From contig CAMCPL010000001.1 in NCBI GenBank assembly GCA_945876745.1, forward strand, positions 1 to 64,000: a stretch of DNA of 64,000 nt. The letters run 5' to 3'. The translations under genes were made by a program, and so were the position numbers. This document shows positions 1 to 64,000 of the stretch, one piece after another. The stretch is from an uncultured Clostridia bacterium (GTDB taxonomy: Bacteria; Bacillota; Clostridia; Oscillospirales; Acutalibacteraceae). Numbering within the stretch: position 1 is the first letter of the stretch; every line of letters begins with the position of its first letter. The notes beneath the pieces were generated by a model that worked only from the letters and a program-made list of their open reading frames with translations, made no database searches and had not been told where the DNA came from.

Positions 1-76
1 AAACTATCTGCCATAGCAATATAAAATTTTCATCAATGTGTATCATTGACGAAAAAATTATCGTATTTACCGTCAA

Positions 77-116
77 AGCCTGTTCTATTATAAAACAATA
101 GAGCAGGCTTTTTATT
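77..116 (+). terminator. Rho-independent terminator
   Basis: A stem of AGCCTG plus CTATT pairs with AATAG plus CAGGCT and is followed by a T-rich run on the plus strand. It probably ends transcription of a rightward gene lying before the window. It also sits just past the 3' end of the leftward SLOG-like gene. The first 157 bases hold no other recognisable gene. Confidence 0.7.
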
Positions 117-157
117 TTTATGAAAATTGTAATAAAAATCCAACTTACACATTAAAA

Positions 158-643
158 CTAAAAATCAGAATTACAAACATTTATTATCTTAAGATTTTTA
201 CTTTTTGCATAACTCACAGTATATGCTGTTCCGCCCGTATGTTTTTTAAAATAGCAAACACAATATGAACTGCAATCCACAAGATGACGATTGCGTTTTT
301 GCATACACCCATCATAATATGTTTTAGAAAGATATTTCACCTTATCCGCCTTTGCCAATATATCATTATAAACATCAATATCAGTCTGCTTCCAATACTT
401 TGTTTGATTTTCGCAAGGCAATACAAGAATTAGTTTTATTTCCGGATGTGTATCTTTGATAGCCAAAACTGCTTGGGCAGCAATAGTATCAAATCCTAAA
501 GCTCCACCTGTTCCAAAATATTTAACACCCTTGGAAGCAAGCATAGATATTACTTCTTTTGTAGTTTTATAGACGGCTTCAATATATTGTGGAGCGATAT
601 AACGATGTCCTGTAAAACAACAGGTTTGATTTTTGAAACTCAT
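158..643 (-). CDS. SLOG/DUF1273-like nucleotide-binding protein
   Basis: This 161-residue protein begins MSFKNQTCCFTGHR; the CCFTGHR start is typical of the SLOG/DUF1273 (YpsA, DprA-like) Rossmann proteins carried by phages and ICEs. A glycine patch, GTGGALGFD near residues 45-53, fits the nucleotide-binding loop, and HTGGTAYTVSYA near the C-terminus fits the second conserved patch. The open frame runs further upstream, but the extension crosses a terminator hairpin, so I start at position 643. It is transcribed away from the rest of the element. The family is thought to bind a nucleotide ligand; its role here is unknown. The family call is good, the function open. Confidence 0.7.
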   Translation of the reverse strand: MSFKNQTCCFTGHRYIAPQYIEAVYKTTKEVISMLASKGVKYFGTGGALGFDTIAAQAVLAIKDTHPEIKLILVLPCENQTKYWKQTDIDVYNDILAKADKVKYLSKTYYDGCMQKRNRHLVDCSSYCVCYFKKHTGGTAYTVSYAKSKNLKIINVCNSDF

Positions 644-660
644 AAAAAGCACCGCAGAAA

Positions 661-692
661 ATAAAAAAGTGCGTAGCCGAAGCCACGCACAA
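661..692 (-). terminator. Attenuator-like terminator in the SLOG-gene leader
   Basis: Read on the minus strand, GTGCGTGGC-TTCG-GCTACGCAC is followed by six T residues. The hairpin lies about 20 bases before the start codon of the SLOG-like gene and inside its own leader, so transcripts from upstream must read through it. That is the layout of a transcription attenuator; the signal it senses is not visible. Confidence 0.6.
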
Positions 693-716
693 AAAACACA
701 TAACTTCAAGTTTTCT

Positions 717-830
717 GCGACAAAAACTCCAATAGTTGGTAAACCAGCATATGAATAGAAGCACGTGTTTTTATCAAATTAAAACACATGCTGATTAAAC
801 CAACCAAATTAGTATTAAAGTTTTTGTCGC
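717..830. other. 114-bp nested palindrome between divergent genes
   Basis: GCGACAAAAACT (717-728) pairs exactly with AGTTTTTGTCGC (819-830). Inside this, GTTGGT (735-740) pairs with ACCAAC (799-804), and GCACGTGTTTT (761-771) pairs with AAAACACATGC (781-791) with one G-T. The three nested arms make one long hairpin with internal loops. It lies in the intergenic gap between the SLOG-like gene and the ImmA-type gene (644-1082) and could be a small RNA, a leader structure or a DNA cruciform. It contains no open frame. Confidence 0.6.
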
Positions 831-881
831 AACTTGATTATATCATTTAATATTCCCATAGTCAAACAAAAAACTTATTAA

Positions 882-923
882 AGTGTGCACTAAATGCACT
901 CGTAGGGTGCATTTAAGTACACT
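882..923. promoter_or_regulatory. Inverted repeat, possible operator (TAAATGCAC)
   Basis: TAAATGCAC (891-899) is inverted as GTGCATTTA (907-915), extended by AGTGT (882-886) and ACACT (919-923). A closely related perfect repeat, TCTAATGCAC/GTGCATTAGA, occurs at 35682-35708 near the other end of the element. The position upstream of the ImmA-type regulator suggests a repressor site, but this is inference. Confidence 0.45.
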
Positions 924-1005
924 GAAACAATTATAAACCCTTCGGGTGGATTTTTATTTCTTATAAGAATGACTTTGCAGAAGATTGTAAGCTAACAAAA
1001 ACACA

Positions 1006-1034
1006 TTGATAAGGCAGCGATTTACCGTTATAAT
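1006..1034 (+). promoter_or_regulatory. Sigma-A type promoter for the ImmA-like gene
   Basis: TTGATA (1006-1011) and TATAAT (1029-1034) are separated by 17 bases and lie about 50 bases before the start codon at 1083. Confidence 0.65.
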
Positions 1035-1082
1035 AAAACATGTAGTGGTATTGTTTACCAATTTTGATGAAGGAGAAATTAA

Positions 1083-2951
1083 ATGGCACAAAGAAGTCGT
1101 TCGTTTACAGAATATGTAAAACATCATCTTGACAATCAATTGTGGAATGCTCTTGAGGAGTATTTAAGTAATTTGGATTCTTCGGCTTTACAGTTGAGAC
1201 TTCGTAGCATCAGTAATGTTGGTGAGTTTGAACTGTATGATACGGAAATACAGTTTGTAAATGTTTCTAACTTACCGGGTAGCAATATTGCCTTTGATGT
1301 AGTGTTAGATGCAACCTTGATTGTTTATGACGCAGATCGTTACCATAATGATAAATCAGAAGCAATACATCAATGGTTTGTGTTAAAATGTGAGGGAGAT
1401 CTTTCGTGTAATTTAAATAATATGACAATTAATGATATTGAGATATATTATGCAAAAAGCAAAAGTTCTCAACCGATGTCAGATTCTCTTGTACCGATTA
1501 TACATAAAGGAGAGTTAGAAAAAACAGCAACTGACTTTCTTGATAAATATTTTCCGGAAGCTCTGTCAAAACCAATGTATCTTGATCCGACAGAACTGAC
1601 AAAACGGATGAATCTCAATGTTAAACAGGCAAAAATCGCAAAAGATTTGTCTGTATTCGGTCAAATTTATTTTCGTGATACACAGGCAACTGTTTACGAT
1701 GCAAAAAGCGATTCGGATATAAATATTCCTGTCAAACGAGGTACAATTATTGTTGATCCTGAAGTGGCATTTCAACGAAATCTTGGTGCATTTAATAACA
1801 CTATCGTTCATGAATGTGTTCATTGGGAGCTTCACAAAAAAGCCTTTGATTTAGAAAGACTTTTCAACGAGAATGCCTCACAAATCAAATGTAAAGTTGT
1901 TGGTGGTGTTGAAGGTGCCGGCAACGAAGCTACTAAGTGGATGGAATGGCAAGCAAACGCCTTAGCTCCGCGTATTCAAATGCCACTTGAAATGTTTAAA
2001 CGACAAGCTTCCGCCACAATAAAAAAATACAGAGACAAGCTTGGGATATTTGAACTTTGTGAATTGATGCCGTTTGTAATTGAAGAGTTGGCACAATTCT
2101 TTATGGTTTCCAAAACTGCCGCAAAAATTAGAATGATTGATGCGGGATATGAGGAAGCAATGGGATCATTCATCTATATTGATGGTCATTATGTTAAACC
2201 TCATGCTTTTAAGAAAGGTTCAATAAAACCCAACCAAACATACTCTATTCCTGCAAAGGATGCTGCCATTCTATGCTTAACCAATAAGAAATTAAGGAAT
2301 GCAGAAAAATATATTTACATAGATTCTCATTTTGTGCTTGATCATCCAAAGTATATTGAGAAAAATGCTGATGGGAAAACACAGATGACCGATTATGCTC
2401 GGTATCATATTGATGAGTGTTGTCTTGCTTTTCAGCTTACAATAAAGGATAAAATTGATGAACACTATCACACCGAGTGCTTTTTAAATCGTGATAAAAG
2501 TTCTCCGTTAAATTTTGAAATTGTTTTTACGGGAGAAAACGAAGAGCTTGATGATGAGCAAAGAAAGCAGTTGCTTCACGACACGGTTATGGAAGAAGCA
2601 AAAGTTTTGGATAGCCTTTCCAATAATTATACCCAAGCGTGGAAACAGGTTCTAAAATGGAGAGGTATTTCGCAAGCCGAATTAGCAAGACGAACATCAA
2701 TCTCCGAGAAAACAATTGGTAATATTATTAACGCAACTACAATCGGTAGCATTAATAATATCGTTCTAATGTGTTTGGCAGCTCATCTGCCATGGGATAT
2801 TAGTGAATATATGATTAAACATTCAGGTACACAATTATTGCTTACAAACGAAGATCATGTTTTGTATAGATTTGCTCTTAAACATATGAATGCAAAATCT
2901 ATTGAAGAAGTACAAGAATTTCTTCGAGATCAAGGTGCAAAGACACTATAA
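1083..2951 (+). CDS. ImmA/IrrE-family metallopeptidase with C-terminal HTH
   Basis: The 622-residue protein carries the zinc-protease motif HECVH at about residue 243, in a context (TIVHECVHWELHKK) typical of ImmA/IrrE peptidases. ImmA-type enzymes cleave the repressor that keeps an ICE silent. Around residues 518-575 there is a helix-turn-helix of the Xre/Cro type (ISQAELARRTSISEKTIGNI). The usual order is HTH first and peptidase second; here the HTH is C-terminal. The first 200 residues are an unrecognised N-terminal region. The start is set by AAGGAGA seven bases upstream. It is likely a regulator of the element, perhaps acting as its own DNA-bound protease. Confidence 0.75.
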   Translation: MAQRSRSFTEYVKHHLDNQLWNALEEYLSNLDSSALQLRLRSISNVGEFELYDTEIQFVNVSNLPGSNIAFDVVLDATLIVYDADRYHNDKSEAIHQWFVLKCEGDLSCNLNNMTINDIEIYYAKSKSSQPMSDSLVPIIHKGELEKTATDFLDKYFPEALSKPMYLDPTELTKRMNLNVKQAKIAKDLSVFGQIYFRDTQATVYDAKSDSDINIPVKRGTIIVDPEVAFQRNLGAFNNTIVHECVHWELHKKAFDLERLFNENASQIKCKVVGGVEGAGNEATKWMEWQANALAPRIQMPLEMFKRQASATIKKYRDKLGIFELCELMPFVIEELAQFFMVSKTAAKIRMIDAGYEEAMGSFIYIDGHYVKPHAFKKGSIKPNQTYSIPAKDAAILCLTNKKLRNAEKYIYIDSHFVLDHPKYIEKNADGKTQMTDYARYHIDECCLAFQLTIKDKIDEHYHTECFLNRDKSSPLNFEIVFTGENEELDDEQRKQLLHDTVMEEAKVLDSLSNNYTQAWKQVLKWRGISQAELARRTSISEKTIGNIINATTIGSINNIVLMCLAAHLPWDISEYMIKHSGTQLLLTNEDHVLYRFALKHMNAKSIEEVQEFLRDQGAKTL

Positions 2952-3022
2952 AAAATTTAATAAACACAAAAAATATGGAAACACAATTTCCATGTGAATT
3001 ACAGTGTAAACATACCTGTTTT

Positions 3023-3067
3023 AGCCATATATGACTTTCAAAAGTCGTATATGGCTTTATTTTTTTG
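3023..3067 (+). terminator. Rho-independent terminator after the ImmA-like gene
   Basis: AGCCATATATGACTT (3023-3037) pairs with AAGTCGTATATGGCT with one wobble and is followed by TTATTTTTTT. It separates the ImmA-like gene from the leader of the sigma-like gene. Confidence 0.8.
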
Positions 3068-3192
3068 CTTTTTTGCCCGAAAACATGGAAATCAACTTAC
3101 AATTCCAAAAGTTAAATTGTTTTAGTAAGATAAAATCATCAGATAAATGAGTTCTCAATTTTCTGAAATCAATAATTAAATCTGGTGTTTTT

Positions 3193-3322
3193 GGACGCGT
3201 ACGAAAACGAAGGATACATAAAGCTGAAAAACGAATGGTAGCTACATTCCGTCAGCTTTAGGTAGCCGTAATTTCGTGCGCCTTTTTTGTGTCCTTCTGC
3301 CAGCCAGTGCAGAAAGGTACAC
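3193..3322 (+). promoter_or_regulatory. Structured leader of the sigma-like gene
   Basis: An outer stem GCGTACGAAA (3197-3206)/TTTCGTGCGC (3272-3281) encloses AAAGCTGA (3220-3227)/TCAGCTTT (3252-3259) and GAATG/CATTC, and runs into six T residues (3283-3288), so it can act as a terminator. A second hairpin, GTGTCCTTCTGC (3289-3300) with GCAGAAAGGTACAC (3309-3322), buries the AAAGG ribosome-binding site of the next gene. Two stacked control points, one transcriptional and one translational, are therefore visible. No known riboswitch class is recognised. Confidence 0.6.
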
Positions 3323-3325
3323 ATT

Positions 3326-3730
3326 ATGAAATACAATTACAAATTTGCAACAGGAACAGAAACAATTGAGGTTGACGAAAAATGGTCAGAGATTCTTAAC
3401 GAACTTGACAATGAAGATTTTAACAACTGGCAGACAGAAAACAGAAGGAGTGAATCTCTCAATGATGTTGGACCATGGGCAAAAAATCCACATTGTGAAA
3501 TAGAGGCAATGTTCGAAGAACCATCATTTCGACAAACTATGCTTTCAAGATTACCGGAGGCATTACAAAAGATGAAACCCATTCAAAGAAGGATTATTGA
3601 TCTCTATTATTTTGATCACAAAAATCAAATGGAAATAGCTTCGATTTTGGGCATTAATCAATGCAATGTGAGTCGTAGATTGGCTACTGCAGAAAAAAAT
3701 TTGAAGAATTTTTTACAAAAAACCGCATAA
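3326..3730 (+). CDS. Sigma-70 region 4-like regulator
   Basis: This 134-residue protein ends in a sigma-factor region 4 helix-turn-helix (MEIASILGINQCNVSRRLATA, about residues 100-120), preceded by QRRIIDLYYF, as in small sigma-like proteins of Tn916/Tn1549-type elements. No region 2 is visible, so it may be an activator or a partial sigma factor, not a complete one. I start at the ATG at 3326, which has AAAGG eight bases upstream. A longer frame from 3287 would place coding sequence across the leader hairpin. It probably switches on the element's early genes just downstream. Confidence 0.75.
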   Translation: MKYNYKFATGTETIEVDEKWSEILNELDNEDFNNWQTENRRSESLNDVGPWAKNPHCEIEAMFEEPSFRQTMLSRLPEALQKMKPIQRRIIDLYYFDHKNQMEIASILGINQCNVSRRLATAEKNLKNFLQKTA

Positions 3731-3750
3731 AATTCGATTTTCGTGATTAT

Positions 3751-3786
3751 AGGTGAAGAGTTTATTTCGCTCTTCACCTTTGTTCT
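3751..3786 (+). terminator. Terminator after the sigma-like gene
   Basis: AGGTGAAGAG (3751-3760) pairs perfectly with CTCTTCACCT (3770-3779), followed by TTTGTTCTTTG. It lies 20 bases beyond the stop codon. Confidence 0.7.
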
Positions 3787-4118
3787 TTGAAAATTGAATA
3801 TACGGTATATCAAATACCTTCCTGTTGTCGTCTGAATGGACAAGCAGAGAATGAAGATTAGTTGCTATAAGCAATGCTAACCGACTGTGTGTGGTGATAC
3901 AGGTGTGCGATGAAAAACAACAGGGATAATGATACTTGCGCGAGCGTTCCCACGAAAGAGGAACTGGTGAGATTCCAATGACGAGATACCAAGCTCGGTT
4001 TGATATATGCCCGTATATCAGGGGTGTCGTGGACAAATATGATATGAAAACAATTTATGAACTAATCCGAACATAAGGGTTAAGTTCCCACTGATTAAAA
4101 AATACGGAGGAAAATTCT
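3784..4118 (+). ncRNA. Candidate structured RNA or long leader before DUF4314
   Basis: About 335 bases without an open frame, but rich in pairing. CCTGTTGT (3821-3828) pairs with ACAACAGG (3917-3924). TTAGTTGC pairs with GCAA..CTAA at about 3868-3891. GTTCC pairs with GGAAC near 3946-3964. TGATATA/TATATCA forms a hairpin at about 4000-4019. The segment lies between a terminator and the ribosome-binding site of the DUF4314 gene. It could be a free ncRNA, a long 5' leader or an antitermination element. No reverse transcriptase or intron ends are visible, so a group II intron is unlikely. Confidence 0.45.
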
Positions 4119-4445
4119 ATGACCGAATGGGATAGATTATCAAGACAGGCGAAAGTCTACAAAGGAGCCTATCCACCGGGAACGAGAATTCTTTTGATTT
4201 CAATGGATGATAAAAATCCTGTGCCTCCAAACACAAGAGGCACAGTTAAATCTGTCGATGATGCTTGCAATATTCATTGCAGATTTGATAACGGAAGAAA
4301 TATCGCAATTATTCCCGGACAAGATAGCTTTCGAAAATTAACACAAGAAGAAATTGAAGAAGAAAACAACGCAATTTGTGTTGAAGAAACTTCTATCGAA
4401 GACGTTGAAAACGAACAGGGCGAAGGCCTTGTTCAGTCTATGTGA
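4119..4445 (+). CDS. DUF4314 protein
   Basis: This 108-residue protein carries the DUF4314 core: YPPGTRILLISMDD (residues 18-31), RGTVKSVDD and a DNGRNIAIIPGQDSF segment near residues 58-73. It is an SH3-like small domain found in Clostridia ICEs; its function is not known. The C-terminal 30 residues are acidic and low in complexity. ACGGAGG provides a strong ribosome-binding site. It is the first gene of the rightward accessory block, behind a long structured leader. Confidence 0.8.
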   Translation: MTEWDRLSRQAKVYKGAYPPGTRILLISMDDKNPVPPNTRGTVKSVDDACNIHCRFDNGRNIAIIPGQDSFRKLTQEEIEEENNAICVEETSIEDVENEQGEGLVQSM

Positions 4446-4483
4446 GGTGATGATTTTTTAATTGATATATGGGAGTTGGTAAA

Positions 4484-5768
4484 ATGCCAACCATTAAATA
4501 TATCGATATGTTTTCCGGCATCGGTGGGTTTCGTTCAGGTCTTGAAAAAATCGGTGGATTTGAATGTGTGGCCTATTGCGAAATAGATCCATACGCAAAA
4601 AAAGCCTACGAGGCACTATATAATACCGAAGGAGAAATATATTTCAATGACGCAAGAACAATTAACCCGGACAAGCTTCCCGATATCGACCTTATTTGCG
4701 GAGGCTTCCCTTGTCAAAGTTTTTCAGTTGCTGGAAAACGAAAAGGATTTGATGACACCAGAGGAACACTTTTCTTTGAAATTGCAAGAATCGCTAGGGC
4801 TAAAAAACCTACATTTTTGTTCCTTGAAAATGTTCCCGGATTGTTATCGCATGACGGAGGCAGGACATTTGCGACAATCCTCGGCACACTGGATGAGCTG
4901 GGGTATGATGTCGCATGGCAGGTGCTTAACAGCGCGGATTTCGGTGTTCCCCAATCCCGAAAAAGAGTGTTCATTATTGGATTTTTGCGAGAAAAAATTG
5001 AAGGCAAAATACTTGCTTTCAACGAAGCAAATCCTAAAACTCTTCAGCAGTGCATCCCCGGTAGTGAGGGTAGACGAGTTTACTCAGCAGAGGGACTTGG
5101 AATTACACTTACGAGCAGCGGTGGAGGTGGAGCGGGAAAAACAGGGCTCTACATCATGCCTTCTGCCAATCAAATCCAAGACTAAAAACGGCTATCAGTA
5201 TGCTTATCCCGGTGACAGCGTTGATACTGCATATTTAGACAAGAATTCAAGACGCGGACGGGTAGGACATAAGATAGCACATACCTTGACCACATCTCCG
5301 TCACAATCAGTTTACTTTATTGATATGAATGTGGATCCAAAGCTCACAAAGATATCTCGGTGCATTACCGCAAGACAAGACAGCGGAATAAGTAAGCACA
5401 AGGCTGAACATTCCGGTGTTTTTGTTCTGGTAAAAGAGATAGAGCCAAACGAAATAATTTCTATCAATGATGAAATTGAAAACAATTGGATATTAGATAA
5501 CTCAACAGATAAACCGATAACAGCCTTGATAATTACTAATTCCGAAGGCGATAGTTATTTAGGATATATCAAAAAGTTAGAACCAATTGAATGTTGGAGA
5601 TTGCAAGGCTTTACAGATGAACAATTTAATATGGTTGCTGACTCAGGTATTAAAGACGGTCAGCTATACAAAATGGCAGGTAACGCAGTAAGTGTACCTG
5701 TCATTTCTGCTTTAGGGCAAATAATCAAAAATATATGGGAGGAAAAAGATGCCAAATTATGTAACTAA
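4484..5768 (+). pseudogene. C5-cytosine DNA methyltransferase, frameshifted
   Basis: The first frame reads motif I (DMFSGIGGFRSGLE), motif IV with catalytic Cys (GGFPCQSFSVAGKR), motif VI (ENV) and motif VIII (QSRKRVFIIG), then ends at 5185. The next frame continues with the target-recognition region, motif IX (ECWRLQGF) and motif X (KMAGNAVSVP) to 5768. The break fits a 7-base insertion, TTCTGCC at 5161-5167, between two GCC copies. Removing it restores ..YIMPIKSKTKNG.., the usual family reading. The ATG at 4484 has GGGAG upstream. The gene is probably inactive, unless frameshifting occurs or the insertion is an assembly error. No restriction enzyme lies beside it, so it would be an orphan protective methylase. 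Confidence 0.8.
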
Positions 5769-6810
5769 CATTGTTACTTTTACCGGTAATCAGGATGAAA
5801 TCAATGATTTGCTCGAACACATCAAAAATGATGAAGTGGGCGTCGGAACAATTGATTTCAACAAAATAACTCCTTTGCCGGATGAGCTATGCATTGAAGC
5901 CGGTTCAAAAACCGACAGAGGTCTTAAGTTGGTTTCAAAAGTCATTGCTCAAAAAATGCGAAGAACAAGAAACGCAAATCCCGATGCAGATTGCATTGAA
6001 AAATGGCTTAAAGAGCATGAACCAAGGGTAAAGGAAGAAGACTTGGAGGATTGGAAGTTCGGAGTATTAGCACAGCGAAACATCATGCGTTTTGGTTTTC
6101 CGACTTGGTACGAATGGTGTATCAGTAACTGGGGAACTAAATGGAATTCCTGTGGAATCGAGCAAGGCAGACTTGCTGAAAACAAAATTGTTTTTCAAAC
6201 TGCTTGGAACGCTCCCTATCCTATTATGAAAAAGATTTCCGAAATGTATCCGAATATCGAAATAAATCACGATTGGGCTGACGAGGATTTCGGTCAGAAC
6301 TGCGGCAACACTGAGTACAAAAACGGAGCAGTAACCATGAACTGCCCCAAAACTCAAAAGGAAGCCTATGAGTTCGCTGCAAAATTTTTCAATACCGATT
6401 TGGACGATATGTGTCTTCGTATAAATGCCACCGGAAACAACTATGTTTGGTGTGATTTTGAAAACTATGAGTTGGTCAGCTTGTTGAATAAGCCTGCTCT
6501 TTTTTCTGAAAAAAGAATGGAATTGGACGATATTCCAAAAGGTTTTAACATATACCAGCTTCAAATCGAATATGACGAAGAAACTGAAGAAGTGTCATAT
6601 ACCATTGTACAAGATTTCAATGATGATTTTGACGGATGCATTATTACGGATGAGCCGCTTGATTTCAATGGACAAGACTACATAAATCTTGCCGCAAATG
6701 ATTTTATCAGAGTCTATGAACCCGATTATATTTCCTTTGATGATCTTGTATCGGAGAATTTCGATTTTGAACAGTTTGACATTGATGAAGGTATGGGAGG
6801 TATGTGCTAA
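5749..6810 (+). CDS. Api92/YubB-like ferredoxin-fold protein
   Basis: The 353-residue protein starts MPNYVTNIVTFTG and holds NWGTKWNSCG near residue 125, both marks of the DUF1281/Api92-like (YubB ferredoxin-like) family found on plasmids, phages and ICEs. The C-terminal third is acidic and unrecognised. The gene overlaps the end of the methyltransferase by 20 bases, with GGAGG before its ATG, so the two are translated together. The family is thought to be an accessory or anti-defence protein in mobile elements; no catalytic motif is visible. Confidence 0.65.
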   Translation: MPNYVTNIVTFTGNQDEINDLLEHIKNDEVGVGTIDFNKITPLPDELCIEAGSKTDRGLKLVSKVIAQKMRRTRNANPDADCIEKWLKEHEPRVKEEDLEDWKFGVLAQRNIMRFGFPTWYEWCISNWGTKWNSCGIEQGRLAENKIVFQTAWNAPYPIMKKISEMYPNIEINHDWADEDFGQNCGNTEYKNGAVTMNCPKTQKEAYEFAAKFFNTDLDDMCLRINATGNNYVWCDFENYELVSLLNKPALFSEKRMELDDIPKGFNIYQLQIEYDEETEEVSYTIVQDFNDDFDGCIITDEPLDFNGQDYINLAANDFIRVYEPDYISFDDLVSENFDFEQFDIDEGMGGMC

Positions 6811-7856
6811 TGAAGGAAAAGCTGTATTTCCCACTTACTGCCGCATTCCAAAACGATCCTTATGACGATGAGGAAGCCTGTGAATCATCAGATGTGACAA
6901 TCATACGTTATCTTGATGAAATCAATTCGGAATTAACCGTTTATCAAAATATGGACGGTAACACCATGCTTAATTTCTTTGACGAGGACGATAACATTTC
7001 AAAGAAAATGACCTCTATGAAATGGGGTGTATGTGCTATTGATGACAAGCCTTTTGGATTTGTCGAAATTGAACTTACAGAGCCATTGACAGAAGATGAG
7101 CTTAAAATGCTTAAGGACTGGATTGAAGGTCAAAATTCTGACGGACTCGGTGAAGGCTTCGAGCAAAGAGCCATTGAAACAGATTACGGTGATATGTATG
7201 TTTCAATGTGGCAATGGGACAGTGATTACGAAATTAAAACACAGTCAGAAATGGACGAGATGTTTAATCAGTATTCCATAAGTACTATTGATGCACAAGA
7301 CCTCCGCCACATGAAAGGTCACGAAGGATTAGTAGTTCAAGGCTGCGGTGGAGATCTTAATCAATGGATTAACGGAATTAACGGTGAGTTATCTGACCGA
7401 GGAATTCTCAAAGACGGAACAAAGTTCCGTAATGTTTATTCCTTTAAGAATGAAAACTTAACAAACCTTGTTTTCCCTTTTGACGAAAAAATCAAATTAG
7501 ACATGGGAAAATTTGCAATGTGGCGTCTTTCTACACATGAACAATTCGGAGGTACATGGTTATCAGACTATGTTGACAACCATCTCGGCGGATATCTTGA
7601 TGAGAAACCTACCGAGAAAATCAAACCGGATTGTGCTTTAATCGGCGAAGACGGTAACATTTTTAATCTTATGGGAATTGCTTCAAGGACATTGTGTGAA
7701 AACGGAATGGCAGATGAGGCAAAGGAAATGTGTGACAGAATCACTCATTCCGACAGCTATTATTCAGCACTAAACATAATCGGAGAATATGTCAATATCA
7801 CATCAACCGATGAAGATATGGATGATGATTACGATGAAGGGATAGATATGTGCTGA
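6810..7856 (+). CDS. Hypothetical acidic ICE protein
   Basis: A 348-residue acidic protein (MKEKLYFPLTAAF..) with no family I can name with certainty. An N-terminal part (about 1-110) and a longer middle part (about 130-290, with DLRHMKGHEGLVVQGCGGD) suggest two domains. The ATG at 6810 overlaps the previous stop (TAATG) and has GGGAGG nine bases upstream, better than the GTG at 6804. It belongs to a set of coupled accessory genes next to the YubB-like protein, which suggests a shared role in the recipient cell. Confidence 0.5.
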   Translation: MKEKLYFPLTAAFQNDPYDDEEACESSDVTIIRYLDEINSELTVYQNMDGNTMLNFFDEDDNISKKMTSMKWGVCAIDDKPFGFVEIELTEPLTEDELKMLKDWIEGQNSDGLGEGFEQRAIETDYGDMYVSMWQWDSDYEIKTQSEMDEMFNQYSISTIDAQDLRHMKGHEGLVVQGCGGDLNQWINGINGELSDRGILKDGTKFRNVYSFKNENLTNLVFPFDEKIKLDMGKFAMWRLSTHEQFGGTWLSDYVDNHLGGYLDEKPTEKIKPDCALIGEDGNIFNLMGIASRTLCENGMADEAKEMCDRITHSDSYYSALNIIGEYVNITSTDEDMDDDYDEGIDMC

Positions 7857-8131
7857 TGCAAAATACTGATTTCAAAGAAATGTTCCCACAGGACTTGGAT
7901 CTATGTAATGCAGTCGTATTAAATGCCGTTGATGACTGGCGAGAAGGTATGAAATACCTATATTTGCATCCAAACGGACAAAAGAAAAACATTAAATTTT
8001 ATGAAGTGTGTCACGCGAAACATTTTATTTTGTCAGATGATTTCGCAAATTTCACCTCATTAGACGGTAGTTATCTTATGCGAATGCTCGAAAAAGAATT
8101 TGAAGAATGGAAGGAAAAACAAAATGCTTAA
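7856..8131 (+). CDS. Hypothetical small protein
   Basis: A 91-residue soluble protein, MQNTDFKEMFPQDLDLCNAV.., with no recognised domain. Start and stop overlap the neighbours (TGATG at the 5' end; the next gene starts seven bases before its stop), so it is part of one translationally coupled run. I can say only that it is an accessory protein of the element. Confidence 0.5.
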   Translation: MQNTDFKEMFPQDLDLCNAVVLNAVDDWREGMKYLYLHPNGQKKNIKFYEVCHAKHFILSDDFANFTSLDGSYLMRMLEKEFEEWKEKQNA

Positions 8132-8261
8132 ATTTGTATTAGGCTTTCTTATCGGCGGTTTAGTCGGGGCATTAACAATGATTTTTGCCCGAGCAGCCCA
8201 AATGGCTGATGAGGAAATGCCAAAAGTTCCGAGTGATACGGAACAAATAAAAACTGAATAA
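8124..8261 (+). CDS. Small membrane protein, DUF3789-like
   Basis: A 45-residue protein starting MLKFVLGFLIGGLVGALTMI: one glycine-rich hydrophobic helix (about residues 4-22) followed by an acidic tail. Size, helix and position fit DUF3789, a tiny membrane protein common in Clostridia ICEs. It overlaps the preceding stop codon by eight bases. The function is unknown. It is too short for most ORF callers. Confidence 0.65.
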   Translation: MLKFVLGFLIGGLVGALTMIFARAAQMADEEMPKVPSDTEQIKTE

Positions 8262-8275
8262 TTAAAGTAACTCTA

Positions 8276-8351
8276 CGAGGTTGTTTTGCGTGAGAAATCA
8301 CGAGCAACCTCGCTTTTAATTTCCACGCAAAACCTCCTTAAATTTGGAGGT
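8276..8351 (+). promoter_or_regulatory. Candidate two-state RNA leader before the Dam-like gene
   Basis: Hairpin A is CGAGGTTG (8276-8283)/CAACCTCG (8305-8312), enclosing CGTGA-GAAA-TCACG, and is followed by CTTTTAAT. The ribosome-binding site GGAGGT (8346-8351) pairs with ACCTCC (8332-8337). A competing pairing joins GAGG..TTTTGCGTG (8277-8292) to CACGCAAAACCTC (8324-8336). It would break hairpin A and free the ribosome-binding site. The two states exclude one another, as in a riboswitch or translational attenuator; no ligand class is recognised. Confidence 0.55.
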
Positions 8352-8356
8352 GGAAG

Positions 8357-9325
8357 ATGTCAGGAAACTTAAGTCCAATCCCTTGGACCGGTAACAAGGC
8401 TTGTATTTTCTATACACTTAATGCTTTTATGCCGCCACATCGAACATATCTTGAAGCCTGTTGCGGTAGTGCCGAAGTATTCTTTAGGAAGCAAAAGGCT
8501 GAAAAGGAAATACTTAACGATTTTAACAGTAACCTAATAAACTTCCTAAAGGTGCTTCGCAACAACCGAAATTTAGAAAGGTTTTTCGGAAAGCTATGTT
8601 TACCCTTCAACAGCGAAGAATTGTTTAGAATCAATAGAACGCTTTTGCAGACGGAAATAAACATAACAGACGAAATAACCCAAACAAGTGAAAGATTAAG
8701 AGAAGCTACAGAACAAGAAATCAATTATGCTGTTGCGCTTTTGCAAAATCAAGTAATGAGTTTTTCTTCAACGGGTCAGAGCTATGGTATAGCTCCAAGA
8801 GATATGCGAACAAGAATAGATCGCTTAAGAGTTGCAAATATGCGATTGTGCGAAGCAATTATTCTCAACAGAGATTATAAAGACGCAATCGACTACGTTG
8901 CAGCTCCGAACACCTTTATATTTCTTGATCCGCCGTATCGCGGCACCGAAGATTATTACGAAAATTCAAGCTTTGACAAAAACGAACACGACAAGCTGTT
9001 CGAATTTATGCACACCATAGACACTAAATTCAATGGTAAGTGCAAGTTTTTAATTACATACAATAACGATCCGTACATAAGAGCATTAGCTGATAATTAC
9101 GGATTTGATATGTATGTTCAAAAAAGGCTCCACAACATGCGCCAAAGCAAAAAAGCGGGTGATATGTTTGAGGAGCTAATCATAGGAAACTATGACCTGC
9201 TACAACAGGCAGAGTATAACGAAATACTGTTACCTGACCAAGTACAACAACTATCGTTGTTTGATGTCAGGGAGAATGAACAAGGAGAGATTGTATATGA
9301 CAAAAACATTAGCAAAGACATTTAA
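8357..9325 (+). CDS. Dam-type N6-adenine DNA methyltransferase
   Basis: A 322-residue D12-class adenine methylase. The N-terminal SAM-binding region reads PWTGNK and EACCGSAEVF (residues 10-45), and the catalytic motif IV is DPPY at about residue 195. It transfers methyl from S-adenosylmethionine to adenine in a short DNA site. No restriction partner is nearby, so it most likely marks the element's DNA against host restriction or controls its genes. The start is set by GGAGGTGGAAG just upstream, itself tied into a hairpin. The last 29 bases overlap the next gene. Confidence 0.85.
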   Translation: MSGNLSPIPWTGNKACIFYTLNAFMPPHRTYLEACCGSAEVFFRKQKAEKEILNDFNSNLINFLKVLRNNRNLERFFGKLCLPFNSEELFRINRTLLQTEINITDEITQTSERLREATEQEINYAVALLQNQVMSFSSTGQSYGIAPRDMRTRIDRLRVANMRLCEAIILNRDYKDAIDYVAAPNTFIFLDPPYRGTEDYYENSSFDKNEHDKLFEFMHTIDTKFNGKCKFLITYNNDPYIRALADNYGFDMYVQKRLHNMRQSKKAGDMFEELIIGNYDLLQQAEYNEILLPDQVQQLSLFDVRENEQGEIVYDKNISKDI

Positions 9326-9605
9326 GGTCATGCCGGGCAATGCAAGAATTACATTCCCACCTACTATTCGATTCTTTTCGGATATTAAAGAGGGAGATCT
9401 TGTGAAGGTATGGATTACAGATGACAGTACAGTACACATCAAAAAGATAACCGAATGTGATGGTTGTACTGATATTAAACCAATTGTTTCGGTTGACTCT
9501 ATCGTAGAGTTACTAAACGAAATGTCAAACGAGGATAAGGTGAAGGTAATTAAAGGAATTACACCACCCTGTTTTGTCGGAGGTTTAGCCGATGGAAAGG
9601 AATAA
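9297..9605 (+). CDS. Small AbrB-like DNA-binding protein
   Basis: A 102-residue protein whose first 45 residues (TFKVMPGNARITFPP..EGDLVKVWI) resemble the swapped-hairpin AbrB/SpoVT fold. The rest (about 60-100) is helical and unrecognised. The ATG at 9297 has AAGGAGAG eight bases upstream; a longer frame from 9192 lacks such a site and lies wholly within the methylase gene. The next gene starts 13 bases before its stop. It may be a small regulator; the domain call is tentative. Confidence 0.5.
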   Translation: MTKTLAKTFKVMPGNARITFPPTIRFFSDIKEGDLVKVWITDDSTVHIKKITECDGCTDIKPIVSVDSIVELLNEMSNEDKVKVIKGITPPCFVGGLADGKE

Positions 9606-10308
9606 TAAAATTTTTTACCGCTACTCGTTAAACAACGCACGCCATTTGGGTGAGGTTTCCCTGTGGCGTGAAAGCCACGTGGCAAACATTGAGTGCAAAC
9701 AGGCTATCGAGGAAGCAATCGCAAGAGATTTTAATGATAATATCCTTGACGATAATTGTGCAAAATCAGTTATTGATAAATTCGGATTTGAAAGAACAAA
9801 CTTTGTTCTTCGTTGCACAATCCGAAAAGCCATGCACGATGGGAGATATTCCGAGCTCAATAAAACATGGGCGAAGCAGTCAAGAGTTGCTGATTCCAAT
9901 TTCAGAAACAAATATGCTGTAAATGCTCATCCTACCCTTCTTAATGGTTTTGTGGATGAAGCAAGACAGGAATGGGATAAACTCGGTCTATTCAACAGCG
10001 TTCATATTAATACGAGTGATGAGGCCAAGAATTACGAAGGAAAAATCCTCGTTCTCTATCCGGATGTACTCAAGGATGAATACAAAACTCCAAATGACCA
10101 GTTATTCCTTGCAACAAGCGGATTTGGATGCGAGCCCAATAAAATAGGTCGTTCTGTATCCGGCTATTTTCTTTCTGATGAAGAATTTGCTACATTTGAC
10201 AGATCATCTTTTTACGGTGTTATTGATGAAAAATATTTGCCACAGTGGGCTGAAGAAAAAGCAAATCAGCTTTTAAATGTTCCAACCGATGATATTTCAA
10301 TGACATAG
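9592..10308 (+). CDS. DUF3849-like ICE protein
   Basis: A 238-residue soluble protein. The N-terminal half (residues 1-115, with FYRYSLNNARHLGEVSLWR and a helical run to FVLRCTIRKAMHDGRYS) matches DUF3849 as I know it. The C-terminal half (about 150-230) with LYPDVLKDEYKTPNDQLF and a GYFLSDEEFATFDR segment resembles a domain common in antirestriction-type ICE proteins. Overlapping start and stop couple it to the preceding gene. The role is unknown. Confidence 0.6.
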   Translation: MERNNKIFYRYSLNNARHLGEVSLWRESHVANIECKQAIEEAIARDFNDNILDDNCAKSVIDKFGFERTNFVLRCTIRKAMHDGRYSELNKTWAKQSRVADSNFRNKYAVNAHPTLLNGFVDEARQEWDKLGLFNSVHINTSDEAKNYEGKILVLYPDVLKDEYKTPNDQLFLATSGFGCEPNKIGRSVSGYFLSDEEFATFDRSSFYGVIDEKYLPQWAEEKANQLLNVPTDDISMT

Positions 10309-10316
10309 GAGGAAGC

Positions 10317-11012
10317 ATGAAAGTTAAGATTTATCAAATCAATACGGACAGAGATTCAGAAAGACTGAAATTCTGCAATCTTGAAACAACACACAATATC
10401 CAAAAGGACAAAAAGATAAACGCATCACTATATGACAAGGTATTAGATGCAGATGTTGATGAAACAAACCTTGAGGATATTTATTACCGTTTCAACACTT
10501 CGCATCATCCGTTATTCAGAGGACATTCACTTTCAGTAAGTGATGTTGTTGTGAAAGACGATGGTGCTTTTTTCTGTGATTCAATAGGCTTCAAGAAAAT
10601 CAATTTTGATGAATCACAGGCTCATATTCCGGACAACACATTTAAAATTGTGTATGTTGAACCTCATAAACCTGCGTATGCAACCGAAATTGGTAGTGAT
10701 TACAAATCACTGAGCCGAGCAGTTAAAGGTCTCATAGAACCAATTTATGACACCGATGACAACACAGTGTATGTAGGTAATGAAGAATCAAAATTAATCG
10801 GCATGCCCGGAAACAGACATATGAGCAACGGACATGGCATTATTGCCGGTCCCTTCTTGGTTATCGGAGATGACGGCGAAGAATTTCGTTCACTTACCGA
10901 TGAAGAAATCAATAAATATGTTGAAAAATTCTCTCAGCCGGAGGATATTTCAGACGAAGAAGTTCAAAACGATACTGGATACAGTATCTTTGGCTTCACA
11001 CCAAATATGTAA
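10317..11012 (+). CDS. YodL/DUF3846 protein
   Basis: A 231-residue protein with two parts. Residues 1-105 (KVKIYQINTDRD.., HSLSVSDVV, FFCDSIGFKKI) form a YodL-like domain. Residues about 108-200 (FKIVYVEPHKPAYATEIG, NRHMSNGHGIIAGPFLVIG) form a DUF3846 domain. The fusion is a standard ICE accessory protein of Clostridia, of unknown biochemical role. AGGAGG lies directly before the ATG, eight bases after the previous stop. Confidence 0.75.
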   Translation: MKVKIYQINTDRDSERLKFCNLETTHNIQKDKKINASLYDKVLDADVDETNLEDIYYRFNTSHHPLFRGHSLSVSDVVVKDDGAFFCDSIGFKKINFDESQAHIPDNTFKIVYVEPHKPAYATEIGSDYKSLSRAVKGLIEPIYDTDDNTVYVGNEESKLIGMPGNRHMSNGHGIIAGPFLVIGDDGEEFRSLTDEEINKYVEKFSQPEDISDEEVQNDTGYSIFGFTPNM

Positions 11013-11026
11013 AGGAGAACTAAATT

Positions 11027-11392
11027 ATGGCTAACAAAAATCAAAAACCAAGAGTGCCTTATGTTAAGGCACAGGTTGACCGTCTTGTTGATGATCCAAA
11101 TTCAAAGACAAGAGCATATGTATCAGCTACCATCGGCGGTGCCTTTGCAATTCATGGCATTAGAGTCGTTGAATCAGACAAGGGCAGATTTATGGCAATG
11201 CCAAGCAGAAGTTATCAGGACAAGGACGGCAATACACAGTATGCTGAATACTTCCACTCTATTTCAAAGGAAGGATATCAGGCACTTAACAAGGCTGTCA
11301 CCACCGCCTATGAAAATGAAATTTCACAGACTGAAGATTCCGATATCGAAGTCATTGACGATGATATTGAGGACATAGAACAGTCTATGTAA
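11027..11392 (+). CDS. SpoVG-like nucleic-acid-binding protein
   Basis: A 121-residue protein with the SpoVG pattern: ATIGGAFAIHGIRVVES, then GRFMAMPSRSYQDKDG (residues 34-70), and a helix where SpoVG ends. SpoVG proteins bind DNA or RNA and modulate gene expression. The tail (about 95-121) is highly acidic. It lies 14 bases after the YodL/DUF3846 gene and closes the early block. Confidence 0.75.
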   Translation: MANKNQKPRVPYVKAQVDRLVDDPNSKTRAYVSATIGGAFAIHGIRVVESDKGRFMAMPSRSYQDKDGNTQYAEYFHSISKEGYQALNKAVTTAYENEISQTEDSDIEVIDDDIEDIEQSM

Positions 11393-11453
11393 AAAAGGCT
11401 GGATATTTAATTGTATTTGTGGTATTAAATAGATTGAAAGGAGTCGATAATAT

Positions 11454-12053
11454 ATGACTAAAAACAAAATAATCATAATGGCTACAATTATTATGACAGT
11501 TGCAGCGATATTAGTCGGCTGTAATCAATCCAAAAATGCAAGTGAAATCAGCACTACAGAAAACACAACTTTAGAAACTGCAACAGTTCAAGCAACTAAT
11601 CAAGCATCGGTTGAAGCAACTGTTAATTCAACAACAACGGCGGTAGAATCTACCACGATGAAAAAAGCAAATCAAAAGGAAAAAGAGTCATCCACTGCAA
11701 AGGTTACTACCACTAATAAGTCTAAAGTTGCAACTACAACAAGCAAAAAACCAACTACCACAAAAAAGAATACAACTACTCAAAAGCCTACCACAACCAA
11801 ATCTGTTCCAAAGCAGACTACTACAAAGAAAGAAACGACCACCAAAAAGGCAACTACAACAAAGGCTGCATATTGGTGTGACGAAGGTGGTTCACATCAC
11901 CTTGATAATGTAGGTCAAATCGGTTGGGTAAATTCAGAGGCCGAAGCCACAGAAAAAGCATTGAGATATATTGAAAACAATGCAGATTCAGGTGGTTTCA
12001 GAATAAACCAATGTCCATGTGGCAAATGGACAGCCTATATAACACTTAACTAA
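11454..12053 (+). CDS. Thr/Lys-rich surface lipoprotein
   Basis: A 199-residue protein with a signal peptide and lipobox ILVGC (Cys23), so it is anchored to the outer face of the membrane. Residues about 30-140 are a long Thr/Lys/Ser/Pro stalk with many TTTK-like repeats. The last 55 residues form a small globular head with four cysteines or histidines (YWCDEGGSHH, NQCPCGKW), which may bind a metal. The stalk and head suggest a cell-surface factor in mating contact or exclusion. GGAGTC precedes the start. Confidence 0.65.
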   Translation: MTKNKIIIMATIIMTVAAILVGCNQSKNASEISTTENTTLETATVQATNQASVEATVNSTTTAVESTTMKKANQKEKESSTAKVTTTNKSKVATTTSKKPTTTKKNTTTQKPTTTKSVPKQTTTKKETTTKKATTTKAAYWCDEGGSHHLDNVGQIGWVNSEAEATEKALRYIENNADSGGFRINQCPCGKWTAYITLN

Positions 12054-12074
12054 AAATTTAATATGCTACAAACA

Positions 12075-12102
12075 GAGTCGGCATTATGCCGGCTCTTATT
12101 TT
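12075..12102 (+). terminator. Terminator after the lipoprotein gene
   Basis: GAGTCGGC (12075-12082) pairs with GCCGGCTC (12088-12095), followed by TTATTTTAT. It partly separates the lipoprotein from the adhesin gene. Confidence 0.65.
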
Positions 12103-12129
12103 ATCTAAAACTACGAAAGGATAAAGTAT

Positions 12130-15100
12130 ATGAAGAAAATTTCAAAGAAAATTGTTTCACTTCTCATGACCGTGCTTATTGCACTGTCCGCCTTTCCAAT
12201 TACATCATATGCCGGTGAATTCATTACTAATATGAATAGCGATGCAGAATTCGGTGTAGTGAGTGGAAGCTATGATAAATACGGACATGAAATGCACTAT
12301 GCAAAATATGACGGAAAGACATATATCGTATTTTGTTGTGAGTATGGCACGACCTCACCATCCGGCAGTACATATAAGTACGGTGACGATTTCAAAAAGT
12401 ACTACAATCGTTCTGGAGCAACCTATGAAAAGATTGCAGACTATATTGCTTTTGGATACACACTCCAATATGGTGATGGACTTCCAAGCAACAAAAATGA
12501 ATGGATTGCAGCTTGTTGTACCCAGCAATTCGTTTGGGAAACCCTCGGAGTAAACCCAACGAGGTCATCATGGGATAGTGAATATATGAGTGATAGCTTG
12601 TACAAGAGCTGGCTTTCAAGTACACAAGACCTTATTGATACATACTACAGCAAGAAGCCATCATTCAATAGTTCAACAACAAAGGTTAATCTTGGAGAAA
12701 CAACTACACTTACAGATTCAAATGGTGTGTTTAAGTATTATCCGACATTTACTAAAACAGTAAACAAGGTTACATTTTCACATACCAAAGGAAAGAACAC
12801 TCTTTCAATTTCTGTAGCTGAAGATTGTACAACTCACGATATCAGCTTTAAGTCTGTATCATATAACATTTATATGGATCTTCCAACAGGAGATAAGTAT
12901 GACAGTGACACAATGAACTACTGCTATTTCGAGTTTGATAAAGGCAATATTCAAGACTTGATGTTTTCAAAGAGAGTCGATCCGAGAACCTTTGCAGTAA
13001 ATGTTGATGTAACGTTCGGAAATCTTGAAATTCACAAAACGTCGGAAGATGAAAAGATTTCAAACATTACATTTACAGTAAAAGGCAATGGTAAGATATA
13101 CACTATGAAAACCAATGCAAACGGTGTTGCAACATTATCTAATATTCCCATTGGTACATATACGATTAGTGAGGAAGATATTGTACGATATGTTAAACAG
13201 ACAGACAAAACCGTTACAGTATCAGACGGAAAAACAGCCAATGTGTCATTTGATAATGTCTTGAAGAAATTCAGAGTAACTGTTACCAAGAGTGATATTG
13301 AAGAAGGTCACGCACAGGGTGATGCCAAGTTAAGCGGAGCAGTTTATGGTATCTATAAAGGAGAACAGCTCGTTGACACCTATACAACTGATGAAAACGC
13401 ATCTTTCACAACAAAATATTATGTTTGTGATACAGACTGGACAATCAGAGAAATCTCATCAAGCGAAGGCTATTTGGTAAACAGCAAGGTGTATCCGGTC
13501 GGTGCTGATCCAAGACTGTATACAGTTGAACTTAACGAAACATCAAATGCTGTAACAGAACAGGTAATCAAGGGTAATATTGCCATAATTAAGCATACTG
13601 ATGACGGCTCAACGCAGATCGAAACTCCCGAAAAGGGCGCTGAATTTCAGATTTATCTTAAGTCAGCCGGTTCTTTTGTAAACGCAGACAAGGACGAAAA
13701 AGATACTATTGTTTGCGACGAGGATGGTTTTGCAAGCTCAAAGCTTATGCCCTATGGTGTTTACACCGTTCATCAAACAAAAGGCTGGGACGGACGAGAG
13801 AAGATAAAGGACTTTGATGTGTTTATCAATTCGGACGGAAAGACCTATAAATTCTTAATCAATAATGCTAACTTTGAGTCTTATCTTAAAGTAGTAAAAC
13901 TTGATAAGGAAACAGGAAAACAGATTGCATACGAGGGTGCGGCATTTGAGATATATGATAGTGACGGACACCGTGTTAATATGCAATTTACCTATCCACA
14001 GGTAACAACAATTCACACATTCTATACCAATAGCGAGGGTTATCTCATAACTCCCGAAAAGCTCCCGTATGGTGATTATACACTCGTTGAGGTACAGGCT
14101 CCTTATGGTTATGTTCTTGATAGTACACCTATTCCGTTTACCATTACACAGGAAAACAGTTCAACTGATACAGGTGTAACGGTAGTTAAGGTTAAAGCAA
14201 GGGATGTTGCACAAAAAGGTACAATCAGCATTACAAAGACAGGTGAAATCTTTTCAAGCGTTGATGTAACCGATGATGTTTACACGCCACAGTATAGTGT
14301 TGGAAATCTTAAGGATGCAGTATTCGAAATTTACGCAGCCGAGGACATTACAACACTTGACGCAACAGTAAGATACTATCAGGGTGAGAAGGTCGATGAG
14401 ATTACAACCAGAGAAAACGGCATTGCAAAATCAAAGCAGTTATACCTCGGTAAATATACTGTTATTGAAAAGACAGCTCCAAACGGATATGTGAATTCAA
14501 ACGAACAGTATGATGTAGAACTAACCTACGCAGGGCAGAATGTATCCGTAACTAATACCGACCTGTCGGTATATAACGAAAGGCAAAGAGTTACGGTTTC
14601 ACTCAAAAAGGTGCTTGAAGAAAACGAGATATTCAATCTTGGCAATAACGATGAAATCACTTCAATTACCTTTGGTTTGTATGCGGGAGAAACAATTACC
14701 GCTTCCGACAAAACATATATCCCGGCTGATGCGCTGATTACATCTGCAAGCTGTGATAAGGACGGTAACATCACCTTTGATTGTGATTTACCAATCAGTT
14801 ACAGATTTTATGTTAAGGAAATCGCAACAGATGAACATTATATCCTCGATGATACAAAGTACGAATTTAACACTGAATATCAGGGACAAACTGTATCAAC
14901 CATTGATATTAAAATCAACAACGATAAAGATATCCTTAACAAACTTATCTATGGCTCGGTAAAGGGCTTTAAGTATGACAGAGAAACAAACGAACCGATT
15001 GAAAATGCGTTATTCGGTTTATTCAATTCTGATGAAACCGAGTTCACAGAGGATAATGCAATCCTTACGGCAGAGTCTGATAAAGACGGTGTGTTTACAT

Positions 15101-15744
15101 TTGAAAACATCCCATATGGTAATTGGATAATCTGCGAGTTTAAGGCTGCCGATGGTTATCTTGAAAACAGGGAAATCCATCATGTTCAAATTAACAGCAA
15201 CGAACAGATAATTGAAATCAATGTTGTTAATGATCGCATCCCCGAACTTAAAACAACTGCAACAGTTGACGGTAAAAAGGAAGTAATCGCAGGTGGTAAA
15301 ATCACAATTGATGATGTTGTGGAATACAAACACCTGATACCCGGCAAGGAATATGTAATCAAGGGCATTCTTATGGATAAAAACACCGGAAAGCCCCTCA
15401 AGATTAACGGCAAAGAGATTACATCGGAAGTCAAGTTCATACCGGATAAAAGCAACGGAACTGTAACTGTAACCTTTACCTTTGATTCAAGTGAAATCAA
15501 AAAAGAAACCGATATTGTAGTCTTTGAATCCCTGTATCGTGACGGAGTTGAGATTGCAACACACGCCGACATTAAGGATGAAGGTCAAACAATTACCGTT
15601 GAAATGCCAAAGGTAAAGACTCCTAAAACCGGAGATGATAAAAACTACGGAACATGGATTGGTCTTGCACTTGTCGGCATTGTAGGTGTTGTAACGGGCG
15701 TGATATTCAAAATCAAATCCAAAAAGGAAGAAGAGGATGAATAA
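12130..15744 (+). CDS. Thioester-domain Cna-B adhesin, cell-wall anchored
   Basis: A 1204-residue secreted protein with signal peptide (residues 1-28). A thioester domain follows: FCCEYG near residue 68 and CTQQFVWE near 130 give the Cys-Gln pair that forms an internal thioester able to bind host or partner surfaces covalently. Residues about 300-1000 hold a row of Cna-B/SpaA domains (repeated GTYTISE, GKYTVIEKTAPNGY types) probably stabilised by isopeptide bonds. A VaFE-type domain (VVFESLY, about 1040-1160) precedes the sorting signal TPKTGDD, a hydrophobic helix and a KSKKEEEDE tail. The sortase B in the same operon is the likely anchor enzyme. It probably acts in mating-pair adhesion or gut attachment. 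Confidence 0.85.
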   Translation: MKKISKKIVSLLMTVLIALSAFPITSYAGEFITNMNSDAEFGVVSGSYDKYGHEMHYAKYDGKTYIVFCCEYGTTSPSGSTYKYGDDFKKYYNRSGATYEKIADYIAFGYTLQYGDGLPSNKNEWIAACCTQQFVWETLGVNPTRSSWDSEYMSDSLYKSWLSSTQDLIDTYYSKKPSFNSSTTKVNLGETTTLTDSNGVFKYYPTFTKTVNKVTFSHTKGKNTLSISVAEDCTTHDISFKSVSYNIYMDLPTGDKYDSDTMNYCYFEFDKGNIQDLMFSKRVDPRTFAVNVDVTFGNLEIHKTSEDEKISNITFTVKGNGKIYTMKTNANGVATLSNIPIGTYTISEEDIVRYVKQTDKTVTVSDGKTANVSFDNVLKKFRVTVTKSDIEEGHAQGDAKLSGAVYGIYKGEQLVDTYTTDENASFTTKYYVCDTDWTIREISSSEGYLVNSKVYPVGADPRLYTVELNETSNAVTEQVIKGNIAIIKHTDDGSTQIETPEKGAEFQIYLKSAGSFVNADKDEKDTIVCDEDGFASSKLMPYGVYTVHQTKGWDGREKIKDFDVFINSDGKTYKFLINNANFESYLKVVKLDKETGKQIAYEGAAFEIYDSDGHRVNMQFTYPQVTTIHTFYTNSEGYLITPEKLPYGDYTLVEVQAPYGYVLDSTPIPFTITQENSSTDTGVTVVKVKARDVAQKGTISITKTGEIFSSVDVTDDVYTPQYSVGNLKDAVFEIYAAEDITTLDATVRYYQGEKVDEITTRENGIAKSKQLYLGKYTVIEKTAPNGYVNSNEQYDVELTYAGQNVSVTNTDLSVYNERQRVTVSLKKVLEENEIFNLGNNDEITSITFGLYAGETITASDKTYIPADALITSASCDKDGNITFDCDLPISYRFYVKEIATDEHYILDDTKYEFNTEYQGQTVSTIDIKINNDKDILNKLIYGSVKGFKYDRETNEPIENALFGLFNSDETEFTEDNAILTAESDKDGVFTFENIPYGNWIICEFKAADGYLENREIHHVQINSNEQIIEINVVNDRIPELKTTATVDGKKEVIAGGKITIDDVVEYKHLIPGKEYVIKGILMDKNTGKPLKINGKEITSEVKFIPDKSNGTVTVTFTFDSSEIKKETDIVVFESLYRDGVEIATHADIKDEGQTITVEMPKVKTPKTGDDKNYGTWIGLALVGIVGVVTGVIFKIKSKKEEEDE

Positions 15745-16103
15745 TGAAACGCGTCTTTTTCTCATCAGTTGATGCAACAGACGCTAATCTGAATCTTTCC
15801 AAATACATTGCTATTGGTAAATGGGCATTTTATGATCGTGGCGTGATTCCAATCATGCCACATTTTAATTCCCTAATCATTGATTTATCAACAGATAAAG
15901 GAGCACTCAATGGCAAGCTCGCAAGTAAGGATATGATTTTCTATGCAAACGAAATGTGGGTATTAGGAAACAAAAAAGACGAGAGAATTAAAGAGGAGAT
16001 TCAGTTAGCTAAAATACTTAAAATCAGAATCAGATATTTTTCCGATAAGGAAATATCAAAAATTCTTAAGAAATACGGAGGTACAACAATTCATGTTGAA
16101 TAA
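15744..16103 (+). CDS. SLOG/DUF4406-like small protein
   Basis: A 119-residue protein starting MKRVFFSSVDATDANLNLSK, with IGKWAFYDRGVIPIMPHFNS in the middle. It resembles small nucleoside-deoxyribosyltransferase/SLOG-like folds (DUF4406/DUF7768 type) that bind nucleotides. The start codon overlaps the adhesin stop (TAATG). It is the second SLOG-like protein of the element. The fold call is moderate, the role unknown. Confidence 0.5.
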   Translation: MKRVFFSSVDATDANLNLSKYIAIGKWAFYDRGVIPIMPHFNSLIIDLSTDKGALNGKLASKDMIFYANEMWVLGNKKDERIKEEIQLAKILKIRIRYFSDKEISKILKKYGGTTIHVE

Positions 16104-16443
16104 ATTGAAAAAACCAACATCAAAGCAAATCACTGTATTTGTGTTAGCTCTTGCAGTTATTTGCACATTCACCGTGATTCCTGTTTTTGCCGCAGATGTA
16201 TCTACGGCTATTGAAAGCACATGGAATGCGGCTAAAGGACAGATAAAAAGCGTTGTAAATAATGTTGTCTTTCCTGTCGTTGATGTAATTCTTGCCGTTC
16301 TTTTCTTTGTAAAGATCGGAACGGCATACTTCGACTATAGGAAGCACGGACAGTTTGAGTTCGCAGCTCCAGCCATCCTTTTTGCATGTCTGATTTTCAC
16401 ATTAACCGCCCCGCTATACATTTGGGGAATTGTCGGAATGTAA
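16093..16443 (+). CDS. DUF3852, VirB2-like membrane protein
   Basis: A 116-residue protein with a signal peptide ending at VFAAD (about residue 32) and two hydrophobic helices (about 55-77 and 92-114). This is the DUF3852 family, which sits in Clostridia ICEs where VirB2/TrbC-like subunits sit. It probably forms part of the transfer channel in the membrane. It overlaps the previous gene by 11 bases, with GGAGG upstream of its ATG. Confidence 0.7.
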   Translation: MLNKLKKPTSKQITVFVLALAVICTFTVIPVFAADVSTAIESTWNAAKGQIKSVVNNVVFPVVDVILAVLFFVKIGTAYFDYRKHGQFEFAAPAILFACLIFTLTAPLYIWGIVGM

Positions 16444-16471
16444 AAGCAAGCTGAAAGGACGGTGACGATAT

Positions 16472-17398
16472 ATGTTTGACTGGTTAGGAGATATCGTCTC
16501 TGGACTTGGAGAAGCTATCGGGAATGCCTTTTCGGGCATTTCCGATAGTATTATTGACGGTATTTTAAACCGATATATTCAATGGCTATTCAAAATCATA
16601 TTTGACGGATTGTCAGATTTCTTTACGAATATGACCTCTATGGCAACAGACATATTCTCATTATCGTGGGTACAGGCATTTGTTAAGCTGTTCTCACTCT
16701 TTGGTTGGTCGCTATTTGTCGTAGGCTTGGTTGTATCGGCATTTGATTTAGCGGTTGAATACCAAAACGGCAGAGCCAACATTCGTGGTTCTGCTCTTAA
16801 TTGGATAAAGGGATTTATGGCAGTAAGTCTCTTTACTATTACCCCGATTGAGTTGTATAAATTCTGCGTTTCACTTCAAAACACATTTTCTCATGACTTG
16901 TCCGCCTTGTTCTCTTCACAGCAAGGAACATCGTTGGGTGAAGTTGCGGCGAATGTAATCGGATTTGTATTCAATCCGGGCGGACAGCTACTCAACGCAT
17001 CGCTGTTTTATTTGGCTTGTTTGATTGCACTTGGTTACTGCGTTATCAAGGTATTTTTTGATAATCTCAAACGTGGAGGAATTCTGCTGATTCAAATAGC
17101 CGTAGGCAGTCTGTATATGTTTTCAATACCAAGAGGCTACGGAGATGGATTTACACAGTGGATAAAGCAGATTTTTGCTCTGTGTTTAACAACATTTCTT
17201 CAAACAACGCTGTTGTTTATGGGATTGCTCACATTCAAAGATAATATGCTTCTTGGAATAGGAATTATGCTTTCATCGGCAGAGGTTCCTCGTATAGCAG
17301 AACGCTTTGGACTTGATACAAGCGTTAAGTTCAATGTAATGAGTGCAATGCACATGACATCAACAGCGGTACATCTTGCAAAGTCAATTGCAGCTTAA
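16472..17398 (+). CDS. VirB6-like conjugation membrane protein
   Basis: A 308-residue polytopic protein with an amphipathic N-terminus (DWLGDIVSGLGEAIGNAFSG) and about six hydrophobic segments between residues 30 and 280. It matches the VirB6/TrbL-like protein that follows DUF3852 in Tn1549-type elements. It would form the inner channel of the type IV secretion machine. It is followed after 12 bases by the next gene with its own AGGAGG. Confidence 0.7.
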   Translation: MFDWLGDIVSGLGEAIGNAFSGISDSIIDGILNRYIQWLFKIIFDGLSDFFTNMTSMATDIFSLSWVQAFVKLFSLFGWSLFVVGLVVSAFDLAVEYQNGRANIRGSALNWIKGFMAVSLFTITPIELYKFCVSLQNTFSHDLSALFSSQQGTSLGEVAANVIGFVFNPGGQLLNASLFYLACLIALGYCVIKVFFDNLKRGGILLIQIAVGSLYMFSIPRGYGDGFTQWIKQIFALCLTTFLQTTLLFMGLLTFKDNMLLGIGIMLSSAEVPRIAERFGLDTSVKFNVMSAMHMTSTAVHLAKSIAA

Positions 17399-17410
17399 CA
17401 GGAGGTAAAA

Positions 17411-18547
17411 ATGATTTACACAGGAAGAATAAAAAGCATTGACCAAATCATAGTATCGGATCCGAGCTACGAAAAAGATGCTTGGTGCAGATACGAGAAT
17501 GATAATGTCAATGCAAAGGATTGGATAGTTGATATCTTCATCCAAGAATATAATGAAAATGTCGAAGGACATAACATCAGGGGTATTGACCTTCAAATGA
17601 TGTTAAGGGATCCAAGCATAACAGCAAGGATAAACGACAACTCTATTACCTATCCAAAAGAATTTAACATCAATGAATTCACAATTGGAATGGATACGGC
17701 AAGTGTTTCGATAGGCACTGATAAAAAAGCCGATACAATACGAAAAGAAAGAGGCTCATGGAATTGTAGCACAGCACTTAATACTCTTACTGATGGAGAA
17801 TTCGGGTGCGTTTTTGAAGGTGTATCGGAAAAGACAGAACGTGTCGGATTTATATATATTTCCGGTTATCTTGATGACGATACCGGTTATAGCTTTGATG
17901 ACGTTCTCAAATATTTGACAGAAAATCTTCAAATTGAAGGACTGACAAAAAACATATCACAGGATGAAACCGAAATTGAAACCTTCCTTGTAGATAAGGA
18001 TGGTATTGATGTCAGCCTTGCTACATGGTTTGATGTCGACAAAAAATTCGGCACTCATGTTAATGACGAGGACGGGCATTGGGTAAATCTATATGCCTTA
18101 TACAATCCGTCAACAGACAAATTGACCTGTCAATATTCTGTGGACACACCCGAAAAGATTACGCACTATCCATACACTCCAAGTCTTTATGAAAAGCAGA
18201 TGATAGAGAAGCTCATAAATGACTATTGTCTTAAGAAAGAACAATGCAATGCAAAAGATTTGTATGAATCCTTTATGAAATCGGACGAGGCAAAACATTA
18301 TTTCGATTTCGGGGATGATGACTCAATCAATCTTGAAGCGATTGAATCTGCACTTAAAGAGTATTCGGCAGATATTGTATTATTCCATCTTTCAGAGGAA
18401 CAGCGCAACTTATTTGCTGATTATTTTGAAAGCAGTATAGATTTCGCCGGTGCGTTACCACCAAATTTAACATCGGCTGATAAACAACTTTATGACTCTA
18501 TAATCAGAGAAAGAATTGAAGAATGTTTGGGAGGTATAGAACAATGA
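17411..18547 (+). CDS. Hypothetical protein inside the transfer operon
   Basis: A 378-residue soluble protein, MIYTGRIKSIDQIIVSDPSYEK.., with no signal peptide or membrane helix. The N-terminal DPSY stretch resembles the start of several small phage and ICE proteins of unknown function. Residues about 130-200 include an acidic segment with a GYLDDDTGYSFDDVLKYL stretch. It is wedged between VirB6-like and VirB3-like genes and its stop overlaps the next ATG, so it is made together with the secretion machine. I do not recognise the family. Confidence 0.45.
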   Translation: MIYTGRIKSIDQIIVSDPSYEKDAWCRYENDNVNAKDWIVDIFIQEYNENVEGHNIRGIDLQMMLRDPSITARINDNSITYPKEFNINEFTIGMDTASVSIGTDKKADTIRKERGSWNCSTALNTLTDGEFGCVFEGVSEKTERVGFIYISGYLDDDTGYSFDDVLKYLTENLQIEGLTKNISQDETEIETFLVDKDGIDVSLATWFDVDKKFGTHVNDEDGHWVNLYALYNPSTDKLTCQYSVDTPEKITHYPYTPSLYEKQMIEKLINDYCLKKEQCNAKDLYESFMKSDEAKHYFDFGDDDSINLEAIESALKEYSADIVLFHLSEEQRNLFADYFESSIDFAGALPPNLTSADKQLYDSIIRERIEECLGGIEQ

Positions 18548-18882
18548 AAAAGCAATATATCTATCCACAGAACATGAGAGCCTCTGCAACATTATGGTTA
18601 TGGTCTTTAAGAGATTTTGCAATCATGATGGTAGGTGCTCTCTTTTCTGCGTTTGTCTTGGCAACAACAAAAATAGTAATACCTGCTGCGATAGTTGCCG
18701 TGTTTGCATTTTTAAGCATACGCACAGAAGATAACACAATACTTGACTATATACAGTATTCGGTTAAATACTTCATTTCAACACAGCAGTATTACGAATG
18801 GGGTTTGAAAAGCAAGCCTCAATCAGTTAAGAAAAAACCAAAGGAGGTTATATCTCGTGAAGATGTCAAAGAAAAAGCCTAA
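18544..18882 (+). CDS. PrgI/VirB3-like membrane protein
   Basis: A 112-residue protein with two adjacent hydrophobic helices (about residues 22-62) after a short basic N-terminus, and a basic tail. Size, topology and position directly upstream of VirB4 fit PrgI/VirB3-like channel proteins. The ATG at 18544 overlaps the previous stop (ATGA) and has GGGAGG upstream; an earlier in-frame ATG at 18523 lies inside the preceding gene with no such site. Confidence 0.65.
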   Translation: MKKQYIYPQNMRASATLWLWSLRDFAIMMVGALFSAFVLATTKIVIPAAIVAVFAFLSIRTEDNTILDYIQYSVKYFISTQQYYEWGLKSKPQSVKKKPKEVISREDVKEKA

Positions 18883-19453
18883 AAACACAGTTCAGGAGCT
18901 TATAGGAATTGAAACATTTTCAAAGTTTGGTCTTAAAACATCAAAGGGAGAAATTGCATATTTCGTAATTGCTCCCACCAACATATCAGTCCTTTCATAC
19001 GAAAACATTCAGTTAAAGGTGTGGCATTTAATGCAAATCCTTTCTGCACAGCCTAACATTGAAATTACCTGCATTGATTCCTGCGAAAGATTTGATGATA
19101 ATAAGAACTTTATGGTTGAAAGACTTTCAGAGGAAAAGAATCTCGCAGTAAAGCAATGCTTGGAAAAGGACATTGATTACCTTGACAACATACAAATTGA
19201 GATGTCAACTGCAAGACAATTTATGTTTTCTGTTCGTTTTCGCAGAGAAAAGGAAGAACAGATATTCAATCAAATCAACCGAGTGGAAAAGGCTATTGCA
19301 GAGCAAGGCTTTGAGGTTAAACGACTGAAAAAGAATGACATAAAAAGATTTCTTGCAATTTATTACGGCGCGTCAATGCAGGGCGAACTAATCCCGGACA
19401 TTGACGGAAAGGATGCATTTGATGAAGAAAAGCTCAAAAAAGCGGTTATCTAA
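18857..19453 (+). CDS. Conjugation protein, VirB4-N-terminal-like
   Basis: A 198-residue soluble protein (KKPKNTVQELIGIETFSKFG..) resembling the N-terminal, non-ATPase part of TraC/VirB4 proteins. The best start is the GTG at 18857, nine bases after AAGGAGG; the ATG at 18863 is too far from it. It overlaps the preceding gene by 26 bases and the sortase gene by 32. It probably works with the VirB4 ATPase encoded one gene downstream. The family call is moderate. Confidence 0.5.
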   Translation: MKMSKKKPKNTVQELIGIETFSKFGLKTSKGEIAYFVIAPTNISVLSYENIQLKVWHLMQILSAQPNIEITCIDSCERFDDNKNFMVERLSEEKNLAVKQCLEKDIDYLDNIQIEMSTARQFMFSVRFRREKEEQIFNQINRVEKAIAEQGFEVKRLKKNDIKRFLAIYYGASMQGELIPDIDGKDAFDEEKLKKAVI

Positions 19454-20153
19454 TATTTTGATTATCATAAGTGAAATTCTCGTTTTGATAGGTATATGTG
19501 TACTCGGCTACGGCTACGCCAATTCTGTTAAGGCTGAACGCGATATGCAAAAATTCGAATACATATATGTTGATGAAAAACAGGATGAGGATGACATAAC
19601 AAGCACCGCATACAAAGCTATTGATAACTGCGTAGCATGGCTTAAAGTCCCGGATACAAAAATAAGTTATCCGATTATGCAAAAGAAAAACAGTCCGCTG
19701 TACTATCTACACAAGGATGCATACGGAAATTACTCATATTCCGGAACTCCGTTTTTAGATGAGAGATGCGATATTAATTCAAGTCAAAATCTCATCATTT
19801 ACGGACATAACATGCGTGACGGAACGATGTTCTCTCGTCTGATGAAATACAAGGACACCTCATATTGCAAGGCTCACGACAAGCTATATTTAGTCGTCAA
19901 CGGAGAAAAAGTTGAATATCAACTATATGCAGTAGCAAAGGTCAATGATGACGATATATGGTACACCTTTATTGACAATGAAAATGAGGACATGTTCAAC
20001 AATTTAATATCGTATATTCAAACCAAATCCCTATACATATCTGATACAGATGTAAAGTATGGGGATTCTTTCATTACACTGTCAACCTGCGAATACACAA
20101 GAGAAAACGGCAGGTTAATCATTATAGGAACAAGGAGTGAATCTAATGTTTAA
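19422..20153 (+). CDS. Class B sortase
   Basis: A 243-residue membrane-anchored transpeptidase. One N-terminal helix (about residues 8-28) is followed by the sortase fold with catalytic His in YGHNM, Cys in TLSTCEYT and Arg in GRLIIIGTR. Class B type is indicated by the order and spacing. The enzyme cuts a sorting signal and links the protein to the cell wall or to another subunit; the TPKTG adhesin of this operon is the obvious substrate. I start at ATG 19422, nine bases after AAGG. Its position inside the transfer operon ties surface display to conjugation. Confidence 0.85.
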   Translation: MKKSSKKRLSNILIIISEILVLIGICVLGYGYANSVKAERDMQKFEYIYVDEKQDEDDITSTAYKAIDNCVAWLKVPDTKISYPIMQKKNSPLYYLHKDAYGNYSYSGTPFLDERCDINSSQNLIIYGHNMRDGTMFSRLMKYKDTSYCKAHDKLYLVVNGEKVEYQLYAVAKVNDDDIWYTFIDNENEDMFNNLISYIQTKSLYISDTDVKYGDSFITLSTCEYTRENGRLIIIGTRSESNV

Positions 20154-21978
20154 AAAGAAAAAGGTTGAACTGACAGAGGAAGAAATTGAGGAAATCAGAA
20201 TTAAGGATTTCTTCGACAGAATTCTTCCGTCAACAATCAAATTTTCAACGGATCACTATATTATCGGTGATTCATACCGATGTGTGTGGGCAATAAAGGA
20301 ATACCCGCCGACAACGGAAGAACTCGCACTGTTTTCACAGCTCGCCGACAGAAACAATGTTTCTCTTCGGCTCTATTCAAGAATCGTTGACGCACTTGAG
20401 CAGAGGAAGATTATTCAAAATGCAACTCGCAGAAACAAGCTACATACAGGCTCCGATGATGCACTTGAAAACATCAATGCAGAAGGAAACCTTCAGGATG
20501 TAGTTACACTCATAGCTGAACTGCGAAAAAACAAAGAACCCCTGCTCCACTGCGCAGTGTATCTTGAACTTAAAGCAGACTCAATGCAGAAACTCCGTGA
20601 ACTGCAATCGGAAATTCTTATGGAACTAACCCGTTCAAAGATGTCTGTAGACAGGCTTACTCTTCGCCAAAAGGAAGGCTTCCTCTCTGTTAATCCAACA
20701 GGATACAATGTATTCAGAGAACAGTTTGAGCGAGTATTACCCGCATCATCTGTTGCAAATCTTTACCCATTTAATTATTCAGGTAAAACAGATCCAAAAG
20801 GCTTTTTTATCGGCAGAGATAAATACGGCACGAACATCCTTGTTGACTTTGACCGCAGAGCCGAGGACAAAACCAACGCAAACTGCTTAATACTCGGCAA
20901 TTCAGGACAAGGTAAGTCATTCCTATTGAAGCTGATTCTAACAAACCTGCGTGAATCAGGAAAGAATATAATCTCTCTCGATCCGGAAGCAGAATACGAG
21001 GAATTAACAAAGGCTCTCGGTGGTTGCTACATTGACTTTATGTCAGGCGAATACATAATCAACCCACTTGAACCGAAATCGTTTGGCGAGGCTGACAAGT
21101 TCTATGAACAGGACGATCCTGAAGCATTTAGAAAGGCTACCCGCCTTTCACAGCACATTGCATATCTTAAAGACTTCTTTAGAGCTTACAAGGATTTCAA
21201 TGATGAACAGCTTGATACACTTGAAATCATTTTAACGAAGCTCTACAAGAATTTCGGTATAACCGATTATACTGACTATGACAAGCTGAAGGCTACCGAT
21301 TATCCGATTATGTCAGACCTGTATGAACTTCTTGATAAAGAATACAAGGGCTACAATCACAACATTAAGAACATTTACCGACAGGAAACTCTTCAAGAGC
21401 TTTGTCTCGGTCTCAATTCAATGTGTGTCGGAACGGAAAGCAAATACTTTAACGGTCATACAAACATTATTGATGATCAGTTCTTATGCTTTGGTGTAAA
21501 AGGTCTTCTTGATACAAACCGAAGGCTTAAGGATGCCATGCTCTTCAATCTTCTCTCATACATGACAAACGAGCTCTTAAGCAAGGGAAACACCGTAGCA
21601 GCCATTGATGAGTTATATCTATTCCTTACAAATTTGACTGCTATTGAATATATTCGCAATGCTTCAAAAAGAGTTCGTAAGAGAGATTCGGCAGTAATCC
21701 TTGCAAGTCAGAATATTGAGGACTTCATGCTGGACGGAATCAAGGAGTTTACAAAGCCCTTGTTTTCCATCCCGACTCATCAATTTCTGTTTAACGCGGG
21801 AAATATTGAGCCAAAAACATATATGGATATTATGCAGTTAGAACCTTCGGAATTCGACCATATCAAATATCCGGAACGAGGCACTTGCCTATATCGCTGC
21901 GGAAACGAAAGATACTTGCTTCAAGTCATTGCTTCCGATTTTAAGGAGAAGATGTTTGGCAAGGCTGGTGGTCGTTAA
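20146..21978 (+). CDS. VirB4/TraC-type conjugation ATPase
   Basis: A 610-residue ATPase. Walker A is GNSGQGKS near residue 250, Walker B lies in AAIDELYLFL near residue 485, and the C-terminal RKRDSAVILASQN is the usual VirB4 sensor region. It powers assembly of the type IV secretion channel at the membrane. ATG 20146, eight bases after CAAGGAG, is preferred to the GTG at 20137. It overlaps the sortase stop and is followed with a one-base overlap by the NlpC/P60 gene. Confidence 0.85.
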   Translation: MFKKKKVELTEEEIEEIRIKDFFDRILPSTIKFSTDHYIIGDSYRCVWAIKEYPPTTEELALFSQLADRNNVSLRLYSRIVDALEQRKIIQNATRRNKLHTGSDDALENINAEGNLQDVVTLIAELRKNKEPLLHCAVYLELKADSMQKLRELQSEILMELTRSKMSVDRLTLRQKEGFLSVNPTGYNVFREQFERVLPASSVANLYPFNYSGKTDPKGFFIGRDKYGTNILVDFDRRAEDKTNANCLILGNSGQGKSFLLKLILTNLRESGKNIISLDPEAEYEELTKALGGCYIDFMSGEYIINPLEPKSFGEADKFYEQDDPEAFRKATRLSQHIAYLKDFFRAYKDFNDEQLDTLEIILTKLYKNFGITDYTDYDKLKATDYPIMSDLYELLDKEYKGYNHNIKNIYRQETLQELCLGLNSMCVGTESKYFNGHTNIIDDQFLCFGVKGLLDTNRRLKDAMLFNLLSYMTNELLSKGNTVAAIDELYLFLTNLTAIEYIRNASKRVRKRDSAVILASQNIEDFMLDGIKEFTKPLFSIPTHQFLFNAGNIEPKTYMDIMQLEPSEFDHIKYPERGTCLYRCGNERYLLQVIASDFKEKMFGKAGGR

Positions 21979-23009
21979 TGGCTGTATCAGAAGCGGCTAT
22001 AGCCAGTGCTGCGGCAAGTGTTGTAAGTGACAAACGAGGCAGAACCGCAATTGCCACAATCATTTGTGCAGTACTTATGATTTTTATGATGCCGTTAATT
22101 GTCTATATGGGAATAACAAGCAATATGAAGGATATTGAAATAGACACCGATTCAGCTATTGAAAGCATAGTGGCAAATATGTCATCAGATGAAGAAGAAA
22201 AGCTGTCTCACCTTGAAACTGTTATGAAAGACATTTCAAACGAATTCAAGTCAAGAGAAATGCCGAAGAACGCAAAAAAGGCACAAGCAATATATTGTTG
22301 TGCATTGTACGACATTGAACCGACAGACAGTGAATTCGTAACTCATTTGGCTGATTGCTTTGAACAGGCAACAGATAACGACAGTTTGCTCGAATTGCTT
22401 AAAACTACATTTGGAATTGAGATTGACAAACAGGAATTTGAAAATCTCATGAGTGTAATAAGCAGTACCATCATTGATTTGGATATTCCCGATGATAAGA
22501 CAAACGAAGGTTTAGTTCAGTGGGCTCAATATGCCTACGATAACGGTTGGGGATATGTTTGGGGTTCTCACGGTGATGTACTAACGGAAAAAGAGCTTAA
22601 CAGATTAAAAAGCGTTTTCGGAAGTCATGTTACCGAGAAGGAAGAATATATCCGAAACAACTGGCTCGGCAAACGAACCTCTGATTGTGTCGGTCTAATT
22701 AAAGGATACGGTTGGTATGATAACGATACCGGCTCCATAAAATACGGCACCAATGGAATGCAGGATGTAACCGCTAACGGAATGTTTGCCGCTGCAACCG
22801 AAAAAGGAACAATTGACACTATGCCGGACATACCCGGTCTTGCAGTATGGCATGAAGGTCATATCGGTGTGTATATAGGAAACGGATATGTAATCCATGC
22901 GGCCAACACCTACGCAGGTGTTATAAAAACACCGATTACTTCAAGTGGCTGGACACACTGGCTGAAAGTTCCGTATATCAATTATATTGATGAAACGGAA
23001 AACACTTAA
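21978..23009 (+). CDS. Membrane-bound NlpC/P60 cell-wall hydrolase
   Basis: A 343-residue protein with one N-terminal transmembrane helix (about residues 24-46), a helical stalk and a C-terminal NlpC/P60-like domain. The catalytic Cys lies in RTSDCVGLIKGYGW and the His in GHIGVYIGNGYVIHAA. Such enzymes cut the peptide part of peptidoglycan to open a path for the channel, as VirB1 does in Gram-negatives. No lysozyme-like domain is present; the helical part at about 60-160 replaces it. The start overlaps the VirB4 stop (TAATG). Confidence 0.8.
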   Translation: MAVSEAAIASAAASVVSDKRGRTAIATIICAVLMIFMMPLIVYMGITSNMKDIEIDTDSAIESIVANMSSDEEEKLSHLETVMKDISNEFKSREMPKNAKKAQAIYCCALYDIEPTDSEFVTHLADCFEQATDNDSLLELLKTTFGIEIDKQEFENLMSVISSTIIDLDIPDDKTNEGLVQWAQYAYDNGWGYVWGSHGDVLTEKELNRLKSVFGSHVTEKEEYIRNNWLGKRTSDCVGLIKGYGWYDNDTGSIKYGTNGMQDVTANGMFAAATEKGTIDTMPDIPGLAVWHEGHIGVYIGNGYVIHAANTYAGVIKTPITSSGWTHWLKVPYINYIDETENT

Positions 23010-23024
23010 TGAAAGGATGATTTT

Positions 23025-23870
23025 ATGGGAAAAGAATTTATACAGAAAACCATTGTAGATATGGAGTATGATGAATACAATGGCTACAAAACAAAACTAC
23101 TCAAAGGCAAGGACTTGGATCCTTGCCTTTGCTTTACTCCAAAGGCATTTAAGGAATACAAAGAAAACAACAGCGTTGAGGTGGTTGGCACAGTAAAAAT
23201 CAACCAAAGAAAATACCGAGATACTGCAAATGAAGGCTCAACAATTCCCGACAGAAAGAAGAAATTCGCAAAGGGAATTAAAGGCATTTGTTATGCAACC
23301 TCAAGTAATTCTTTTAACGCAAAAATGTTTGACTTGTATAGCACAAAGCCTAAAAACTATGTAACCATAGGATATGCTTCAGTTGGAAATGGTGAATTCG
23401 TAAGGCTCGTCAGATGGAATCCGATTGGGTTGGTTGTTTTGGCAATCATTATTCTGCTGATAATCTGCGGACTTCGTGGGTGCGGAAACAATCCGGAAAA
23501 TCCCTTTGATGTAGTAAACGGAAACGAGATTACCACGGAAGCTCCGACATACGATGATTTTATGGCGAACAATCATTATTTGTATGTGTGGAAATCAAAA
23601 ACGGTCACAAAGGACAAACCTACTGTGGCTCTAATTAACCATCCCGATAATGATGTATATTTATGTTATGACATCTATTCTCAAGATGGAGAAAATCTCG
23701 ACTCAACAGGTGCATTTGAACCTAACACACAGATTGATTATGACTTTTACTCACTCTTCAGAGGAAATAAAGGCACATATAATCTAAAGCTTGTTGTCAA
23801 GGTATACGATCTTGAAACAAAGGAAGAACTGTGTAGTAAAACAATGCCCGTTGAAATAATTGTTAATTAA
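23025..23870 (+). CDS. Bitopic membrane protein of the transfer operon
   Basis: A 281-residue protein: a soluble basic domain (1-130), one strong membrane helix (IGLVVLAIIILLIICG, about 134-150) and an extracellular beta-rich domain (about 170-281). Cytoplasmic and outside parts joined by one helix suggest a scaffold of the secretion machine. I recognise no family. GAAAGGATG lies before the ATG. Confidence 0.5.
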   Translation: MGKEFIQKTIVDMEYDEYNGYKTKLLKGKDLDPCLCFTPKAFKEYKENNSVEVVGTVKINQRKYRDTANEGSTIPDRKKKFAKGIKGICYATSSNSFNAKMFDLYSTKPKNYVTIGYASVGNGEFVRLVRWNPIGLVVLAIIILLIICGLRGCGNNPENPFDVVNGNEITTEAPTYDDFMANNHYLYVWKSKTVTKDKPTVALINHPDNDVYLCYDIYSQDGENLDSTGAFEPNTQIDYDFYSLFRGNKGTYNLKLVVKVYDLETKEELCSKTMPVEIIVN

Positions 23871-23884
23871 GGAAAGGAAAAAAC

Positions 23885-24574
23885 ATGAAGAAAATACTCA
23901 AAACACTCGTTGCAGGTGTAATTGCAACACTTATGGTAACAACAACAGCTATGCCGACATTTGCAGCCACCAACTCAATTGGTTCTGCATCAACAGATAT
24001 TGGAATTGTAACAGACAGTGATTATGTGGTTACAGGAAATGATTCCGCACAGAACAAGAGCTCGGAATATCAGACCGTATCAGATTTCGTTGAAGCGACA
24101 GACGGCAAGACATATCAGACGAATGTATATTCAACGATTGCAGAAGGTCAGGACATATACGATCCAACAGATCCAAATGCCGATCCCGAAACCGGAATGG
24201 TTGACGGTTCAATTCTTGTCAGCGTTCCCAAAACACTTGTACTCGGTCAGACAGCAGAAGGAGTTTGGTCGGGTTCATACACCATCAAGGTTAAAGGCAA
24301 CATTTCAGGCTCGACCGTTATTTCCGTTGTACCGGATGCAACATTTACTATGGCACAGGTTGGTAAGCCTAACATCACAGTTACAACTAATCAGCCCAAG
24401 ACCAAGTTTGTAGTAGCGGACTCTACTATTTCGGGTGACGATGTTGTCAAGGGTGTTACTGCATCATTTAATGATGACGCGGCAACAACAGGTACAATGT
24501 CCACAACCGAAGCATCTGCAGGCTCATGGCAAGGTATCTGTAACTTTACAATTTTAATGTATACCGTTGCCTAA
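23885..24574 (+). CDS. Secreted protein with a domain shared by its neighbour
   Basis: A 229-residue secreted protein with signal peptide cut after FAATN (about residue 28). Residues about 105-229 form a beta-rich domain with ILVSVPKTLVLG, YTIKVKGNISGSTVISVVPD and a closing AGSWQGICNF. The next gene carries the same domain after its signal peptide. There is no sortase signal or lipobox. It could be a pilin-like or wall-associated subunit. A hairpin follows the gene and may make this product more abundant than the next. Confidence 0.55.
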   Translation: MKKILKTLVAGVIATLMVTTTAMPTFAATNSIGSASTDIGIVTDSDYVVTGNDSAQNKSSEYQTVSDFVEATDGKTYQTNVYSTIAEGQDIYDPTDPNADPETGMVDGSILVSVPKTLVLGQTAEGVWSGSYTIKVKGNISGSTVISVVPDATFTMAQVGKPNITVTTNQPKTKFVVADSTISGDDVVKGVTASFNDDAATTGTMSTTEASAGSWQGICNFTILMYTVA

Positions 24575-24583
24575 ATTATACAA

Positions 24584-24614
24584 TGCCAACCTTCGTTAGA
24601 GGGTTGGCAAATTT
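24584..24614 (+). terminator. Hairpin between the two related secreted proteins
   Basis: TGCCAACC (24584-24591) pairs with GGTTGGCA (24602-24609), followed by AATTTATT. The weak T-run suggests partial termination, giving more of the upstream short protein than of the long downstream one. Confidence 0.6.
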
Positions 24615-24633
24615 ATTACGAAAGGAAAAAAGT

Positions 24634-27222
24634 ATGAAAAGTTATTTCAGAAAAACACTTGCGATTCTGATTGCAACATTAACTATTTTCAGTTCGGCAG
24701 TTCCTGTAATGGCTGCAGACGATACAAATCAGAATTACGGAATTGAAACCGAATCTGCAAAAACAAATGTCACGCTTGATATCGCCGATTCGGAAATATT
24801 AGTCAGTCTGCCAAAAACCGTAATTGTATCTGGTGAAAGAGACAGTCAAGATAATCTCTATAAAGGATATTACGGTGTTAAAGTAGAGGGCGATTACGCA
24901 GGCAATGAAATGGTAACCGTAGTTCCCGATACTACCGTTGAGTTATCACAAACCGGTAAAGCATCTGTAGAAGCGGATATTTCACAGGACAAAACACAGT
25001 GGACATATGACGAAAGCGGAGCAGTTGCTGAAGGCGAAATTTCAACTAATAAGCTATCAGCAGGTATGTGGAACGGCACCTTTAATTTCAATGTTAGTCT
25101 TGAAAAATTCATTCCGGATGGATACACCGTGTTGTACAAACACGATTTATCTGCAACAGAAAACGATAATGTTGCCGCTTATTATTGCGTACCGAATGAG
25201 AACACATCCCCGATTGAAGTAAAGGATGAGACATCTCCTATAACCGCTACACTCAAATCATTATTTATGCCTATGACAGCATACGCGGCTGAAGGTGCAA
25301 CAGTCATTGAATCCAACGGGATACGATATGAGCTTTCGGACGAAGATACTCTCATTATTTCGGGTCAAGGCAAGATGAAACAAAATGTCTATCAAGATTT
25401 AGTTAAAACGGAAGAAATTAAGAAACGAGTTGCCGAACACTTTCCAAACATGACTGAAGTCATTTTTGGGGGTTGGGTTAATCTAATTGATGTCGGTCCC
25501 ATAAAAGACCGAAACTACAATACTGATAACCTTGAATATGTTAGTTACTGGAATACAAACAGTATTTATCCGAACTCGGTAAACAAGGCACAGGTAATGC
25601 GGGAATCAAACGGTCGACCGTACTATAATTGTGATCCACAATATAAGGATACACAAATGTATCAAGAAGTGTGCGATTACATTGATTCCATTAAGGATGA
25701 ATATATTATATCTATGCCGAAAAAGGTTGTAATCAACGAAGGTGTTTCGAACATTAGCAACTATGCTTTCTACAACTGTACAAGCCTTGAGGATATAACA
25801 ATTCCAAATACCGTAACATCAATAGACTTTGATGCATTGGCAAAAACCAATATCAAGAAGCTCACTATTCCAAATAGCGTTACAACAATAGCTGATTGTG
25901 CGTTTTGGGGTAATCCTTCTTTAACTGAAGTGAAATTAAGTGAAAACTTAAAATCACTTGGTGTTAATGCTTTTCAGCAATGTACTGCTCTTGCCGAAAT
26001 TGAAATTCCCGAAGGAATATCAAAAATCGGTCAATGGTGTTTTCTCGGATGTACAAATCTGGCAAAGATTTATATTCCAAAAGCAGTAACTCTAATTGAC
26101 AGTTGGGCATTTTTGAATTGCAACAAATTAAAAACAATTTACTTTGGAGGTACAAAAGCCGACTTTGATAACATTACTGTTGAAAGTCAGGTTGTTGGCA
26201 ACACTTCCTCAAACCCATCAGCTTGCATTAGCACTGCCAAAAAGTATTATCAATGTTCAAAGTATGGTAACTACAAATACTACGTTCCGGAAGATGCCGC
26301 AAACGAATGTACAGTTTACGATTACAACGGAACAAAGAGTATCGTTGTCATCCCTTCTTATATGAACGGAAAAACAGTAAACACACTTGAAAATACATTT
26401 GCCGGAAATACAAATCTTGAAGCTGTAACAATTCCAAACAGTGTAAAAAACATTAACGGAGCATTTGCCGGATGTAGCAATTTAACTACAATCGTAATGC
26501 CTTCATCACTTGAAATACTCGGTTCTGATGCATTTAATTGTGCTTACAAGTTATCAAGTATAGAAATACCGACTACTGTTACAGCCATTGGAGCTAACTG
26601 CTTTGCAGGGTGTGATATGGAGACAATCAAAATACCGGAAACCGTTAAATCAATCGGCAGCTATGCATTTGCAGATTGCACCAAGCTTGAATCAATAACA
26701 ATACCCGAATCAGTTGAAAGCATGGGTAGTTATGTGTTTTCGGGATGCACACGCTTAACTGATGTAAGATTATCCAACTCAATAACTGAAATTCCAAACG
26801 GTTGTTTTGAGGGTTGTATAAGCCTAACAGATATGTGTATTCCATCAAGTGTTACATCTATCGGAACTTCTGCCTACAAAGATTGCACAGGACTCACAGA
26901 CCTGAAGTTCCCAAACAACATTACAAGCGTTGGCACATATGCCTTTAGAGGTTGTTCAAATATAAGAAAAATTGTTATCAATAAGAATATGACTTGGGTT
27001 TCAACGAGTTTCTTCTCATTAAACAATGCAGAAATATTTATTCCGGATATGGATGATGAAATAACTCCAAGTAAATTTGGTGTAAACGGAAGAACAGGTA
27101 TTCTTCAAAATTGCACAGTTTATTTGCAGTCAGATAAGCATTTGGAATTTTACAGCTCTCAGGCAATGTTTACTGATGAAACATTAAATAATAAGTTGAT
27201 TATTGATTCAACAAAGTTTTAA
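24634..27222 (+). CDS. Secreted BspA-type leucine-rich repeat protein
   Basis: An 862-residue secreted protein (signal peptide ending MAADD, about residue 29). Residues about 48-155 repeat the domain of the preceding gene (ILVSLPKTVIV, SAGMWNGTFNFNVSL). From about residue 360 on there are BspA-like leucine-rich repeats of about 23 residues with the pattern C..L..I.IP..V..I...AF..C. These repeats bind proteins on other cells or host tissue. I start at ATG 24634 behind AAAGGAAAA; a longer frame from 24583 would cross the hairpin. No anchor signal is visible. It is likely an adhesin of the element. Confidence 0.75.
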   Translation: MKSYFRKTLAILIATLTIFSSAVPVMAADDTNQNYGIETESAKTNVTLDIADSEILVSLPKTVIVSGERDSQDNLYKGYYGVKVEGDYAGNEMVTVVPDTTVELSQTGKASVEADISQDKTQWTYDESGAVAEGEISTNKLSAGMWNGTFNFNVSLEKFIPDGYTVLYKHDLSATENDNVAAYYCVPNENTSPIEVKDETSPITATLKSLFMPMTAYAAEGATVIESNGIRYELSDEDTLIISGQGKMKQNVYQDLVKTEEIKKRVAEHFPNMTEVIFGGWVNLIDVGPIKDRNYNTDNLEYVSYWNTNSIYPNSVNKAQVMRESNGRPYYNCDPQYKDTQMYQEVCDYIDSIKDEYIISMPKKVVINEGVSNISNYAFYNCTSLEDITIPNTVTSIDFDALAKTNIKKLTIPNSVTTIADCAFWGNPSLTEVKLSENLKSLGVNAFQQCTALAEIEIPEGISKIGQWCFLGCTNLAKIYIPKAVTLIDSWAFLNCNKLKTIYFGGTKADFDNITVESQVVGNTSSNPSACISTAKKYYQCSKYGNYKYYVPEDAANECTVYDYNGTKSIVVIPSYMNGKTVNTLENTFAGNTNLEAVTIPNSVKNINGAFAGCSNLTTIVMPSSLEILGSDAFNCAYKLSSIEIPTTVTAIGANCFAGCDMETIKIPETVKSIGSYAFADCTKLESITIPESVESMGSYVFSGCTRLTDVRLSNSITEIPNGCFEGCISLTDMCIPSSVTSIGTSAYKDCTGLTDLKFPNNITSVGTYAFRGCSNIRKIVINKNMTWVSTSFFSLNNAEIFIPDMDDEITPSKFGVNGRTGILQNCTVYLQSDKHLEFYSSQAMFTDETLNNKLIIDSTKF

Positions 27223-27234
27223 CGGAGGTGCATA

Positions 27235-27810
27235 ATGAGCACAAGAAGCTTTATAGCTCGGCAAATAGATGACGATACATATCGTACAATCTACTGCCAT
27301 ATGGATGGATATCTAACATATAATGGTGCATTACTTTTGGATTGCTACAATACTCCCGAAAAGGTTGATGAGTTATTAAATCTTGGTGACTTGTCTTTCC
27401 TAACGAGCAAACTTAATCCCGATCCTTCAAAGCCTCACTCATTTGATTATGATATGAGGCAAGAAGGCGTAACAGTTGCATACGGTAGGGATAGAGGCGA
27501 AAAGAATACCGGAGCAGTTGATTTACCTATGGAGTATTTACAAAGAAATGCGCGAGTAATGGCTTACTGCTATGTCTTTACAAAAGATAACGAATGGAAA
27601 TACTTTAAAGGTGGAATGTCGGACAAAACATTGAAAGATGTTAAAACCGATGTAGACAGAGAATATTCAAAGTACGGAATATCTCAAAGACCTGAAGGCT
27701 ATTATGGTTTTCTTAATGAAGAAATAGCTGAAAGTATGAAAGCGGAAATGAACGAATCTATTGCCGATATTCAGGATGATAATAATCTTGAAACAATAGA
27801 GCATTCATAA
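27235..27810 (+). CDS. Hypothetical ICE/phage protein (MSTRS family)
   Basis: A 191-residue soluble protein starting MSTRSFIARQIDDDTYRTIY, with CHMDGYLTYNGALLLDCYNT next. This start is shared by a family of phage and ICE proteins of unknown function. No catalytic motif is seen. ACGGAGG lies seven bases before the ATG and a terminator follows, so it ends the long transfer transcript. Confidence 0.55.
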   Translation: MSTRSFIARQIDDDTYRTIYCHMDGYLTYNGALLLDCYNTPEKVDELLNLGDLSFLTSKLNPDPSKPHSFDYDMRQEGVTVAYGRDRGEKNTGAVDLPMEYLQRNARVMAYCYVFTKDNEWKYFKGGMSDKTLKDVKTDVDREYSKYGISQRPEGYYGFLNEEIAESMKAEMNESIADIQDDNNLETIEHS

Positions 27811-27822
27811 CAAACATATTGC

Positions 27823-27856
27823 GACAGCCACTATAAAATGTGGCTGTCAATTTTAT
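27823..27856 (+). terminator. Terminator after the MSTRS protein gene
   Basis: GACAGCCAC (27823-27831) pairs exactly with GTGGCTGTC (27840-27848), followed by AATTTTATT. Confidence 0.7.
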
Positions 27857-27872
27857 TAACGGAGGAATTTAT

Positions 27873-28202
27873 ATGAGATACAAAGGATTTATTATTCAAA
27901 AGGACTTTGCAAATGACATTTACAGAAAGGATGATGAGGGAATCGTTAAGGAATGCGGCGGATACAGATGCCGTATCTATTCTCAAAATGACGAAAACCT
28001 TCAGAACCTACTTGCTGTTGCTGAATTTGCATACGGTCACGAGTTGACCTTTGACGAACGCTGTGATGTGGCTGATTCAATAATGGAATACATTGAAGAA
28101 AACCGTGAACAGCTTCATAAACTTGAAAATGTTAAAAACATTTCGGATATTCCACTCTGTCATCGTATTGATAAAGCAAGGTATAGTTTACGCCATGAAT
28201 AA
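27873..28202 (+). CDS. Hypothetical small ICE protein
   Basis: A 109-residue protein (MRYKGFIIQKDFANDIYRKD..) with a beta-rich first half and helical second half (FDERCDVADSIMEYIEENRE). No named family is recognised with certainty; similar short proteins accompany ICE modules of Clostridia. ACGGAGG precedes ATG 27873. Its last eight bases overlap the next gene, so the pair is coupled. Confidence 0.5.
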   Translation: MRYKGFIIQKDFANDIYRKDDEGIVKECGGYRCRIYSQNDENLQNLLAVAEFAYGHELTFDERCDVADSIMEYIEENREQLHKLENVKNISDIPLCHRIDKARYSLRHE

Positions 28203-28752
28203 TGATGAAGTAATTGAAATTTACAAACAACACTTGCTTTGGCTGTTTGATGTTAAAGATGGAGCTCAGGCTGAATTTATAAATCAAACCATAAAAGGAA
28301 TTGATTTTTCTGATACATATTTTTGTGGTGCGATATTTGAAAACTGCACATTTATTGATTGCGATTTCTTTAATACCTTTATGAATGGCAGTAACTTTCG
28401 CGGTGCAAAATTTGTTGGATGCAATTTTTATGAATCTGATTTTACAGGCAGTGATTTTCTAAATGCCGAATTTGAACATTGCAACATTGAAAGCTCAAAA
28501 TTTCAATATTCAAGTTTCTATCATTCACATTTTGATCAATCAAGTTGTGAGATAGAAAGCTGTGATTTTTCTTATTGTTGTATTGATGACTGCAACATAA
28601 CAAATATGCCAAACGAGAACACAAAAATTTCAAATTGCTGTTTGGATTTCAGTCAGTTCGCTATCCGTGTAGGCAATGTAAAATACACTAAAAATATCTT
28701 GCCTCAAATTTACTTGTTCCATTATTTGAAAGGATGTGTTTATGATGAGTAA
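28195..28752 (+). CDS. Pentapeptide-repeat protein 1
   Basis: A 185-residue protein. A short N-terminal helix holds HLLWLF (residues 13-18) and is followed by about 20 pentapeptide units of the A(D/N)F type (GIDFSDTYFCGAIFENCTF, and so on) to about residue 150. Such repeats fold as a right-handed quadrilateral beta-helix, which in some proteins mimics DNA. Cysteine is unusually frequent in the repeats. The next gene has the same design. I start at ATG 28195, which overlaps the previous stop. Function is unknown; DNA mimicry or anti-defence is possible. Confidence 0.7.
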   Translation: MNNDEVIEIYKQHLLWLFDVKDGAQAEFINQTIKGIDFSDTYFCGAIFENCTFIDCDFFNTFMNGSNFRGAKFVGCNFYESDFTGSDFLNAEFEHCNIESSKFQYSSFYHSHFDQSSCEIESCDFSYCCIDDCNITNMPNENTKISNCCLDFSQFAIRVGNVKYTKNILPQIYLFHYLKGCVYDE

Positions 28753-29557
28753 TGAAAATGAAATCAAATCAAAAACACTTCAAAAATTTGTTGAACATAT
28801 GACTGATTCGGTTAACGGTTTGATTGTAAAAATTCAAGATGATAACTCACACGGAATAATGAATTTAAATCGTGATGAAATTGAAAATAATTATGCTAAC
28901 GGTTATCCCGTCAACCTTTATATGATCGGTGAAATGCTCAAAGAGGATTCGTCAGTTGAAACGGTAGAGGTTAAGGGAGATATGCTTCATGTAAAAACAA
29001 CACTTGAATTTGCTAATCATACTTCGTCATATATTGATGAAGCCGACAGCGATGAGATTACAGTTAAATGTGCAAAGCATATACTTTGGCTATACGGTGA
29101 TGATGCAGGCGAATGTATGAAAATGTCCGAAACAACATTCTGTAACACTGACTTTTCTGGTTGGAATCTTAACAGTGCAGTATTTGAAAACTCATATTTT
29201 GTTAATTGTAATTTCAAAAATACTGAAATGAATTTTGCAACTATGAAGGACTGTGTGTTTGAGAACTGTAATTTTGAACACGCAACAATTGAAGAAAGCA
29301 ATCTCGCAAATTCATATTTTACTAATTGCAATCTTCAAAGAGCAGTCTTCACTCATTGCGATTTAGAAAATTCTACCATTCAGGATTGTCAGTTACGCTC
29401 TGCTAATTTTTTGAATTGCTGCATTGAAAAAATGAACAAGCAAAGTTGTTCAGACGATGAGTTTTCGGAAAAAGCAAACTACACTTCAAAAAGCGAATAT
29501 GATTTTTCAAAATACGGTGTTACACCGGAGGAGGATATGAACATTGAAGAAAACTAA
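28742..29557 (+). CDS. Pentapeptide-repeat protein 2
   Basis: A 271-residue protein. Residues 1-100 are a separate domain with no match I can name; then HILWLYGDD (about residue 112) echoes HLLWLF of the preceding gene, followed by about 20 pentapeptide units (VFENSYFVNCNFKNTEMNF, and so on) and an acidic tail. The two genes look like a duplication with an added N-terminal domain here. ATG 28742 has AAAGGA upstream and overlaps the previous stop by 11 bases. Confidence 0.7.
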   Translation: MMSNENEIKSKTLQKFVEHMTDSVNGLIVKIQDDNSHGIMNLNRDEIENNYANGYPVNLYMIGEMLKEDSSVETVEVKGDMLHVKTTLEFANHTSSYIDEADSDEITVKCAKHILWLYGDDAGECMKMSETTFCNTDFSGWNLNSAVFENSYFVNCNFKNTEMNFATMKDCVFENCNFEHATIEESNLANSYFTNCNLQRAVFTHCDLENSTIQDCQLRSANFLNCCIEKMNKQSCSDDEFSEKANYTSKSEYDFSKYGVTPEEDMNIEEN

Positions 29558-29804
29558 TATTACAATTCAATACGATGACGAAAAGCTCGAAACCTTGAAT
29601 GTGTACTTAAAAGGTAAGGGTGTAGATATCAACGAGGAGCTGTGTAAGGCAATCGACAATCTTTACAACAAACTCGTTCCTCCCGCCGTGAGAGATTTTT
29701 TTGAAAAGAAATCAGACACGGCACCTGTGAAAAAGCCTGTGGCAAACACAAGAAGCTCTGCGCCCAAGAAACCGCCCGTTGACAAAACAGAAAGCCCAAA
29801 TTGA
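29544..29804 (+). CDS. DUF6103-like small protein
   Basis: An 86-residue protein starting at TTG 29544, eight bases after AGGAGG, and overlapping the preceding stop. It reads MKKTNITIQYDDEKLETLNV, then a helical part with VPPAVRDFFEKK, and a basic, proline-rich tail. This is the DUF6103 pattern seen beside relaxase genes of Clostridia elements. It could be a small relaxosome accessory factor. Confidence 0.6.
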   Translation: MKKTNITIQYDDEKLETLNVYLKGKGVDINEELCKAIDNLYNKLVPPAVRDFFEKKSDTAPVKKPVANTRSSAPKKPPVDKTESPN

Positions 29805-30098
29805 GACTTTCAAGTGCAAACAGGGAAAGTATACGAAACCGAGAAATAAGCCCAATTCCACCCTCTTGTGAGCAAAAAATAGGCAAAAACAGAGGGTGGA
29901 AAAAGATGCAGGATAAAGGACTGTCAGTGCAGAGCCCTCGACAGCCCAAAAAACGCCGTCTGGCAGTGCCTGTCGGCTTTTCAATGACCGTCAGTTATTT
30001 CGAAAACTGTTAGTGTTTACGACAGTGCATCCATTATTTACCGAATTTTAGGGATGTTTTACTGTCGATCACACTGACGACCAAAAAAGGAGACTATT
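29805..30098 (+). other. Probable oriT region
   Basis: A 294-base gap directly before the RHH accessory protein and relaxase genes, the usual place for the origin of transfer. It holds a perfect 11-bp inverted repeat, TTCCACCCTCT (29856-29866) and AGAGGGTGGAA (29891-29901), separated by 24 A-rich bases, and further imperfect repeats built on GACAG/CTGTC and GGCAGTGCC near 29937-29976. A nick site cannot be set by eye. The first repeat could also end the upstream transcript. Confidence 0.5.
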
Positions 30099-30497
30099 AT
30101 GAGTAGAAAAAAAGAATTCGGAGTTGCTATGGATCCTAAACTTGTAACCGAATTAGATAAGGCACTCCTTGATTCGGATTTCAAATCAAGGAGTGAAATA
30201 ATTTCAGAGGCAGTTATGTTTTACCTCGCAACACTTAACACAAAAGACATCTCAAAAGTGCTATCACCTGCTGTGGAATCTTCTATACGAGCAGCAACAC
30301 ATGAAAGTGAAAATCATATATCAAGTATGCTATACAAAATGGCTGTTGAACTTGATATTCTAATGCATGTTACAGCAGCCACTAACGATATTGATGATGC
30401 AACTTTGAGAAAGTTAAGAGGAATGTGTGTGAAAGAGGTCAACTCAAGTACAGGTAAAATTAGTTTTGAAAGTGCCTATAGAATACAGAAGGGATAA
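30099..30497 (+). CDS. MobC-like RHH relaxosome accessory protein
   Basis: A 132-residue protein with an N-terminal ribbon-helix-helix (VAMDPKLVTELDKALLDS, then SRSEIISEAVMFYL; residues 8-48) and a helical C-terminal half. Proteins of this kind bind oriT and help the relaxase nick it. AAAGGAGAC precedes the ATG, and the relaxase starts four bases after its stop. Confidence 0.75.
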   Translation: MSRKKEFGVAMDPKLVTELDKALLDSDFKSRSEIISEAVMFYLATLNTKDISKVLSPAVESSIRAATHESENHISSMLYKMAVELDILMHVTAATNDIDDATLRKLRGMCVKEVNSSTGKISFESAYRIQKG

Positions 30498-30501
30498 ATA
30501 A

Positions 30502-32712
30502 ATGGCAAAGTTAATTTTGAAATCACCGTATCTAAAACCGCTTAACAGTTCACATATTGCAAAGTATGTTAACTATATTGCAACAAGAGAAGGTGTAGAG
30601 TTGGCAGAAAGCACAGACAAGTATCTCCCTGCTACTTCAAAGCAAACCAATCTGATAGAAACACTTCTAAAAGACTATCCAGAACTGAAAGAATCATTTG
30701 AATACGAGGACTATATGAAAAATCCTAATCGTGAAAACGCAACTGAACTTATTTCACACGCAGTTGAAAGCAATCTAATTGAGAGAAGCAGATACATAAA
30801 ATACATTTCAGAGCGTCCCGGTGTTGAAAAAATATCAAGTCATGGTTTGTTTTCTGCCGAAGGTGTACATATAAACATATCAGAAATTGGCAAACAAGTT
30901 GTAGAATGTCGCAGTAATGTATGGACACATATCATTTCGCTCAGGAGAGAAGACGCTGAACGACTTGGATATAATAATGTTGATGCATGGAGAACATTGC
31001 TCCGATGTCATGCGATGGAGATAGCAAGAGAAATGCGTATCGATCCCGAACACTTCTGTTGGTATGCAGCCTTTCACAATGAAGGTCATCATCCACATGT
31101 TCACATGGTTGCCTTCTCAACAAAGTCAAACGAGGCTTACTTATCACAAAAAGGAATCATGAACATCAAAAAGTCTTTGGCAAACGATATTTTTCGTGAT
31201 GACAACAAGAACACTTATGTTAAAAAGGATATTCACAGAGATGATATTAAATCATTAAGTGCTGAGATCATCAAATCACTTGTTGAAAATATTAATCATG
31301 GTGTATATGAAAATCAGGAGATAGAAAGTCAACTCTTGGAATTGGCAAACAAATTGTCCAAGACATCTGGTCGAATGGTGTATGGTTACTTAAAGCCAGA
31401 TGTAAAGGCAATAATTGATTCAATAGTCGATGAACTACAAAAGGATGATAGGATATCACAACTCTATGATTTATGGTACGAGAAGAAATTTGACACTATA
31501 AAAATATACACAGACAACCTACCCACTAAAACTCCACTCTCTCTTAACAAAGAATTCAAGTCAATAAAAAATATGATTATCCAAGAAGCTCTCGACATCA
31601 ATGCTGATATTCATATTACTGATGAAGGAGAGATGTTCAATGAAACAGAAATTGAACCAACGGATAACGATGCCGAATCAGTTGACCAACCAACATACTC
31701 AAGAGAATTCCTTGAGCTATTCGTAAAAGCTCAAAAAGGGAATAAGTGGAGTCAGTATGGACTTGCAAAGTATTTACTCGATGAATCAAATGATGAATAT
31801 GATCCATTAAAGGCAGTAGAATGGTTAGAAAAGTCTGCTAATCAAGGATATGAGGTTGCACAATACAAACTTGGAAAACTACATTTAACAGGAGAGGAAA
31901 TCCCAAAGGATATTGATGAGGCATTAAAATGGTTAATTCCTTGTGCTGAAGATGGTAATCCCTATGCTCAATATGCTCTCGGAAAACTATATCTTAAGGG
32001 CGAGGACATACCAAAAGATTTGACAAAAGCTGTTGATTATCTATTAACATCAGCCGACCAAGGAAACAAATTCGCAATGTACACTATAGGAAAACTGTTC
32101 TGTGATGGAGAGCTTGTGCAAAAGGATATCTACAATGGACTGATGTATCTTAAAGAATCAGCACGAAAAGGTTTCATACCAGCCGATTTTTATTTGGGCA
32201 AACTTTATTATTTAGGAAAAGATGTTCCTAAAGATATAGATGTAGCCGAACATTATTTGAGAAAAGCAGCAATAAACGATAATCCTTATGCAGCATACTT
32301 GCTCGGAAGAATATATGCAAACGAACCGGAGTATAGAGATTTGATTGCAGCATGTAAATACTTTCTTCAATCTGCAAACGCTGGTAATTCGTTTGGATAC
32401 TATCAACTTGGAAAGTTGTTATATTATGGAGGAGAAGGACTTGATAGTGATATTCCTCTTGCAATTCAAAACTTGGAAACAGCATCTGCAATGGGCAATG
32501 AATATGCGACTCAAATGCTTTACAGTATCCAAAAGCATAAGAACATTATGTTAAGTAGTAGTTCGTTGAGAATACTACAAAGCCTTGCAAGAATGATACA
32601 ACGCAGAATCCAAGACGATTCCATTAAGAAGCAACAGCAAGGCATAGACCGAAAAGAACAACAAAAGATTAACGAAAAGAAACAAGCACATGGTTTAAGA
32701 ATATCAATGTAA
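30502..32712 (+). CDS. MobP3-like relaxase with Sel1 repeats
   Basis: A 736-residue protein. The N-terminal half is a MOBP-type relaxase: an N-terminal region rich in tyrosines (KYVNYIATREGVELAES) and the metal-binding motif III HHPHVHMVAF near residue 198. It would nick oriT, stay joined to the 5' end and lead the strand through the channel. From about residue 405 to 685 there are about seven Sel1/TPR-like repeats (A..LGKLYLKG..IPKD, about 36 residues each). These probably dock the relaxase to partner proteins. A basic, glutamine-rich tail follows. Confidence 0.8.
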   Translation: MAKLILKSPYLKPLNSSHIAKYVNYIATREGVELAESTDKYLPATSKQTNLIETLLKDYPELKESFEYEDYMKNPNRENATELISHAVESNLIERSRYIKYISERPGVEKISSHGLFSAEGVHINISEIGKQVVECRSNVWTHIISLRREDAERLGYNNVDAWRTLLRCHAMEIAREMRIDPEHFCWYAAFHNEGHHPHVHMVAFSTKSNEAYLSQKGIMNIKKSLANDIFRDDNKNTYVKKDIHRDDIKSLSAEIIKSLVENINHGVYENQEIESQLLELANKLSKTSGRMVYGYLKPDVKAIIDSIVDELQKDDRISQLYDLWYEKKFDTIKIYTDNLPTKTPLSLNKEFKSIKNMIIQEALDINADIHITDEGEMFNETEIEPTDNDAESVDQPTYSREFLELFVKAQKGNKWSQYGLAKYLLDESNDEYDPLKAVEWLEKSANQGYEVAQYKLGKLHLTGEEIPKDIDEALKWLIPCAEDGNPYAQYALGKLYLKGEDIPKDLTKAVDYLLTSADQGNKFAMYTIGKLFCDGELVQKDIYNGLMYLKESARKGFIPADFYLGKLYYLGKDVPKDIDVAEHYLRKAAINDNPYAAYLLGRIYANEPEYRDLIAACKYFLQSANAGNSFGYYQLGKLLYYGGEGLDSDIPLAIQNLETASAMGNEYATQMLYSIQKHKNIMLSSSSLRILQSLARMIQRRIQDDSIKKQQQGIDRKEQQKINEKKQAHGLRISM

Positions 32713-32723
32713 TTGGAGGTAAT

Positions 32724-33638
32724 ATGATTAATAAAAGATTTACTCAAGAAGAAGTTGAAAAAGCAGGTTCTACCGATTTAGTATCATTGCTCGAAAGCCA
32801 AGGAGAAACCTTAAAACGAGAAGGCAAATCATATGCTTGGTCCGATAACGGACAAAAGGTTTCGATAACTGGCAACCGATGGTTTCATCAATATGAACGA
32901 ACAGGCGGCAATGCTATTGATTTTGTAAGGAGATATTTCAACAAATCATTCATTGAGGCAGTTGATTATTTACTTGACGGAAAAGGCGGAGAAATAATAT
33001 ACAGTAATATCAAACCACAAGTAAAAATTCCTTTTAAGATGCCACCCAGAGATGAAGATATAAGCCTCGCTATCAAATATCTGACCGAAACGAGATGCAT
33101 CAAAAAAAGCGTCGTAGAAGATTTCGTTGATAAAGGTTTAATCTATCAGACCTCAAACAAGGGATACAAAAATGTTGTGTTTGTTGGATTAGATGAAGCA
33201 GGTATACCCAAGCATGCTAATATGCGTGGCATCAACGGAAGCTTTAAGGGCAACCCTGCAAGCAGTAATGACCGCTATGCTTTTCATTGGAACGGAACAA
33301 GTGACAGAGTGTATTTGTTTGAATCTCCTATTGATATGCTGTCATATATCAGCCTTATTGAATATGATTGGAAGCAACATACATATATTTCAGCCTGTGG
33401 TGTTTCCGATATGGGATTGATGCAATGCCTTGAAAACAATCCCGACATTGACAAAATATACCTTTGCCTTGACAATGATAAACCCGGTCAGCTTGCAACA
33501 GAAAGAATATTAAGTAAATTCATTTACAATCCATATTACACTTGCAAAGTCCTCGTTCCCGAATCAAAAGATTGGAATGAGGACTTAATTAGTTTACAGG
33601 AAGGAGAGGATGTTGGATGGACACCAACAATGCAATGA
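32724..33638 (+). CDS. DUF3991/TOPRIM primase-like protein
   Basis: A 304-residue protein with an N-terminal zinc-ribbon-like or DUF3991 part (ITGNRWFHQYERTGGNAIDF, residues 50-69) and a C-terminal TOPRIM domain: VYLFESPIDMLSY near 193 supplies the Glu, and LCLDNDKPGQLA near 253 the Asp-x-Asp motif. TOPRIM proteins of this type make RNA primers for the transferred strand. TGGAGG precedes the ATG and its 3' end overlaps the coupling-protein gene by 22 bases. Confidence 0.75.
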   Translation: MINKRFTQEEVEKAGSTDLVSLLESQGETLKREGKSYAWSDNGQKVSITGNRWFHQYERTGGNAIDFVRRYFNKSFIEAVDYLLDGKGGEIIYSNIKPQVKIPFKMPPRDEDISLAIKYLTETRCIKKSVVEDFVDKGLIYQTSNKGYKNVVFVGLDEAGIPKHANMRGINGSFKGNPASSNDRYAFHWNGTSDRVYLFESPIDMLSYISLIEYDWKQHTYISACGVSDMGLMQCLENNPDIDKIYLCLDNDKPGQLATERILSKFIYNPYYTCKVLVPESKDWNEDLISLQEGEDVGWTPTMQ

Positions 33639-35674
33639 AGCTTATTATCGTTGCCACTGTTATGTTTGTAGTTCTCGGCGGAATAACTTTATTATCACAC
33701 TGGTATACCTTAAACGGAATCAAGAACAGAACGGTTGGTGACGGACAGCACGGTACTGCTCGGTGGTCAACAAAAAAGGAGATACATAAAACCTATGAAT
33801 ATGTAAAATTTACTCCGAAAAAATGGAGAAACCAAGCAGAAAAAGGTTTGACTCCTACCGTTTCAAGAAGGAAAATTGTCTTACCCAAATTCTTAATCAA
33901 GGTACTTAAAAAACTTGGAAAAAGACTGCCCAAAAGATTAAAGAGGTTCATCAAAAAGCTGTATCATAAAAAAGAGGAAGAACAAACATTGCCTCAAGGT
34001 CTGGTTGTTGGCTGCAAAGGAACAAAAAGAAACACCACCGCACTTGTTGACACGGGAGATGTTCATGCTCTTATGCTCGGTGCGGCAGGTGTCGGTAAAA
34101 CAGCTTACTGGATGTATCCGTGTATAGAATATGCACTTGCTTCCGGTATGAGCTTTATGTCAACCGATACAAAGGGTGACATTATGAGAAACTACGGAAC
34201 GATTGCACAGAAGTATTACGGATACAAGGTATCGGTAATAGACCTTCGTAATCCAACAAGAAGTAACGGTAACAACCTTCTCCAGCTCGTAAACAAATAC
34301 ACAGACCTGTATGCAAAGGAAGGCAAATTAGCGTACAAAGCAAAGGCGGAAAAATATGCAAAAATTATTGCAAAGACAATCATACTGTCGGGAATGGATG
34401 CAACATCATTCGGACAGAACGCATATTTCTATGATGCCGCAGAAGGTCTGTTAACTGCCACCATACTTTTAGTTTCGGAATTCTGCAAACCGAATGAAAG
34501 ACACATCGTTTCTGTGTTCAAGGTTATTCAGGAGCTCCTTGCTCCGTCCCAAAATCAAAAGGGTGTAAAGAAAAACGGATTCCAAGAGGTTATGGAAATG
34601 CTCCCGGACGAACACAAGGCGAAATGGTTTGCCGGTGCGGCGCTCAACACTTCGGATCAGAGTATGGCATCGGTTATATCAACTGCGCTTTCAAGGCTTA
34701 ATGCGTTCCTTGATTCGGAGCTTGAGCAAATACTTTGCTTTGATTCGGAAATGGATGCAGAAACATTTTGCAAAGACAAATGTGCTATGTTCTTAATTAT
34801 GCCGGAGGAAAACCCAAATACGTTCTTTATGATTTCACTTATCATACAACAGCTATATCGTGAGATACTTTCAGTCGCCGATGAAAATGGCGGAAAGCTA
34901 AAGAACAGATGTGTATTCTACTGTGATGAGTTTGGCACGCTTCCAAAGATTGAATCTGCCGAAATGATGTTCTCGGCATCCCGTTCAAGAAGACTTCAAA
35001 TAGTTCCTATCATTCAGTCCTTTGCACAGCTTGAAAAGAACTACGGTAAGGAAGGCAGTGAAATCATTATTGATAACACCCAGCTAACCATATTCGGTGG
35101 CTTTGCACCGAACAGCAGCTCTGCCGACACCTTATCAAAAGCACTCGGAAGCAGAACAGTAATGTCCGGCTCGGTAAATCGCGGAAAAGATAATCCGTCT
35201 GAATCGTTACAGATGATTGAAAGACCTCTTATGACACCCGATGAACTGAAATCTCTTCCAAAGGGAACATTCATAGTAATGAAAACAGGTGTGTATCCCA
35301 TGAAAGTAAAACTAAAATTATTCTTCAAATGGGGTATTGAGTTTGAAGAATACTATGTTGTTCCGGAACAGGTTGACAGAAAAATTGAATATGCCACCAA
35401 GGATGAAATCATTAGCGGAATCGGTAATAAATATAAATCCAAGGTGAAGACCAAAAAGAAGGATAGACCATATCCATCCACATCACATCATGCTAACGAA
35501 CAGAAGCAAATGCACCATTCAGAACATGAAGAAAAAACGGATGATTTGGAGAGTCCTAAAAATCGACCGAAACCAAAAGTGGTAACAGATATCAATGATA
35601 ACAAAAAAACAGATCAAAAGGTTCAACAGCGTTATGAAGAACAAGTTTTCGCAGAAGGGATAAATAAGCAATAG
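33617..35674 (+). CDS. VirD4/TraG type IV coupling protein
   Basis: A 685-residue ATPase. One N-terminal membrane helix (about residues 8-28), Walker A GAAGVGKT near 157, Walker B in RCVFYCDEFG near 436, and the VirD4 region STDTKGDIMRNYG after Walker A. It brings the relaxase-DNA complex to the secretion channel. The C-terminal 80 residues are charged and low in complexity. The ATG at 33617 lies eight bases after AAGGAGAGG. It sits next to relaxase and primase, away from the VirB genes, as in many Clostridia ICEs. Confidence 0.85.
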   Translation: MDTNNAMKLIIVATVMFVVLGGITLLSHWYTLNGIKNRTVGDGQHGTARWSTKKEIHKTYEYVKFTPKKWRNQAEKGLTPTVSRRKIVLPKFLIKVLKKLGKRLPKRLKRFIKKLYHKKEEEQTLPQGLVVGCKGTKRNTTALVDTGDVHALMLGAAGVGKTAYWMYPCIEYALASGMSFMSTDTKGDIMRNYGTIAQKYYGYKVSVIDLRNPTRSNGNNLLQLVNKYTDLYAKEGKLAYKAKAEKYAKIIAKTIILSGMDATSFGQNAYFYDAAEGLLTATILLVSEFCKPNERHIVSVFKVIQELLAPSQNQKGVKKNGFQEVMEMLPDEHKAKWFAGAALNTSDQSMASVISTALSRLNAFLDSELEQILCFDSEMDAETFCKDKCAMFLIMPEENPNTFFMISLIIQQLYREILSVADENGGKLKNRCVFYCDEFGTLPKIESAEMMFSASRSRRLQIVPIIQSFAQLEKNYGKEGSEIIIDNTQLTIFGGFAPNSSSADTLSKALGSRTVMSGSVNRGKDNPSESLQMIERPLMTPDELKSLPKGTFIVMKTGVYPMKVKLKLFFKWGIEFEEYYVVPEQVDRKIEYATKDEIISGIGNKYKSKVKTKKKDRPYPSTSHHANEQKQMHHSEHEEKTDDLESPKNRPKPKVVTDINDNKKTDQKVQQRYEEQVFAEGINKQ

Positions 35675-35681
35675 GGTGTTT

Positions 35682-35708
35682 TCTAATGCACACGGTGGGT
35701 GCATTAGA
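35682..35708. promoter_or_regulatory. Inverted repeat, possible operator (TCTAATGCAC)
   Basis: TCTAATGCAC (35682-35691) and GTGCATTAGA (35699-35708) form a perfect 10-bp inverted repeat between the coupling-protein gene and the HTH gene. It is nearly the same as the repeat at 891-915, and a lone TTAATGCAC half occurs at about 36358-36366. A shared regulator of both ends of the element could bind them. Confidence 0.5.
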
Positions 35709-35742
35709 TAGCACTCAAACAATATGAAAGGTCGGAAATTAT

Positions 35743-36024
35743 TTGAAAGGAAATTATCATTTAGTTCCGAATTGTATATTTGATGAAGGCTTTACTCCTT
35801 ACGAAATATCTGTATATGGATATTTGGCAAGCTGTTCCGACAAATCAAGAATGTGCTTTCCCACAAGAGAAAATATAGCAAGAAAATGTGGGATAAAATC
35901 TGTTAGAACAGTGGACAAAGCACTCAAAAATCTTGAAGAGCTCGGATACATAAATAAGACCATCAGATACAATTATAACGGAACAAACACAAGCAATATT
36001 TACACATTAAATAAAATGGATTAA
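35743..36024 (+). CDS. Helix-turn-helix replication/regulatory protein
   Basis: A 93-residue winged-helix protein of the HTH_36 type (FTPYEISVYGYLASCSD, then TRENIARKCGIKSVRTVDKA), as in replication initiators and phage regulators. It starts at TTG 35743 with AAAGG at some distance, so the start is less certain. The gene lies just after the TCTAATGCAC inverted repeat and close to the element's right end. Confidence 0.65.
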   Translation: MKGNYHLVPNCIFDEGFTPYEISVYGYLASCSDKSRMCFPTRENIARKCGIKSVRTVDKALKNLEELGYINKTIRYNYNGTNTSNIYTLNKMD

Positions 36025-36036
36025 GGAGATACCATT

Positions 36037-36249
36037 ATGGAAGAAAACACAAAGACAAATGTTGTTCAGGAGAACACTGAAAAAATGGTGTTCCTAACAA
36101 CAGCCGATGTAGCAAGAACACTTGGCTGTACCGAACAGACGGCAAGAAAGCTATTCAAAAGTGACGACTTCCCGTCAATACAGGTGGGAAAGAATTACAA
36201 AATACTTGAAAGCGAATTCATCGCTTGGTGCCACGGTAAAAGGAAGTAG
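36037..36249 (+). CDS. Excisionase-like DNA-binding protein
   Basis: A 70-residue protein with a MerR/excisionase winged helix (LTTADVARTLGCTEQTARKL, then SIQVGKNYKILESEF). Position at the very end of the ICE and small size fit an Xis-type recombination directionality factor, although the integrase is not in the window. AAGGAG precedes the ATG. It could instead be a general helix-turn-helix regulator. Confidence 0.65.
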   Translation: MEENTKTNVVQENTEKMVFLTTADVARTLGCTEQTARKLFKSDDFPSIQVGKNYKILESEFIAWCHGKRK

Positions 36250-36265
36250 CACCACAGATAAAACA

Positions 36266-36313
36266 AGCCTTGACAAAGCAGTTATTACTGTTCTGTCAAG
36301 GCTGATTTTTTGT
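36266..36313 (+). terminator. Terminator after the excisionase-like gene
   Basis: AGCCTTGACA (36266-36275) pairs with TGTCAAGGCT (36294-36303), followed by GATTTTTTG. It closes the plus-strand transcription of the element. Confidence 0.8.
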
Positions 36314-36532
36314 TTATATCGACTAAAGGAATGTTGAAAATCGGTGTTTTGGTTAGCTTAATGCACCTTGCAAAAACTCGAAATTCCTTTATTTATGCGA
36401 GTTTCAGAGTTGCAACTTGGTTGCAAGTTTACCCTAATTTTAACCATATCCAACAGTTCTCAAGTATCGGCAAGTGTAGTGGGCAAAGTCCCGAAAGCCC
36501 GATGAATAGGGCATTTCACGGCTTTTGGCAAC
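36314..36532. other. Right-end region of the ICE next to tRNA-Pro
   Basis: A gene-free stretch containing a half-site TTAATGCAC, a stem AAACTCG (36374-36380)/CGAGTTT (36398-36404), an AACTTG/CAAGTT stem at about 36414-36430, and GCCC/GGGC pairs near 36496-36512. It lies between the last ICE gene and the tRNA-Pro terminator, so the attachment site should lie here or in the tRNA. The matching copy at the left end is not in the window, so the exact junction cannot be placed. Confidence 0.4.
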
Positions 36533-36560
36533 AAAAAAGAGCAGGTACGAAACCTGCTCT
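36533..36560 (-). terminator. Terminator of tRNA-Pro
   Basis: On the minus strand AGAGCAGGT (36552-36560) and ACCTGCTCT (36538-36546) pair around a short loop, followed by a T-run (plus-strand A residues 36533-36538), four bases beyond the tRNA 3' end. Confidence 0.8.
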
Positions 36561-36563
36561 CGT

Positions 36564-36641
36564 TGGTCGAGGTGACAGGACTTGAACCTGCGGCATCCTG
36601 CTCCCAAAGCAGGCACTCTAGCCAAACTGAGTTACACCTCG
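36564..36641 (-). tRNA. tRNA-Pro (UGG)
   Basis: Read on the minus strand, acceptor CGAGGTG pairs with CACCTCG, followed by A and an encoded CCA. The anticodon stem CCTGC/GCAGG closes the loop TTTGGGA, anticodon TGG (Pro). The T-arm reads GGTTCAAGTCC. The gene is intact. Its 3' end faces the conjugative element, the typical arrangement for integration at a tRNA gene. Confidence 0.95.
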
Positions 36642-36703
36642 ATATATGTAAAGCTCCGAAGAGCGTTACTGTGAAATCACAGTACACTTGTTTGTGCTCA
36701 CAA

Positions 36704-36732
36704 ATTATAATATATATTATGGAGAATGTCAA
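36704..36732 (-). promoter_or_regulatory. Sigma-A promoter of tRNA-Pro
   Basis: On the minus strand TTGACA (36732-36727) and TATAAT (36709-36704) are separated by exactly 17 bases and lie about 60 bases upstream of the tRNA 5' end. Confidence 0.85.
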
Positions 36733-36820
36733 GAAAAAAATGAAAAAATGTGGATTTTCTCGAAACAAAAGCATATTTTCACTTCATTCGGGCAGGATAA
36801 ATAAAAAACGGAGTGAGCAT

Positions 36821-37774
36821 ATGAGAAATACCGACGCACGAAAGGTTGCGATTATCGGCTGCGGATTTGTTGGGTCTGCATCTGCGTTTGCGCTTATGGA
36901 AAGCGGATTATTCAGCGAAATAGTTTTGATAGACGCAAACAGGCAGCGAGCCGAGGGTGAGGCGCTTGATATCAGTCACGGTCTTCCTTTTTCAAAGCCT
37001 ATGCAAATCTACGCAGGAGATTATGATGATATAACAGACGCGTCAATCATAATCATCACCGCAGGAGCAGGGCAAAAGCCGGGCGAAAGCAGGCTTGATT
37101 TGGTACACAAAAACATCAACATCTTCAAAGCAATCATACCTGAAATTACAAAACGACATTTCAACGGAATATTATTAATCGTTTCAAATCCGGTTGACAT
37201 TCTGACATATGCCACGCTGAAGTTAAGCGGTCTGCCGTCTAATCAGGTATTTGGCTCGGGCACGGTTCTCGACTCGGCAAGGCTGAAATATATTTTAGGC
37301 GAGCATTTCGGCGTTGACTCACGAAGCGTACACGCATTCATTTTAGGTGAGCACGGCGACAGCGAGATTGCGGCGTTTTCATCGGCGAATGTATCGGGTA
37401 TACCGCTTAAGGATTTTTGTCAGGCGCAAAACGAATGTGACTGCTCCGACGAAGCACTCGCTAAAATCGCATTAGAGGTCAAAAACAGTGCATATGAAAT
37501 AATCGACAAGAAGTCGGCAACCTACTACGGAATTGCAATGAGCGTAAGGCGAATATGCGAAGCTATCGTGCTTGACCAGAAATCAATTTTGCCTGTTTCG
37601 ACAATACAAAAAGGGCTTTACGGCATTGACTCGGTTGCACTCAGTATGCCGGCAATAGTCGGCGAGCACGGCGTTGAACGACAGGTTAAAATCTCGCTAA
37701 ACGATGCCGAAATGCAGGCAATACAAGACTCGGCTTCGGCATTAAAAAATGTAATAAAAACGCTTGAAATATGA
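36821..37774 (+). CDS. ldh: L-lactate dehydrogenase
   Basis: A 317-residue NAD-dependent L-lactate dehydrogenase. The nucleotide-binding glycine loop is GCGFVGSASAFAL (residues 13-25), with VLIDANRQRAEGEALD next. The catalytic His lies in ILGEHGDSE near residue 177 and SNPVDILTYA near 125 is the usual conserved stretch. It reduces pyruvate to lactate to recycle NADH. The ATG at 36821 has GGAG seven bases upstream; an open extension to 36563 crosses the tRNA gene and is not coding. It stands alone. Malate dehydrogenase is less likely from the sequence type but cannot be fully excluded by eye. Confidence 0.85.
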   Translation: MRNTDARKVAIIGCGFVGSASAFALMESGLFSEIVLIDANRQRAEGEALDISHGLPFSKPMQIYAGDYDDITDASIIIITAGAGQKPGESRLDLVHKNINIFKAIIPEITKRHFNGILLIVSNPVDILTYATLKLSGLPSNQVFGSGTVLDSARLKYILGEHFGVDSRSVHAFILGEHGDSEIAAFSSANVSGIPLKDFCQAQNECDCSDEALAKIALEVKNSAYEIIDKKSATYYGIAMSVRRICEAIVLDQKSILPVSTIQKGLYGIDSVALSMPAIVGEHGVERQVKISLNDAEMQAIQDSASALKNVIKTLEI

Positions 37775-37818
37775 AGAAACGGACGACCAATGGTCGTCCC
37801 CAGACTGTCGATAAAATG

Positions 37819-37943
37819 TACCAACAAATGGGACGGTTCCCTTTGTTGGTTTTTAATCATTGCAGATAACACAAAAATGCAGTATTTATGCGGTTTTGAG
37901 CCCTATAAAATCAACAATAGGAACCGTCCCCTTTGGTGGTTTT
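37819..37943 (-). repeat. REPIN-like repeat, copy 1
   Basis: ACCAACAAA-TGGGACGGTTCCC-TTTGTTGGT forms a hairpin at the left end; at the right, the inverted form GGAACCGTCCCCTTTGGTGGT forms the second. The 60-base middle holds AATGCAGTATTTATGCGG. It is the reverse of copies at 41839-41978 and 53690-53813. Two REP hairpins in inverted order with a short spacer are the REPIN design, moved in trans by a RAYT-type transposase elsewhere. A small extra hairpin, GGACGACC/GGTCGTCC, precedes it at 37781-37799. Confidence 0.7.
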
Positions 37944-37954
37944 GGGTAAAATAA

Positions 37955-37988
37955 TGCTCAACCGAGATAAGGTCGGTTGAGCATTTAC
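37955..37988. terminator. Hairpin terminator between ldh and the adenylation gene
   Basis: TGCTCAACCGA (37955-37965) pairs with TCGGTTGAGCA (37973-37983). It has A/T-rich flanks on both sides and lies between two convergent genes, so it probably works in both directions. Confidence 0.7.
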
Positions 37989-37997
37989 TGTTGTTTA

Positions 37998-39500
37998 TTA
38001 TAATGTTTTGTAGATTTTTTGCAGGGCTTTGCGGTCGAGCTTGCCGTTTGCGTTTTTCGGCATATCCTTAATGCGAAGCACCTTATCCGGATACATATAC
38101 GGCGGCACCTTTTTCTTTACTGCGTCGAGCACAACATTCGGGTCCTTTACTGCGCCCTCATAAACGAGCGCAAGGCAATCTGCCTCCTTATCGTAAATAC
38201 AAGCGCACGCCTTAACCTTTGCTACGCTGTTTGCACCTGCTTCGATTTCGCCAAGCTCAATACGGTAGCCCTGACGCTTGATTTGGAAATCCTTACGGCT
38301 GATATAAATTATCTCGCCGTATTTGTTATACTTAACTATATCGCCGGTCTTATATACTCTTTCGGGATAGCAGGTATTAAGCGGATTTTGAACGAACGCC
38401 TCTGCGGTTTTTTCCGGATTTTTATAATATCCGTCAGCCATAAAGGTTGTCCTTGCATAAAGCTCGCCCTCTTCTCCGTCCTTTGCAAGCTCGCCGTCGT
38501 TATTAACGATAAATACATCGCAATTGTCGCAGTGTTTACCGATAGGCAGACTTTCGTCATCGGCAAATTCACGGTTTACAACATAGAACGTGCAAATATC
38601 CGTTGTCTCGGTAGGACCGAAAAGATTTGCATAGACAATATTGCTGTCCAAATTCTTAATCCAGTAATTAAGCTGTTTTGTCGGCATAACCTCTCCTGCA
38701 AACAAAACTGTTTTGAGGTACTGCGGCTTTGCAACGTCAAACACCTTATAATTCGGCATTAGAGAAATTGCGGTAGGAACCCAGTAGATAGTATTAATCT
38801 TGTTTTCGTTGAGATATTCAACAAGCTTAATCGGGAAAATAAAGTCCTGCTTCGGTATAATGTTATAGGTACAGCCGCATTTTACGGTTGAATAAAAATC
38901 CGTAACCGACATACTGAAATAAAGCGGAGTTTGAGAGCCGAAAGACGTAGTTTCGTCAAACTTGAATTCCTCCGTAACCCAATTAATATAGCTAATGAGC
39001 GCACGGTGGCTGATAACGGTGCCCTTCGGCATACCTGTAGAGCCTGATGTAAACAGAATATACGCCGTGTCCATATCGCACATAAGACTTCTTGCGTTAT
39101 TCAAGGCGTTTTCATCAATCTCGCCGAGCATATTTTCATAAACAAAATAGTCGTAGCCGAGCGCCTTTGCAAGCTCCTCGCTTTCTTTATCCGTAACAAC
39201 AATCGGACTGTCAAGCGTTGAAAGAATATTCAAAATTCTGTCCTCGGGCGAATGAACGTCAACTACGATATAAAAATCATTCGCATAAAGCGAACCGAGC
39301 ATAACGTCAATACAGTTTACGGTCTTGTCAATAAGCACGGCAACAGGACGTCTTGTGCCGTAATTGCTCAAAAACGAGCCGATTTTCTTCGCATTTTCTC
39401 TCGTCTGCGAAAAAGTTGCCTTGCGATTAGCGTCGGTAAAGCCGATTTTTTCGGGAAATCTTGCCGCCGTTGCTTCAAAAAATTCAAGTACGTTTTTCAT
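37998..39500 (-). CDS. DltA-like adenylate-forming enzyme
   Basis: A 500-residue member of the adenylation family. Core A3 is LFTSGSTGMPKG near residue 148, A5 is NLFGPTETTD near 290, A8 is GYRIELGEIEAGA near 405 and A10 is NGKLDRKAL near the end, with the catalytic Lys. Length and lack of other domains match DltA (D-alanine to carrier protein) or a free-standing NRPS adenylation protein. No dltB, dltC or dltD genes are beside it, so the acyl acceptor is not shown. The gene is divergent from a sugar-dehydratase gene for surface polysaccharide, which hints at cell-surface decoration. Confidence 0.65.
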   Translation of the reverse strand: MKNVLEFFEATAARFPEKIGFTDANRKATFSQTRENAKKIGSFLSNYGTRRPVAVLIDKTVNCIDVMLGSLYANDFYIVVDVHSPEDRILNILSTLDSPIVVTDKESEELAKALGYDYFVYENMLGEIDENALNNARSLMCDMDTAYILFTSGSTGMPKGTVISHRALISYINWVTEEFKFDETTSFGSQTPLYFSMSVTDFYSTVKCGCTYNIIPKQDFIFPIKLVEYLNENKINTIYWVPTAISLMPNYKVFDVAKPQYLKTVLFAGEVMPTKQLNYWIKNLDSNIVYANLFGPTETTDICTFYVVNREFADDESLPIGKHCDNCDVFIVNNDGELAKDGEEGELYARTTFMADGYYKNPEKTAEAFVQNPLNTCYPERVYKTGDIVKYNKYGEIIYISRKDFQIKRQGYRIELGEIEAGANSVAKVKACACIYDKEADCLALVYEGAVKDPNVVLDAVKKKVPPYMYPDKVLRIKDMPKNANGKLDRKALQKIYKTL

Positions 39501-39799
39501 ATTATTTTTAATCCTTTCCGAAAGAGTTTATTTTATAATAAAAGCCTTATTAGGTATATAATACCATACGCAATACGCTTTGTAAATTGTATATTTACAA
39601 TTCTTGCGAACATTTAAGAATGTATTAAGAATAACCGTTACGGCTTCTCAATTAATATGAACACTATTTACATTTTGTTAAAATTGTTTATACTTTATAT
39701 TGACTTATTATAATATAAAATGTAAAATAGAAGCACAATAATGGTTATTATGCATATTTTGCGATTTTTTACAACAGAGCGAAGTGAGGTGCTTCAAAT
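39501..39799. other. Divergent AT-rich promoter region
   Basis: This 299-base gap between the divergent adenylation and dehydratase genes is strongly AT-rich. It holds several TATAAT-like boxes (one near 39710 within TTATTATAATATAAAATG), but no box pair with ideal spacing could be fixed by eye. No open frame or strong hairpin is seen. Promoters for both genes are expected here. Confidence 0.4.
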
Positions 39800-41785
39800 A
39801 TGAAAAACTTAAAAGAAAGATTCAACATACGCTGGACGCTTGTCTTTTATGATATACTTGCTTTTGCCGCAACAGATGCCTTACTGTTATTTATTTACAA
39901 CAAGTTTCTGAATTTATCGATTAGGGATATTATTATCAATTCGTTATTGGCACTCGGCAGTATACTCTTTTTTAGATTTATCTTTAAGATTTATCAACAG
40001 ATTTGGAGATACGGCGGAATCCAATGCTATATTCTGTTCTTGGTTTCGGATGCGTTGGGCTCGCTGCTATTTATGGCGCTTGAATACACGTTGCCGCCGC
40101 TTTTCCATTTCAGAAAATTTATGTTTGCAATAATGGTTGCGCTCGTCAGCTTCAACTGTCTGCTTTCTCTCGCAATGAGAATGGCATACAGATACTGCTA
40201 CAAATGCGGCAACCAGATTACGCCGAAGGGCAAGCTGCTGCGCTTTTTGCTCAGAGTTTTTGCACACGTCGAGGTTGACAAAAAGGATGAAACACAAAAG
40301 ATTAAAATTGCCATCGTAGGTGCAGGCAAGGTCGGAGTAAGCCTTGCAGAGGACTTGATGAATAATAACATCTCCGCCTACACTCCGAGATGCTTCATCG
40401 ACGAAATGGAGTCGAAGGTCGGCAGAACAATTCACGGTATTCCCGTTTTCAGCATTGCCGAGGCTACGTTTGAAAAGCTCAAGGAATACAAAATTCAGGA
40501 AATTATCATTGCGCTTCCCAAGGTTGACGCAGATAAAAAGAAGAGAATATACGAATATTACAAGCAGACCGGCTGCAAAATCAAGGTTTACGATTACCCT
40601 ACGGCGCACTCTGCGGGAGCAAAAAGACAGCTTCGTGAATTTGACATCGAAGACTTACTGTTCAGAAAACCGATTGAAGTGTCTGACGAAAAAACAAACG
40701 CCTACTATAAGGATAAGGTCATTTTAATCACAGGCGCAGGCGGCTCGATAGGCTCGGAGCTTTCACGTCAGCTTGCACAAATGTCGCCGAAAACACTCGT
40801 GCTTCTTGATATTTACGAAAACGGCGTTTACGACGTTCAGCAGGAGCTAAAATTTAAGGACACACAGCTTGATGTTAAGGTTGAAATTGCTTCGATAACA
40901 AACAGGGCGGCAATGGCAAGGGTGTTTGAAGCATATCATCCGCAAATTGTTATCAACGCCGCGGCTCACAAGCACGTTCCGCTTATGGAACACAACTGCA
41001 TTGAAGCTATCGAAAACAACATTTTCGGTACAAAGGTTGTCCTTGATTTGTGCGAGGAATACGGCACAGGTCGATTTATGATGGTTTCAACCGACAAGGC
41101 GGTTAATCCGACAAACGTTATGGGCGCAACGAAGCGTATGTGCGAAATGCTTGCTCAAAGCTATGCCGCACGAGGCAAGGTTAAGTGCAGTGCAACGAGA
41201 TTCGGAAACGTTCTCGGTAGCGCAGGCTCGGTTATTCCGCTATTCAAAAAGCAAATCGCAAGTGGCGGACCGGTTACAATTACGGATAAGCGTATTATAA
41301 GATACTTTATGACAATTCCCGAAGCGTCACAGCTCGTTCTTCAATCGGGCGCAATGGCGAAAAACGGCGAGCTTTTCGTTCTTGATATGGGACAACCTGT
41401 AAAAATTCTCGATTTAGCCGAAAATATGATTAGACTTTCAGGCGTTCAAAATGTTGAAATTCAGGAAACAGGTCTTCGTCCCGGCGAAAAGCTGTACGAG
41501 GAGCTGTTAATTCAGACCGAAACTCTGACAAAGACAGAAAACAGTATGATTTATATCGAAAAGGATACTGCACTCGACTTTGACGATATTCAGCAACGAA
41601 TCAATTTGCTCGAAAGGGCGTGCGCAAGAGGCGACAATAATCTCGCAAGAGAGGTGTTAAGATGCATCATACCGACGTTTAGACGTCCGGAGGATGTCAA
41701 TAGAGACATCGAAGAAGAGGTCGATATCGACAGTATTTTACCCAACACCTCAACCGAGACAGAGAAAGAACCTATCACAGTATAA
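39800..41785 (+). CDS. CapD/WbpM-type UDP-sugar 4,6-dehydratase
   Basis: A 661-residue membrane enzyme. Four hydrophobic helices fill residues about 12-130, followed by a Rossmann-like region (AIVGAGKVGVSLAEDL, about 170) and the catalytic SDR domain (LITGAGGSIGSELSRQ near 312). The active-site stretch STDKAVNPTNVMGATKRMCE has Met in place of the usual Tyr, as in WbpM/FlaA1-class enzymes. It acts on UDP-GlcNAc-type sugars to make precursors for capsule or glycans. GAGGTG precedes the ATG, and a terminator follows. It is a single gene, apart from any glycosyltransferase cluster. Confidence 0.85.
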   Translation: MKNLKERFNIRWTLVFYDILAFAATDALLLFIYNKFLNLSIRDIIINSLLALGSILFFRFIFKIYQQIWRYGGIQCYILFLVSDALGSLLFMALEYTLPPLFHFRKFMFAIMVALVSFNCLLSLAMRMAYRYCYKCGNQITPKGKLLRFLLRVFAHVEVDKKDETQKIKIAIVGAGKVGVSLAEDLMNNNISAYTPRCFIDEMESKVGRTIHGIPVFSIAEATFEKLKEYKIQEIIIALPKVDADKKKRIYEYYKQTGCKIKVYDYPTAHSAGAKRQLREFDIEDLLFRKPIEVSDEKTNAYYKDKVILITGAGGSIGSELSRQLAQMSPKTLVLLDIYENGVYDVQQELKFKDTQLDVKVEIASITNRAAMARVFEAYHPQIVINAAAHKHVPLMEHNCIEAIENNIFGTKVVLDLCEEYGTGRFMMVSTDKAVNPTNVMGATKRMCEMLAQSYAARGKVKCSATRFGNVLGSAGSVIPLFKKQIASGGPVTITDKRIIRYFMTIPEASQLVLQSGAMAKNGELFVLDMGQPVKILDLAENMIRLSGVQNVEIQETGLRPGEKLYEELLIQTETLTKTENSMIYIEKDTALDFDDIQQRINLLERACARGDNNLAREVLRCIIPTFRRPEDVNRDIEEEVDIDSILPNTSTETEKEPITV

Positions 41786-41799
41786 CATTACATAATCAA

Positions 41800-41831
41800 C
41801 CCCTTGTAATTTTGCTTACAAGGGGTTTAAT
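41800..41831 (+). terminator. Terminator after the dehydratase gene
   Basis: CCCCTTGTAA (41800-41809) pairs with TTACAAGGGG (41816-41825), followed by TTTAA. The hairpin is perfect and lies 15 bases beyond the stop. Confidence 0.75.
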
Positions 41832-41838
41832 ACTGTCA

Positions 41839-41978
41839 AAACCACCAAAGGGGACGGTTCCTATTGTTGGTTTTATAGGTCTCAAAACCGCATAAATAAT
41901 GCATTTTTGTGTTTTCTGCAATAATTAAAAACCAACAAAGGGAACCGTCCCCTTTGTTGGTTTACTTTGGTGGTTTTT
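41839..41978 (+). repeat. REPIN-like repeat, copy 2
   Basis: It begins AAACCACCAAAGGGGACGG and ends with GGAACCGTCCCCTTTGTTGG. The middle reads GCATAAATAATGCATTTTTG. It is in the opposite orientation to copy 1 and the same as copy 3. A further half, ACTTTGGTGGTTTTT (41964-41978), extends the right end. It fills the gap between the dehydratase and cupin genes. Confidence 0.7.
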
Positions 41979-41984
41979 CAAGGG

Positions 41985-42395
41985 TTAACCGTATTTTTCG
42001 ACCGTGCCGAATGTATGATGTGGCGGTGCGTAAACCGAATAAAGCTTCAACGGCGTATTGCCGATATTCTTTATATTATGCCATGTACCCGCCGGAACAA
42101 AAACTCCGTAATTTCCGTCAACTCGCTTGACTTCTTTCAGGCTCTCCCTTGTTTTACCGAAGAAAACGGCGCCTCTTCCCTGCACAATACGAATAAATTG
42201 GTCTGTATCGTGATGCAGCTCCGCACCGATTTCACCGCCTGTCGGTATGCTCATCAAGGTCGTCTGAAGATATTTGCCAGTCCATAACGCAATACGGAAA
42301 TTTCGGTTTTTCACAGCAAGCCGCTGAATGTTCAAAACAGTCGGTTCTCCGCCGTAATCCCTCAATTCCCCTAAATCGCAATTACATCTTTCCAT
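41985..42395 (-). CDS. Small cupin protein
   Basis: A 136-residue single-domain cupin. Motif 1 is ELHHDTDQFIRIVQGRG (residues about 59-75) with the two His and Glu/Gln-type metal ligands, and motif 2 is FVPAGTWHNIKN (about 99-110). Such proteins are sugar or small-molecule isomerases, or of unknown role. The gene is monocistronic on the minus strand, ending next to a REPIN-like repeat. Confidence 0.75.
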   Translation of the reverse strand: MERCNCDLGELRDYGGEPTVLNIQRLAVKNRNFRIALWTGKYLQTTLMSIPTGGEIGAELHHDTDQFIRIVQGRGAVFFGKTRESLKEVKRVDGNYGVFVPAGTWHNIKNIGNTPLKLYSVYAPPHHTFGTVEKYG

Positions 42396-42455
42396 ACTCT
42401 CACCTCAAAAATGATATTACACCCTCATTATATTCACTCCGTCAAATTGTGATAC

Positions 42456-42505
42456 AAAAAGCCGTGAATTGGCGGTTGTAAAGATTGCCAAATCACAGCT
42501 TTTTT
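42456..42505 (-). terminator. Terminator of the lexA-birA gene run
   Basis: On the minus strand AAGCTGTGATTTGGC pairs with GCCAATTCACGGCTT around a 13-base loop, followed by a T-run. It overlaps the last bases of birA and ends the leftward gene run. Confidence 0.75.
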
Positions 42506-43460
42506 ATTTTTCTTTTTTTATTTTTCTTATTGATATTTCGCCGGAATGAAGGGTGGTTAAGGTGCCGTCGGAAAGTTGAATTTCAAGTCCGCCCTGATTA
42601 TCAATGCCGAGCGCTCTCGCATATGTGTGCTCGCCGTTTATGACTATGTCGATATCCTCGCCGATGATGATACTGCGGCTTCGATAATAGTCGATATAAT
42701 CCTCATAGCTTGAATTAACAATACGGTTAAGCTCGTTTGCAACGGCGGCAATGAGCCTTGCCCTACTCACATTCACATTAAGACACGACGCATTTTCGAC
42801 ATCATCGGGAAAGCTCTCGGTTGAAACGTTAATACCGATACCAACGATAACAGAGGTTACGGTCTGCGTTTCAAAATCAGTCACCGCCTCGGTCAAAATT
42901 CCGCAAATCTTCCTGCCGTCAAGATAAACGTCGTTTACCCACTTAATACCCGGTTTTTTGTCGGTCAGATCTTCAACGGCTCTGCACACGGCGACTGCGG
43001 CGGCGGTTGTTGCGGTTACGGCGTCCTGAAGCCGTGACATCGGATGAATAACGAGCGACAGATAAACGCCTGTTTTTGCAGGAGAATAAAAGCTCTTGCC
43101 CTGTCTGCCCCTGCCTGCCGTCTGCTCTCCGCCGACGACAAGAACAACGCCGTTTTCACCCTCGTTAATCAGCCTTTTTGCCTGTGTATTCGTACTGTCA
43201 AGCGTTTCGTAATAACAAACCTTACAGTCGAAATCTATATACTTTTCTATTTCCTGTGCGTTCAAAACGTCATTTTCAGCCGACAGACGGTAGCCCTTGT
43301 TCGTCTGCGCGTCTATCAAATAGCCCTCGCTTTGAAGCGACTTCACGGCTTTCCACACAGCCGCACGGCTTTTGCCAAACTCAAGCGCAAGCTCCTCGCC
43401 GCTTACGAAGCTATCCTGCTTTTTGCAAAGATAGGTGAGCACATCATTTTTAAGTCCCAT
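42504..43460 (-). CDS. birA: Biotin ligase / biotin repressor BirA
   Basis: A 318-residue bifunctional BirA. Residues 1-65 are a winged helix (SGEELALEFGKSRAAVWKAV), residues 80-260 the ligase with the biotin loop GRGRQGKSFYSPAKTG near 117 and KWVNDVYLDGRKICGILTEA near 175, and the last 50 residues the SH3-like C-terminal domain. It joins biotin to carboxylase subunits and can repress biotin genes. It is ten bases downstream of degV in the leftward run. Confidence 0.9.
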   Translation of the reverse strand: MGLKNDVLTYLCKKQDSFVSGEELALEFGKSRAAVWKAVKSLQSEGYLIDAQTNKGYRLSAENDVLNAQEIEKYIDFDCKVCYYETLDSTNTQAKRLINEGENGVVLVVGGEQTAGRGRQGKSFYSPAKTGVYLSLVIHPMSRLQDAVTATTAAAVAVCRAVEDLTDKKPGIKWVNDVYLDGRKICGILTEAVTDFETQTVTSVIVGIGINVSTESFPDDVENASCLNVNVSRARLIAAVANELNRIVNSSYEDYIDYYRSRSIIIGEDIDIVINGEHTYARALGIDNQGGLEIQLSDGTLTTLHSGEISIRKIKKEK

Positions 43461-43469
43461 AGTATAAGC

Positions 43470-44333
43470 CTATTTTTTAATATAGAATATCGCAAGCGTT
43501 TTAGGTCCGCAATGGGAAGAAATTGTACAGCCTGCGTCTGCAAGAATAAGATTGTCGAAAATATCCTTGCCGTCAATCACGCCGCGAACAAAGGCGAGCG
43601 TTTCGGGTGAAATACCGCCCGAATTTGCAATAACAACTCTGTCGGGGCGAATACGCTTAATCTCATTTAGCCTATCGTTTGCATACTGGCGGTAAACGAT
43701 ATCCGGCTTGCCCCTGTATTTCTTTGATACCTCAAGGGTTCCTGTTTCGGTATTAACGGCAATGGACGGCTTGATTCCGAGAACGTTGGCGCCGAATTTT
43801 GCAACCGACGAGCATCTTCCGCCCTTGTGTAAATATTCAAGACCGTCGAGCACAAAGGTTGCGCTAACCTTGGGCACGAGCTTTGCGACCTTGTCCGCAA
43901 TGCGCTTTGCGTCCATACCCTTTTCTCTGAAATCACACGCTTTAAGCACAAGAAGTCCCATAGCGGTGCAAAGATTTTTTGAGTCAACGCAGTACACGCT
44001 TTCAAACTCGGCTGCGGCTACGCATGCATTTTGATACGACGAGGAAAGCCCGGAGCTAAAGCCGATATGAACAACCCTTTTGCCCTCGTCTGTCAATTTT
44101 TTGAAGACATTATAATACGTTTCCGGTGTAACGGCAGAGGTTTTCGGAAGCTCACCCGTTTTTGCCACATAATCGTAAATATCGTTAGGCTTAATATCTA
44201 TTCCGTCACGGTAAACGCTGTCGCCTAAAAGCACGGTTAGCGGAATAACCGTAATACCGTTGCTTTCTATCAGGCTTTGAGGCAGGTCGCAGGTTGAATC
44301 TGTCGTTATCGCAATATTACTTTTGTTGTCCAT
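43470..44333 (-). CDS. degV: DegV-family fatty-acid-binding protein
   Basis: A 287-residue DegV/FakB-type protein: the start ITTDSTCDLPQSLIESNGI, PKTSAVTPETYYNVF near 62, and GFSSGLSSSYQNA near 88 match the fatty-acid pocket. Such proteins bind a fatty acid and present it to the FakA kinase. No FakA is seen nearby. It starts three bases after the stop of the upstream gene, so it is cotranscribed. Confidence 0.85.
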   Translation of the reverse strand: MDNKSNIAITTDSTCDLPQSLIESNGITVIPLTVLLGDSVYRDGIDIKPNDIYDYVAKTGELPKTSAVTPETYYNVFKKLTDEGKRVVHIGFSSGLSSSYQNACVAAAEFESVYCVDSKNLCTAMGLLVLKACDFREKGMDAKRIADKVAKLVPKVSATFVLDGLEYLHKGGRCSSVAKFGANVLGIKPSIAVNTETGTLEVSKKYRGKPDIVYRQYANDRLNEIKRIRPDRVVIANSGGISPETLAFVRGVIDGKDIFDNLILADAGCTISSHCGPKTLAIFYIKK

Positions 44334-44336
44334 AAA

Positions 44337-45617
44337 TTATTTCACTCCGAAATTAACGGTAACCTTTTCAGTAACCGACTGACTATACTGCTTATCAAAA
44401 GTGATTTTCAGCACCTCGTTACCGTCTTTATTTTTGTAAACAGACGCTTCATAGGAAATGTCGTAATTATTATCAATAGTATTTGTCGAGTTAAACAAAT
44501 TAACTGAAAATTGTCGTTGTTCAAGCATTTCATTGCTGAACGAACAGCCTTTTTTTGCAGTAAGCTCAATTTTGTCCTCGCTTGCGGTTACAGACGAGAG
44601 CATATTGAGGTCGCTGTTGTTATTCGAGAAATCCTTGGTATCAACATCATTAGTATACGACGCTTCATACTGAATAAAATCAATCGTTTTTTCCCTCGGC
44701 ACAGCCTTGTTGCTGTTATTTATTATGCTGTTCCATTTTTCTCCGTTAAAGAAATAGCTGTAAAGCGCATATTCTCTGTTTGCAACAAACGACATTGACC
44801 TTGCAACTACTGTCATATTGAAATTATCGTCGATCGTTCCCTTAAATTTTATCTGTCCTGCGTTCTGCGTTTCGCCGTTTGTATAAATCACGGTCGTCGG
44901 TATTGTAATATAGATATCCGACTCGCTGTCAAGAACACATTCGGCAAGGCCCTTTTGCCAATTATTAATCGTCAGATACTCGTGATTTTCGTCCTGCAAG
45001 CACCTGAAAACATATTTATTCGACTCCGGCAAACCTGTTTCACGGTCGTATCTTATCTCACTTGTGAGCTTTGCAAGAGTAAAAATTCCGTTCTTTTTGC
45101 ACGACGGGTCCTGAAGAAGCTCAACCTTTATCATTCTGTCAAGCAAGCTGTTGACCGTTCCTGACGTAAATGCGTCTACGTTGTACTTCTCCTCGCCGTT
45201 TTCGTCAACCGAACGCTTCAAGGCGTAAACATTATGATACACTGTATTGTCCTTAACTGCCGCACTCACCTGAATAAGAAGCTCGTCCTCGCCGTCGTAG
45301 TCGGCGTCCTTTATCGCAATAACCGGCGTATCAAGGCGCAGATTGTCGCCCCAGCCGTCAAAGGTATATTCCTTATCATTGTGCGTCATAATAACCTTGT
45401 CGCCTTGAGTATAAAAATGGTAGTCATACTCATTGTTTTCAACAAGCAGTACCCTCTCGCCCTCACACTCGGTTACCGGCTGCTGTGATACGGTTACTGC
45501 GCTTGCGGCAGAATTATTGCGCTTTGCCGCCTGCTGTGCAAGCACATACGAGCAGAACACGGCGCTCACCGTCAAAAGCACAACAAGCACTAAATGTAAT
45601 CCTTTTTTCTTCATCAA
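44337..45617 (-). CDS. Membrane-anchored extracellular protein, unknown
   Basis: A 426-residue protein with an N-terminal helix (residues 6-27) that acts as signal or anchor, then a large beta-rich outside part. IKDADYDGEDELLIQV near residue 97 resembles an FG-GAP/calcium-loop motif. No cysteine lipobox or wall-sorting signal is present. A second ATG three bases on could be the start. It lies between the HAD phosphatase and degV. The family is not recognised. Confidence 0.5.
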   Translation of the reverse strand: MMKKKGLHLVLVVLLTVSAVFCSYVLAQQAAKRNNSAASAVTVSQQPVTECEGERVLLVENNEYDYHFYTQGDKVIMTHNDKEYTFDGWGDNLRLDTPVIAIKDADYDGEDELLIQVSAAVKDNTVYHNVYALKRSVDENGEEKYNVDAFTSGTVNSLLDRMIKVELLQDPSCKKNGIFTLAKLTSEIRYDRETGLPESNKYVFRCLQDENHEYLTINNWQKGLAECVLDSESDIYITIPTTVIYTNGETQNAGQIKFKGTIDDNFNMTVVARSMSFVANREYALYSYFFNGEKWNSIINNSNKAVPREKTIDFIQYEASYTNDVDTKDFSNNNSDLNMLSSVTASEDKIELTAKKGCSFSNEMLEQRQFSVNLFNSTNTIDNNYDISYEASVYKNKDGNEVLKITFDKQYSQSVTEKVTVNFGVK

Positions 45618-45630
45618 AACTTAATTCCTG

Positions 45631-46221
45631 TCAGTTCTTATATTTTTCGTTGAAATCAAACTCAACCTTTTTTCCTTTTTCGATATGATAGCATTTTCCC
45701 GTGGCAAGTGAAAAAATCGGACGGTCGTGAGTGTAGCTGTCGGAGTACACATCAATTATTTCAAGACTGTCCTTATCGTGCGCTTCAAAAAGTCGGCGCA
45801 CCTTTTCCTCATCACGGCAGTTTTGCCCGATAATCATACCGTTTTTGATATTATGACGAGTGCTGATAATCTCGTCAAAGCCGAGCCTTTGTGCAATATC
45901 CGCCAAAAGAAAATCGGGGCTTGCACTGATAACAATACTGTATCTCGGTCGGTCGAAAAACCATTTATGTACGCTGTCGATATGCTTATCCCAAAACTTT
46001 TTTACAGCCTTTTCAACAGGTATAAGCGCAACGAACGAAAAGCAGGTCTTCTTGAACTGCGTAAAATTTATCACGCCGACAAGCATTAAAATTCCCGCAA
46101 CAGCGATTAACGGCAGCGTTATTATACACCACGGATAATGCACCATACAGTACAGTATGAACAACGAGCCGCTGTCGAACGGCACAATCGTTTTGTCGAA
46201 ATCGTAAATATCAACTTCCAT
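45631..46221 (-). CDS. HAD-IB family phosphatase with membrane cap
   Basis: A 196-residue HAD hydrolase. Motif I is YDFDKTI (nucleophile Asp near residue 6), motif II the Ser of VISASPD near 98, and motif IV YSDSYTHDRP near 162. The cap region (about residues 28-55) is very hydrophobic (ITLPLIAVAGILMLVGVI) and could touch the membrane, as in some phosphatidylglycerophosphate-type phosphatases. I start at ATG 46221, just after the upstream stop, in place of the TTG at 46227. The substrate is not known. Confidence 0.7.
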   Translation of the reverse strand: MEVDIYDFDKTIVPFDSGSLFILYCMVHYPWCIITLPLIAVAGILMLVGVINFTQFKKTCFSFVALIPVEKAVKKFWDKHIDSVHKWFFDRPRYSIVISASPDFLLADIAQRLGFDEIISTRHNIKNGMIIGQNCRDEEKVRRLFEAHDKDSLEIIDVYSDSYTHDRPIFSLATGKCYHIEKGKKVEFDFNEKYKN

Positions 46222-46223
46222 AT

Positions 46224-46724
46224 TCAAATACTCTTTTCATCAAAGCTAATTGTTATTTCCTTTGTGTCGCAGGTGAATTTTGTCAGCTTCACGCCTGCCG
46301 AAGTGAGCATTCTCTTGCTTGCCTGAGTACCCTCTGAGTCGGCATATTTGTCGGAAATATAAACAACCTCTTTAATTCCGCTTTGAATAATAGCCTTCGC
46401 ACATTCGTTACACGGAAACAGCGCAACAAAAATGCGACAGCCGCTGAGATTATGTCCGCCCGAGTTGAGAATTGCATTAAGCTCGGCGTGACAAACGAAG
46501 GGATACTTTGTGTCATTCGCTTTTTCGCCGCTTCTCTCCCACGGAAAATCATCGTCGTTGCAGCCTCTCGGAAAGCCGTTGTAGCCGACCGACACAATCT
46601 TATTGTCGTCTCCTACAATGCACGCTCCGACCTGTGTATTAGGGTCCTTGCTTCGCATTGAGGAAAGCAGGGAAATACCCATAAAATATTCATCCCACGA
46701 AATGTAATTATCTCTTTTAGGCAT
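46224..46724 (-). CDS. Deoxycytidylate (dCMP) deaminase
   Basis: A 166-residue zinc deaminase of the ComEB/dCMP type. The zinc and catalytic motif is CHAELNAI (His, Glu) near residue 78, with PCNECAKAI near 104 supplying two Cys ligands. It turns dCMP into dUMP for thymidylate synthesis. The NTQVGACIVGDDNKIVSVGY and GFPRGCNDD stretches fit the family. It is coupled to the HAD gene, with two to three bases between reading frames. Confidence 0.85.
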   Translation of the reverse strand: MPKRDNYISWDEYFMGISLLSSMRSKDPNTQVGACIVGDDNKIVSVGYNGFPRGCNDDDFPWERSGEKANDTKYPFVCHAELNAILNSGGHNLSGCRIFVALFPCNECAKAIIQSGIKEVVYISDKYADSEGTQASKRMLTSAGVKLTKFTCDTKEITISFDEKSI

Positions 46725-46757
46725 TTGCTTCTCCTTATTTATTCACAAAAAACTACG

Positions 46758-47576
46758 CTACACAAGCGCGCTTACAAATTCGTCAAGCTCGCTGCATTCA
46801 AGCTCCTCAACTCTGCCCTCGTCAACCGTTTTTGCCGTAAGCGGATTAATCGGCAGCTTTGCCAAAACAGGAACACCGAGCTCCGAAGCGGTACTGTCAA
46901 TTTGGCTCTCGCCGAAAATATTAATCCTCTTGCCGCAGTCGGGACAAACATAGTAGCTCATATTTTCAACAAGTCCCAAAACAGGTACATTCATCAGCTT
47001 CGCCATATTGAACGCCTTGTTAACTATCATTTTTACCAAATCCTGCGGCGTTGTAACAATAACAATACCGTCAACCGGAAGAGACTGAAATACAGTCAGC
47101 GCAACGTCGCCTGTTCCCGGCGGCATATCAACAAAAAGATAGTCAAGCTCGCCCCAGTTTACGTCTGTCCAAAACTGCTGTATTACGCCGCTGATAACAG
47201 GACCGCGCCATACAACAGGCGAATTTACGTCCTCCAAAAGCAGATTTATGCTCATAATCTTTATTCCTGTTTTTGTTTCTGTCGGCAAAAGTCCGGTTTC
47301 GTCCTGCATTGCTCTTGACGAAATTCCGAAGCTTTTCGGAACGCTCGGTCCCGTAATATCGGCGTCAAGTATTCCGACCTTTAAGCCTGCCTTTCGGCAT
47401 TTTGAAGCAAGCATACAGCTTACAAGGCTTTTGCCTACGCCGCCCTTGCCCGAAACAACGCCTATAACCTTTTTGATGTTTGAATGCTCGTTCATCGGCT
47501 TCAAAAAGCTCTGCGGCTCCTTTCTTTCGGAGCAGTTGCTCGAACAGCTTGAACAATCGTGTGTACATTCACTCAT
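46758..47576 (-). CDS. mrp: Mrp/NBP35-type iron-sulfur carrier ATPase
   Basis: A 272-residue P-loop protein. The deviant Walker A is SGKGGVGKSLVSC near residue 40, and VDMPPGTGDVALT near 137 the usual Mrp stretch. The N-terminus is rich in Cys (CTHDCSSCSSNC), as in NBP35, and CPDCGK near 216 is the C-terminal cluster-binding CxxC. It builds and hands over iron-sulfur clusters, in demand for the many Fe-S proteins encoded 10 kb downstream. I start at 47576 behind GTGAGG; the longer frame to 47609 overlaps lexA. Confidence 0.85.
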   Translation of the reverse strand: MSECTHDCSSCSSNCSERKEPQSFLKPMNEHSNIKKVIGVVSGKGGVGKSLVSCMLASKCRKAGLKVGILDADITGPSVPKSFGISSRAMQDETGLLPTETKTGIKIMSINLLLEDVNSPVVWRGPVISGVIQQFWTDVNWGELDYLFVDMPPGTGDVALTVFQSLPVDGIVIVTTPQDLVKMIVNKAFNMAKLMNVPVLGLVENMSYYVCPDCGKRINIFGESQIDSTASELGVPVLAKLPINPLTAKTVDEGRVEELECSELDEFVSALV

Positions 47577-47598
47577 TTGTATTACCTCACTTAATTTC

Positions 47599-48189
47599 TT
47601 AATATGCACGAATTACCATATTCACCTTGCCCAAAATCGCAACCTCGTCGACTATAATCGGCTCGTAGCTGTCGTTTTCGGGCTGTAACCTGAAATGGCC
47701 GTTTTCTTTATAAAAGCGTTTTACGGTTGCCTCGTCTCCGATAAGCGCAACCACGATTTCGCCGTTTTGTGCAACAGGCGTTTGCTCAACTATGACGATA
47801 TCGCCGTCAAGAATTCCGGCGTTTATCATCGAATCACCCTTTACACTCAAGGCAAACATATTCTTTCCTTTGTTCTTTACAGGCACCGGAATATAATCCT
47901 CGATGCTTTCAATCGCAAGTATCGGCTTTCCCGCCGTAACAGTTCCGACAAGCGGAACGTGATACGCCTTTGTGTCCCTGCCCTTTAATCGTATTGTTCG
48001 CTTCATTAAAGGGTCTCGCTCGATATATCCAAGCTCCTCAAGCTGATTAAGAACATATTGAGCCGACGACGGCGAACGGTAGCCCAGCTCGCTTTCAATC
48101 TCTCTTACTGTCGGAGCTACACCTCTTTCGTCGATACACTCCTTAATAAAATCAAGGCAAATGCGCTGTTTTTTAGTAAGCTCTTTCAT
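47599..48189 (-). CDS. lexA: LexA repressor
   Basis: A 196-residue SOS repressor. The N-terminal winged helix (APTVREIESELGYRSPSSA, about 24-42) is followed by the self-cleavage site Ala-Gly in VTAGKP, the catalytic Ser in VKGDSM and Lys in EATVKRF. It is cleaved when RecA is active. ATG 48189 lies eight bases after AAAGGG. It has its own promoter with an inverted repeat (see separate entry), not the usual GAAC-N4-GTTC box. Confidence 0.9.
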   Translation of the reverse strand: MKELTKKQRICLDFIKECIDERGVAPTVREIESELGYRSPSSAQYVLNQLEELGYIERDPLMKRTIRLKGRDTKAYHVPLVGTVTAGKPILAIESIEDYIPVPVKNKGKNMFALSVKGDSMINAGILDGDIVIVEQTPVAQNGEIVVALIGDEATVKRFYKENGHFRLQPENDSYEPIIVDEVAILGKVNMVIRAY

Positions 48190-48251
48190 AAACAACCCTT
48201 TCCTGTTAAAACTACTTAATATATTAATTTATAATATATACTTCCTACTAT

Positions 48252-48280
48252 ATACTATCACTTGGGTCGCATATTGTCAA
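48252..48280 (-). promoter_or_regulatory. lexA promoter
   Basis: On the minus strand TTGACA (48280-48275) and TAGTAT (48257-48252) are 17 bases apart, about 63 bases before the lexA start. Half of an inverted repeat (CACTTGGGTCGC, plus strand 48259-48270) lies between the two boxes, where a repressor would block polymerase. Confidence 0.7.
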
Positions 48281-48340
48281 ACAAATGTATGTGTTTTTAC
48301 ATTCAGTTCACAATAAAAATATTACCAATGCGCCCAAGTG
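48259..48340. promoter_or_regulatory. Inverted repeat over the lexA promoter
   Basis: CACTTGGGTCGCATATTG (48259-48276) is inverted as CAATGCGCCCAAGTG (48326-48340) with two small gaps. Centres are about 66 bases apart, six helical turns, which would allow looping between two bound dimers. The spacing and position over the lexA promoter suggest an operator. Confidence 0.45.
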
Positions 48341-48382
48341 GGTTAATTATCGGACTTTTTTCATTTTTATTTCAAAAAAATG

Positions 48383-48411
48383 TTGACATTTCGGTTTGAA
48401 TACTATATAAT
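48383..48411 (+). promoter_or_regulatory. Promoter of the tRNA-Met/tRNA-Glu pair
   Basis: TTGACA (48383-48388) and TATAAT (48406-48411) with a 17-base spacer form a consensus sigma-A promoter, 19 bases before tRNA-Met. Confidence 0.9.
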
Positions 48412-48430
48412 CTTGCTTGCAAGTAAAAAT

Positions 48431-48507
48431 GGCTTTATAGCTCAGTTGGCTAGAGCATGCGGTTCATACCCGCAGTGTCACTGGTTCGAATCCAGTTAAA
48501 GCCACCA
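48431..48507 (+). tRNA. tRNA-Met (CAU)
   Basis: Acceptor GGCTTTA pairs with TAAAGCC, followed by A and an encoded CCA. The anticodon loop TTCATAC gives CAT. It has the look of an elongator tRNA-Met; a tRNA-Ile2 with modified C34 cannot be excluded. Intact cloverleaf. Confidence 0.95.
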
Positions 48508-48511
48508 TTTC

Positions 48512-48586
48512 GGCACCATGGTCAAGCGGTTAAGACACCGCCCTTTCACGGCGGTATCACGGGTTCGATTCCCGTTGGTGTCACCA
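48512..48586 (+). tRNA. tRNA-Glu (UUC)
   Basis: Acceptor GGCACCA pairs with TGGTGTC (one G-T), then A and CCA. The anticodon stem CCGCC/GGCGG closes CTTTCAC, anticodon TTC (Glu). It is four bases after tRNA-Met and shares its promoter and terminator. Confidence 0.95.
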
Positions 48587-48587
48587 G

Positions 48588-48628
48588 AAAAGAACCCACA
48601 TTTGTCTACGACAAGTGTGGGTTCTTTT
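48588..48628 (+). terminator. Terminator of the tRNA pair
   Basis: AAAAGAACCCACA (48588-48600) pairs with TGTGGGTTCTTTT (48616-48628), with a further TTGTC/GACAA stem inside. It is a long, strong hairpin directly after tRNA-Glu. Confidence 0.85.
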
Positions 48629-48630
48629 CA

Positions 48631-48800
48631 ATGAAATAAATCCCTTGCGGGATTTGTGAAATAACGCTTCGTGTTATGAAATAGCTGACGCTATGAAATA
48701 CGCTGCGGCGTATGAGGGATTTATTTTATTTCACATTTTGCCGCTAAGGCAAAATATTTCATAATCCAAAGGATTATTTCATATTGCGTAGCAATATTTC
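48631..48800. repeat. Array of seven short hairpins linked by GAAAT/ATTTC
   Basis: Seven small palindromes lie head to tail: AAATCCC/GGGATTT, ATAAC/GTTAT, ATAGC/GCTAT, ATACGC/GCGTAT, ATTTTGCC/GGCAAAAT, AATCC/GGATT and ATATTGC/GCAATAT. The first group is joined by TGAAAT and the second by ATTTCAT, its reverse complement. TGAAATAAATCCCT at the start also pairs with AGGGATTTATTT at about 48715-48726, so the first hairpins sit inside an outer stem. It precedes the S23-like gene. It is not CRISPR: there are no constant repeats with unique spacers. Confidence 0.75.
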
Positions 48801-48836
48801 ATTAAATATGCTATAATATTTATAGAGGTGAGGATA

Positions 48837-49184
48837 ATGAAAGAAAATAAGCTCGTTGAATTATCTATGGATTTCGCTATTAAAATCATTAAGCTCTGCG
48901 AAACCATCAAAGGTCATTATTCCCTTGTAAATCAGTTAGAACGCTCTGCAACCGGTATCGGTGCGAATATTCACGAAGCAAATTACGCACACAGCAAACC
49001 GGATTTTATTGCAAAACTACAAATTGCTCTTAAAGAGTGCTATGAAACGGAATATTGGTTGGAATTATTCGTAAAGTCAGAGATTATAAGCAAAGATTCT
49101 GCAATTGAGCTTTATAACCGATGCGGCACAATTCGTCGAATCTTAATCGCTTCCATCAACACCGCCAAGGACAACGAAAAATAA
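48837..49184 (+). CDS. Four-helix-bundle (S23/Avd-like) protein
   Basis: A 115-residue helical protein with the S23 pattern QLERSATGIGANIHEANYA (residues 33-51) and IALKECYETEYWLELFVKS (about 64-82). Relatives are encoded in 23S rRNA intervening sequences and, as Avd, in diversity-generating retroelements, where they bind nucleic acid. No reverse transcriptase is near. The ATG at 48837 has GAGGTGAGG upstream, and TATAAT lies at 48812-48817 at the end of the hairpin array. A large hairpin follows. Gene and hairpins together look like a small mobile unit. Confidence 0.75.
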   Translation: MKENKLVELSMDFAIKIIKLCETIKGHYSLVNQLERSATGIGANIHEANYAHSKPDFIAKLQIALKECYETEYWLELFVKSEIISKDSAIELYNRCGTIRRILIASINTAKDNEK

Positions 49185-49199
49185 TATAACACAAAGCTC

Positions 49200-49257
49200 G
49201 GCGACCGTGCACAAGGAAATTCAAGCAATGAATTTCCTGCACGGTCGCCCTTTTTTC
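49200..49257 (+). terminator. Large hairpin terminator after the S23-like gene
   Basis: GGCGACCGTGCA (49200-49211) pairs with TGCACGGTCGCC (49238-49249), and GGAAATTCA inside pairs with TGAATTTCC. Six T residues follow. Few terminators are this long and perfect; it may be the right end of a small mobile unit. Confidence 0.8.
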
Positions 49258-49286
49258 GCCTATTACCTATTACTTATTACTTCAAA

Positions 49287-50339
49287 TTATTCTGCCGTGC
49301 AGGTAACTGCGCCCTCGTGGTTTGCGCTTACAAATCCGATATACGACTGACCTACATTGAGAGTAATCGGACTGCCCTGTGCGTCCTTAATGCTCAATAC
49401 GCCGTTGTCAACAGACCAGCTGATATCCGTATATGTGCCGTTTGAAGCATAAACGCCTGTACCCGACGTCCAGCTGTAATTGAGATAAGTCGTAGTAGAA
49501 TTGTTGTACGGAGTTGTAATATAGGTTGAGTCAGCCTTTAGCAGAATAAGATTTCTAAACGCCGTGTCGCTCTTCCAGTCGCTTGTGTGATAAAGCTTAT
49601 CCTCGTTGTTAAAGGTGAAAGCTCTTGTATCAGTACGGCTTGAGAATTTAACCTTAACGCCGAGCGCCGCACTTTCACCGACAGAGGCAAGGCTCTCGTT
49701 GAAATTGAATTTTACAACATTATCTTCGTTCACGGTTGAACGGTAGCCCTTGCCTTCGATAGTCTTTGAAAGCTCGGCGGTGTTCATAATGCCTGTATGC
49801 TCGCCCGACACCTTACGAGTCTTGTCACGGCTGAACAAAGCGCCGCCGCTCATACCGTCAAGGTCGTCAATATTCATATTTGAAATAGTTTCATATCCGC
49901 CGGTATAATTGCCCTTGCTGTGGCTTCCGCCCCAGTGAATGAAAACTGCGTCAAAAAAGCTGCTGAACTCAACAAAGCTCGGTCTTGCACTGCGAAGCGG
50001 TCCGATTTTTTCGGGCAGCTTCGACATATCGGAATACACCCAAAGCATACGGCTGATTCCGCCCTCGACCTCGCCCTCACATACGATATCGGCACTTCCT
50101 ATACCCCATTGCGGACGTGCATCCGGATGATTTTCAACAACGATTGCAACAGGTCTTTCGCCCTTTGCAGACTCCGAAATTTCCTCACCTGTTAAAATAT
50201 TCGTAGGCGGAATATATTTTGTTGTCGTTTCGGTAGTGCTCGGCTCAACCTCCGGCTCACTCTTTGAACAGCCGAACAGCGAAAGCACCATAACGAGCGC
50301 CAATACTGCGGCTGACAGTCTGATTATTCTTCTTTTCAT
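49287..50339 (-). CDS. DUF3048 lipoprotein (YerB-like)
   Basis: A 350-residue surface protein. A signal peptide ends at lipobox LSLFGC (about residue 24), followed by a Thr-rich linker and the two-part DUF3048 region (RPVAIVVENHPDARPQWGIG near 57, GPLRSARPSF near 108). The family (B. subtilis YerB) has no firm function but is found on the outer face of spore-forming Firmicutes. I start at 50339; the longer frame adds eight residues without a better ribosome-binding site. Confidence 0.8.
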   Translation of the reverse strand: MKRRIIRLSAAVLALVMVLSLFGCSKSEPEVEPSTTETTTKYIPPTNILTGEEISESAKGERPVAIVVENHPDARPQWGIGSADIVCEGEVEGGISRMLWVYSDMSKLPEKIGPLRSARPSFVEFSSFFDAVFIHWGGSHSKGNYTGGYETISNMNIDDLDGMSGGALFSRDKTRKVSGEHTGIMNTAELSKTIEGKGYRSTVNEDNVVKFNFNESLASVGESAALGVKVKFSSRTDTRAFTFNNEDKLYHTSDWKSDTAFRNLILLKADSTYITTPYNNSTTTYLNYSWTSGTGVYASNGTYTDISWSVDNGVLSIKDAQGSPITLNVGQSYIGFVSANHEGAVTCTAE

Positions 50340-50496
50340 ATCTGCTCCTTTTTCGTGAAACACGAAATTTATTGATTTAATAATAACATTTTAACATCTT
50401 ACTCTAAAAAAATCAACATTTAGTCAATAAAAAATGAAAATTAAGAAAATCCACTATATATAGTCGCCGAAATGTCAACAAAAAAACGCCGAATTA

Positions 50497-51693
50497 TTAC
50501 TGCTTTTCGCACTGCTCAAGCATTGTCTGTGCAAATACGGCATATCCCTTTTCGGGGTTGTTGACTATCACGTGAGTGAGTGCGCCGACGAGCCTGCCGT
50601 TTTGAATAATCGGCGAACCACTCATACCCTGAACTATTCCGCCCGTCTTTTCAAGCAGGGCTTCGTCCGTGATTTTCAGCACGATATTCTTTTCCATACT
50701 GCTCTCGCTATAACTTATATGCGTAATTTCAACCTCGTATTCGCAAATTGCGCCGTCTACGGTTGAAAGCATTGTTGCCCGTCCTCGCTTCACCTGCTGT
50801 GCAGAAGCAACAGGGTAAGGTTTTGCATATTCCGAAATGCTGTTGTACTCGCCGAAAATGCCGCACTGCGTGTTTGCAACAATTCTGCCGAGCGACTTAC
50901 TCGTGAACTCACATTCAAGCGAACCCGCCGTTCCCTTTGATGAACGTTCAACGCCTGTAACTCTTGCCTGAACAGCCTCGCCCTCCAAAAGCGGCATCAG
51001 CTCGTTTGTGTCAACATCATTTATTTGATGACCGAGCGCGCCGAATTTTCCGCTTTGTTCGTCGTAAAATGTCATTGTCCCAATACCTGCCGTGCTGTCG
51101 CGCACCCACATTCCTGCCTTATAACAGCCCTCTCGCTGACTGTAAACAGGGGTGAGAGTATAATTTCTGTATCTGTCGCCTCGCTTAATTTGAATATCAA
51201 AATTATTGCCGTTATTGTTGTTCAAAATCGCCTGAACCTCGTTTGAAGTGTAGACCTTAACGCCGTCGATTGCAACAATAATGTCACCTGCTTCAATTCC
51301 TGCCTCGCTTGCAGGCGTTCTCTTTCCGCCGTCCGTTTCCACAGACTGAATACCGACAACGATAACGCCGTCGGTATAAAGCTTAATGCCGAAAACCTCG
51401 CCGCTGACATCAACGCTTTGAACGCTTTTTGCCGTTACGCTGACCTGCTTAATCGGTACAACGCCGAGAAGCTTCAAATCCTCCTTTACAGGCTCGGCGG
51501 TTTGAGAATCAACCGAAACATAACCTTTAAGGCTTTTCGACGAGTATGTTATCACCTTTGAAAACGGCGAATAGTCGTTGCCGTAAACTATCACATTATC
51601 GGGAAGCACGGCGCTTGCGTAAATGATAAACGCAAAAAGCACCGTACAAATCACGCCCAAAATCAAATCAAAAATTCTAATTGCTTTTTTCAT
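50497..51693 (-). CDS. spoIVB: SpoIVB sporulation signalling peptidase
   Basis: A 398-residue S55 serine peptidase. An N-terminal membrane helix (about 5-27), a PDZ domain (about 105-190, with AGIEAGDIIVAIDGVKV) and the catalytic domain with His in FGALGHQI and Ser in VQGMSGSPII. In sporulation it crosses from the forespore to trigger processing of pro-sigma-K by cutting SpoIVFA. Its presence shows a spore-forming lineage. ATG 51693 has GGTGAT upstream; a longer frame to 51735 is less likely. Confidence 0.9.
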   Translation of the reverse strand: MKKAIRIFDLILGVICTVLFAFIIYASAVLPDNVIVYGNDYSPFSKVITYSSKSLKGYVSVDSQTAEPVKEDLKLLGVVPIKQVSVTAKSVQSVDVSGEVFGIKLYTDGVIVVGIQSVETDGGKRTPASEAGIEAGDIIVAIDGVKVYTSNEVQAILNNNNGNNFDIQIKRGDRYRNYTLTPVYSQREGCYKAGMWVRDSTAGIGTMTFYDEQSGKFGALGHQINDVDTNELMPLLEGEAVQARVTGVERSSKGTAGSLECEFTSKSLGRIVANTQCGIFGEYNSISEYAKPYPVASAQQVKRGRATMLSTVDGAICEYEVEITHISYSESSMEKNIVLKITDEALLEKTGGIVQGMSGSPIIQNGRLVGALTHVIVNNPEKGYAVFAQTMLEQCEKQ

Positions 51694-51737
51694 TAAATCA
51701 CCAAGATTAGTTTTGCCGCCGAGCGCAAAAATCATAC

Positions 51738-51766
51738 TTGAAACAACGCAATATATGTGCTAAAAT
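51738..51766 (+). promoter_or_regulatory. yebC promoter
   Basis: TTGAAA (51738-51743) and TAAAAT (51761-51766) are separated by 17 bases and lie 45 bases before yebC. Confidence 0.6.
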
Positions 51767-51810
51767 AAAATGATAAAATTTTCTGAATTTGACGAAAGGA
51801 TTTTTTCATT

Positions 51811-52554
51811 ATGAGCGGACATAATAAATGGAGCACAATAAAAAGAAAAAAGGGCGCTAACGACGCCGCAAGAGCAAAGATATTTACAAAAATCGGCAGA
51901 GAGCTTGCCGTTGCAGTTAAAAACGGCGGCGCTGACCCAAATAATAACGCAAAATTAAGAGACGTTATCGCAAAGGCAAAGCAGAATAATGTGCCAAACG
52001 ACAACATCGACAGAATGTTAAAAAAAGCGGCAGGCGACGCAGACACAACCAACTACGAGGAAATCATATACGAGGGCTACGGTCCGTCAGGCGTTGCAGT
52101 TGTTGTTGAAGCCCTTACTGACAACCGCAACCGTACCGCAGGAGAGGTTAGACACTACTTCGACAAGGCAGGCGGAAATATGGGCAACCCCGGCTCGGTA
52201 ACATTTATGTTTGAGCGTCAAGGCGTTATCGTAATTGAAAAAGAGGACACCGATGAGGAGCAGCTTATGGAGGACGCACTCGAAGCAGGCGCAAGCGACT
52301 TTCTCACCGACGAGGAGGATATTTTTGAAATCCGCACCGAGCCTAACGACGTCGGCGTTATTCGTGATGAACTCAGCGCAAAGGGTTATACAATCGTATC
52401 ATCCGAGGCGGCCTATATTCCGTCAACCTACACTCGCCTTGAAAACGAGGACGATATGAAAAAAATGGCAAGAATGATAGAAATGTTCGAGGAAAACGAC
52501 GACGTTCAAAACATCTATCATAACTGGGAAAACGAAGACGAATACGAAGAATAA
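51811..52554 (+). CDS. YebC/PmpR-family protein
   Basis: A 247-residue three-domain YebC protein: MSGHNKWSTIKRKKGANDAAR at the start, YEGYGPSGVAVVVEALTDN near 90, and the acidic C-terminal part. YebC proteins act as transcription regulators or, as shown recently for some, help ribosomes at proline-rich stretches. GACGAAAGG precedes the ATG. It is divergent from spoIVB and monocistronic. Confidence 0.9.
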   Translation: MSGHNKWSTIKRKKGANDAARAKIFTKIGRELAVAVKNGGADPNNNAKLRDVIAKAKQNNVPNDNIDRMLKKAAGDADTTNYEEIIYEGYGPSGVAVVVEALTDNRNRTAGEVRHYFDKAGGNMGNPGSVTFMFERQGVIVIEKEDTDEEQLMEDALEAGASDFLTDEEDIFEIRTEPNDVGVIRDELSAKGYTIVSSEAAYIPSTYTRLENEDDMKKMARMIEMFEENDDVQNIYHNWENEDEYEE

Positions 52555-52566
52555 AGGCTCGCTTCA

Positions 52567-52823
52567 CTCGCAGATAAGAGTGAAAAGTGAATAGAATCGG
52601 TTTGACTGATTATAGTATCTTTTTATCCCCTCAGTCTCGCGATGGCGAGACAGCTCCCCTTGATTTTCAAAACAAGGGGAGCCTTTTGATTTCAAGACGG
52701 AACGCTGTTTTAACAAATTAAGGCTCCCCTTTTAATGTTATAAAGGGGAGCTGTCGCATTAGCGACTGAGGGGATAAAAGGCTATAATCAGTCAAACCTC
52801 TTCTTTTCACTCTTATCTGCGAG
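52567..52823. repeat. 257-bp imperfect palindrome (MITE-like)
   Basis: The left end CTCGCAGATAAGAGTGAAAAG (52567-52587) is repeated inverted at 52803-52823. The arms continue through GGTTTGACTGATTATAG, TTTTATCCCCTCAGTC and CAGCTCCCCTT, over about 110 bases each, with only small gaps. Each arm also holds its own hairpins (GTCTCGC/GCGAGAC; AAGGGGAGCC/GGCTCCCCTT). There is no open frame. It is the design of a non-autonomous inverted-repeat element; similar CCCCTCAGTC..CAGCTCCCC repeats are frequent in gut Clostridia genomes. Confidence 0.75.
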
Positions 52824-52835
52824 CATAGAGAGCTT

Positions 52836-53582
52836 TCACCCAAAAACAACATCTAATATCATCATTGCAAGGAAGCCGGCGGCGAAGGAAAATGCACCGA
52901 GGTTATTTTGTTCGCACAAATTTGCCTCTGGTATTAGCTCCTGCACAACGACATAAATCATTGCGCCGGCGGCAAATGCCAAAAGATACGGCAGAGCAGG
53001 AGAAACGAGGCTGAACAAAATCAGAGTAAGTCCTGCGGCAATCGGCTCAACTATTCCGCTTGCAACGCCGTAAAACAACGCCCTGCCCTTTGATTTTCCG
53101 CCTGCCATTAGGGGCATAGAGATTATTGCGCCCTCGGGAAAATTTTGAATTGCAATACCGAGCGACAGTGCCATTGCGTCTGCGAGAGTTACGCCGCAAT
53201 CCCCTTTGATTGCACCGGCGAAAATCACACCGACCGCCATACCCTCAGGGATATTGTGAACGGTAACGGCAAGTGCAAGCAGGGACGTTTTACCGAGTTT
53301 CAGATGAGGAGTTATTCTGTCAACAATCGGAAGCAACACAACTCCGATTATCAAGCCGGCGGCGGCAGGAAAAAACGACATTCTCCCTAAATGTGAGCTT
53401 TGTTCAATAGCAGGAATAATGAGCGACCAGACCGAAGCCGCAATCATTACTCCTGCGGCAAAGCCAAGCAAAGCCTTCTCGACAGAGGGCTTTATTTTTT
53501 TCTTCAAAAACAGCACGCATCCTGCACCGAGGCTCGTGCCGATAAAAGGAATGAGTATTCCCAAGGTTATCATAATTATCAC
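52836..53582 (-). CDS. ZIP-family metal transporter
   Basis: A 248-residue membrane protein with about eight helices. The metal site in helix IV is HNIPEGMAVG (about residue 108) and in helix V QNFPEGAIIS (about 146), the ZIP pattern shared with ZupT. It brings zinc or other divalent metals into the cell. It ends 12 bases from the palindromic element and is followed on its upstream side by repeat sequence. Confidence 0.85.
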   Translation of the reverse strand: MIIMITLGILIPFIGTSLGAGCVLFLKKKIKPSVEKALLGFAAGVMIAASVWSLIIPAIEQSSHLGRMSFFPAAAGLIIGVVLLPIVDRITPHLKLGKTSLLALAVTVHNIPEGMAVGVIFAGAIKGDCGVTLADAMALSLGIAIQNFPEGAIISMPLMAGGKSKGRALFYGVASGIVEPIAAGLTLILFSLVSPALPYLLAFAAGAMIYVVVQELIPEANLCEQNNLGAFSFAAGFLAMMILDVVFG

Positions 53583-53622
53583 CGTATCATACTATGAAAT
53601 ACGAAAGCACGGTGTGAAAATT

Positions 53623-53680
53623 ATTATAATCAATCAAACCTCTTCTCTTCACTTTTCTCATTTTCTCTTTTCACTCGGCG
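53623..53680 (-). repeat. Fragment of the palindromic element
   Basis: ATTATAATCAATCAAACCTC, then TTCTCTTCACTTTTCTC, matches the right arm of the element at about 52781-52815 (ATAATCAGTCAAACCTCTTC). Only one arm end is left here, between the ZIP gene and REPIN-like copy 3. Confidence 0.5.
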
Positions 53681-53689
53681 AAGCCGTTA

Positions 53690-53813
53690 ACCACCAAGGG
53701 GGACGGTTCCTATTGGTGGTTTTATAGAGCTCAAAGTCGCATAAATACTGCATTTTTTGTTTTTTATAAAACTACAAAAACCACCAAGGGGAACCGTCCC
53801 CTTTGGTGGTTTT
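53690..53813 (+). repeat. REPIN-like repeat, copy 3
   Basis: It starts ACCACCAAGGGGGACGG and ends GGAACCGTCCCCTTTGGTGG. The middle GCATAAATACTGCATTTTTT matches copy 2. Orientation is that of copy 2. It fills the gap between the ZIP gene and the terminator of the fumarate operon. Confidence 0.7.
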
Positions 53814-53822
53814 GGGAATAAA

Positions 53823-53852
53823 AAAGGCACCTCGTTCGAGGTGTCTTTTTGA
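53823..53852 (-). terminator. Terminator of the hdr-flx-frd operon
   Basis: GGCACCTCG (53826-53834) pairs with CGAGGTGTC (53837-53845) with T-runs on both strands. It lies 17 bases beyond the stop of the AspT-like gene and ends the 10-kb leftward operon. Confidence 0.8.
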
Positions 53853-53868
53853 TGAAAAACATATAATT

Positions 53869-55092
53869 TTAGCAGAACATAATTATCAGCTTTGAAGCAA
53901 GCACTATGCATATAAGTGCGATAGGATAAGTTGCCGCATAAGCCGACGCAACGTCCTCCGTTCCTGCCACGCTGATTAATGTTCCCAGTGCCGGAGTGCT
54001 CGTCATACCTCCGGTTATCGAACCGAGGTTATTGAGAAGCGGCATTTTCAGCACATACCTTGCGAAAATATAGCCCACAACCATCGGAACGAGCGTCATC
54101 ACTGCGCCGTACAGGAAATAAATCGGCTCAAAATACTGCACGAATTTTGCACCTCCGCTTATACCTGCGCCGATAAGAAACATCATCAGCCCCAGCTCAC
54201 GCAAGGTACGAAGCGTTTCGGTTTTCGGCATAATACACACCTTGCCGATTTTTCCGAAATGACCGAACAAAAGAGCCACCAATATACAGCCGCCTGTTGT
54301 TGTCAGCGAAAAGCCTTTAACCTTTATCGAGCCGACCGCAACGCCCAAAACAGCCGCAAGTGCAAACGCCGTAAATCCAAATTCGTCAATATTGATAACG
54401 CTGTTTTTCTTAACGCTCGATGTCGTTTTCTGTTGAATATGCTCAACGCTGATTTTTTCAAGCTCCGCTTTCATATCGGCTTTAGTAAGCTTAGGAATAA
54501 GCTGAACGAAAAGCACAACGCCCACAACGCCGAACAAATACGCAATAGCATATCCTGCGGAAACGGCGTCCTCAAGATGTCCGCCGAACTCCGACACAGC
54601 TTCCTTTGAAGCGGAAAAGGCGGGAGTAGAGGTAAGTGCGCCTGCGAGAAGTCCGACCATAGTCGCCTTAAATGTATCAAAATCAACCGAACTTATTTTT
54701 GATCCGACAACGATACAAAGCGTACAAATCAGCGCCGCCGACAGAATAATCACAAGTCCCAAAAGAACATACGACTTAAAATTCTGCTTCATATTGCGGA
54801 AAAACTTCGGTCCTGCGATAAATCCGACCGCAGTAACAAAGAAAATAAGTCCGAGATTTTCGACAATTTTCAGCGCTTCCTTAACGAAGGTTGCGTCACC
54901 GACCTTAAGCTGTCCTTCAAGGTTTTCAAACAGAAACGCTCCAAACAGCAAAGCAACGATAAACACGCCTGCCGTACCGAGATTTACGCCCTTAATCGTA
55001 ATTCTGCCAAGCAGATAACCAACAACGGCAACTGCCAAAACACAAAATGTCAGAAAGCCGACGCCTGTAACGGAAAGAATCCCTAAATTCAT
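53869..55092 (-). CDS. AspT/YidE-family dicarboxylate transporter
   Basis: A 407-residue membrane protein made of two related halves, each with about five helices and the AspT-family signature (LTSTPAFSASKEA near 155; MTSTPALGTLISVAG near 368). The central RCK/TrkA-C domains of longer relatives are missing. Known family members swap aspartate for alanine (AspT) or export succinate (SucE). As the last gene of an operon for fumarate reduction, export of succinate or exchange with aspartate, malate or fumarate is the most likely role. The gene follows the flavoprotein gene after six bases. Confidence 0.75.
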   Translation of the reverse strand: MNLGILSVTGVGFLTFCVLAVAVVGYLLGRITIKGVNLGTAGVFIVALLFGAFLFENLEGQLKVGDATFVKEALKIVENLGLIFFVTAVGFIAGPKFFRNMKQNFKSYVLLGLVIILSAALICTLCIVVGSKISSVDFDTFKATMVGLLAGALTSTPAFSASKEAVSEFGGHLEDAVSAGYAIAYLFGVVGVVLFVQLIPKLTKADMKAELEKISVEHIQQKTTSSVKKNSVINIDEFGFTAFALAAVLGVAVGSIKVKGFSLTTTGGCILVALLFGHFGKIGKVCIMPKTETLRTLRELGLMMFLIGAGISGGAKFVQYFEPIYFLYGAVMTLVPMVVGYIFARYVLKMPLLNNLGSITGGMTSTPALGTLISVAGTEDVASAYAATYPIALICIVLASKLIIMFC

Positions 55093-55098
55093 ATTCCC

Positions 55099-56706
55099 TT
55101 ACTCCTTTGCGTTAACCTTGCGTGTATAGTCGGGAAGAAGCTTCGGTGAAACGATATCGGTTTCAATTCCTGCGTTCTTGATTTCGTTTTCAAAATCGTC
55201 AACGTGAGAAAGAGTAAGCGACTTAACCTCTGTTGACTTCGCTTTCTCGGACGCATTTTTGCCTGCGTTTCTGCCGAATACAATGATATCAAGAAGCGAG
55301 TTACCCATAAGTCTGTTTCTGCCGTGAATACCGCCGACAGCCTCGCCTGCAACATAGAGATTTTCAACATTTGTCATACCGTCGGCAGAAATGTCGAGAC
55401 CGCCGTTTTGGTAATGAAGCGTAGGATAAACGAGAATAGGCTCCTTACGAATATCAATGCCGTACTTGCCGAACATTCTCATCATAGCAGGGATTCTCTT
55501 TTCGATAGTACCCTCGCCGTTTTTGAGTTCAATCATCGGTGTGTCAAGCCAAACACCGATACCGTCGTCTGTATGAACGCCGTTTTCGTTAGTCGAACAT
55601 TCACGAATAATCGAAGCGGCGGAAACGTCACGTGTTTCAAGCGGGTGCATAAACACGTCGCCGTTTACGTTAATGAGCTTTGCACCGAGTGAACGCACCT
55701 TTTCGGTTACGAGTGCGCCAAAAATCTGCTCGGGATATGCCGCACCCGTTGGGTGATATTGAAGAGTGTCAGCATATAGAAGCTTTGCACCTGCACGATA
55801 GCCCAAAACAAGACCGTCGGCAGTTGCGCCGTAATGGTTAGAGGTTGGGAAGCCCTGATAATGAAGTCGTCCTGCGCCGCCTGTTGCAATGATAACTGTC
55901 TTTGCACGGGCTACGAGGATTTCCTCGGTTTCCATATTCATCAAAACTGCGCCGGCAGCCTTGCCGTCCTCGTCCTTAATAAGCTCGATTGCCGCTGTAA
56001 AGTCAACAACGGGAATACGTCTGTTTTGAACCTCGTCACGAAGCGTACGCATAATCTCTGCGCCCGAATAGTCCTTTGCGGCGTGCATTCTCTTGCGTGA
56101 TGTACCGCCGCCGTGGGTAGTAATCATAGTACCGTCTGCATCCTTATCAAACTCAACGCCGAGATTATTGAGCCATTGAATAGCCTCAGGCGCGTCGTTA
56201 ACTAACTTATAGAGAAGCTCCGGCTTTGCCGCAAAATGACCGCCGCCGAATGCGTCGATATAGTGCTGTGCAGGGGAGTCGTTTTCCTTATCTGCAGCCT
56301 GAATACCGCCCTCAGCCATCATAGTATTTGCGTCGCCGATACGAAGCTTTGTAACTATCATACAGGAAGCGCCGTTATTATCAGCTTCGATAGCCGCCGA
56401 AGCACCTGCTCCGCCGCCGCCGATGATAAGAACGTCAACATCATAATCAATCTTTGAAAGGTCGATATCTCCGGACTTTATTCGGCTGTGAGCCTGTAAA
56501 AGTCCTGCAAGCTCAATAGGTACCTTCTCGCCCTTATTGGGTCCGATTTCAAGAGTGGCGAACTCGCTTTCCTTATAGTCGGGGTGATAGGTTGCAAGAA
56601 GGGTTTCCTTTTCCTCGGCGGTCATACGACGAGGCTCGAATACTGCGTTTTCCTCTCGCTTTGCCGCAACCTTTTCCATTGATTTAAGCATTTCTTCGTT
56701 ATACAT
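55099..56706 (-). CDS. frdA: Fumarate-reductase-type flavoprotein subunit
   Basis: A 535-residue FrdA/SdhA-class flavoprotein. The FAD fold starts at VLIIGGGGAGASAAIEA (about residue 93). Substrate and catalytic residues are in place: HPTG (318-321), METRDVSAASIIRE (near 357-370), YPTLHYQNGGLDIS (near 425) and HGRNRLMGNSLLDIIVFGR near 468. The His that links FAD covalently in FrdA/SdhA is replaced by Asn in ANTMMAEGG (126-134), so FAD is probably bound non-covalently. An extra N-terminal stretch of about 85 residues precedes the fold. There is no membrane anchor gene. It should reduce fumarate to succinate in the cytosol. Confidence 0.75.
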   Translation of the reverse strand: MYNEEMLKSMEKVAAKREENAVFEPRRMTAEEKETLLATYHPDYKESEFATLEIGPNKGEKVPIELAGLLQAHSRIKSGDIDLSKIDYDVDVLIIGGGGAGASAAIEADNNGASCMIVTKLRIGDANTMMAEGGIQAADKENDSPAQHYIDAFGGGHFAAKPELLYKLVNDAPEAIQWLNNLGVEFDKDADGTMITTHGGGTSRKRMHAAKDYSGAEIMRTLRDEVQNRRIPVVDFTAAIELIKDEDGKAAGAVLMNMETEEILVARAKTVIIATGGAGRLHYQGFPTSNHYGATADGLVLGYRAGAKLLYADTLQYHPTGAAYPEQIFGALVTEKVRSLGAKLINVNGDVFMHPLETRDVSAASIIRECSTNENGVHTDDGIGVWLDTPMIELKNGEGTIEKRIPAMMRMFGKYGIDIRKEPILVYPTLHYQNGGLDISADGMTNVENLYVAGEAVGGIHGRNRLMGNSLLDIIVFGRNAGKNASEKAKSTEVKSLTLSHVDDFENEIKNAGIETDIVSPKLLPDYTRKVNAKE

Positions 56707-56718
56707 TTTGGCACCTCC

Positions 56719-57396
56719 TTACTTCTCGATTTCTCTGTTATTATAGAGCTCTTTCATTTCCTCGATAGGCTTTTGCATAAGATTCTGCAACAGCTCCTCA
56801 AAGGTTCCGTCCTTGATTTCCTGAACTCTGTTTGTCAAGTGCTTGCTTTCGGGTGCAAGATATTTTCCGTTAATTCTACGTGCAAGAAGACCGACCTGCG
56901 GATGCGAAATTCCTGCCGGACAACGAGAGGAGCACACGCCGCACATTACGCAGTCGAAGCTCTCCTCGGCGCATTTTTCAAAGTCGCCCCTTTGAGCATA
57001 AGCAATATACTGCATAACGTTAAGCCCCTGAGTGCACGCATTTGTGCAAGCATTACAGCCGACGCAGGCGTAAATTTCGGGATAAAGCTGCATCATAACT
57101 GCCTGCGATGGAGAAACCTTTTCGATATCATAAGGCTCTTTTATAAGCGGGAAGAACGGAAGCGTTGCGATATACATACCCTGCTCAACCTTTGTTTGAC
57201 ACGCAAGGCACGCCTTCAATTCTCTGTCGCCCTCAATTCTGTAAACAGTAGCGCAAGCACCGCAAAAGCCGTTACGACAGCCGCAGCCTCTTTTAAGCTG
57301 ATAGCCGGCATATTCCATTGCGCTCATAATAGTGAGATTTGACGGCACAGAATACTTCTTGCCGAACAAATAAATATTTACCATATTATTTTCCAT
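56719..57396 (-). CDS. frdB: Fumarate-reductase-type iron-sulfur subunit
   Basis: A 225-residue protein with an N-terminal plant-type [2Fe-2S] domain (GCGCRNGFCGAC near 38, LKACLACQT near 61) and two [4Fe-4S] sites (CVGCNACTNAC near 108, CVMCGVCSSRCPAG near 145). It wires the flavoprotein to an electron donor. The double [4Fe-4S] part resembles HdrC more than the [4Fe-4S]/[3Fe-4S] set of ordinary FrdB. I start at 57396 behind AGGAGG; the longer frame runs back into the flxA gene. It lies 12 bases before the flavoprotein gene. Confidence 0.75.
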   Translation of the reverse strand: MENNMVNIYLFGKKYSVPSNLTIMSAMEYAGYQLKRGCGCRNGFCGACATVYRIEGDRELKACLACQTKVEQGMYIATLPFFPLIKEPYDIEKVSPSQAVMMQLYPEIYACVGCNACTNACTQGLNVMQYIAYAQRGDFEKCAEESFDCVMCGVCSSRCPAGISHPQVGLLARRINGKYLAPESKHLTNRVQEIKDGTFEELLQNLMQKPIEEMKELYNNREIEK

Positions 57397-57412
57397 AGTC
57401 CTATCCTCCTGT

Positions 57413-58240
57413 TTAGTATTCGTCGGGAAGCTCGTCAAGCTCGTCGCAACGGAACACCGGTCCGTCCTTGCAAACATACTTATCGCCGATATTACATCTG
57501 CCGCACTTACCGATACCGCATTTCATACGAAGCTCCATAGTAGTGTAAACCTGAGTTTTATCAAAGCCAAGCTCGATAAGCCCCTGCAATGTAAACTTAA
57601 TCATAATAGGCGGACCGCAGATAATGGCGGTCTTGTTTGTATCAAAGCCAAGCTCCTTGACATAATTCGGAACAAAGCCGACGTGACCGTCCCAGCCCTC
57701 CTGCTCACGGTCGATAGTAAGGTGAACGTCTATGCCGTCCTCCTTGCACCATTCGTCGATAATCTCCTGATAATCAACAAGGTCGTCCATACTGCGTGAG
57801 CCGTAAACAATATCAATTTTGCCGTATTTTTCACGATTATCACGGCAGTAGTTAATTACACTGCGAAGCGGCGCAAGTCCGATACCGCCTGCGATAAAGA
57901 GCAAATCCTTGCCGACAAATTCTGTGTCAACCGGAAACGCATTTCCGTAAGGACCTCTTACTGCAATTTCCTGACCGACGTCCATTTGATGTAGCCAAGT
58001 TGTAAGGCAACCGCACTTTTTTATGCTGAATTCCATATATTCGTTGTTTGTCGGAGAAGAGGTAATCGAAAACATACCCTCGCCTGCACCGGGAATTGAA
58101 AGCATTGCGCATTGTCCGGGCTTGTGCTCAAACAGCTTGCCGCCGTTTGGGGCATTTACTCTAAAGGTCTTAACGTCGGGGGTGTCCTGTCTTATATCGG
58201 TGACAACGCCGACTACGGGAATTAAGGTTTCTGTATTCAT
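57413..58240 (-). CDS. flxA: FlxA-like NAD(P)H:FAD oxidoreductase
   Basis: A 275-residue ferredoxin-NADP-reductase-like protein. The FAD part has GMFSITSSPTNNEYMEFS (about 60-77), the NAD(P) part LLFIAGGIGLAPLRSVI (about 110-126), and the C-terminal cysteine cluster CGIGKCGRCNIGDKYVCKDG binds an Fe-S centre, as in PyrK and AsrB. In FlxABCD it oxidises NAD(P)H and passes electrons on through FlxB and FlxC. ATG 58240 overlaps the flxB stop (TAATG). The upstream extension is a shadow of flxB. Confidence 0.75.
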   Translation of the reverse strand: MNTETLIPVVGVVTDIRQDTPDVKTFRVNAPNGGKLFEHKPGQCAMLSIPGAGEGMFSITSSPTNNEYMEFSIKKCGCLTTWLHQMDVGQEIAVRGPYGNAFPVDTEFVGKDLLFIAGGIGLAPLRSVINYCRDNREKYGKIDIVYGSRSMDDLVDYQEIIDEWCKEDGIDVHLTIDREQEGWDGHVGFVPNYVKELGFDTNKTAIICGPPIMIKFTLQGLIELGFDKTQVYTTMELRMKCGIGKCGRCNIGDKYVCKDGPVFRCDELDELPDEY

Positions 58241-59259
58241 TATGCCTGCACCTCCAACGCTTTTTCTACCTTTACAATATTCATTGAAATCGGGCATTTT
58301 GCAAGACATCTGCCGCAGCCTACGCAACCGAAAATGCCGTCGTTGTTATCTGGGAAATACACAAGCTTGTGCATAAATCTTTGACGGAAGCGTTCAAGCT
58401 GTGAGGTTCTCGGATTGCCGTGAGCCATCTTTGTAAAATCACTATACATACAGCTGTCCCAGCATCTGAATTTCTTTACGCCGTTTCCTGTGTCAAATTC
58501 ACGAATATCGTAGCATTGACAGGTCGGGCATACGAAGGTACATCCGCCGCAGCCGAGACACGCCTCGGAAAGTTGAGCCCATTTCGGATTGTTAAAATGC
58601 TCCAAAAGCTCTTGCTTTTTCATACCCTCGAACGAAACGTTTGCAAGGGGCAATTTGCTCATAGTCGTCTTGATTGCGTTCTTCGTTTGCTCGACTATGC
58701 TTTCGTCACCGTCCTCAAGCACGCCGTCAAGACTGTTCAAAAGGCTCTCGCCCTTTTCGGTTTTCGCCTGAAAATACATTTCATCGCCGAACTGCCAAGC
58801 AACAACGTCGCCCTGCGGCTCGCTCGCGTCTATGCCGAAAGCCGAGCAAAAGCAGGTTTCTTCGGGTCTGTTGCACGCAAGGCTGATAATAACGCCGTGC
58901 TCACGCCTGTTTTTGTAGTATGTATCAATCGGGTCAACAAGGAAAACTCTGTCGAGAATGTCAAAGGCTCTTGCATCGCAAGCTCTGACGCCGAAAACGA
59001 CAAAATCATCAAGCTCGCTTCTCGTATCCTTTATTTCAAGCTTTTTTCCGTTCATCTTAATGTCGTACAAATTCTCGGTCTGAGGAAAGAAGAAGCCCTT
59101 TGCGGAACAGTTTGTATTGTATTTTTCGGTGAGTGTAACGCCGTCGTCATACTGCGCAAACTCGGCAATATCGCCCTTGTCGGTGGGAATATACAATTTC
59201 TGCGATTTGGTAATCTCGTCAAAAAGAGAGTAGATATTTGCCATTGAAATCTTTTTCAT
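58240..59259 (-). CDS. flxB: FlxB-like iron-sulfur protein
   Basis: A 339-residue protein of the anaerobic sulfite reductase A/sulfhydrogenase beta type. A GVRACDARAFDILDRVF segment (near 90) and CNRPEETCFCSAFG (near 130) are family features; the C-terminal part holds two [4Fe-4S] clusters (CLGCGGCTFVCPTCQC near 235, CVGCGRCLAKCP near 316). It links FlxA with FlxC in the NADH dehydrogenase module. Its start overlaps the flxC stop. Confidence 0.75.
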   Translation of the reverse strand: MKKISMANIYSLFDEITKSQKLYIPTDKGDIAEFAQYDDGVTLTEKYNTNCSAKGFFFPQTENLYDIKMNGKKLEIKDTRSELDDFVVFGVRACDARAFDILDRVFLVDPIDTYYKNRREHGVIISLACNRPEETCFCSAFGIDASEPQGDVVAWQFGDEMYFQAKTEKGESLLNSLDGVLEDGDESIVEQTKNAIKTTMSKLPLANVSFEGMKKQELLEHFNNPKWAQLSEACLGCGGCTFVCPTCQCYDIREFDTGNGVKKFRCWDSCMYSDFTKMAHGNPRTSQLERFRQRFMHKLVYFPDNNDGIFGCVGCGRCLAKCPISMNIVKVEKALEVQA

Positions 59260-60242
59260 TACTTATCTCCTCCTCTTTCGTAAACAACGCTCGGCTCGCA
59301 GTCGTCAAAGGTGAAATCAACCATAGGATATCTGCTGTCTGCATCCTCGCCTGCCTGATACTCGCCGTAAAGCTCGTTTGCGTCCTTGATGAACTTTCGA
59401 TTCAGTAAATGAAGCGGAATATGCTGTGGACAAACTCTTGTACATTCGCCGCAGTCGGTACATCTTCCTGCAACGTGGAACGCGCGAATGATATGGAAAT
59501 TGCTTTCCTCAAAGCTCGTCTGCGCCGCCTTTTGCGCCACGCCCGATTCGTCGTTGTCGAACACGCATTTTTCACAGGTGCACGCAGGACAAACGTTTCT
59601 GCACGCATTACAACGAATACATCTTGAAAGCTCGTTTTGCCAAAATTCAAATCTCTCGTCGGGCGTCATAGCCTCAAGCCTTGCCACCATATCAAAGCGG
59701 TTGCAATCCTCAACAACCTCGCCGTTTTCGCCTATAAGCTCATCAAAGATTACGATTTTTTTGCTCTTGCAGGAAAGACATCTTTCAGCCATAACCTCGT
59801 GCTTCATTATCTTTTCTTTTTCGCCGTAGGCGGTTTCAACCGTAATAGAGGTGTCGTCCTCGGTTATATCACAGATTGCACTCAAGCCTCTGTCCTTAAC
59901 CTTTTCAATGTCGGTTTTGCCGAAGCACTCGATACCGATTATATAAATCTTTTCTCTGTTTACTCTATGCTCCTTAATGAGCTGCTGAAGGCTGTAGGAA
60001 TCGCAAGGCTTAACGAAAATAAGGATTTTTCCGCCGTCCTTTCTCGTTTCCTTAATAAGGTACTTTGAAAGGTTGGCACACGAAAAGGTGTTATATACGA
60101 AATCGCTGTCGATTTCCTCGGCACTTTTGAAAACCGCCGGAGTTAAATCATACTTAAACTCACCGATTTTCCAGCCGAGAACACGGTCAACCGTGCCGTC
60201 TTGGAGGAGTGCTTTTGCTCTTGAAATCATTTGTTCTTGCAT
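59259..60242 (-). CDS. flxC: FlxC-like (FrhB-type) iron-sulfur protein
   Basis: A 327-residue protein. The first two thirds (VKPCDSYSLQQLI near 78, GIECFGKTDIEKV near 104, ERCLSCKSK near 154) resemble the F420 hydrogenase beta (FrhB) fold. Two ferredoxin clusters follow (CIRCNACRNVCPACTC near 208 and CTDCGECTRVCP near 260). It passes electrons between FlxA/B and FlxD-HdrA. Its end overlaps flxB by one base and its start overlaps flxD by 16. Confidence 0.7.
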   Translation of the reverse strand: MQEQMISRAKALLQDGTVDRVLGWKIGEFKYDLTPAVFKSAEEIDSDFVYNTFSCANLSKYLIKETRKDGGKILIFVKPCDSYSLQQLIKEHRVNREKIYIIGIECFGKTDIEKVKDRGLSAICDITEDDTSITVETAYGEKEKIMKHEVMAERCLSCKSKKIVIFDELIGENGEVVEDCNRFDMVARLEAMTPDERFEFWQNELSRCIRCNACRNVCPACTCEKCVFDNDESGVAQKAAQTSFEESNFHIIRAFHVAGRCTDCGECTRVCPQHIPLHLLNRKFIKDANELYGEYQAGEDADSRYPMVDFTFDDCEPSVVYERGGDK

Positions 60243-60670
60243 CTCAAATCCTCCAATCTCTTATTTTCGCCGAGCTCATAAATCGTCTGAACAAAGCTAT
60301 TCATAGTCTCGGCAAACTTCTGTCCCTCTGCGGCAGATACCCATTCAACTCTCGTTCTGCCCTTTTCAATGCCGAGATAATCGAGCATTGAGAAAAGCAG
60401 GGTCATTCTGCGGCGAGCGTAGTAGTTGCCTGTCGTATAATGGCAGTCGCCGGGGTGACAGCCGCACATAATAACGCCGTCGGCACCCCTTTGGAACGCT
60501 CTTAAAATGAACATCGGATTTACTCTGCACGAGCAGGGAACACGAATAATTTTTACATCGGCAGGGTAGTTTAGTCGGTTTGTACCTGCCAAATCGGCGC
60601 CTGCATACGAGCACCAATTACAGCAGAATGCAACAATTTTCGGCTTAAATTCATTATTTTCTACTTGCAT
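60227..60670 (-). CDS. flxD: FlxD/MvhD-type iron-sulfur adaptor
   Basis: A 147-residue MvhD-family protein: KIVAFCCNWCSYAGADLAG (about 10-28), RVPCSCRVNPMFILRAFQRG (about 42-61) and CGCHPGDCHYTTGN (about 70-83) hold the conserved Cys of its [2Fe-2S] site. In every studied complex MvhD-like proteins join the donor module to HdrA. Its gene overlaps both neighbours, which fits a fixed ratio of subunits. Confidence 0.85.
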   Translation of the reverse strand: MQVENNEFKPKIVAFCCNWCSYAGADLAGTNRLNYPADVKIIRVPCSCRVNPMFILRAFQRGADGVIMCGCHPGDCHYTTGNYYARRRMTLLFSMLDYLGIEKGRTRVEWVSAAEGQKFAETMNSFVQTIYELGENKRLEDLRCKNK

Positions 60671-62655
60671 ATTGCATCTACCTCCGCCATAATTTGTTTA
60701 TTTGAAAATCCGTTAAGGTCCATTGCACCCGACGGACACGCTACCGTACAAGCGCCGCAGCCCTGGCAAACGGCAGGATTAACGCTTGCAACACGTCTGA
60801 TTTGAGTAGTACGGTCAGGCATTCTAAATTCCTTGTCGATATATGTGATAGCACCGTAGGGACAAACTTTTTCACACGACGAACAGCCGTTACACATAAG
60901 CTCGTCGCTATGCGCAACGCAGGGATTACACGTCAGCTTATCCTTAACGAGAAGTCCGATAACCTTTGCCGCACAAGCACTCGCCTGCGATACTGTTTCG
61001 GGAATATCCTTAGGTCCTTGGCACATACCCGAAAGATATACACCGGCGGTCGGGGATTCAACAGGACGAAGCTTCGGGTGAGCCTCGGTAAAGAAGTCGT
61101 TCGTATCCATAGAAGCGGTGAGCATAGTCGCAAGCGGTCTTGCGCTCTTGTCGGGCTCAACTGCGGCGGCAAGCACAACCATATCAGCGTCAATATGAAG
61201 CTGCTCGTTTGTAATTACGTCACACGCCTGCACCTTGAGCTTTTTGCCCTCCGGCACAACCTTGCCCACCATACCTTTAATATACTTAACGCCGTATTCC
61301 TCAACTGCTCTGCGGTAAAATTCGTCAAAATTCTTACCCGGAGTACGAACGTCAATATAGAAAACATAAACCTCTGTATCAGGGTATTTTTCTCTCGTGA
61401 GCATTGCGTGCTTTGCCGTGTACATACAGCATACCTTTGAGCAATACGTCTTGCCTCGCTCGTCTGTTTTATCACAACGTGAGCCTACGCATTGAACAAA
61501 TACGATTGTATGCGGATGCTCATGGTCGGACGGACGAAGAAGCGTTCCGTTTGTCGGACCTGCGGCGTTCATAAGTCTTTCGTATTCAAGAGAAGTTACA
61601 ACATCGGGCGACTGACTGTACGCAAATTCGTCGAGCTTATCAACCTTGATAGGCTCAAAGCCTGTTGCAACAACGATTGCACCGTATTTTGCGTTTACAT
61701 ATTCGTCCTTTGCGTCATAATTTATTGCCTTTGCCTCACAGACTGTCGAACAAAGTCCGCACTTGCCCGTTCTCATTTTTATACAATAGTTCGGGTCGAT
61801 AGTCGCAACCTTCGGAACTGCCTGTGCAAAGGGGATATAAATCGCACTGCGGTTATCCATACCGAGGTTAAACTCGTTGGGCACCTTTTTCATAGGACAT
61901 TTTTCTGTACACAAGCCGCAGCCTGTACAAATATCCTCGTTGACAAATCTTGCCTTGCGCTTGATTTTTACATCGAAGTTGCCGACAAAGCCCTTGACCT
62001 CGTCAACCTCGCTGTATGAATAAATCTTGATTTTCTCGTTCTGCGCCGCCTCAACCATTTTCGGAGTGAGAATACACGCCGCACAGTCAAGAGTTGGGAA
62101 CGTCTTGTCTATCTGCGCCATTTTTCCGCCGATAGTCGCCGACTTTTCAACAATATCAACCTCGAAGCCTGCCTCGGCAATGTCAAGCGCAGTTTGAATA
62201 CCTGCGATACCTCCGCCGATAACGAGCGCTCTTTTTGTTACAGGGCTTTCGCCTGCGGTAAGCGGAGTGTTAAGCTGTACCTTTGCAATAGCGGCTCTGC
62301 CGAGTATTACTGCCTTTTCAGTTGCAGTCTGCATATCCTTATGTATCCACGAGCATTGCTCACGAATGTTTGCAATCTCAACCATATACGGATTAAGTCC
62401 GACGGACTGCGCCGCTTTTCTGAATGTATTTTCGTGCATTCTCGGAGAGCAGGAACAGATAACAACGCCTGTGAGATTGTAATCCCTGATAGCGTCCTTG
62501 ACCATATTCTGTCCTGCCTCGGAGCACATATACTGATAATCAACGGAGTAAACTACTCCCGGCTCGTTTTTCAAGGCTTCGGCTACCCTGTGAACATCCA
62601 CCGTTCCTGCGATATTACTGCCGCACCAACATACAAATACGCCTATTCTGTGCAT
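60661..62655 (-). CDS. hdrA: HdrA, bifurcating flavoprotein
   Basis: A 664-residue HdrA. It has the N-terminal Cys region (GVFVCWCGSNIAGTVD), a FAD fold (VIGGGIAGIQTALDIAEAG near 148) and GGKMAQIDKTFPTLDCAACI (near 178-197). Four ferredoxin-type clusters are visible: CTGCGLCTEKCP, CGLCSTVCEAKA, CNGCSSCEKVCPYG and CQGCGACTVACPSG. HdrA is the site of flavin-based electron bifurcation, sending one electron to ferredoxin and one to HdrB. Cys, not selenocysteine, fills the conserved site. It is in the middle of the operon. Confidence 0.9.
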   Translation of the reverse strand: MHRIGVFVCWCGSNIAGTVDVHRVAEALKNEPGVVYSVDYQYMCSEAGQNMVKDAIRDYNLTGVVICSCSPRMHENTFRKAAQSVGLNPYMVEIANIREQCSWIHKDMQTATEKAVILGRAAIAKVQLNTPLTAGESPVTKRALVIGGGIAGIQTALDIAEAGFEVDIVEKSATIGGKMAQIDKTFPTLDCAACILTPKMVEAAQNEKIKIYSYSEVDEVKGFVGNFDVKIKRKARFVNEDICTGCGLCTEKCPMKKVPNEFNLGMDNRSAIYIPFAQAVPKVATIDPNYCIKMRTGKCGLCSTVCEAKAINYDAKDEYVNAKYGAIVVATGFEPIKVDKLDEFAYSQSPDVVTSLEYERLMNAAGPTNGTLLRPSDHEHPHTIVFVQCVGSRCDKTDERGKTYCSKVCCMYTAKHAMLTREKYPDTEVYVFYIDVRTPGKNFDEFYRRAVEEYGVKYIKGMVGKVVPEGKKLKVQACDVITNEQLHIDADMVVLAAAVEPDKSARPLATMLTASMDTNDFFTEAHPKLRPVESPTAGVYLSGMCQGPKDIPETVSQASACAAKVIGLLVKDKLTCNPCVAHSDELMCNGCSSCEKVCPYGAITYIDKEFRMPDRTTQIRRVASVNPAVCQGCGACTVACPSGAMDLNGFSNKQIMAEVDAICK

Positions 62656-62671
62656 TTTCGTTCACTCCTCC

Positions 62672-63058
62672 TTACTTCCAATATTTTCTCATAGCCGACA
62701 CGATTGCCTGCTGGGGCAAATCGTCGTCAAGCATTTCGGGAATATCCTGCGCCGTCATATAGCTTTCGCCCTGCTGACGGATTTTTGCAAGCCTTACACA
62801 TTCAATGAGCTTTGCCGGCTCAACGCCTCGCGGACATCTTTCAAGACAAGCCATACACGAAAGACAGGTATAAAGCGACTTGCTTTCAAGCAGCTTTTCG
62901 ATTTTGCCCTTGTTTACCATCGACACAAACTGATGTGGATGATATTCCATATTGTCGAAATTCGGGCAGGTTGCCGAGCATTTTCCGCAACCCATACATT
63001 TAAGCGGATTATTATTATAGGAGCGAAGCACCTGCTCTTTAAGATTTTTATTTTCCAT
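62672..63058 (-). CDS. hdrC: HdrC, iron-sulfur electron-transfer subunit
   Basis: A 128-residue protein with two [4Fe-4S] sites (CMGCGKCSATCPNF near 19, CLSCMACLERCPRG near 64). HdrC carries electrons from HdrA to HdrB. It starts 11 bases after hdrB and ends 16 bases before hdrA. Confidence 0.85.
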   Translation of the reverse strand: MENKNLKEQVLRSYNNNPLKCMGCGKCSATCPNFDNMEYHPHQFVSMVNKGKIEKLLESKSLYTCLSCMACLERCPRGVEPAKLIECVRLAKIRQQGESYMTAQDIPEMLDDDLPQQAIVSAMRKYWK

Positions 63059-63069
63059 TTGCGCTCCTC

Positions 63070-63855
63070 CTATTCCTCAATAAGTCCGAGTGCCTCGGCA
63101 AGCACCTCGGTAAAATATTTAACCGGAATGTCGAATTTTGTGCCATTCTTTTTAAGGTTGTAAAGGCAAAGCGGACAAGCCGTAATAATCATTTCAACGC
63201 CGTTTTTAGCCGCATTTTCCAAAACAGCGTTTGCTCTGTCAATTGCAATTTGCTTATTGCCGAGTGTTGTATAGCCGCCACAGCACTCGTTGCGAAGCGC
63301 ATATTTTACAGGCGTTGCACCGAGTGAAGAAATCAAATCCTCCATAATTGTCGGATTTTCGGCGTTATCCATTTGCATAACACTGCTCGGACGGAGCAAA
63401 AGGCAGCCGTAGTATGCGCCGATTTTTTTGCCTTTAAGCGGATTAGTCACTCTCTTTTTCACTTCGTCAAAGCCGATTTCGTCACGAAGCACCTCAAGAT
63501 AATGCAAAACTCTCGTTTCGCCCGTGTACGCTTCGTCAAGTCCCATATAGCGTGCAACCTTTTCGGCAATTTCGCTGTCGGTCATATCGTTGTTGACCTG
63601 CTTTATAACATTATGGCACGCACTGCACATAGTAACAAGCGGTCTGTTGTGCATTTTTGCGTCATTAAGCGCACGAACGCTTGCGAGCTTTGTTGCAATC
63701 TCGTCCCTTGCCATCGGATAAACGCCGCCGCAGCATTGCCACTCGTCAATTTCCTCAAGCTCAATGCCGAGTGCCCTTGCGCTAATGCGTGCATATTCAT
63801 CCAAATCCTTTGCCTTATTCTTCAAAGTACAACCCGGATAGTAGCTGTAAGTCAT
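63070..63855 (-). CDS. hdrB: HdrB, CCG-domain disulfide/acceptor subunit
   Basis: A 261-residue protein with two CCG domains: YPGCTL, WQCCGG and CSACH in the first, GCLLLRP, NECCGG and CPLC in the second. All cysteines for the two noncubane [4Fe-4S] clusters of HdrB are present. In methanogens it splits the CoM-S-S-CoB disulfide; bacteria have no such compound, so the acceptor here is open. ATG 63855 has AGGAGAATAGG upstream; the longer frame reaches into the gene before it. Confidence 0.85.
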   Translation of the reverse strand: MTYSYYPGCTLKNKAKDLDEYARISARALGIELEEIDEWQCCGGVYPMARDEIATKLASVRALNDAKMHNRPLVTMCSACHNVIKQVNNDMTDSEIAEKVARYMGLDEAYTGETRVLHYLEVLRDEIGFDEVKKRVTNPLKGKKIGAYYGCLLLRPSSVMQMDNAENPTIMEDLISSLGATPVKYALRNECCGGYTTLGNKQIAIDRANAVLENAAKNGVEMIITACPLCLYNLKKNGTKFDIPVKYFTEVLAEALGLIEE

Positions 63856-63895
63856 ACCTATTCTCCTTTTTATCGAGTGTTCGTTTTGAAATAAA

Positions 63896-64000
63896 TCACA
63901 CCATCTGCTCCGGATGGAATACCTCGTCAAATCTCTCCTCAGTTAAGAATCCGAGCTCAACACAAGCCTGCTTTAGCGAGATGTTTTCCGCAAATGCCTT
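63896..64000 (-). CDS. Fumarase/aspartase-family lyase, C-terminal end
   Basis: The last 34 codons of a gene that begins outside the window. Its end, VELGFLTEERFDEVFHPEQM, is the C-terminus of class II fumarase or aspartate ammonia-lyase; PEQMV is closer to fumarase (E. coli FumC ends similarly before a short tail). Either enzyme makes fumarate, the substrate of the reductase in this operon. The stop is 40 bases before hdrB, so it is very likely the first known gene of the operon. Confidence 0.65.
   Translation of the reverse strand, partial: KAFAENISLKQACVELGFLTEERFDEVFHPEQMV

Follow-up and report, generated by a model that had tools for sequence, protein, structure and literature searches.

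A clostridial operon joining FlxABCD-HdrABC to a soluble fumarate reductase: a probable route for NADH-driven succinate formation

FlxABCD-HdrABC of Desulfovibrio vulgaris is reportedly an NADH dehydrogenase/heterodisulfide reductase (a description credited to Ramos, 2015), and the Desulfovibrio complex is said, going by the title of a 2023 study by Ferreira, to interact with DsrC. In the methanogen thiol:fumarate reductase TfrAB, HdrB-type clusters lie beside a fumarate site; TfrB is a fusion of an FrdB-like and an HdrB-like half, and the cysteine-rich HdrB-like half gives the thiol site. A soluble NADH-dependent fumarate reductase has reportedly been described from Hydrogenobacter thermophilus (Miura, 2008), and bifurcation is absent from the title of that work.

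The HdrB-like subunit of E-type enzymes is SdhE, and in their subunit B a second [4Fe-4S] cluster replaces the [3Fe-4S] cluster (PMC2680327, in the sections accessible). Tubeworm symbionts carry flxABCD-hdrABC with tfrAB and korABCD, according to the accessible parts of two papers (PMC6315080, PMC11636981). The 'succinate operon' of Pseudoclostridium thermosuccinogenes was described by Koendjbiharie and van Kranenburg (PMC7282089; preprint 10.20944/preprints201912.0288.v1). In the accessible sections of that paper, genes for fumarate hydratase, Flx-Hdr (seven), fumarate reductase (two) and a putative succinate transporter bear consecutive locus tags, succinate is reached by a GTP-PEPCK route, and bifurcation to ferredoxin is proposed, being assumed and not measured. 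The same sections give an approximately fourfold increase in expression of the operon at low CO2, not significant for all subunits.

Both the operon analysed here and the hypothesis attached to it match that printed case, as far as the accessible text goes; the kind is known, and still unproven. Compared by locus list, fumarase, Flx-Hdr, fumarate reductase and carrier are consecutive in both (PMC7282089). Unlike that of P. thermosuccinogenes, the present operon comes from another lineage, near Eubacterium coprostanoligenes. Succinate is among the products of E. coprostanoligenes; the accessible part of one review holds no statement on succinate for this species. In the literature searched we found no biochemistry of such an Hdr-Flx/FrdAB system.

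The operon and its products

The operon lies at the end of the window, that is, the whole stretch of 64,000 nucleotides analysed, from an uncultured Clostridia bacterium. The earlier note had described eleven adjacent leftward genes with overlaps or short gaps, and the ORF coordinates bear this out: together with family profiles they give eleven collinear minus-strand genes in the order fumC-hdrB-hdrC-hdrA-flxDCBA-frdB-frdA-aspT-like, in which neighbours overlap by 1-16 bases or are separated by 6-40 bases. The starts of frdB, flxA and hdrB are internal ATGs of our choosing. Protein families come from profile matches, and the Flx and Hdr subunit names follow FlxABCD-HdrABC.

fumC, 63896..64000 in the window, minus strand: opens the operon; 3' end of a gene whose product is a class II fumarate hydratase of 458 aa
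hdrB, 63070..63855, minus strand: 261 aa; two cysteine-rich (CCG) motifs; aligns to HdrB 5odc_B and 8rvu_b
hdrC, 62672..63058, minus strand: 128 aa, short form; two 4Fe-4S motifs
hdrA, 60661..62655, minus strand: 664 aa; bifurcating-type FAD/4Fe-4S subunit
flxD, 60227..60670, minus strand: 147 aa; MvhD-like; PF02662, 186.7 bits
flxC, 59259..60242, minus strand: 327 aa; 4Fe-4S protein; homologues in other hdr-flx clusters
flxB, 58240..59259, minus strand: 339 aa; ShyB/HydB/AsrA-like
flxA, 57413..58240, minus strand: 275 aa from the internal ATG; FAD/NAD(P)-binding, HydG/AsrB-like
frdB, 56719..57396, minus strand: 225 aa; [2Fe-2S] domain and two CxxCxxCxxxC motifs
frdA, 55099..56706, minus strand: 535 aa; fumarate-reductase flavoprotein
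aspT-like carrier gene, 53869..55092, minus strand: 407 aa; two AspT/YidE/YbjL domains
intrinsic-terminator-like hairpin, 53828..53843, minus strand: T-rich tail; 3' of the aspT-like gene

The fum gene continues beyond the window to about contig position 65272, and its product matches TIGR00979 (class II fumarate hydratase) at 713.8 bits, above the cut-off of 664.75, which makes precise what had been called a fumarate-forming lyase. The hairpin found after the aspT-like gene (53843-53828) agrees with the proposed operon end at a terminator, in a region where terminator-like matches are common (17 found against 11.5 expected).

By ORFs and family matches, all seven FlxABCD-HdrABC subunit genes are encoded together in the operon. 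They are of the same seven kinds as in D. vulgaris, compared by description; unlike in Desulfovibrio, the acceptor here is probably fumarate and not DsrC. Residues 3-661 of HdrA align with the counterpart in the methanogen complex (676 bits to 5odc_A), and by its sequence HdrA has the FAD/4Fe-4S layout of the bifurcating type. HdrB aligns over nearly its full length with disulfide-reducing HdrB (5odc_B, 8rvu_b), and its top NCBIfam match is SdhE, at 141 bits (cut-off 500), followed by CoB-CoM HdrB at 136 bits (cut-off 345). In a tree of 50 rows, including the window and 11 of the 80 near loci presented below, this HdrB belongs to an frd-associated clade separate from the HdrB of 14 other hdr-flx clusters of the phylum. 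HdrC has about 130 aa, against about 190 aa in the other clusters.

FrdA has a conserved N-terminal extension of about 85 aa and no match to PF02910, the C-terminal domain. Residues H318, E335, R338, H431 and R465, matched to solved SdhA, are invariant in 39 of 39 aligned sequences (from 120 FrdA collected); we take them to be the catalytic His/Glu/Arg set, and FrdA, judged by alignment, keeps its fumarate-site residues. Where E. coli SdhA has a histidine covalently attached to FAD, this FrdA has N127; loss of the covalent bond abolishes succinate oxidation and spares fumarate reduction. An assignment of FrdA as L-aspartate oxidase was rejected, the genome having a separate nadB (534.6 bits against a 472-bit cut-off). 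FrdB has two [4Fe-4S] motifs with cysteines invariant in all 36 aligned rows. When its profile was compared with the PDB, the best 60 of 102 matches were mostly of general ferredoxin type, with weak matches to quinol:fumarate reductase subunit B. Family profiles found neither a CCG domain nor an HdrB-like cysteine-rich half in the 225 aa of FrdB.

The likeness to thiol:fumarate reductase drawn in the earlier note stands in part. Among NCBIfam models FrdA matches TfrA best, and HdrB-type clusters likewise accompany a fumarate site; the match, however, reaches 350.9 bits, below the equivalog cut-off of 718 bits, the 85-aa N-terminus lies outside it, and FrdB, unlike TfrB, lacks a fused HdrB domain. 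As in SdhABE, the E-type SQOR/8-methylmenaquinol:fumarate reductase, subunit B has two [4Fe-4S] motifs and there is an HdrB-like third subunit, but here HdrA, HdrC and Flx accompany the latter in one operon.

Elsewhere in the host genome we found RnfC and GTP-PEPCK; ATP-PEPCK, considered as the entry to C4 acids, gave no match. The reported lack of a DsrC-like carrier extends to the whole genome assembly, and that of a cytochrome b, also genome-wide, holds for the Sdh_cyt family (PF01127), a family of the cytochrome b anchor of classical FrdABCD.

Conservation and co-occurrence across genomes

A search for the order hdrBCA-flxDCBA-frdBA and for retention of frdAB, as the earlier note had suggested, showed that the linkage is widespread and clearly not confined to this genome. 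Among the 80 best-scoring FrdA relatives, a near sample at 77-91% identity drawn from 580 relatives (tblastn E <=1e-3; remote flavoproteins may be among the 580), the set is complete at 60 loci, and at the other 20 the absent genes would fall beyond the contig end. The order of the genes present is constant throughout, and this unbroken order in 80 loci rules out chance clustering. The fum gene keeps its place at 58 of the 80 loci, falls past the contig end at 20 and is missing despite available sequence at two; the aspT-like gene is directly downstream at 47 of the 67 loci with room for it.

Within the host's order (365 genomes) FrdA is present in 63 genomes, frd-type HdrB in 61 and both in 59. 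Their spacing is 6.3-6.6 kb in 55 of these 59, and in four they are on separate contigs. HdrB occurs without FrdA in two genomes, both incomplete, and FrdA without frd-type HdrB in four of 63, two of them incomplete with FrdA fragments and two (G606 and G713) having a lone frdBA. Fisher p-values for this co-occurrence are far too small, owing to shared ancestry. In a phylum sample (398 genomes for one search, 396 for that with HdrB), all 27 genomes with HdrB of at least 200 bits, a limit set after seeing a gap from 201.7 to 189.2 bits, also carry FrdA, which is present in 39 genomes in total. In six of the 27, all from only two families, hdrBCA-flx is at a separate genome locus from frd, and in five of these six frdBA follows genes for class I fumarase and malic enzyme. 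The remaining 12 of the 39 FrdA genomes lack frd-type HdrB; some have frd adjoining cytochromes, and one (G312) has hdrA- and flx-like genes up to the contig end. Hdr-Flx is therefore not required by FrdAB in every genome.

Arrangements vary as well. The order frdBA-hdrBCA-flxDCBA was found in four loci, hdrCBA-flx-frdBA in one, and hdrCB-frdBA without adjacent hdrA/flx in four; elsewhere frdBA adjoins genes for pyruvate carboxylase, or cytochrome b561-like or NapC-like genes. In a 51-row tree of FrdA, the forms linked to Hdr-Flx fall at three positions.

Electron flow to fumarate and its alternatives

We favour the reading that this is an operon for fermentative succinate formation, in which NADH drives the reduction of fumarate and ferredoxin jointly through Flx-Hdr-FrdBA. 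FlxABCD would take electron pairs from NADH; by way of FlxD these would reach the HdrA-bound FAD, where each pair would be split. One electron would run downhill through HdrC/HdrB and the iron-sulfur clusters of FrdB to FrdA, which would reduce fumarate supplied by the operon's own fumarase, and the second would go uphill to ferredoxin. The net reaction would be 2 NADH + Fd(ox) + fumarate -> 2 NAD+ + Fd(red) + succinate (H+ omitted). Rnf would re-oxidise the reduced ferredoxin and charge the membrane, and the AspT-like carrier, a possible exporter, may export succinate. With this operon the gut host can probably produce succinate and conserve energy while having no need of a membrane-bound fumarate reductase. 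By description, the proposed soluble, NADH-linked reduction of fumarate resembles that of H. thermophilus. The earlier note had made fumarate the high-potential acceptor of Flx-Hdr; as a prediction from sequence this is well supported by comparative evidence, while as a new idea it was anticipated in print (PMC7282089, accessible sections). The note's gene identities, its operon and its energetic logic hold.

That electrons pass from HdrBC directly to FrdB is suggested by precedent (the TfrB fusion, SdhE) and by the co-occurrence of FrdA with one HdrB subfamily. By description, direct feeding of a fumarate reductase by Hdr-Flx is also an idea put forward for the tubeworm symbionts, where, unlike here, the setting is a reductive TCA cycle with korABCD interspersed, as the accessible text has it. 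Co-divergence lends no support to a direct contact: in a mirror-tree analysis of 53 loci with shared signal removed, values were 0.41 for FrdB-FrdA, 0.28 for FrdB-FlxB, 0.20 for FrdB-HdrA and 0.24 for HdrB-FrdA, and the signal of FrdB was nil with HdrB (-0.03) and HdrC (-0.05).

Three other readings have to be weighed. Hdr-Flx might bifurcate with NADH as donor and ferredoxin plus a small disulfide as acceptors, and fumarate reduction might be coupled to it only via that thiol pool, in the manner of TfrAB of methanogens. Both disulfide-type cluster motifs are kept in HdrB, which aligns so extensively with disulfide-reducing HdrB, and therefore a thiol step could still occur; the thiol protein DsrC is the reported partner of the Desulfovibrio complex, and for the tubeworm symbionts a DsrC-like carrier has been put forward as one possibility (PMC11636981, accessible part). 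We nevertheless judge a thiol pool unlikely: FrdB lacks the half in which TfrB has its thiol site, the host genome gave no DsrC match, and it holds a single HdrB match with E of at most 1e-30. The ten-cysteine motif, in turn, also occurs in SdhE, whose enzyme is a quinol:fumarate reductase (PMC2680327, accessible sections), so that the motif alone would be no proof of a thiol step. FrdAB might instead be an independent soluble fumarate reductase with another donor, such as ferredoxin or flavodoxin, that shares the operon for co-regulation only. The lone frdBA of G606 and G713, its varied neighbours elsewhere and the nil co-divergence of FrdB with HdrBC would suit such independence, but near-perfect co-occurrence with one HdrB subfamily, even in the six unlinked genomes, and a linkage kept through several gene orders make it, in our view, quite unlikely.

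Reverse operation, in which reduced ferredoxin would drive succinate oxidation (confurcation) to give NADH, appears very improbable. In five of the six unlinked genomes frdBA comes after the genes for class I fumarase and malic enzyme, a setting that could suit succinate oxidation; N127, by contrast, stands where loss of the FAD bond would block that direction only, the operon includes a fumarase and a possible C4 carrier, and the genome has GTP-PEPCK. A succinate-producing relative, moreover, shares the gene set (PMC7282089, accessible sections).

A further reading takes FrdAB as a soluble plug-in core whose input modules were swapped during evolution and which, in gut Clostridia, would form with Hdr-Flx one nine-subunit cytoplasmic complex with transfer from HdrB/C directly to FrdB; we hold its chances to be evenly balanced. 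The input modules so understood are HdrBCA-FlxDCBA, HdrCB alone, a complex with two HdrA-like proteins, and cytochrome b561-like and NapC-like proteins. If true, Flx-Hdr would have a third branch, in which a carbon compound takes the place of the disulfide as acceptor, and fumarate respiration would proceed through Rnf with no cytochromes or quinones. Two comparative results make the idea of direct transfer testable: an HdrB subfamily that goes with FrdA even where the loci are apart, and a change of input module from lineage to lineage.

Meaning for fermentation in gut Clostridia

If joint reduction of fumarate and ferredoxin through Flx-Hdr-FrdBA is true, many gut Clostridia would save energy during succinate formation by soluble electron bifurcation, and every fumarate reduced would also give reduced ferredoxin for Rnf. 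Flx-Hdr would gain a non-thiol acceptor, and models of fermentation in gut and rumen would need other ATP yields.

The operon and its genome

Eleven adjacent leftward genes ending at one terminator had been described in the earlier note, and all eleven were found in the window, collinear, almost contiguous, with a terminator-like hairpin after the last gene:

53869 to 64000, minus strand: operon fumC-hdrB-hdrC-hdrA-flxDCBA-frdB-frdA with an AspT-like gene last
55099 to 56706, minus strand: frdA (535 aa); its residues 1-85 form an N-terminal extension that carries an HPDY-like motif and is not covered by the match to the TfrA profile
53843 to 53828: terminator-like hairpin, after the eleven-gene run

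The first gene codes for a class II fumarate hydratase and reaches about position 65272 of the contig, beyond the window. The genome (1.93 Mb, 98.6% complete, with the window at the start of contig 1) encodes GTP-PEPCK (552 bits), gave no match to ATP-PEPCK, and encodes RnfC (502 bits), the Rnf subunit that was searched for. GTP-PEPCK is also the C4 entry enzyme in the consulted part of a description of P. thermosuccinogenes (PMC7282089). The claimed absence of a DsrC-like thiol carrier extends to the whole genome, which has no DsrC match, and that of a cytochrome b gene stands for Sdh_cyt, the family looked for, again with no match in the genome. The sole other FrdA-like protein found there was L-aspartate oxidase.

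FrdA residues H318, E335, R338, H431 and R465, which we take to form the fumarate site, align with the fumarate-site residues of solved SdhA and are invariant in 39/39 aligned FrdA proteins. N127, also present in 39/39, replaces the E. coli SdhA histidine that carries FAD covalently, a substitution that makes non-covalent FAD binding in FrdA probable. Within the N-terminal extension, these 39 proteins all share Y2, R17, R27, L37, H41-P42-D43 and G55.

Conservation of the operon within the order

The closest named relative of this FrdA is that of Eubacterium coprostanoligenes ATCC 51222 (90% identity), and one uncultured Eubacterium has an FrdA 91% identical. At least 580 loci in the genome collection had a tblastn match to FrdA; the 80 analysed were the best matches (77-91% identity) and are therefore a near sample. 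The order of the genes present was constant in all 80, with all nine upstream genes in 58, and the order hdrBCA-flxDCBA-frdBA, which the earlier note proposed to seek in other genomes, was complete in 60; in the other 20 the absent genes would fall beyond contig ends. Only fum was absent from available sequence, in 2/80 loci, and of the 67 loci whose sequence extended far enough to include it, 47 had the AspT-like gene directly downstream.

In the order, FrdA occurs in 63 of 365 genomes, the HdrB subfamily found with FrdA (frd-type HdrB) in 61 and both in 59. Linkage of frdAB to hdr-flx is thus not limited to this genome, since in 55 of these 59 the two genes share a strand, with hdrB 6298-6565 bases upstream of frdA; in the other four they are on separate contigs. 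In the regions examined, contig ends interrupt the operon in genomes G516, G582 and G741; in G717, frdA begins at contig base 8. FrdA occurred without frd-type HdrB in 4/63 genomes: FrdA is in fragments in G629 and G680, at 77% and 73% completeness, and G606 (G606:C2, locus L182) and G713 (G713:C28, locus L183), of the same family and 99% complete, carry frdBA alone. The converse was seen in two genomes, 80% and 84% complete. The operon is patchy in its own genus: 59 other close genomes were compared, of which 36 belong to that genus, and the long FrdA turned up in a single genome of the genus (G005). On contigs G531:C2 and G562:C58 the frdA match falls in two adjoining pieces, from a frameshift or assembly error.

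Gene contexts and HdrB pairing across the phylum

FrdA was found below 1e-90 in 39/398 genomes drawn from the phylum, and all matches listed for this sample begin at residue 16 or earlier, so that most of the 85-residue extension is included. Contexts were taken from 39 loci in 38 other genomes; within each kind one or two loci were scanned and the rest assigned by BLAST cluster. Four loci have the order frdBA-hdrBCA-flxDCBA and one has hdrCBA-flxDCBA-frdBA, while 11 combine hdrB, hdrA, a further large HdrA-like protein and flxD-/flxC-like genes with frdBA (L114, L116, L117, L128, L131, L140, L141, L145, L147, L149 and L151), two of them ending at a contig edge ahead of hdrB. In L114 the large HdrA-like protein is 1098 aa long and contains several 4Fe-4S motifs besides two FAD-type domains. 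Four more loci, plus one cut by its contig, have hdrCB-frdBA with hdrA and flx not adjacent; TRAP-transporter genes lie near three of the four (by sequence cluster, one scanned).

The remaining 18/39 have frdBA without adjoining hdr-flx. Six of them (genomes G069, G243, G406, G268, G293 and G426) have an hdrBCA-flx of the same type elsewhere in the genome, and in five of these six genes for class I fumarase and malic enzyme precede frdBA. In the other 12 loci (11 genomes) the search found no frd-type HdrB. Several of these loci have a ferredoxin-cytochrome b561-like gene (L121-L123), a NapC/NirT-type cytochrome gene (L119, L133) or an FMN-binding 4Fe-4S gene (L133) alongside, and three have a pyruvate carboxylase gene; a small 4Fe-4S gene adjoins frdBA in L133 and L139. 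Given an MmgE/PrpD-family gene in L121, the enzyme of that locus may act on a substrate other than fumarate. Altogether 12/39 FrdA genomes of the phylum sample are without frd-type HdrB, among them G312, where hdrA-like genes run up to the contig end. Hdr-Flx-linked forms occupy three separate places in the FrdA tree.

HdrB scores in 396 genomes split into a group of at least 201.7 bits (27 genomes, our own included) and one of at most 189.2 bits, and the 27 of the upper group all belong to the 39 genomes with FrdA. A tree of 50 HdrB proteins separated the frd-associated forms from those of 14 other hdr-flx clusters with branch support 100/100. Linked genes co-occur trivially, and the six unlinked genomes are therefore the informative cases; since they come from only two families, they are supportive, not proof. 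No co-divergence of FrdB with HdrB or HdrC was detected across 53 loci after removal of the shared signal. This result speaks against the proposed coupling of Hdr-Flx to fumarate reduction, as do the genomes that have FrdA or frd-type HdrB without the other. Nine hdr-flx clusters whose HdrB does not belong to the frd-type clade (L163, L168, L169, L171, L173, L174, L176, L177 and L178) have an in-frame TGA at the second Cys of the HdrA TFPTxDCxxC motif, the pattern that selenocysteine would give; Cys stands at that position in 94 other matches to the motif, the six unlinked frd-type clusters among them.

Precedents and energetics

In methanogens, TfrB is a fusion. The window FrdB combines a [2Fe-2S] motif with two complete CxxCxxCxxxC motifs, invariant in 36/36 aligned proteins. 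These match the pattern reported, in the part of PMC2680327 available, for SdhB of E-type enzymes, which is paired with an HdrB-like SdhE. HdrB keeps both cysteine-rich motifs, and HdrA aligns over nearly its full length with HdrA of the methanogen bifurcating complex. The E-type pairing and the methanogen fusion give precedent for electron movement between HdrB-type and FrdB-type proteins.

The operon finding is genuine and has a good explanation; both the operon and the bifurcation hypothesis were already known. As far as the accessible text of PMC7282089 goes, P. thermosuccinogenes has a 'succinate operon' in which genes for fumarate hydratase and a possible succinate transporter accompany those for Flx-Hdr and fumarate reductase, with expression about fourfold up at low CO2, not significantly for all subunits, and ferredoxin coupling is assumed there following a 2019 preprint of Koendjbiharie and van Kranenburg. 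A related idea, TfrAB fed directly by Hdr-Flx, appears for tubeworm symbionts in the portions consulted of PMC6315080 and PMC11636981. Our literature search, to which subscription journals were mostly closed, returned no biochemical proof and, in texts partly accessible, no earlier mention of FrdA pairing with one HdrB subfamily, of unlinked pairs or of differing input modules.

The potential of ferredoxin is about -500 to -420 mV. With E0' values of +33 mV for fumarate and -320 mV for NAD (as given in the section consulted of PMC5861303), we infer that the reaction of 2 NADH with ferredoxin and fumarate would be exergonic by about 33 to 49 kJ/mol, and coupling of NADH oxidation to reduction of both fumarate and ferredoxin would therefore be feasible.
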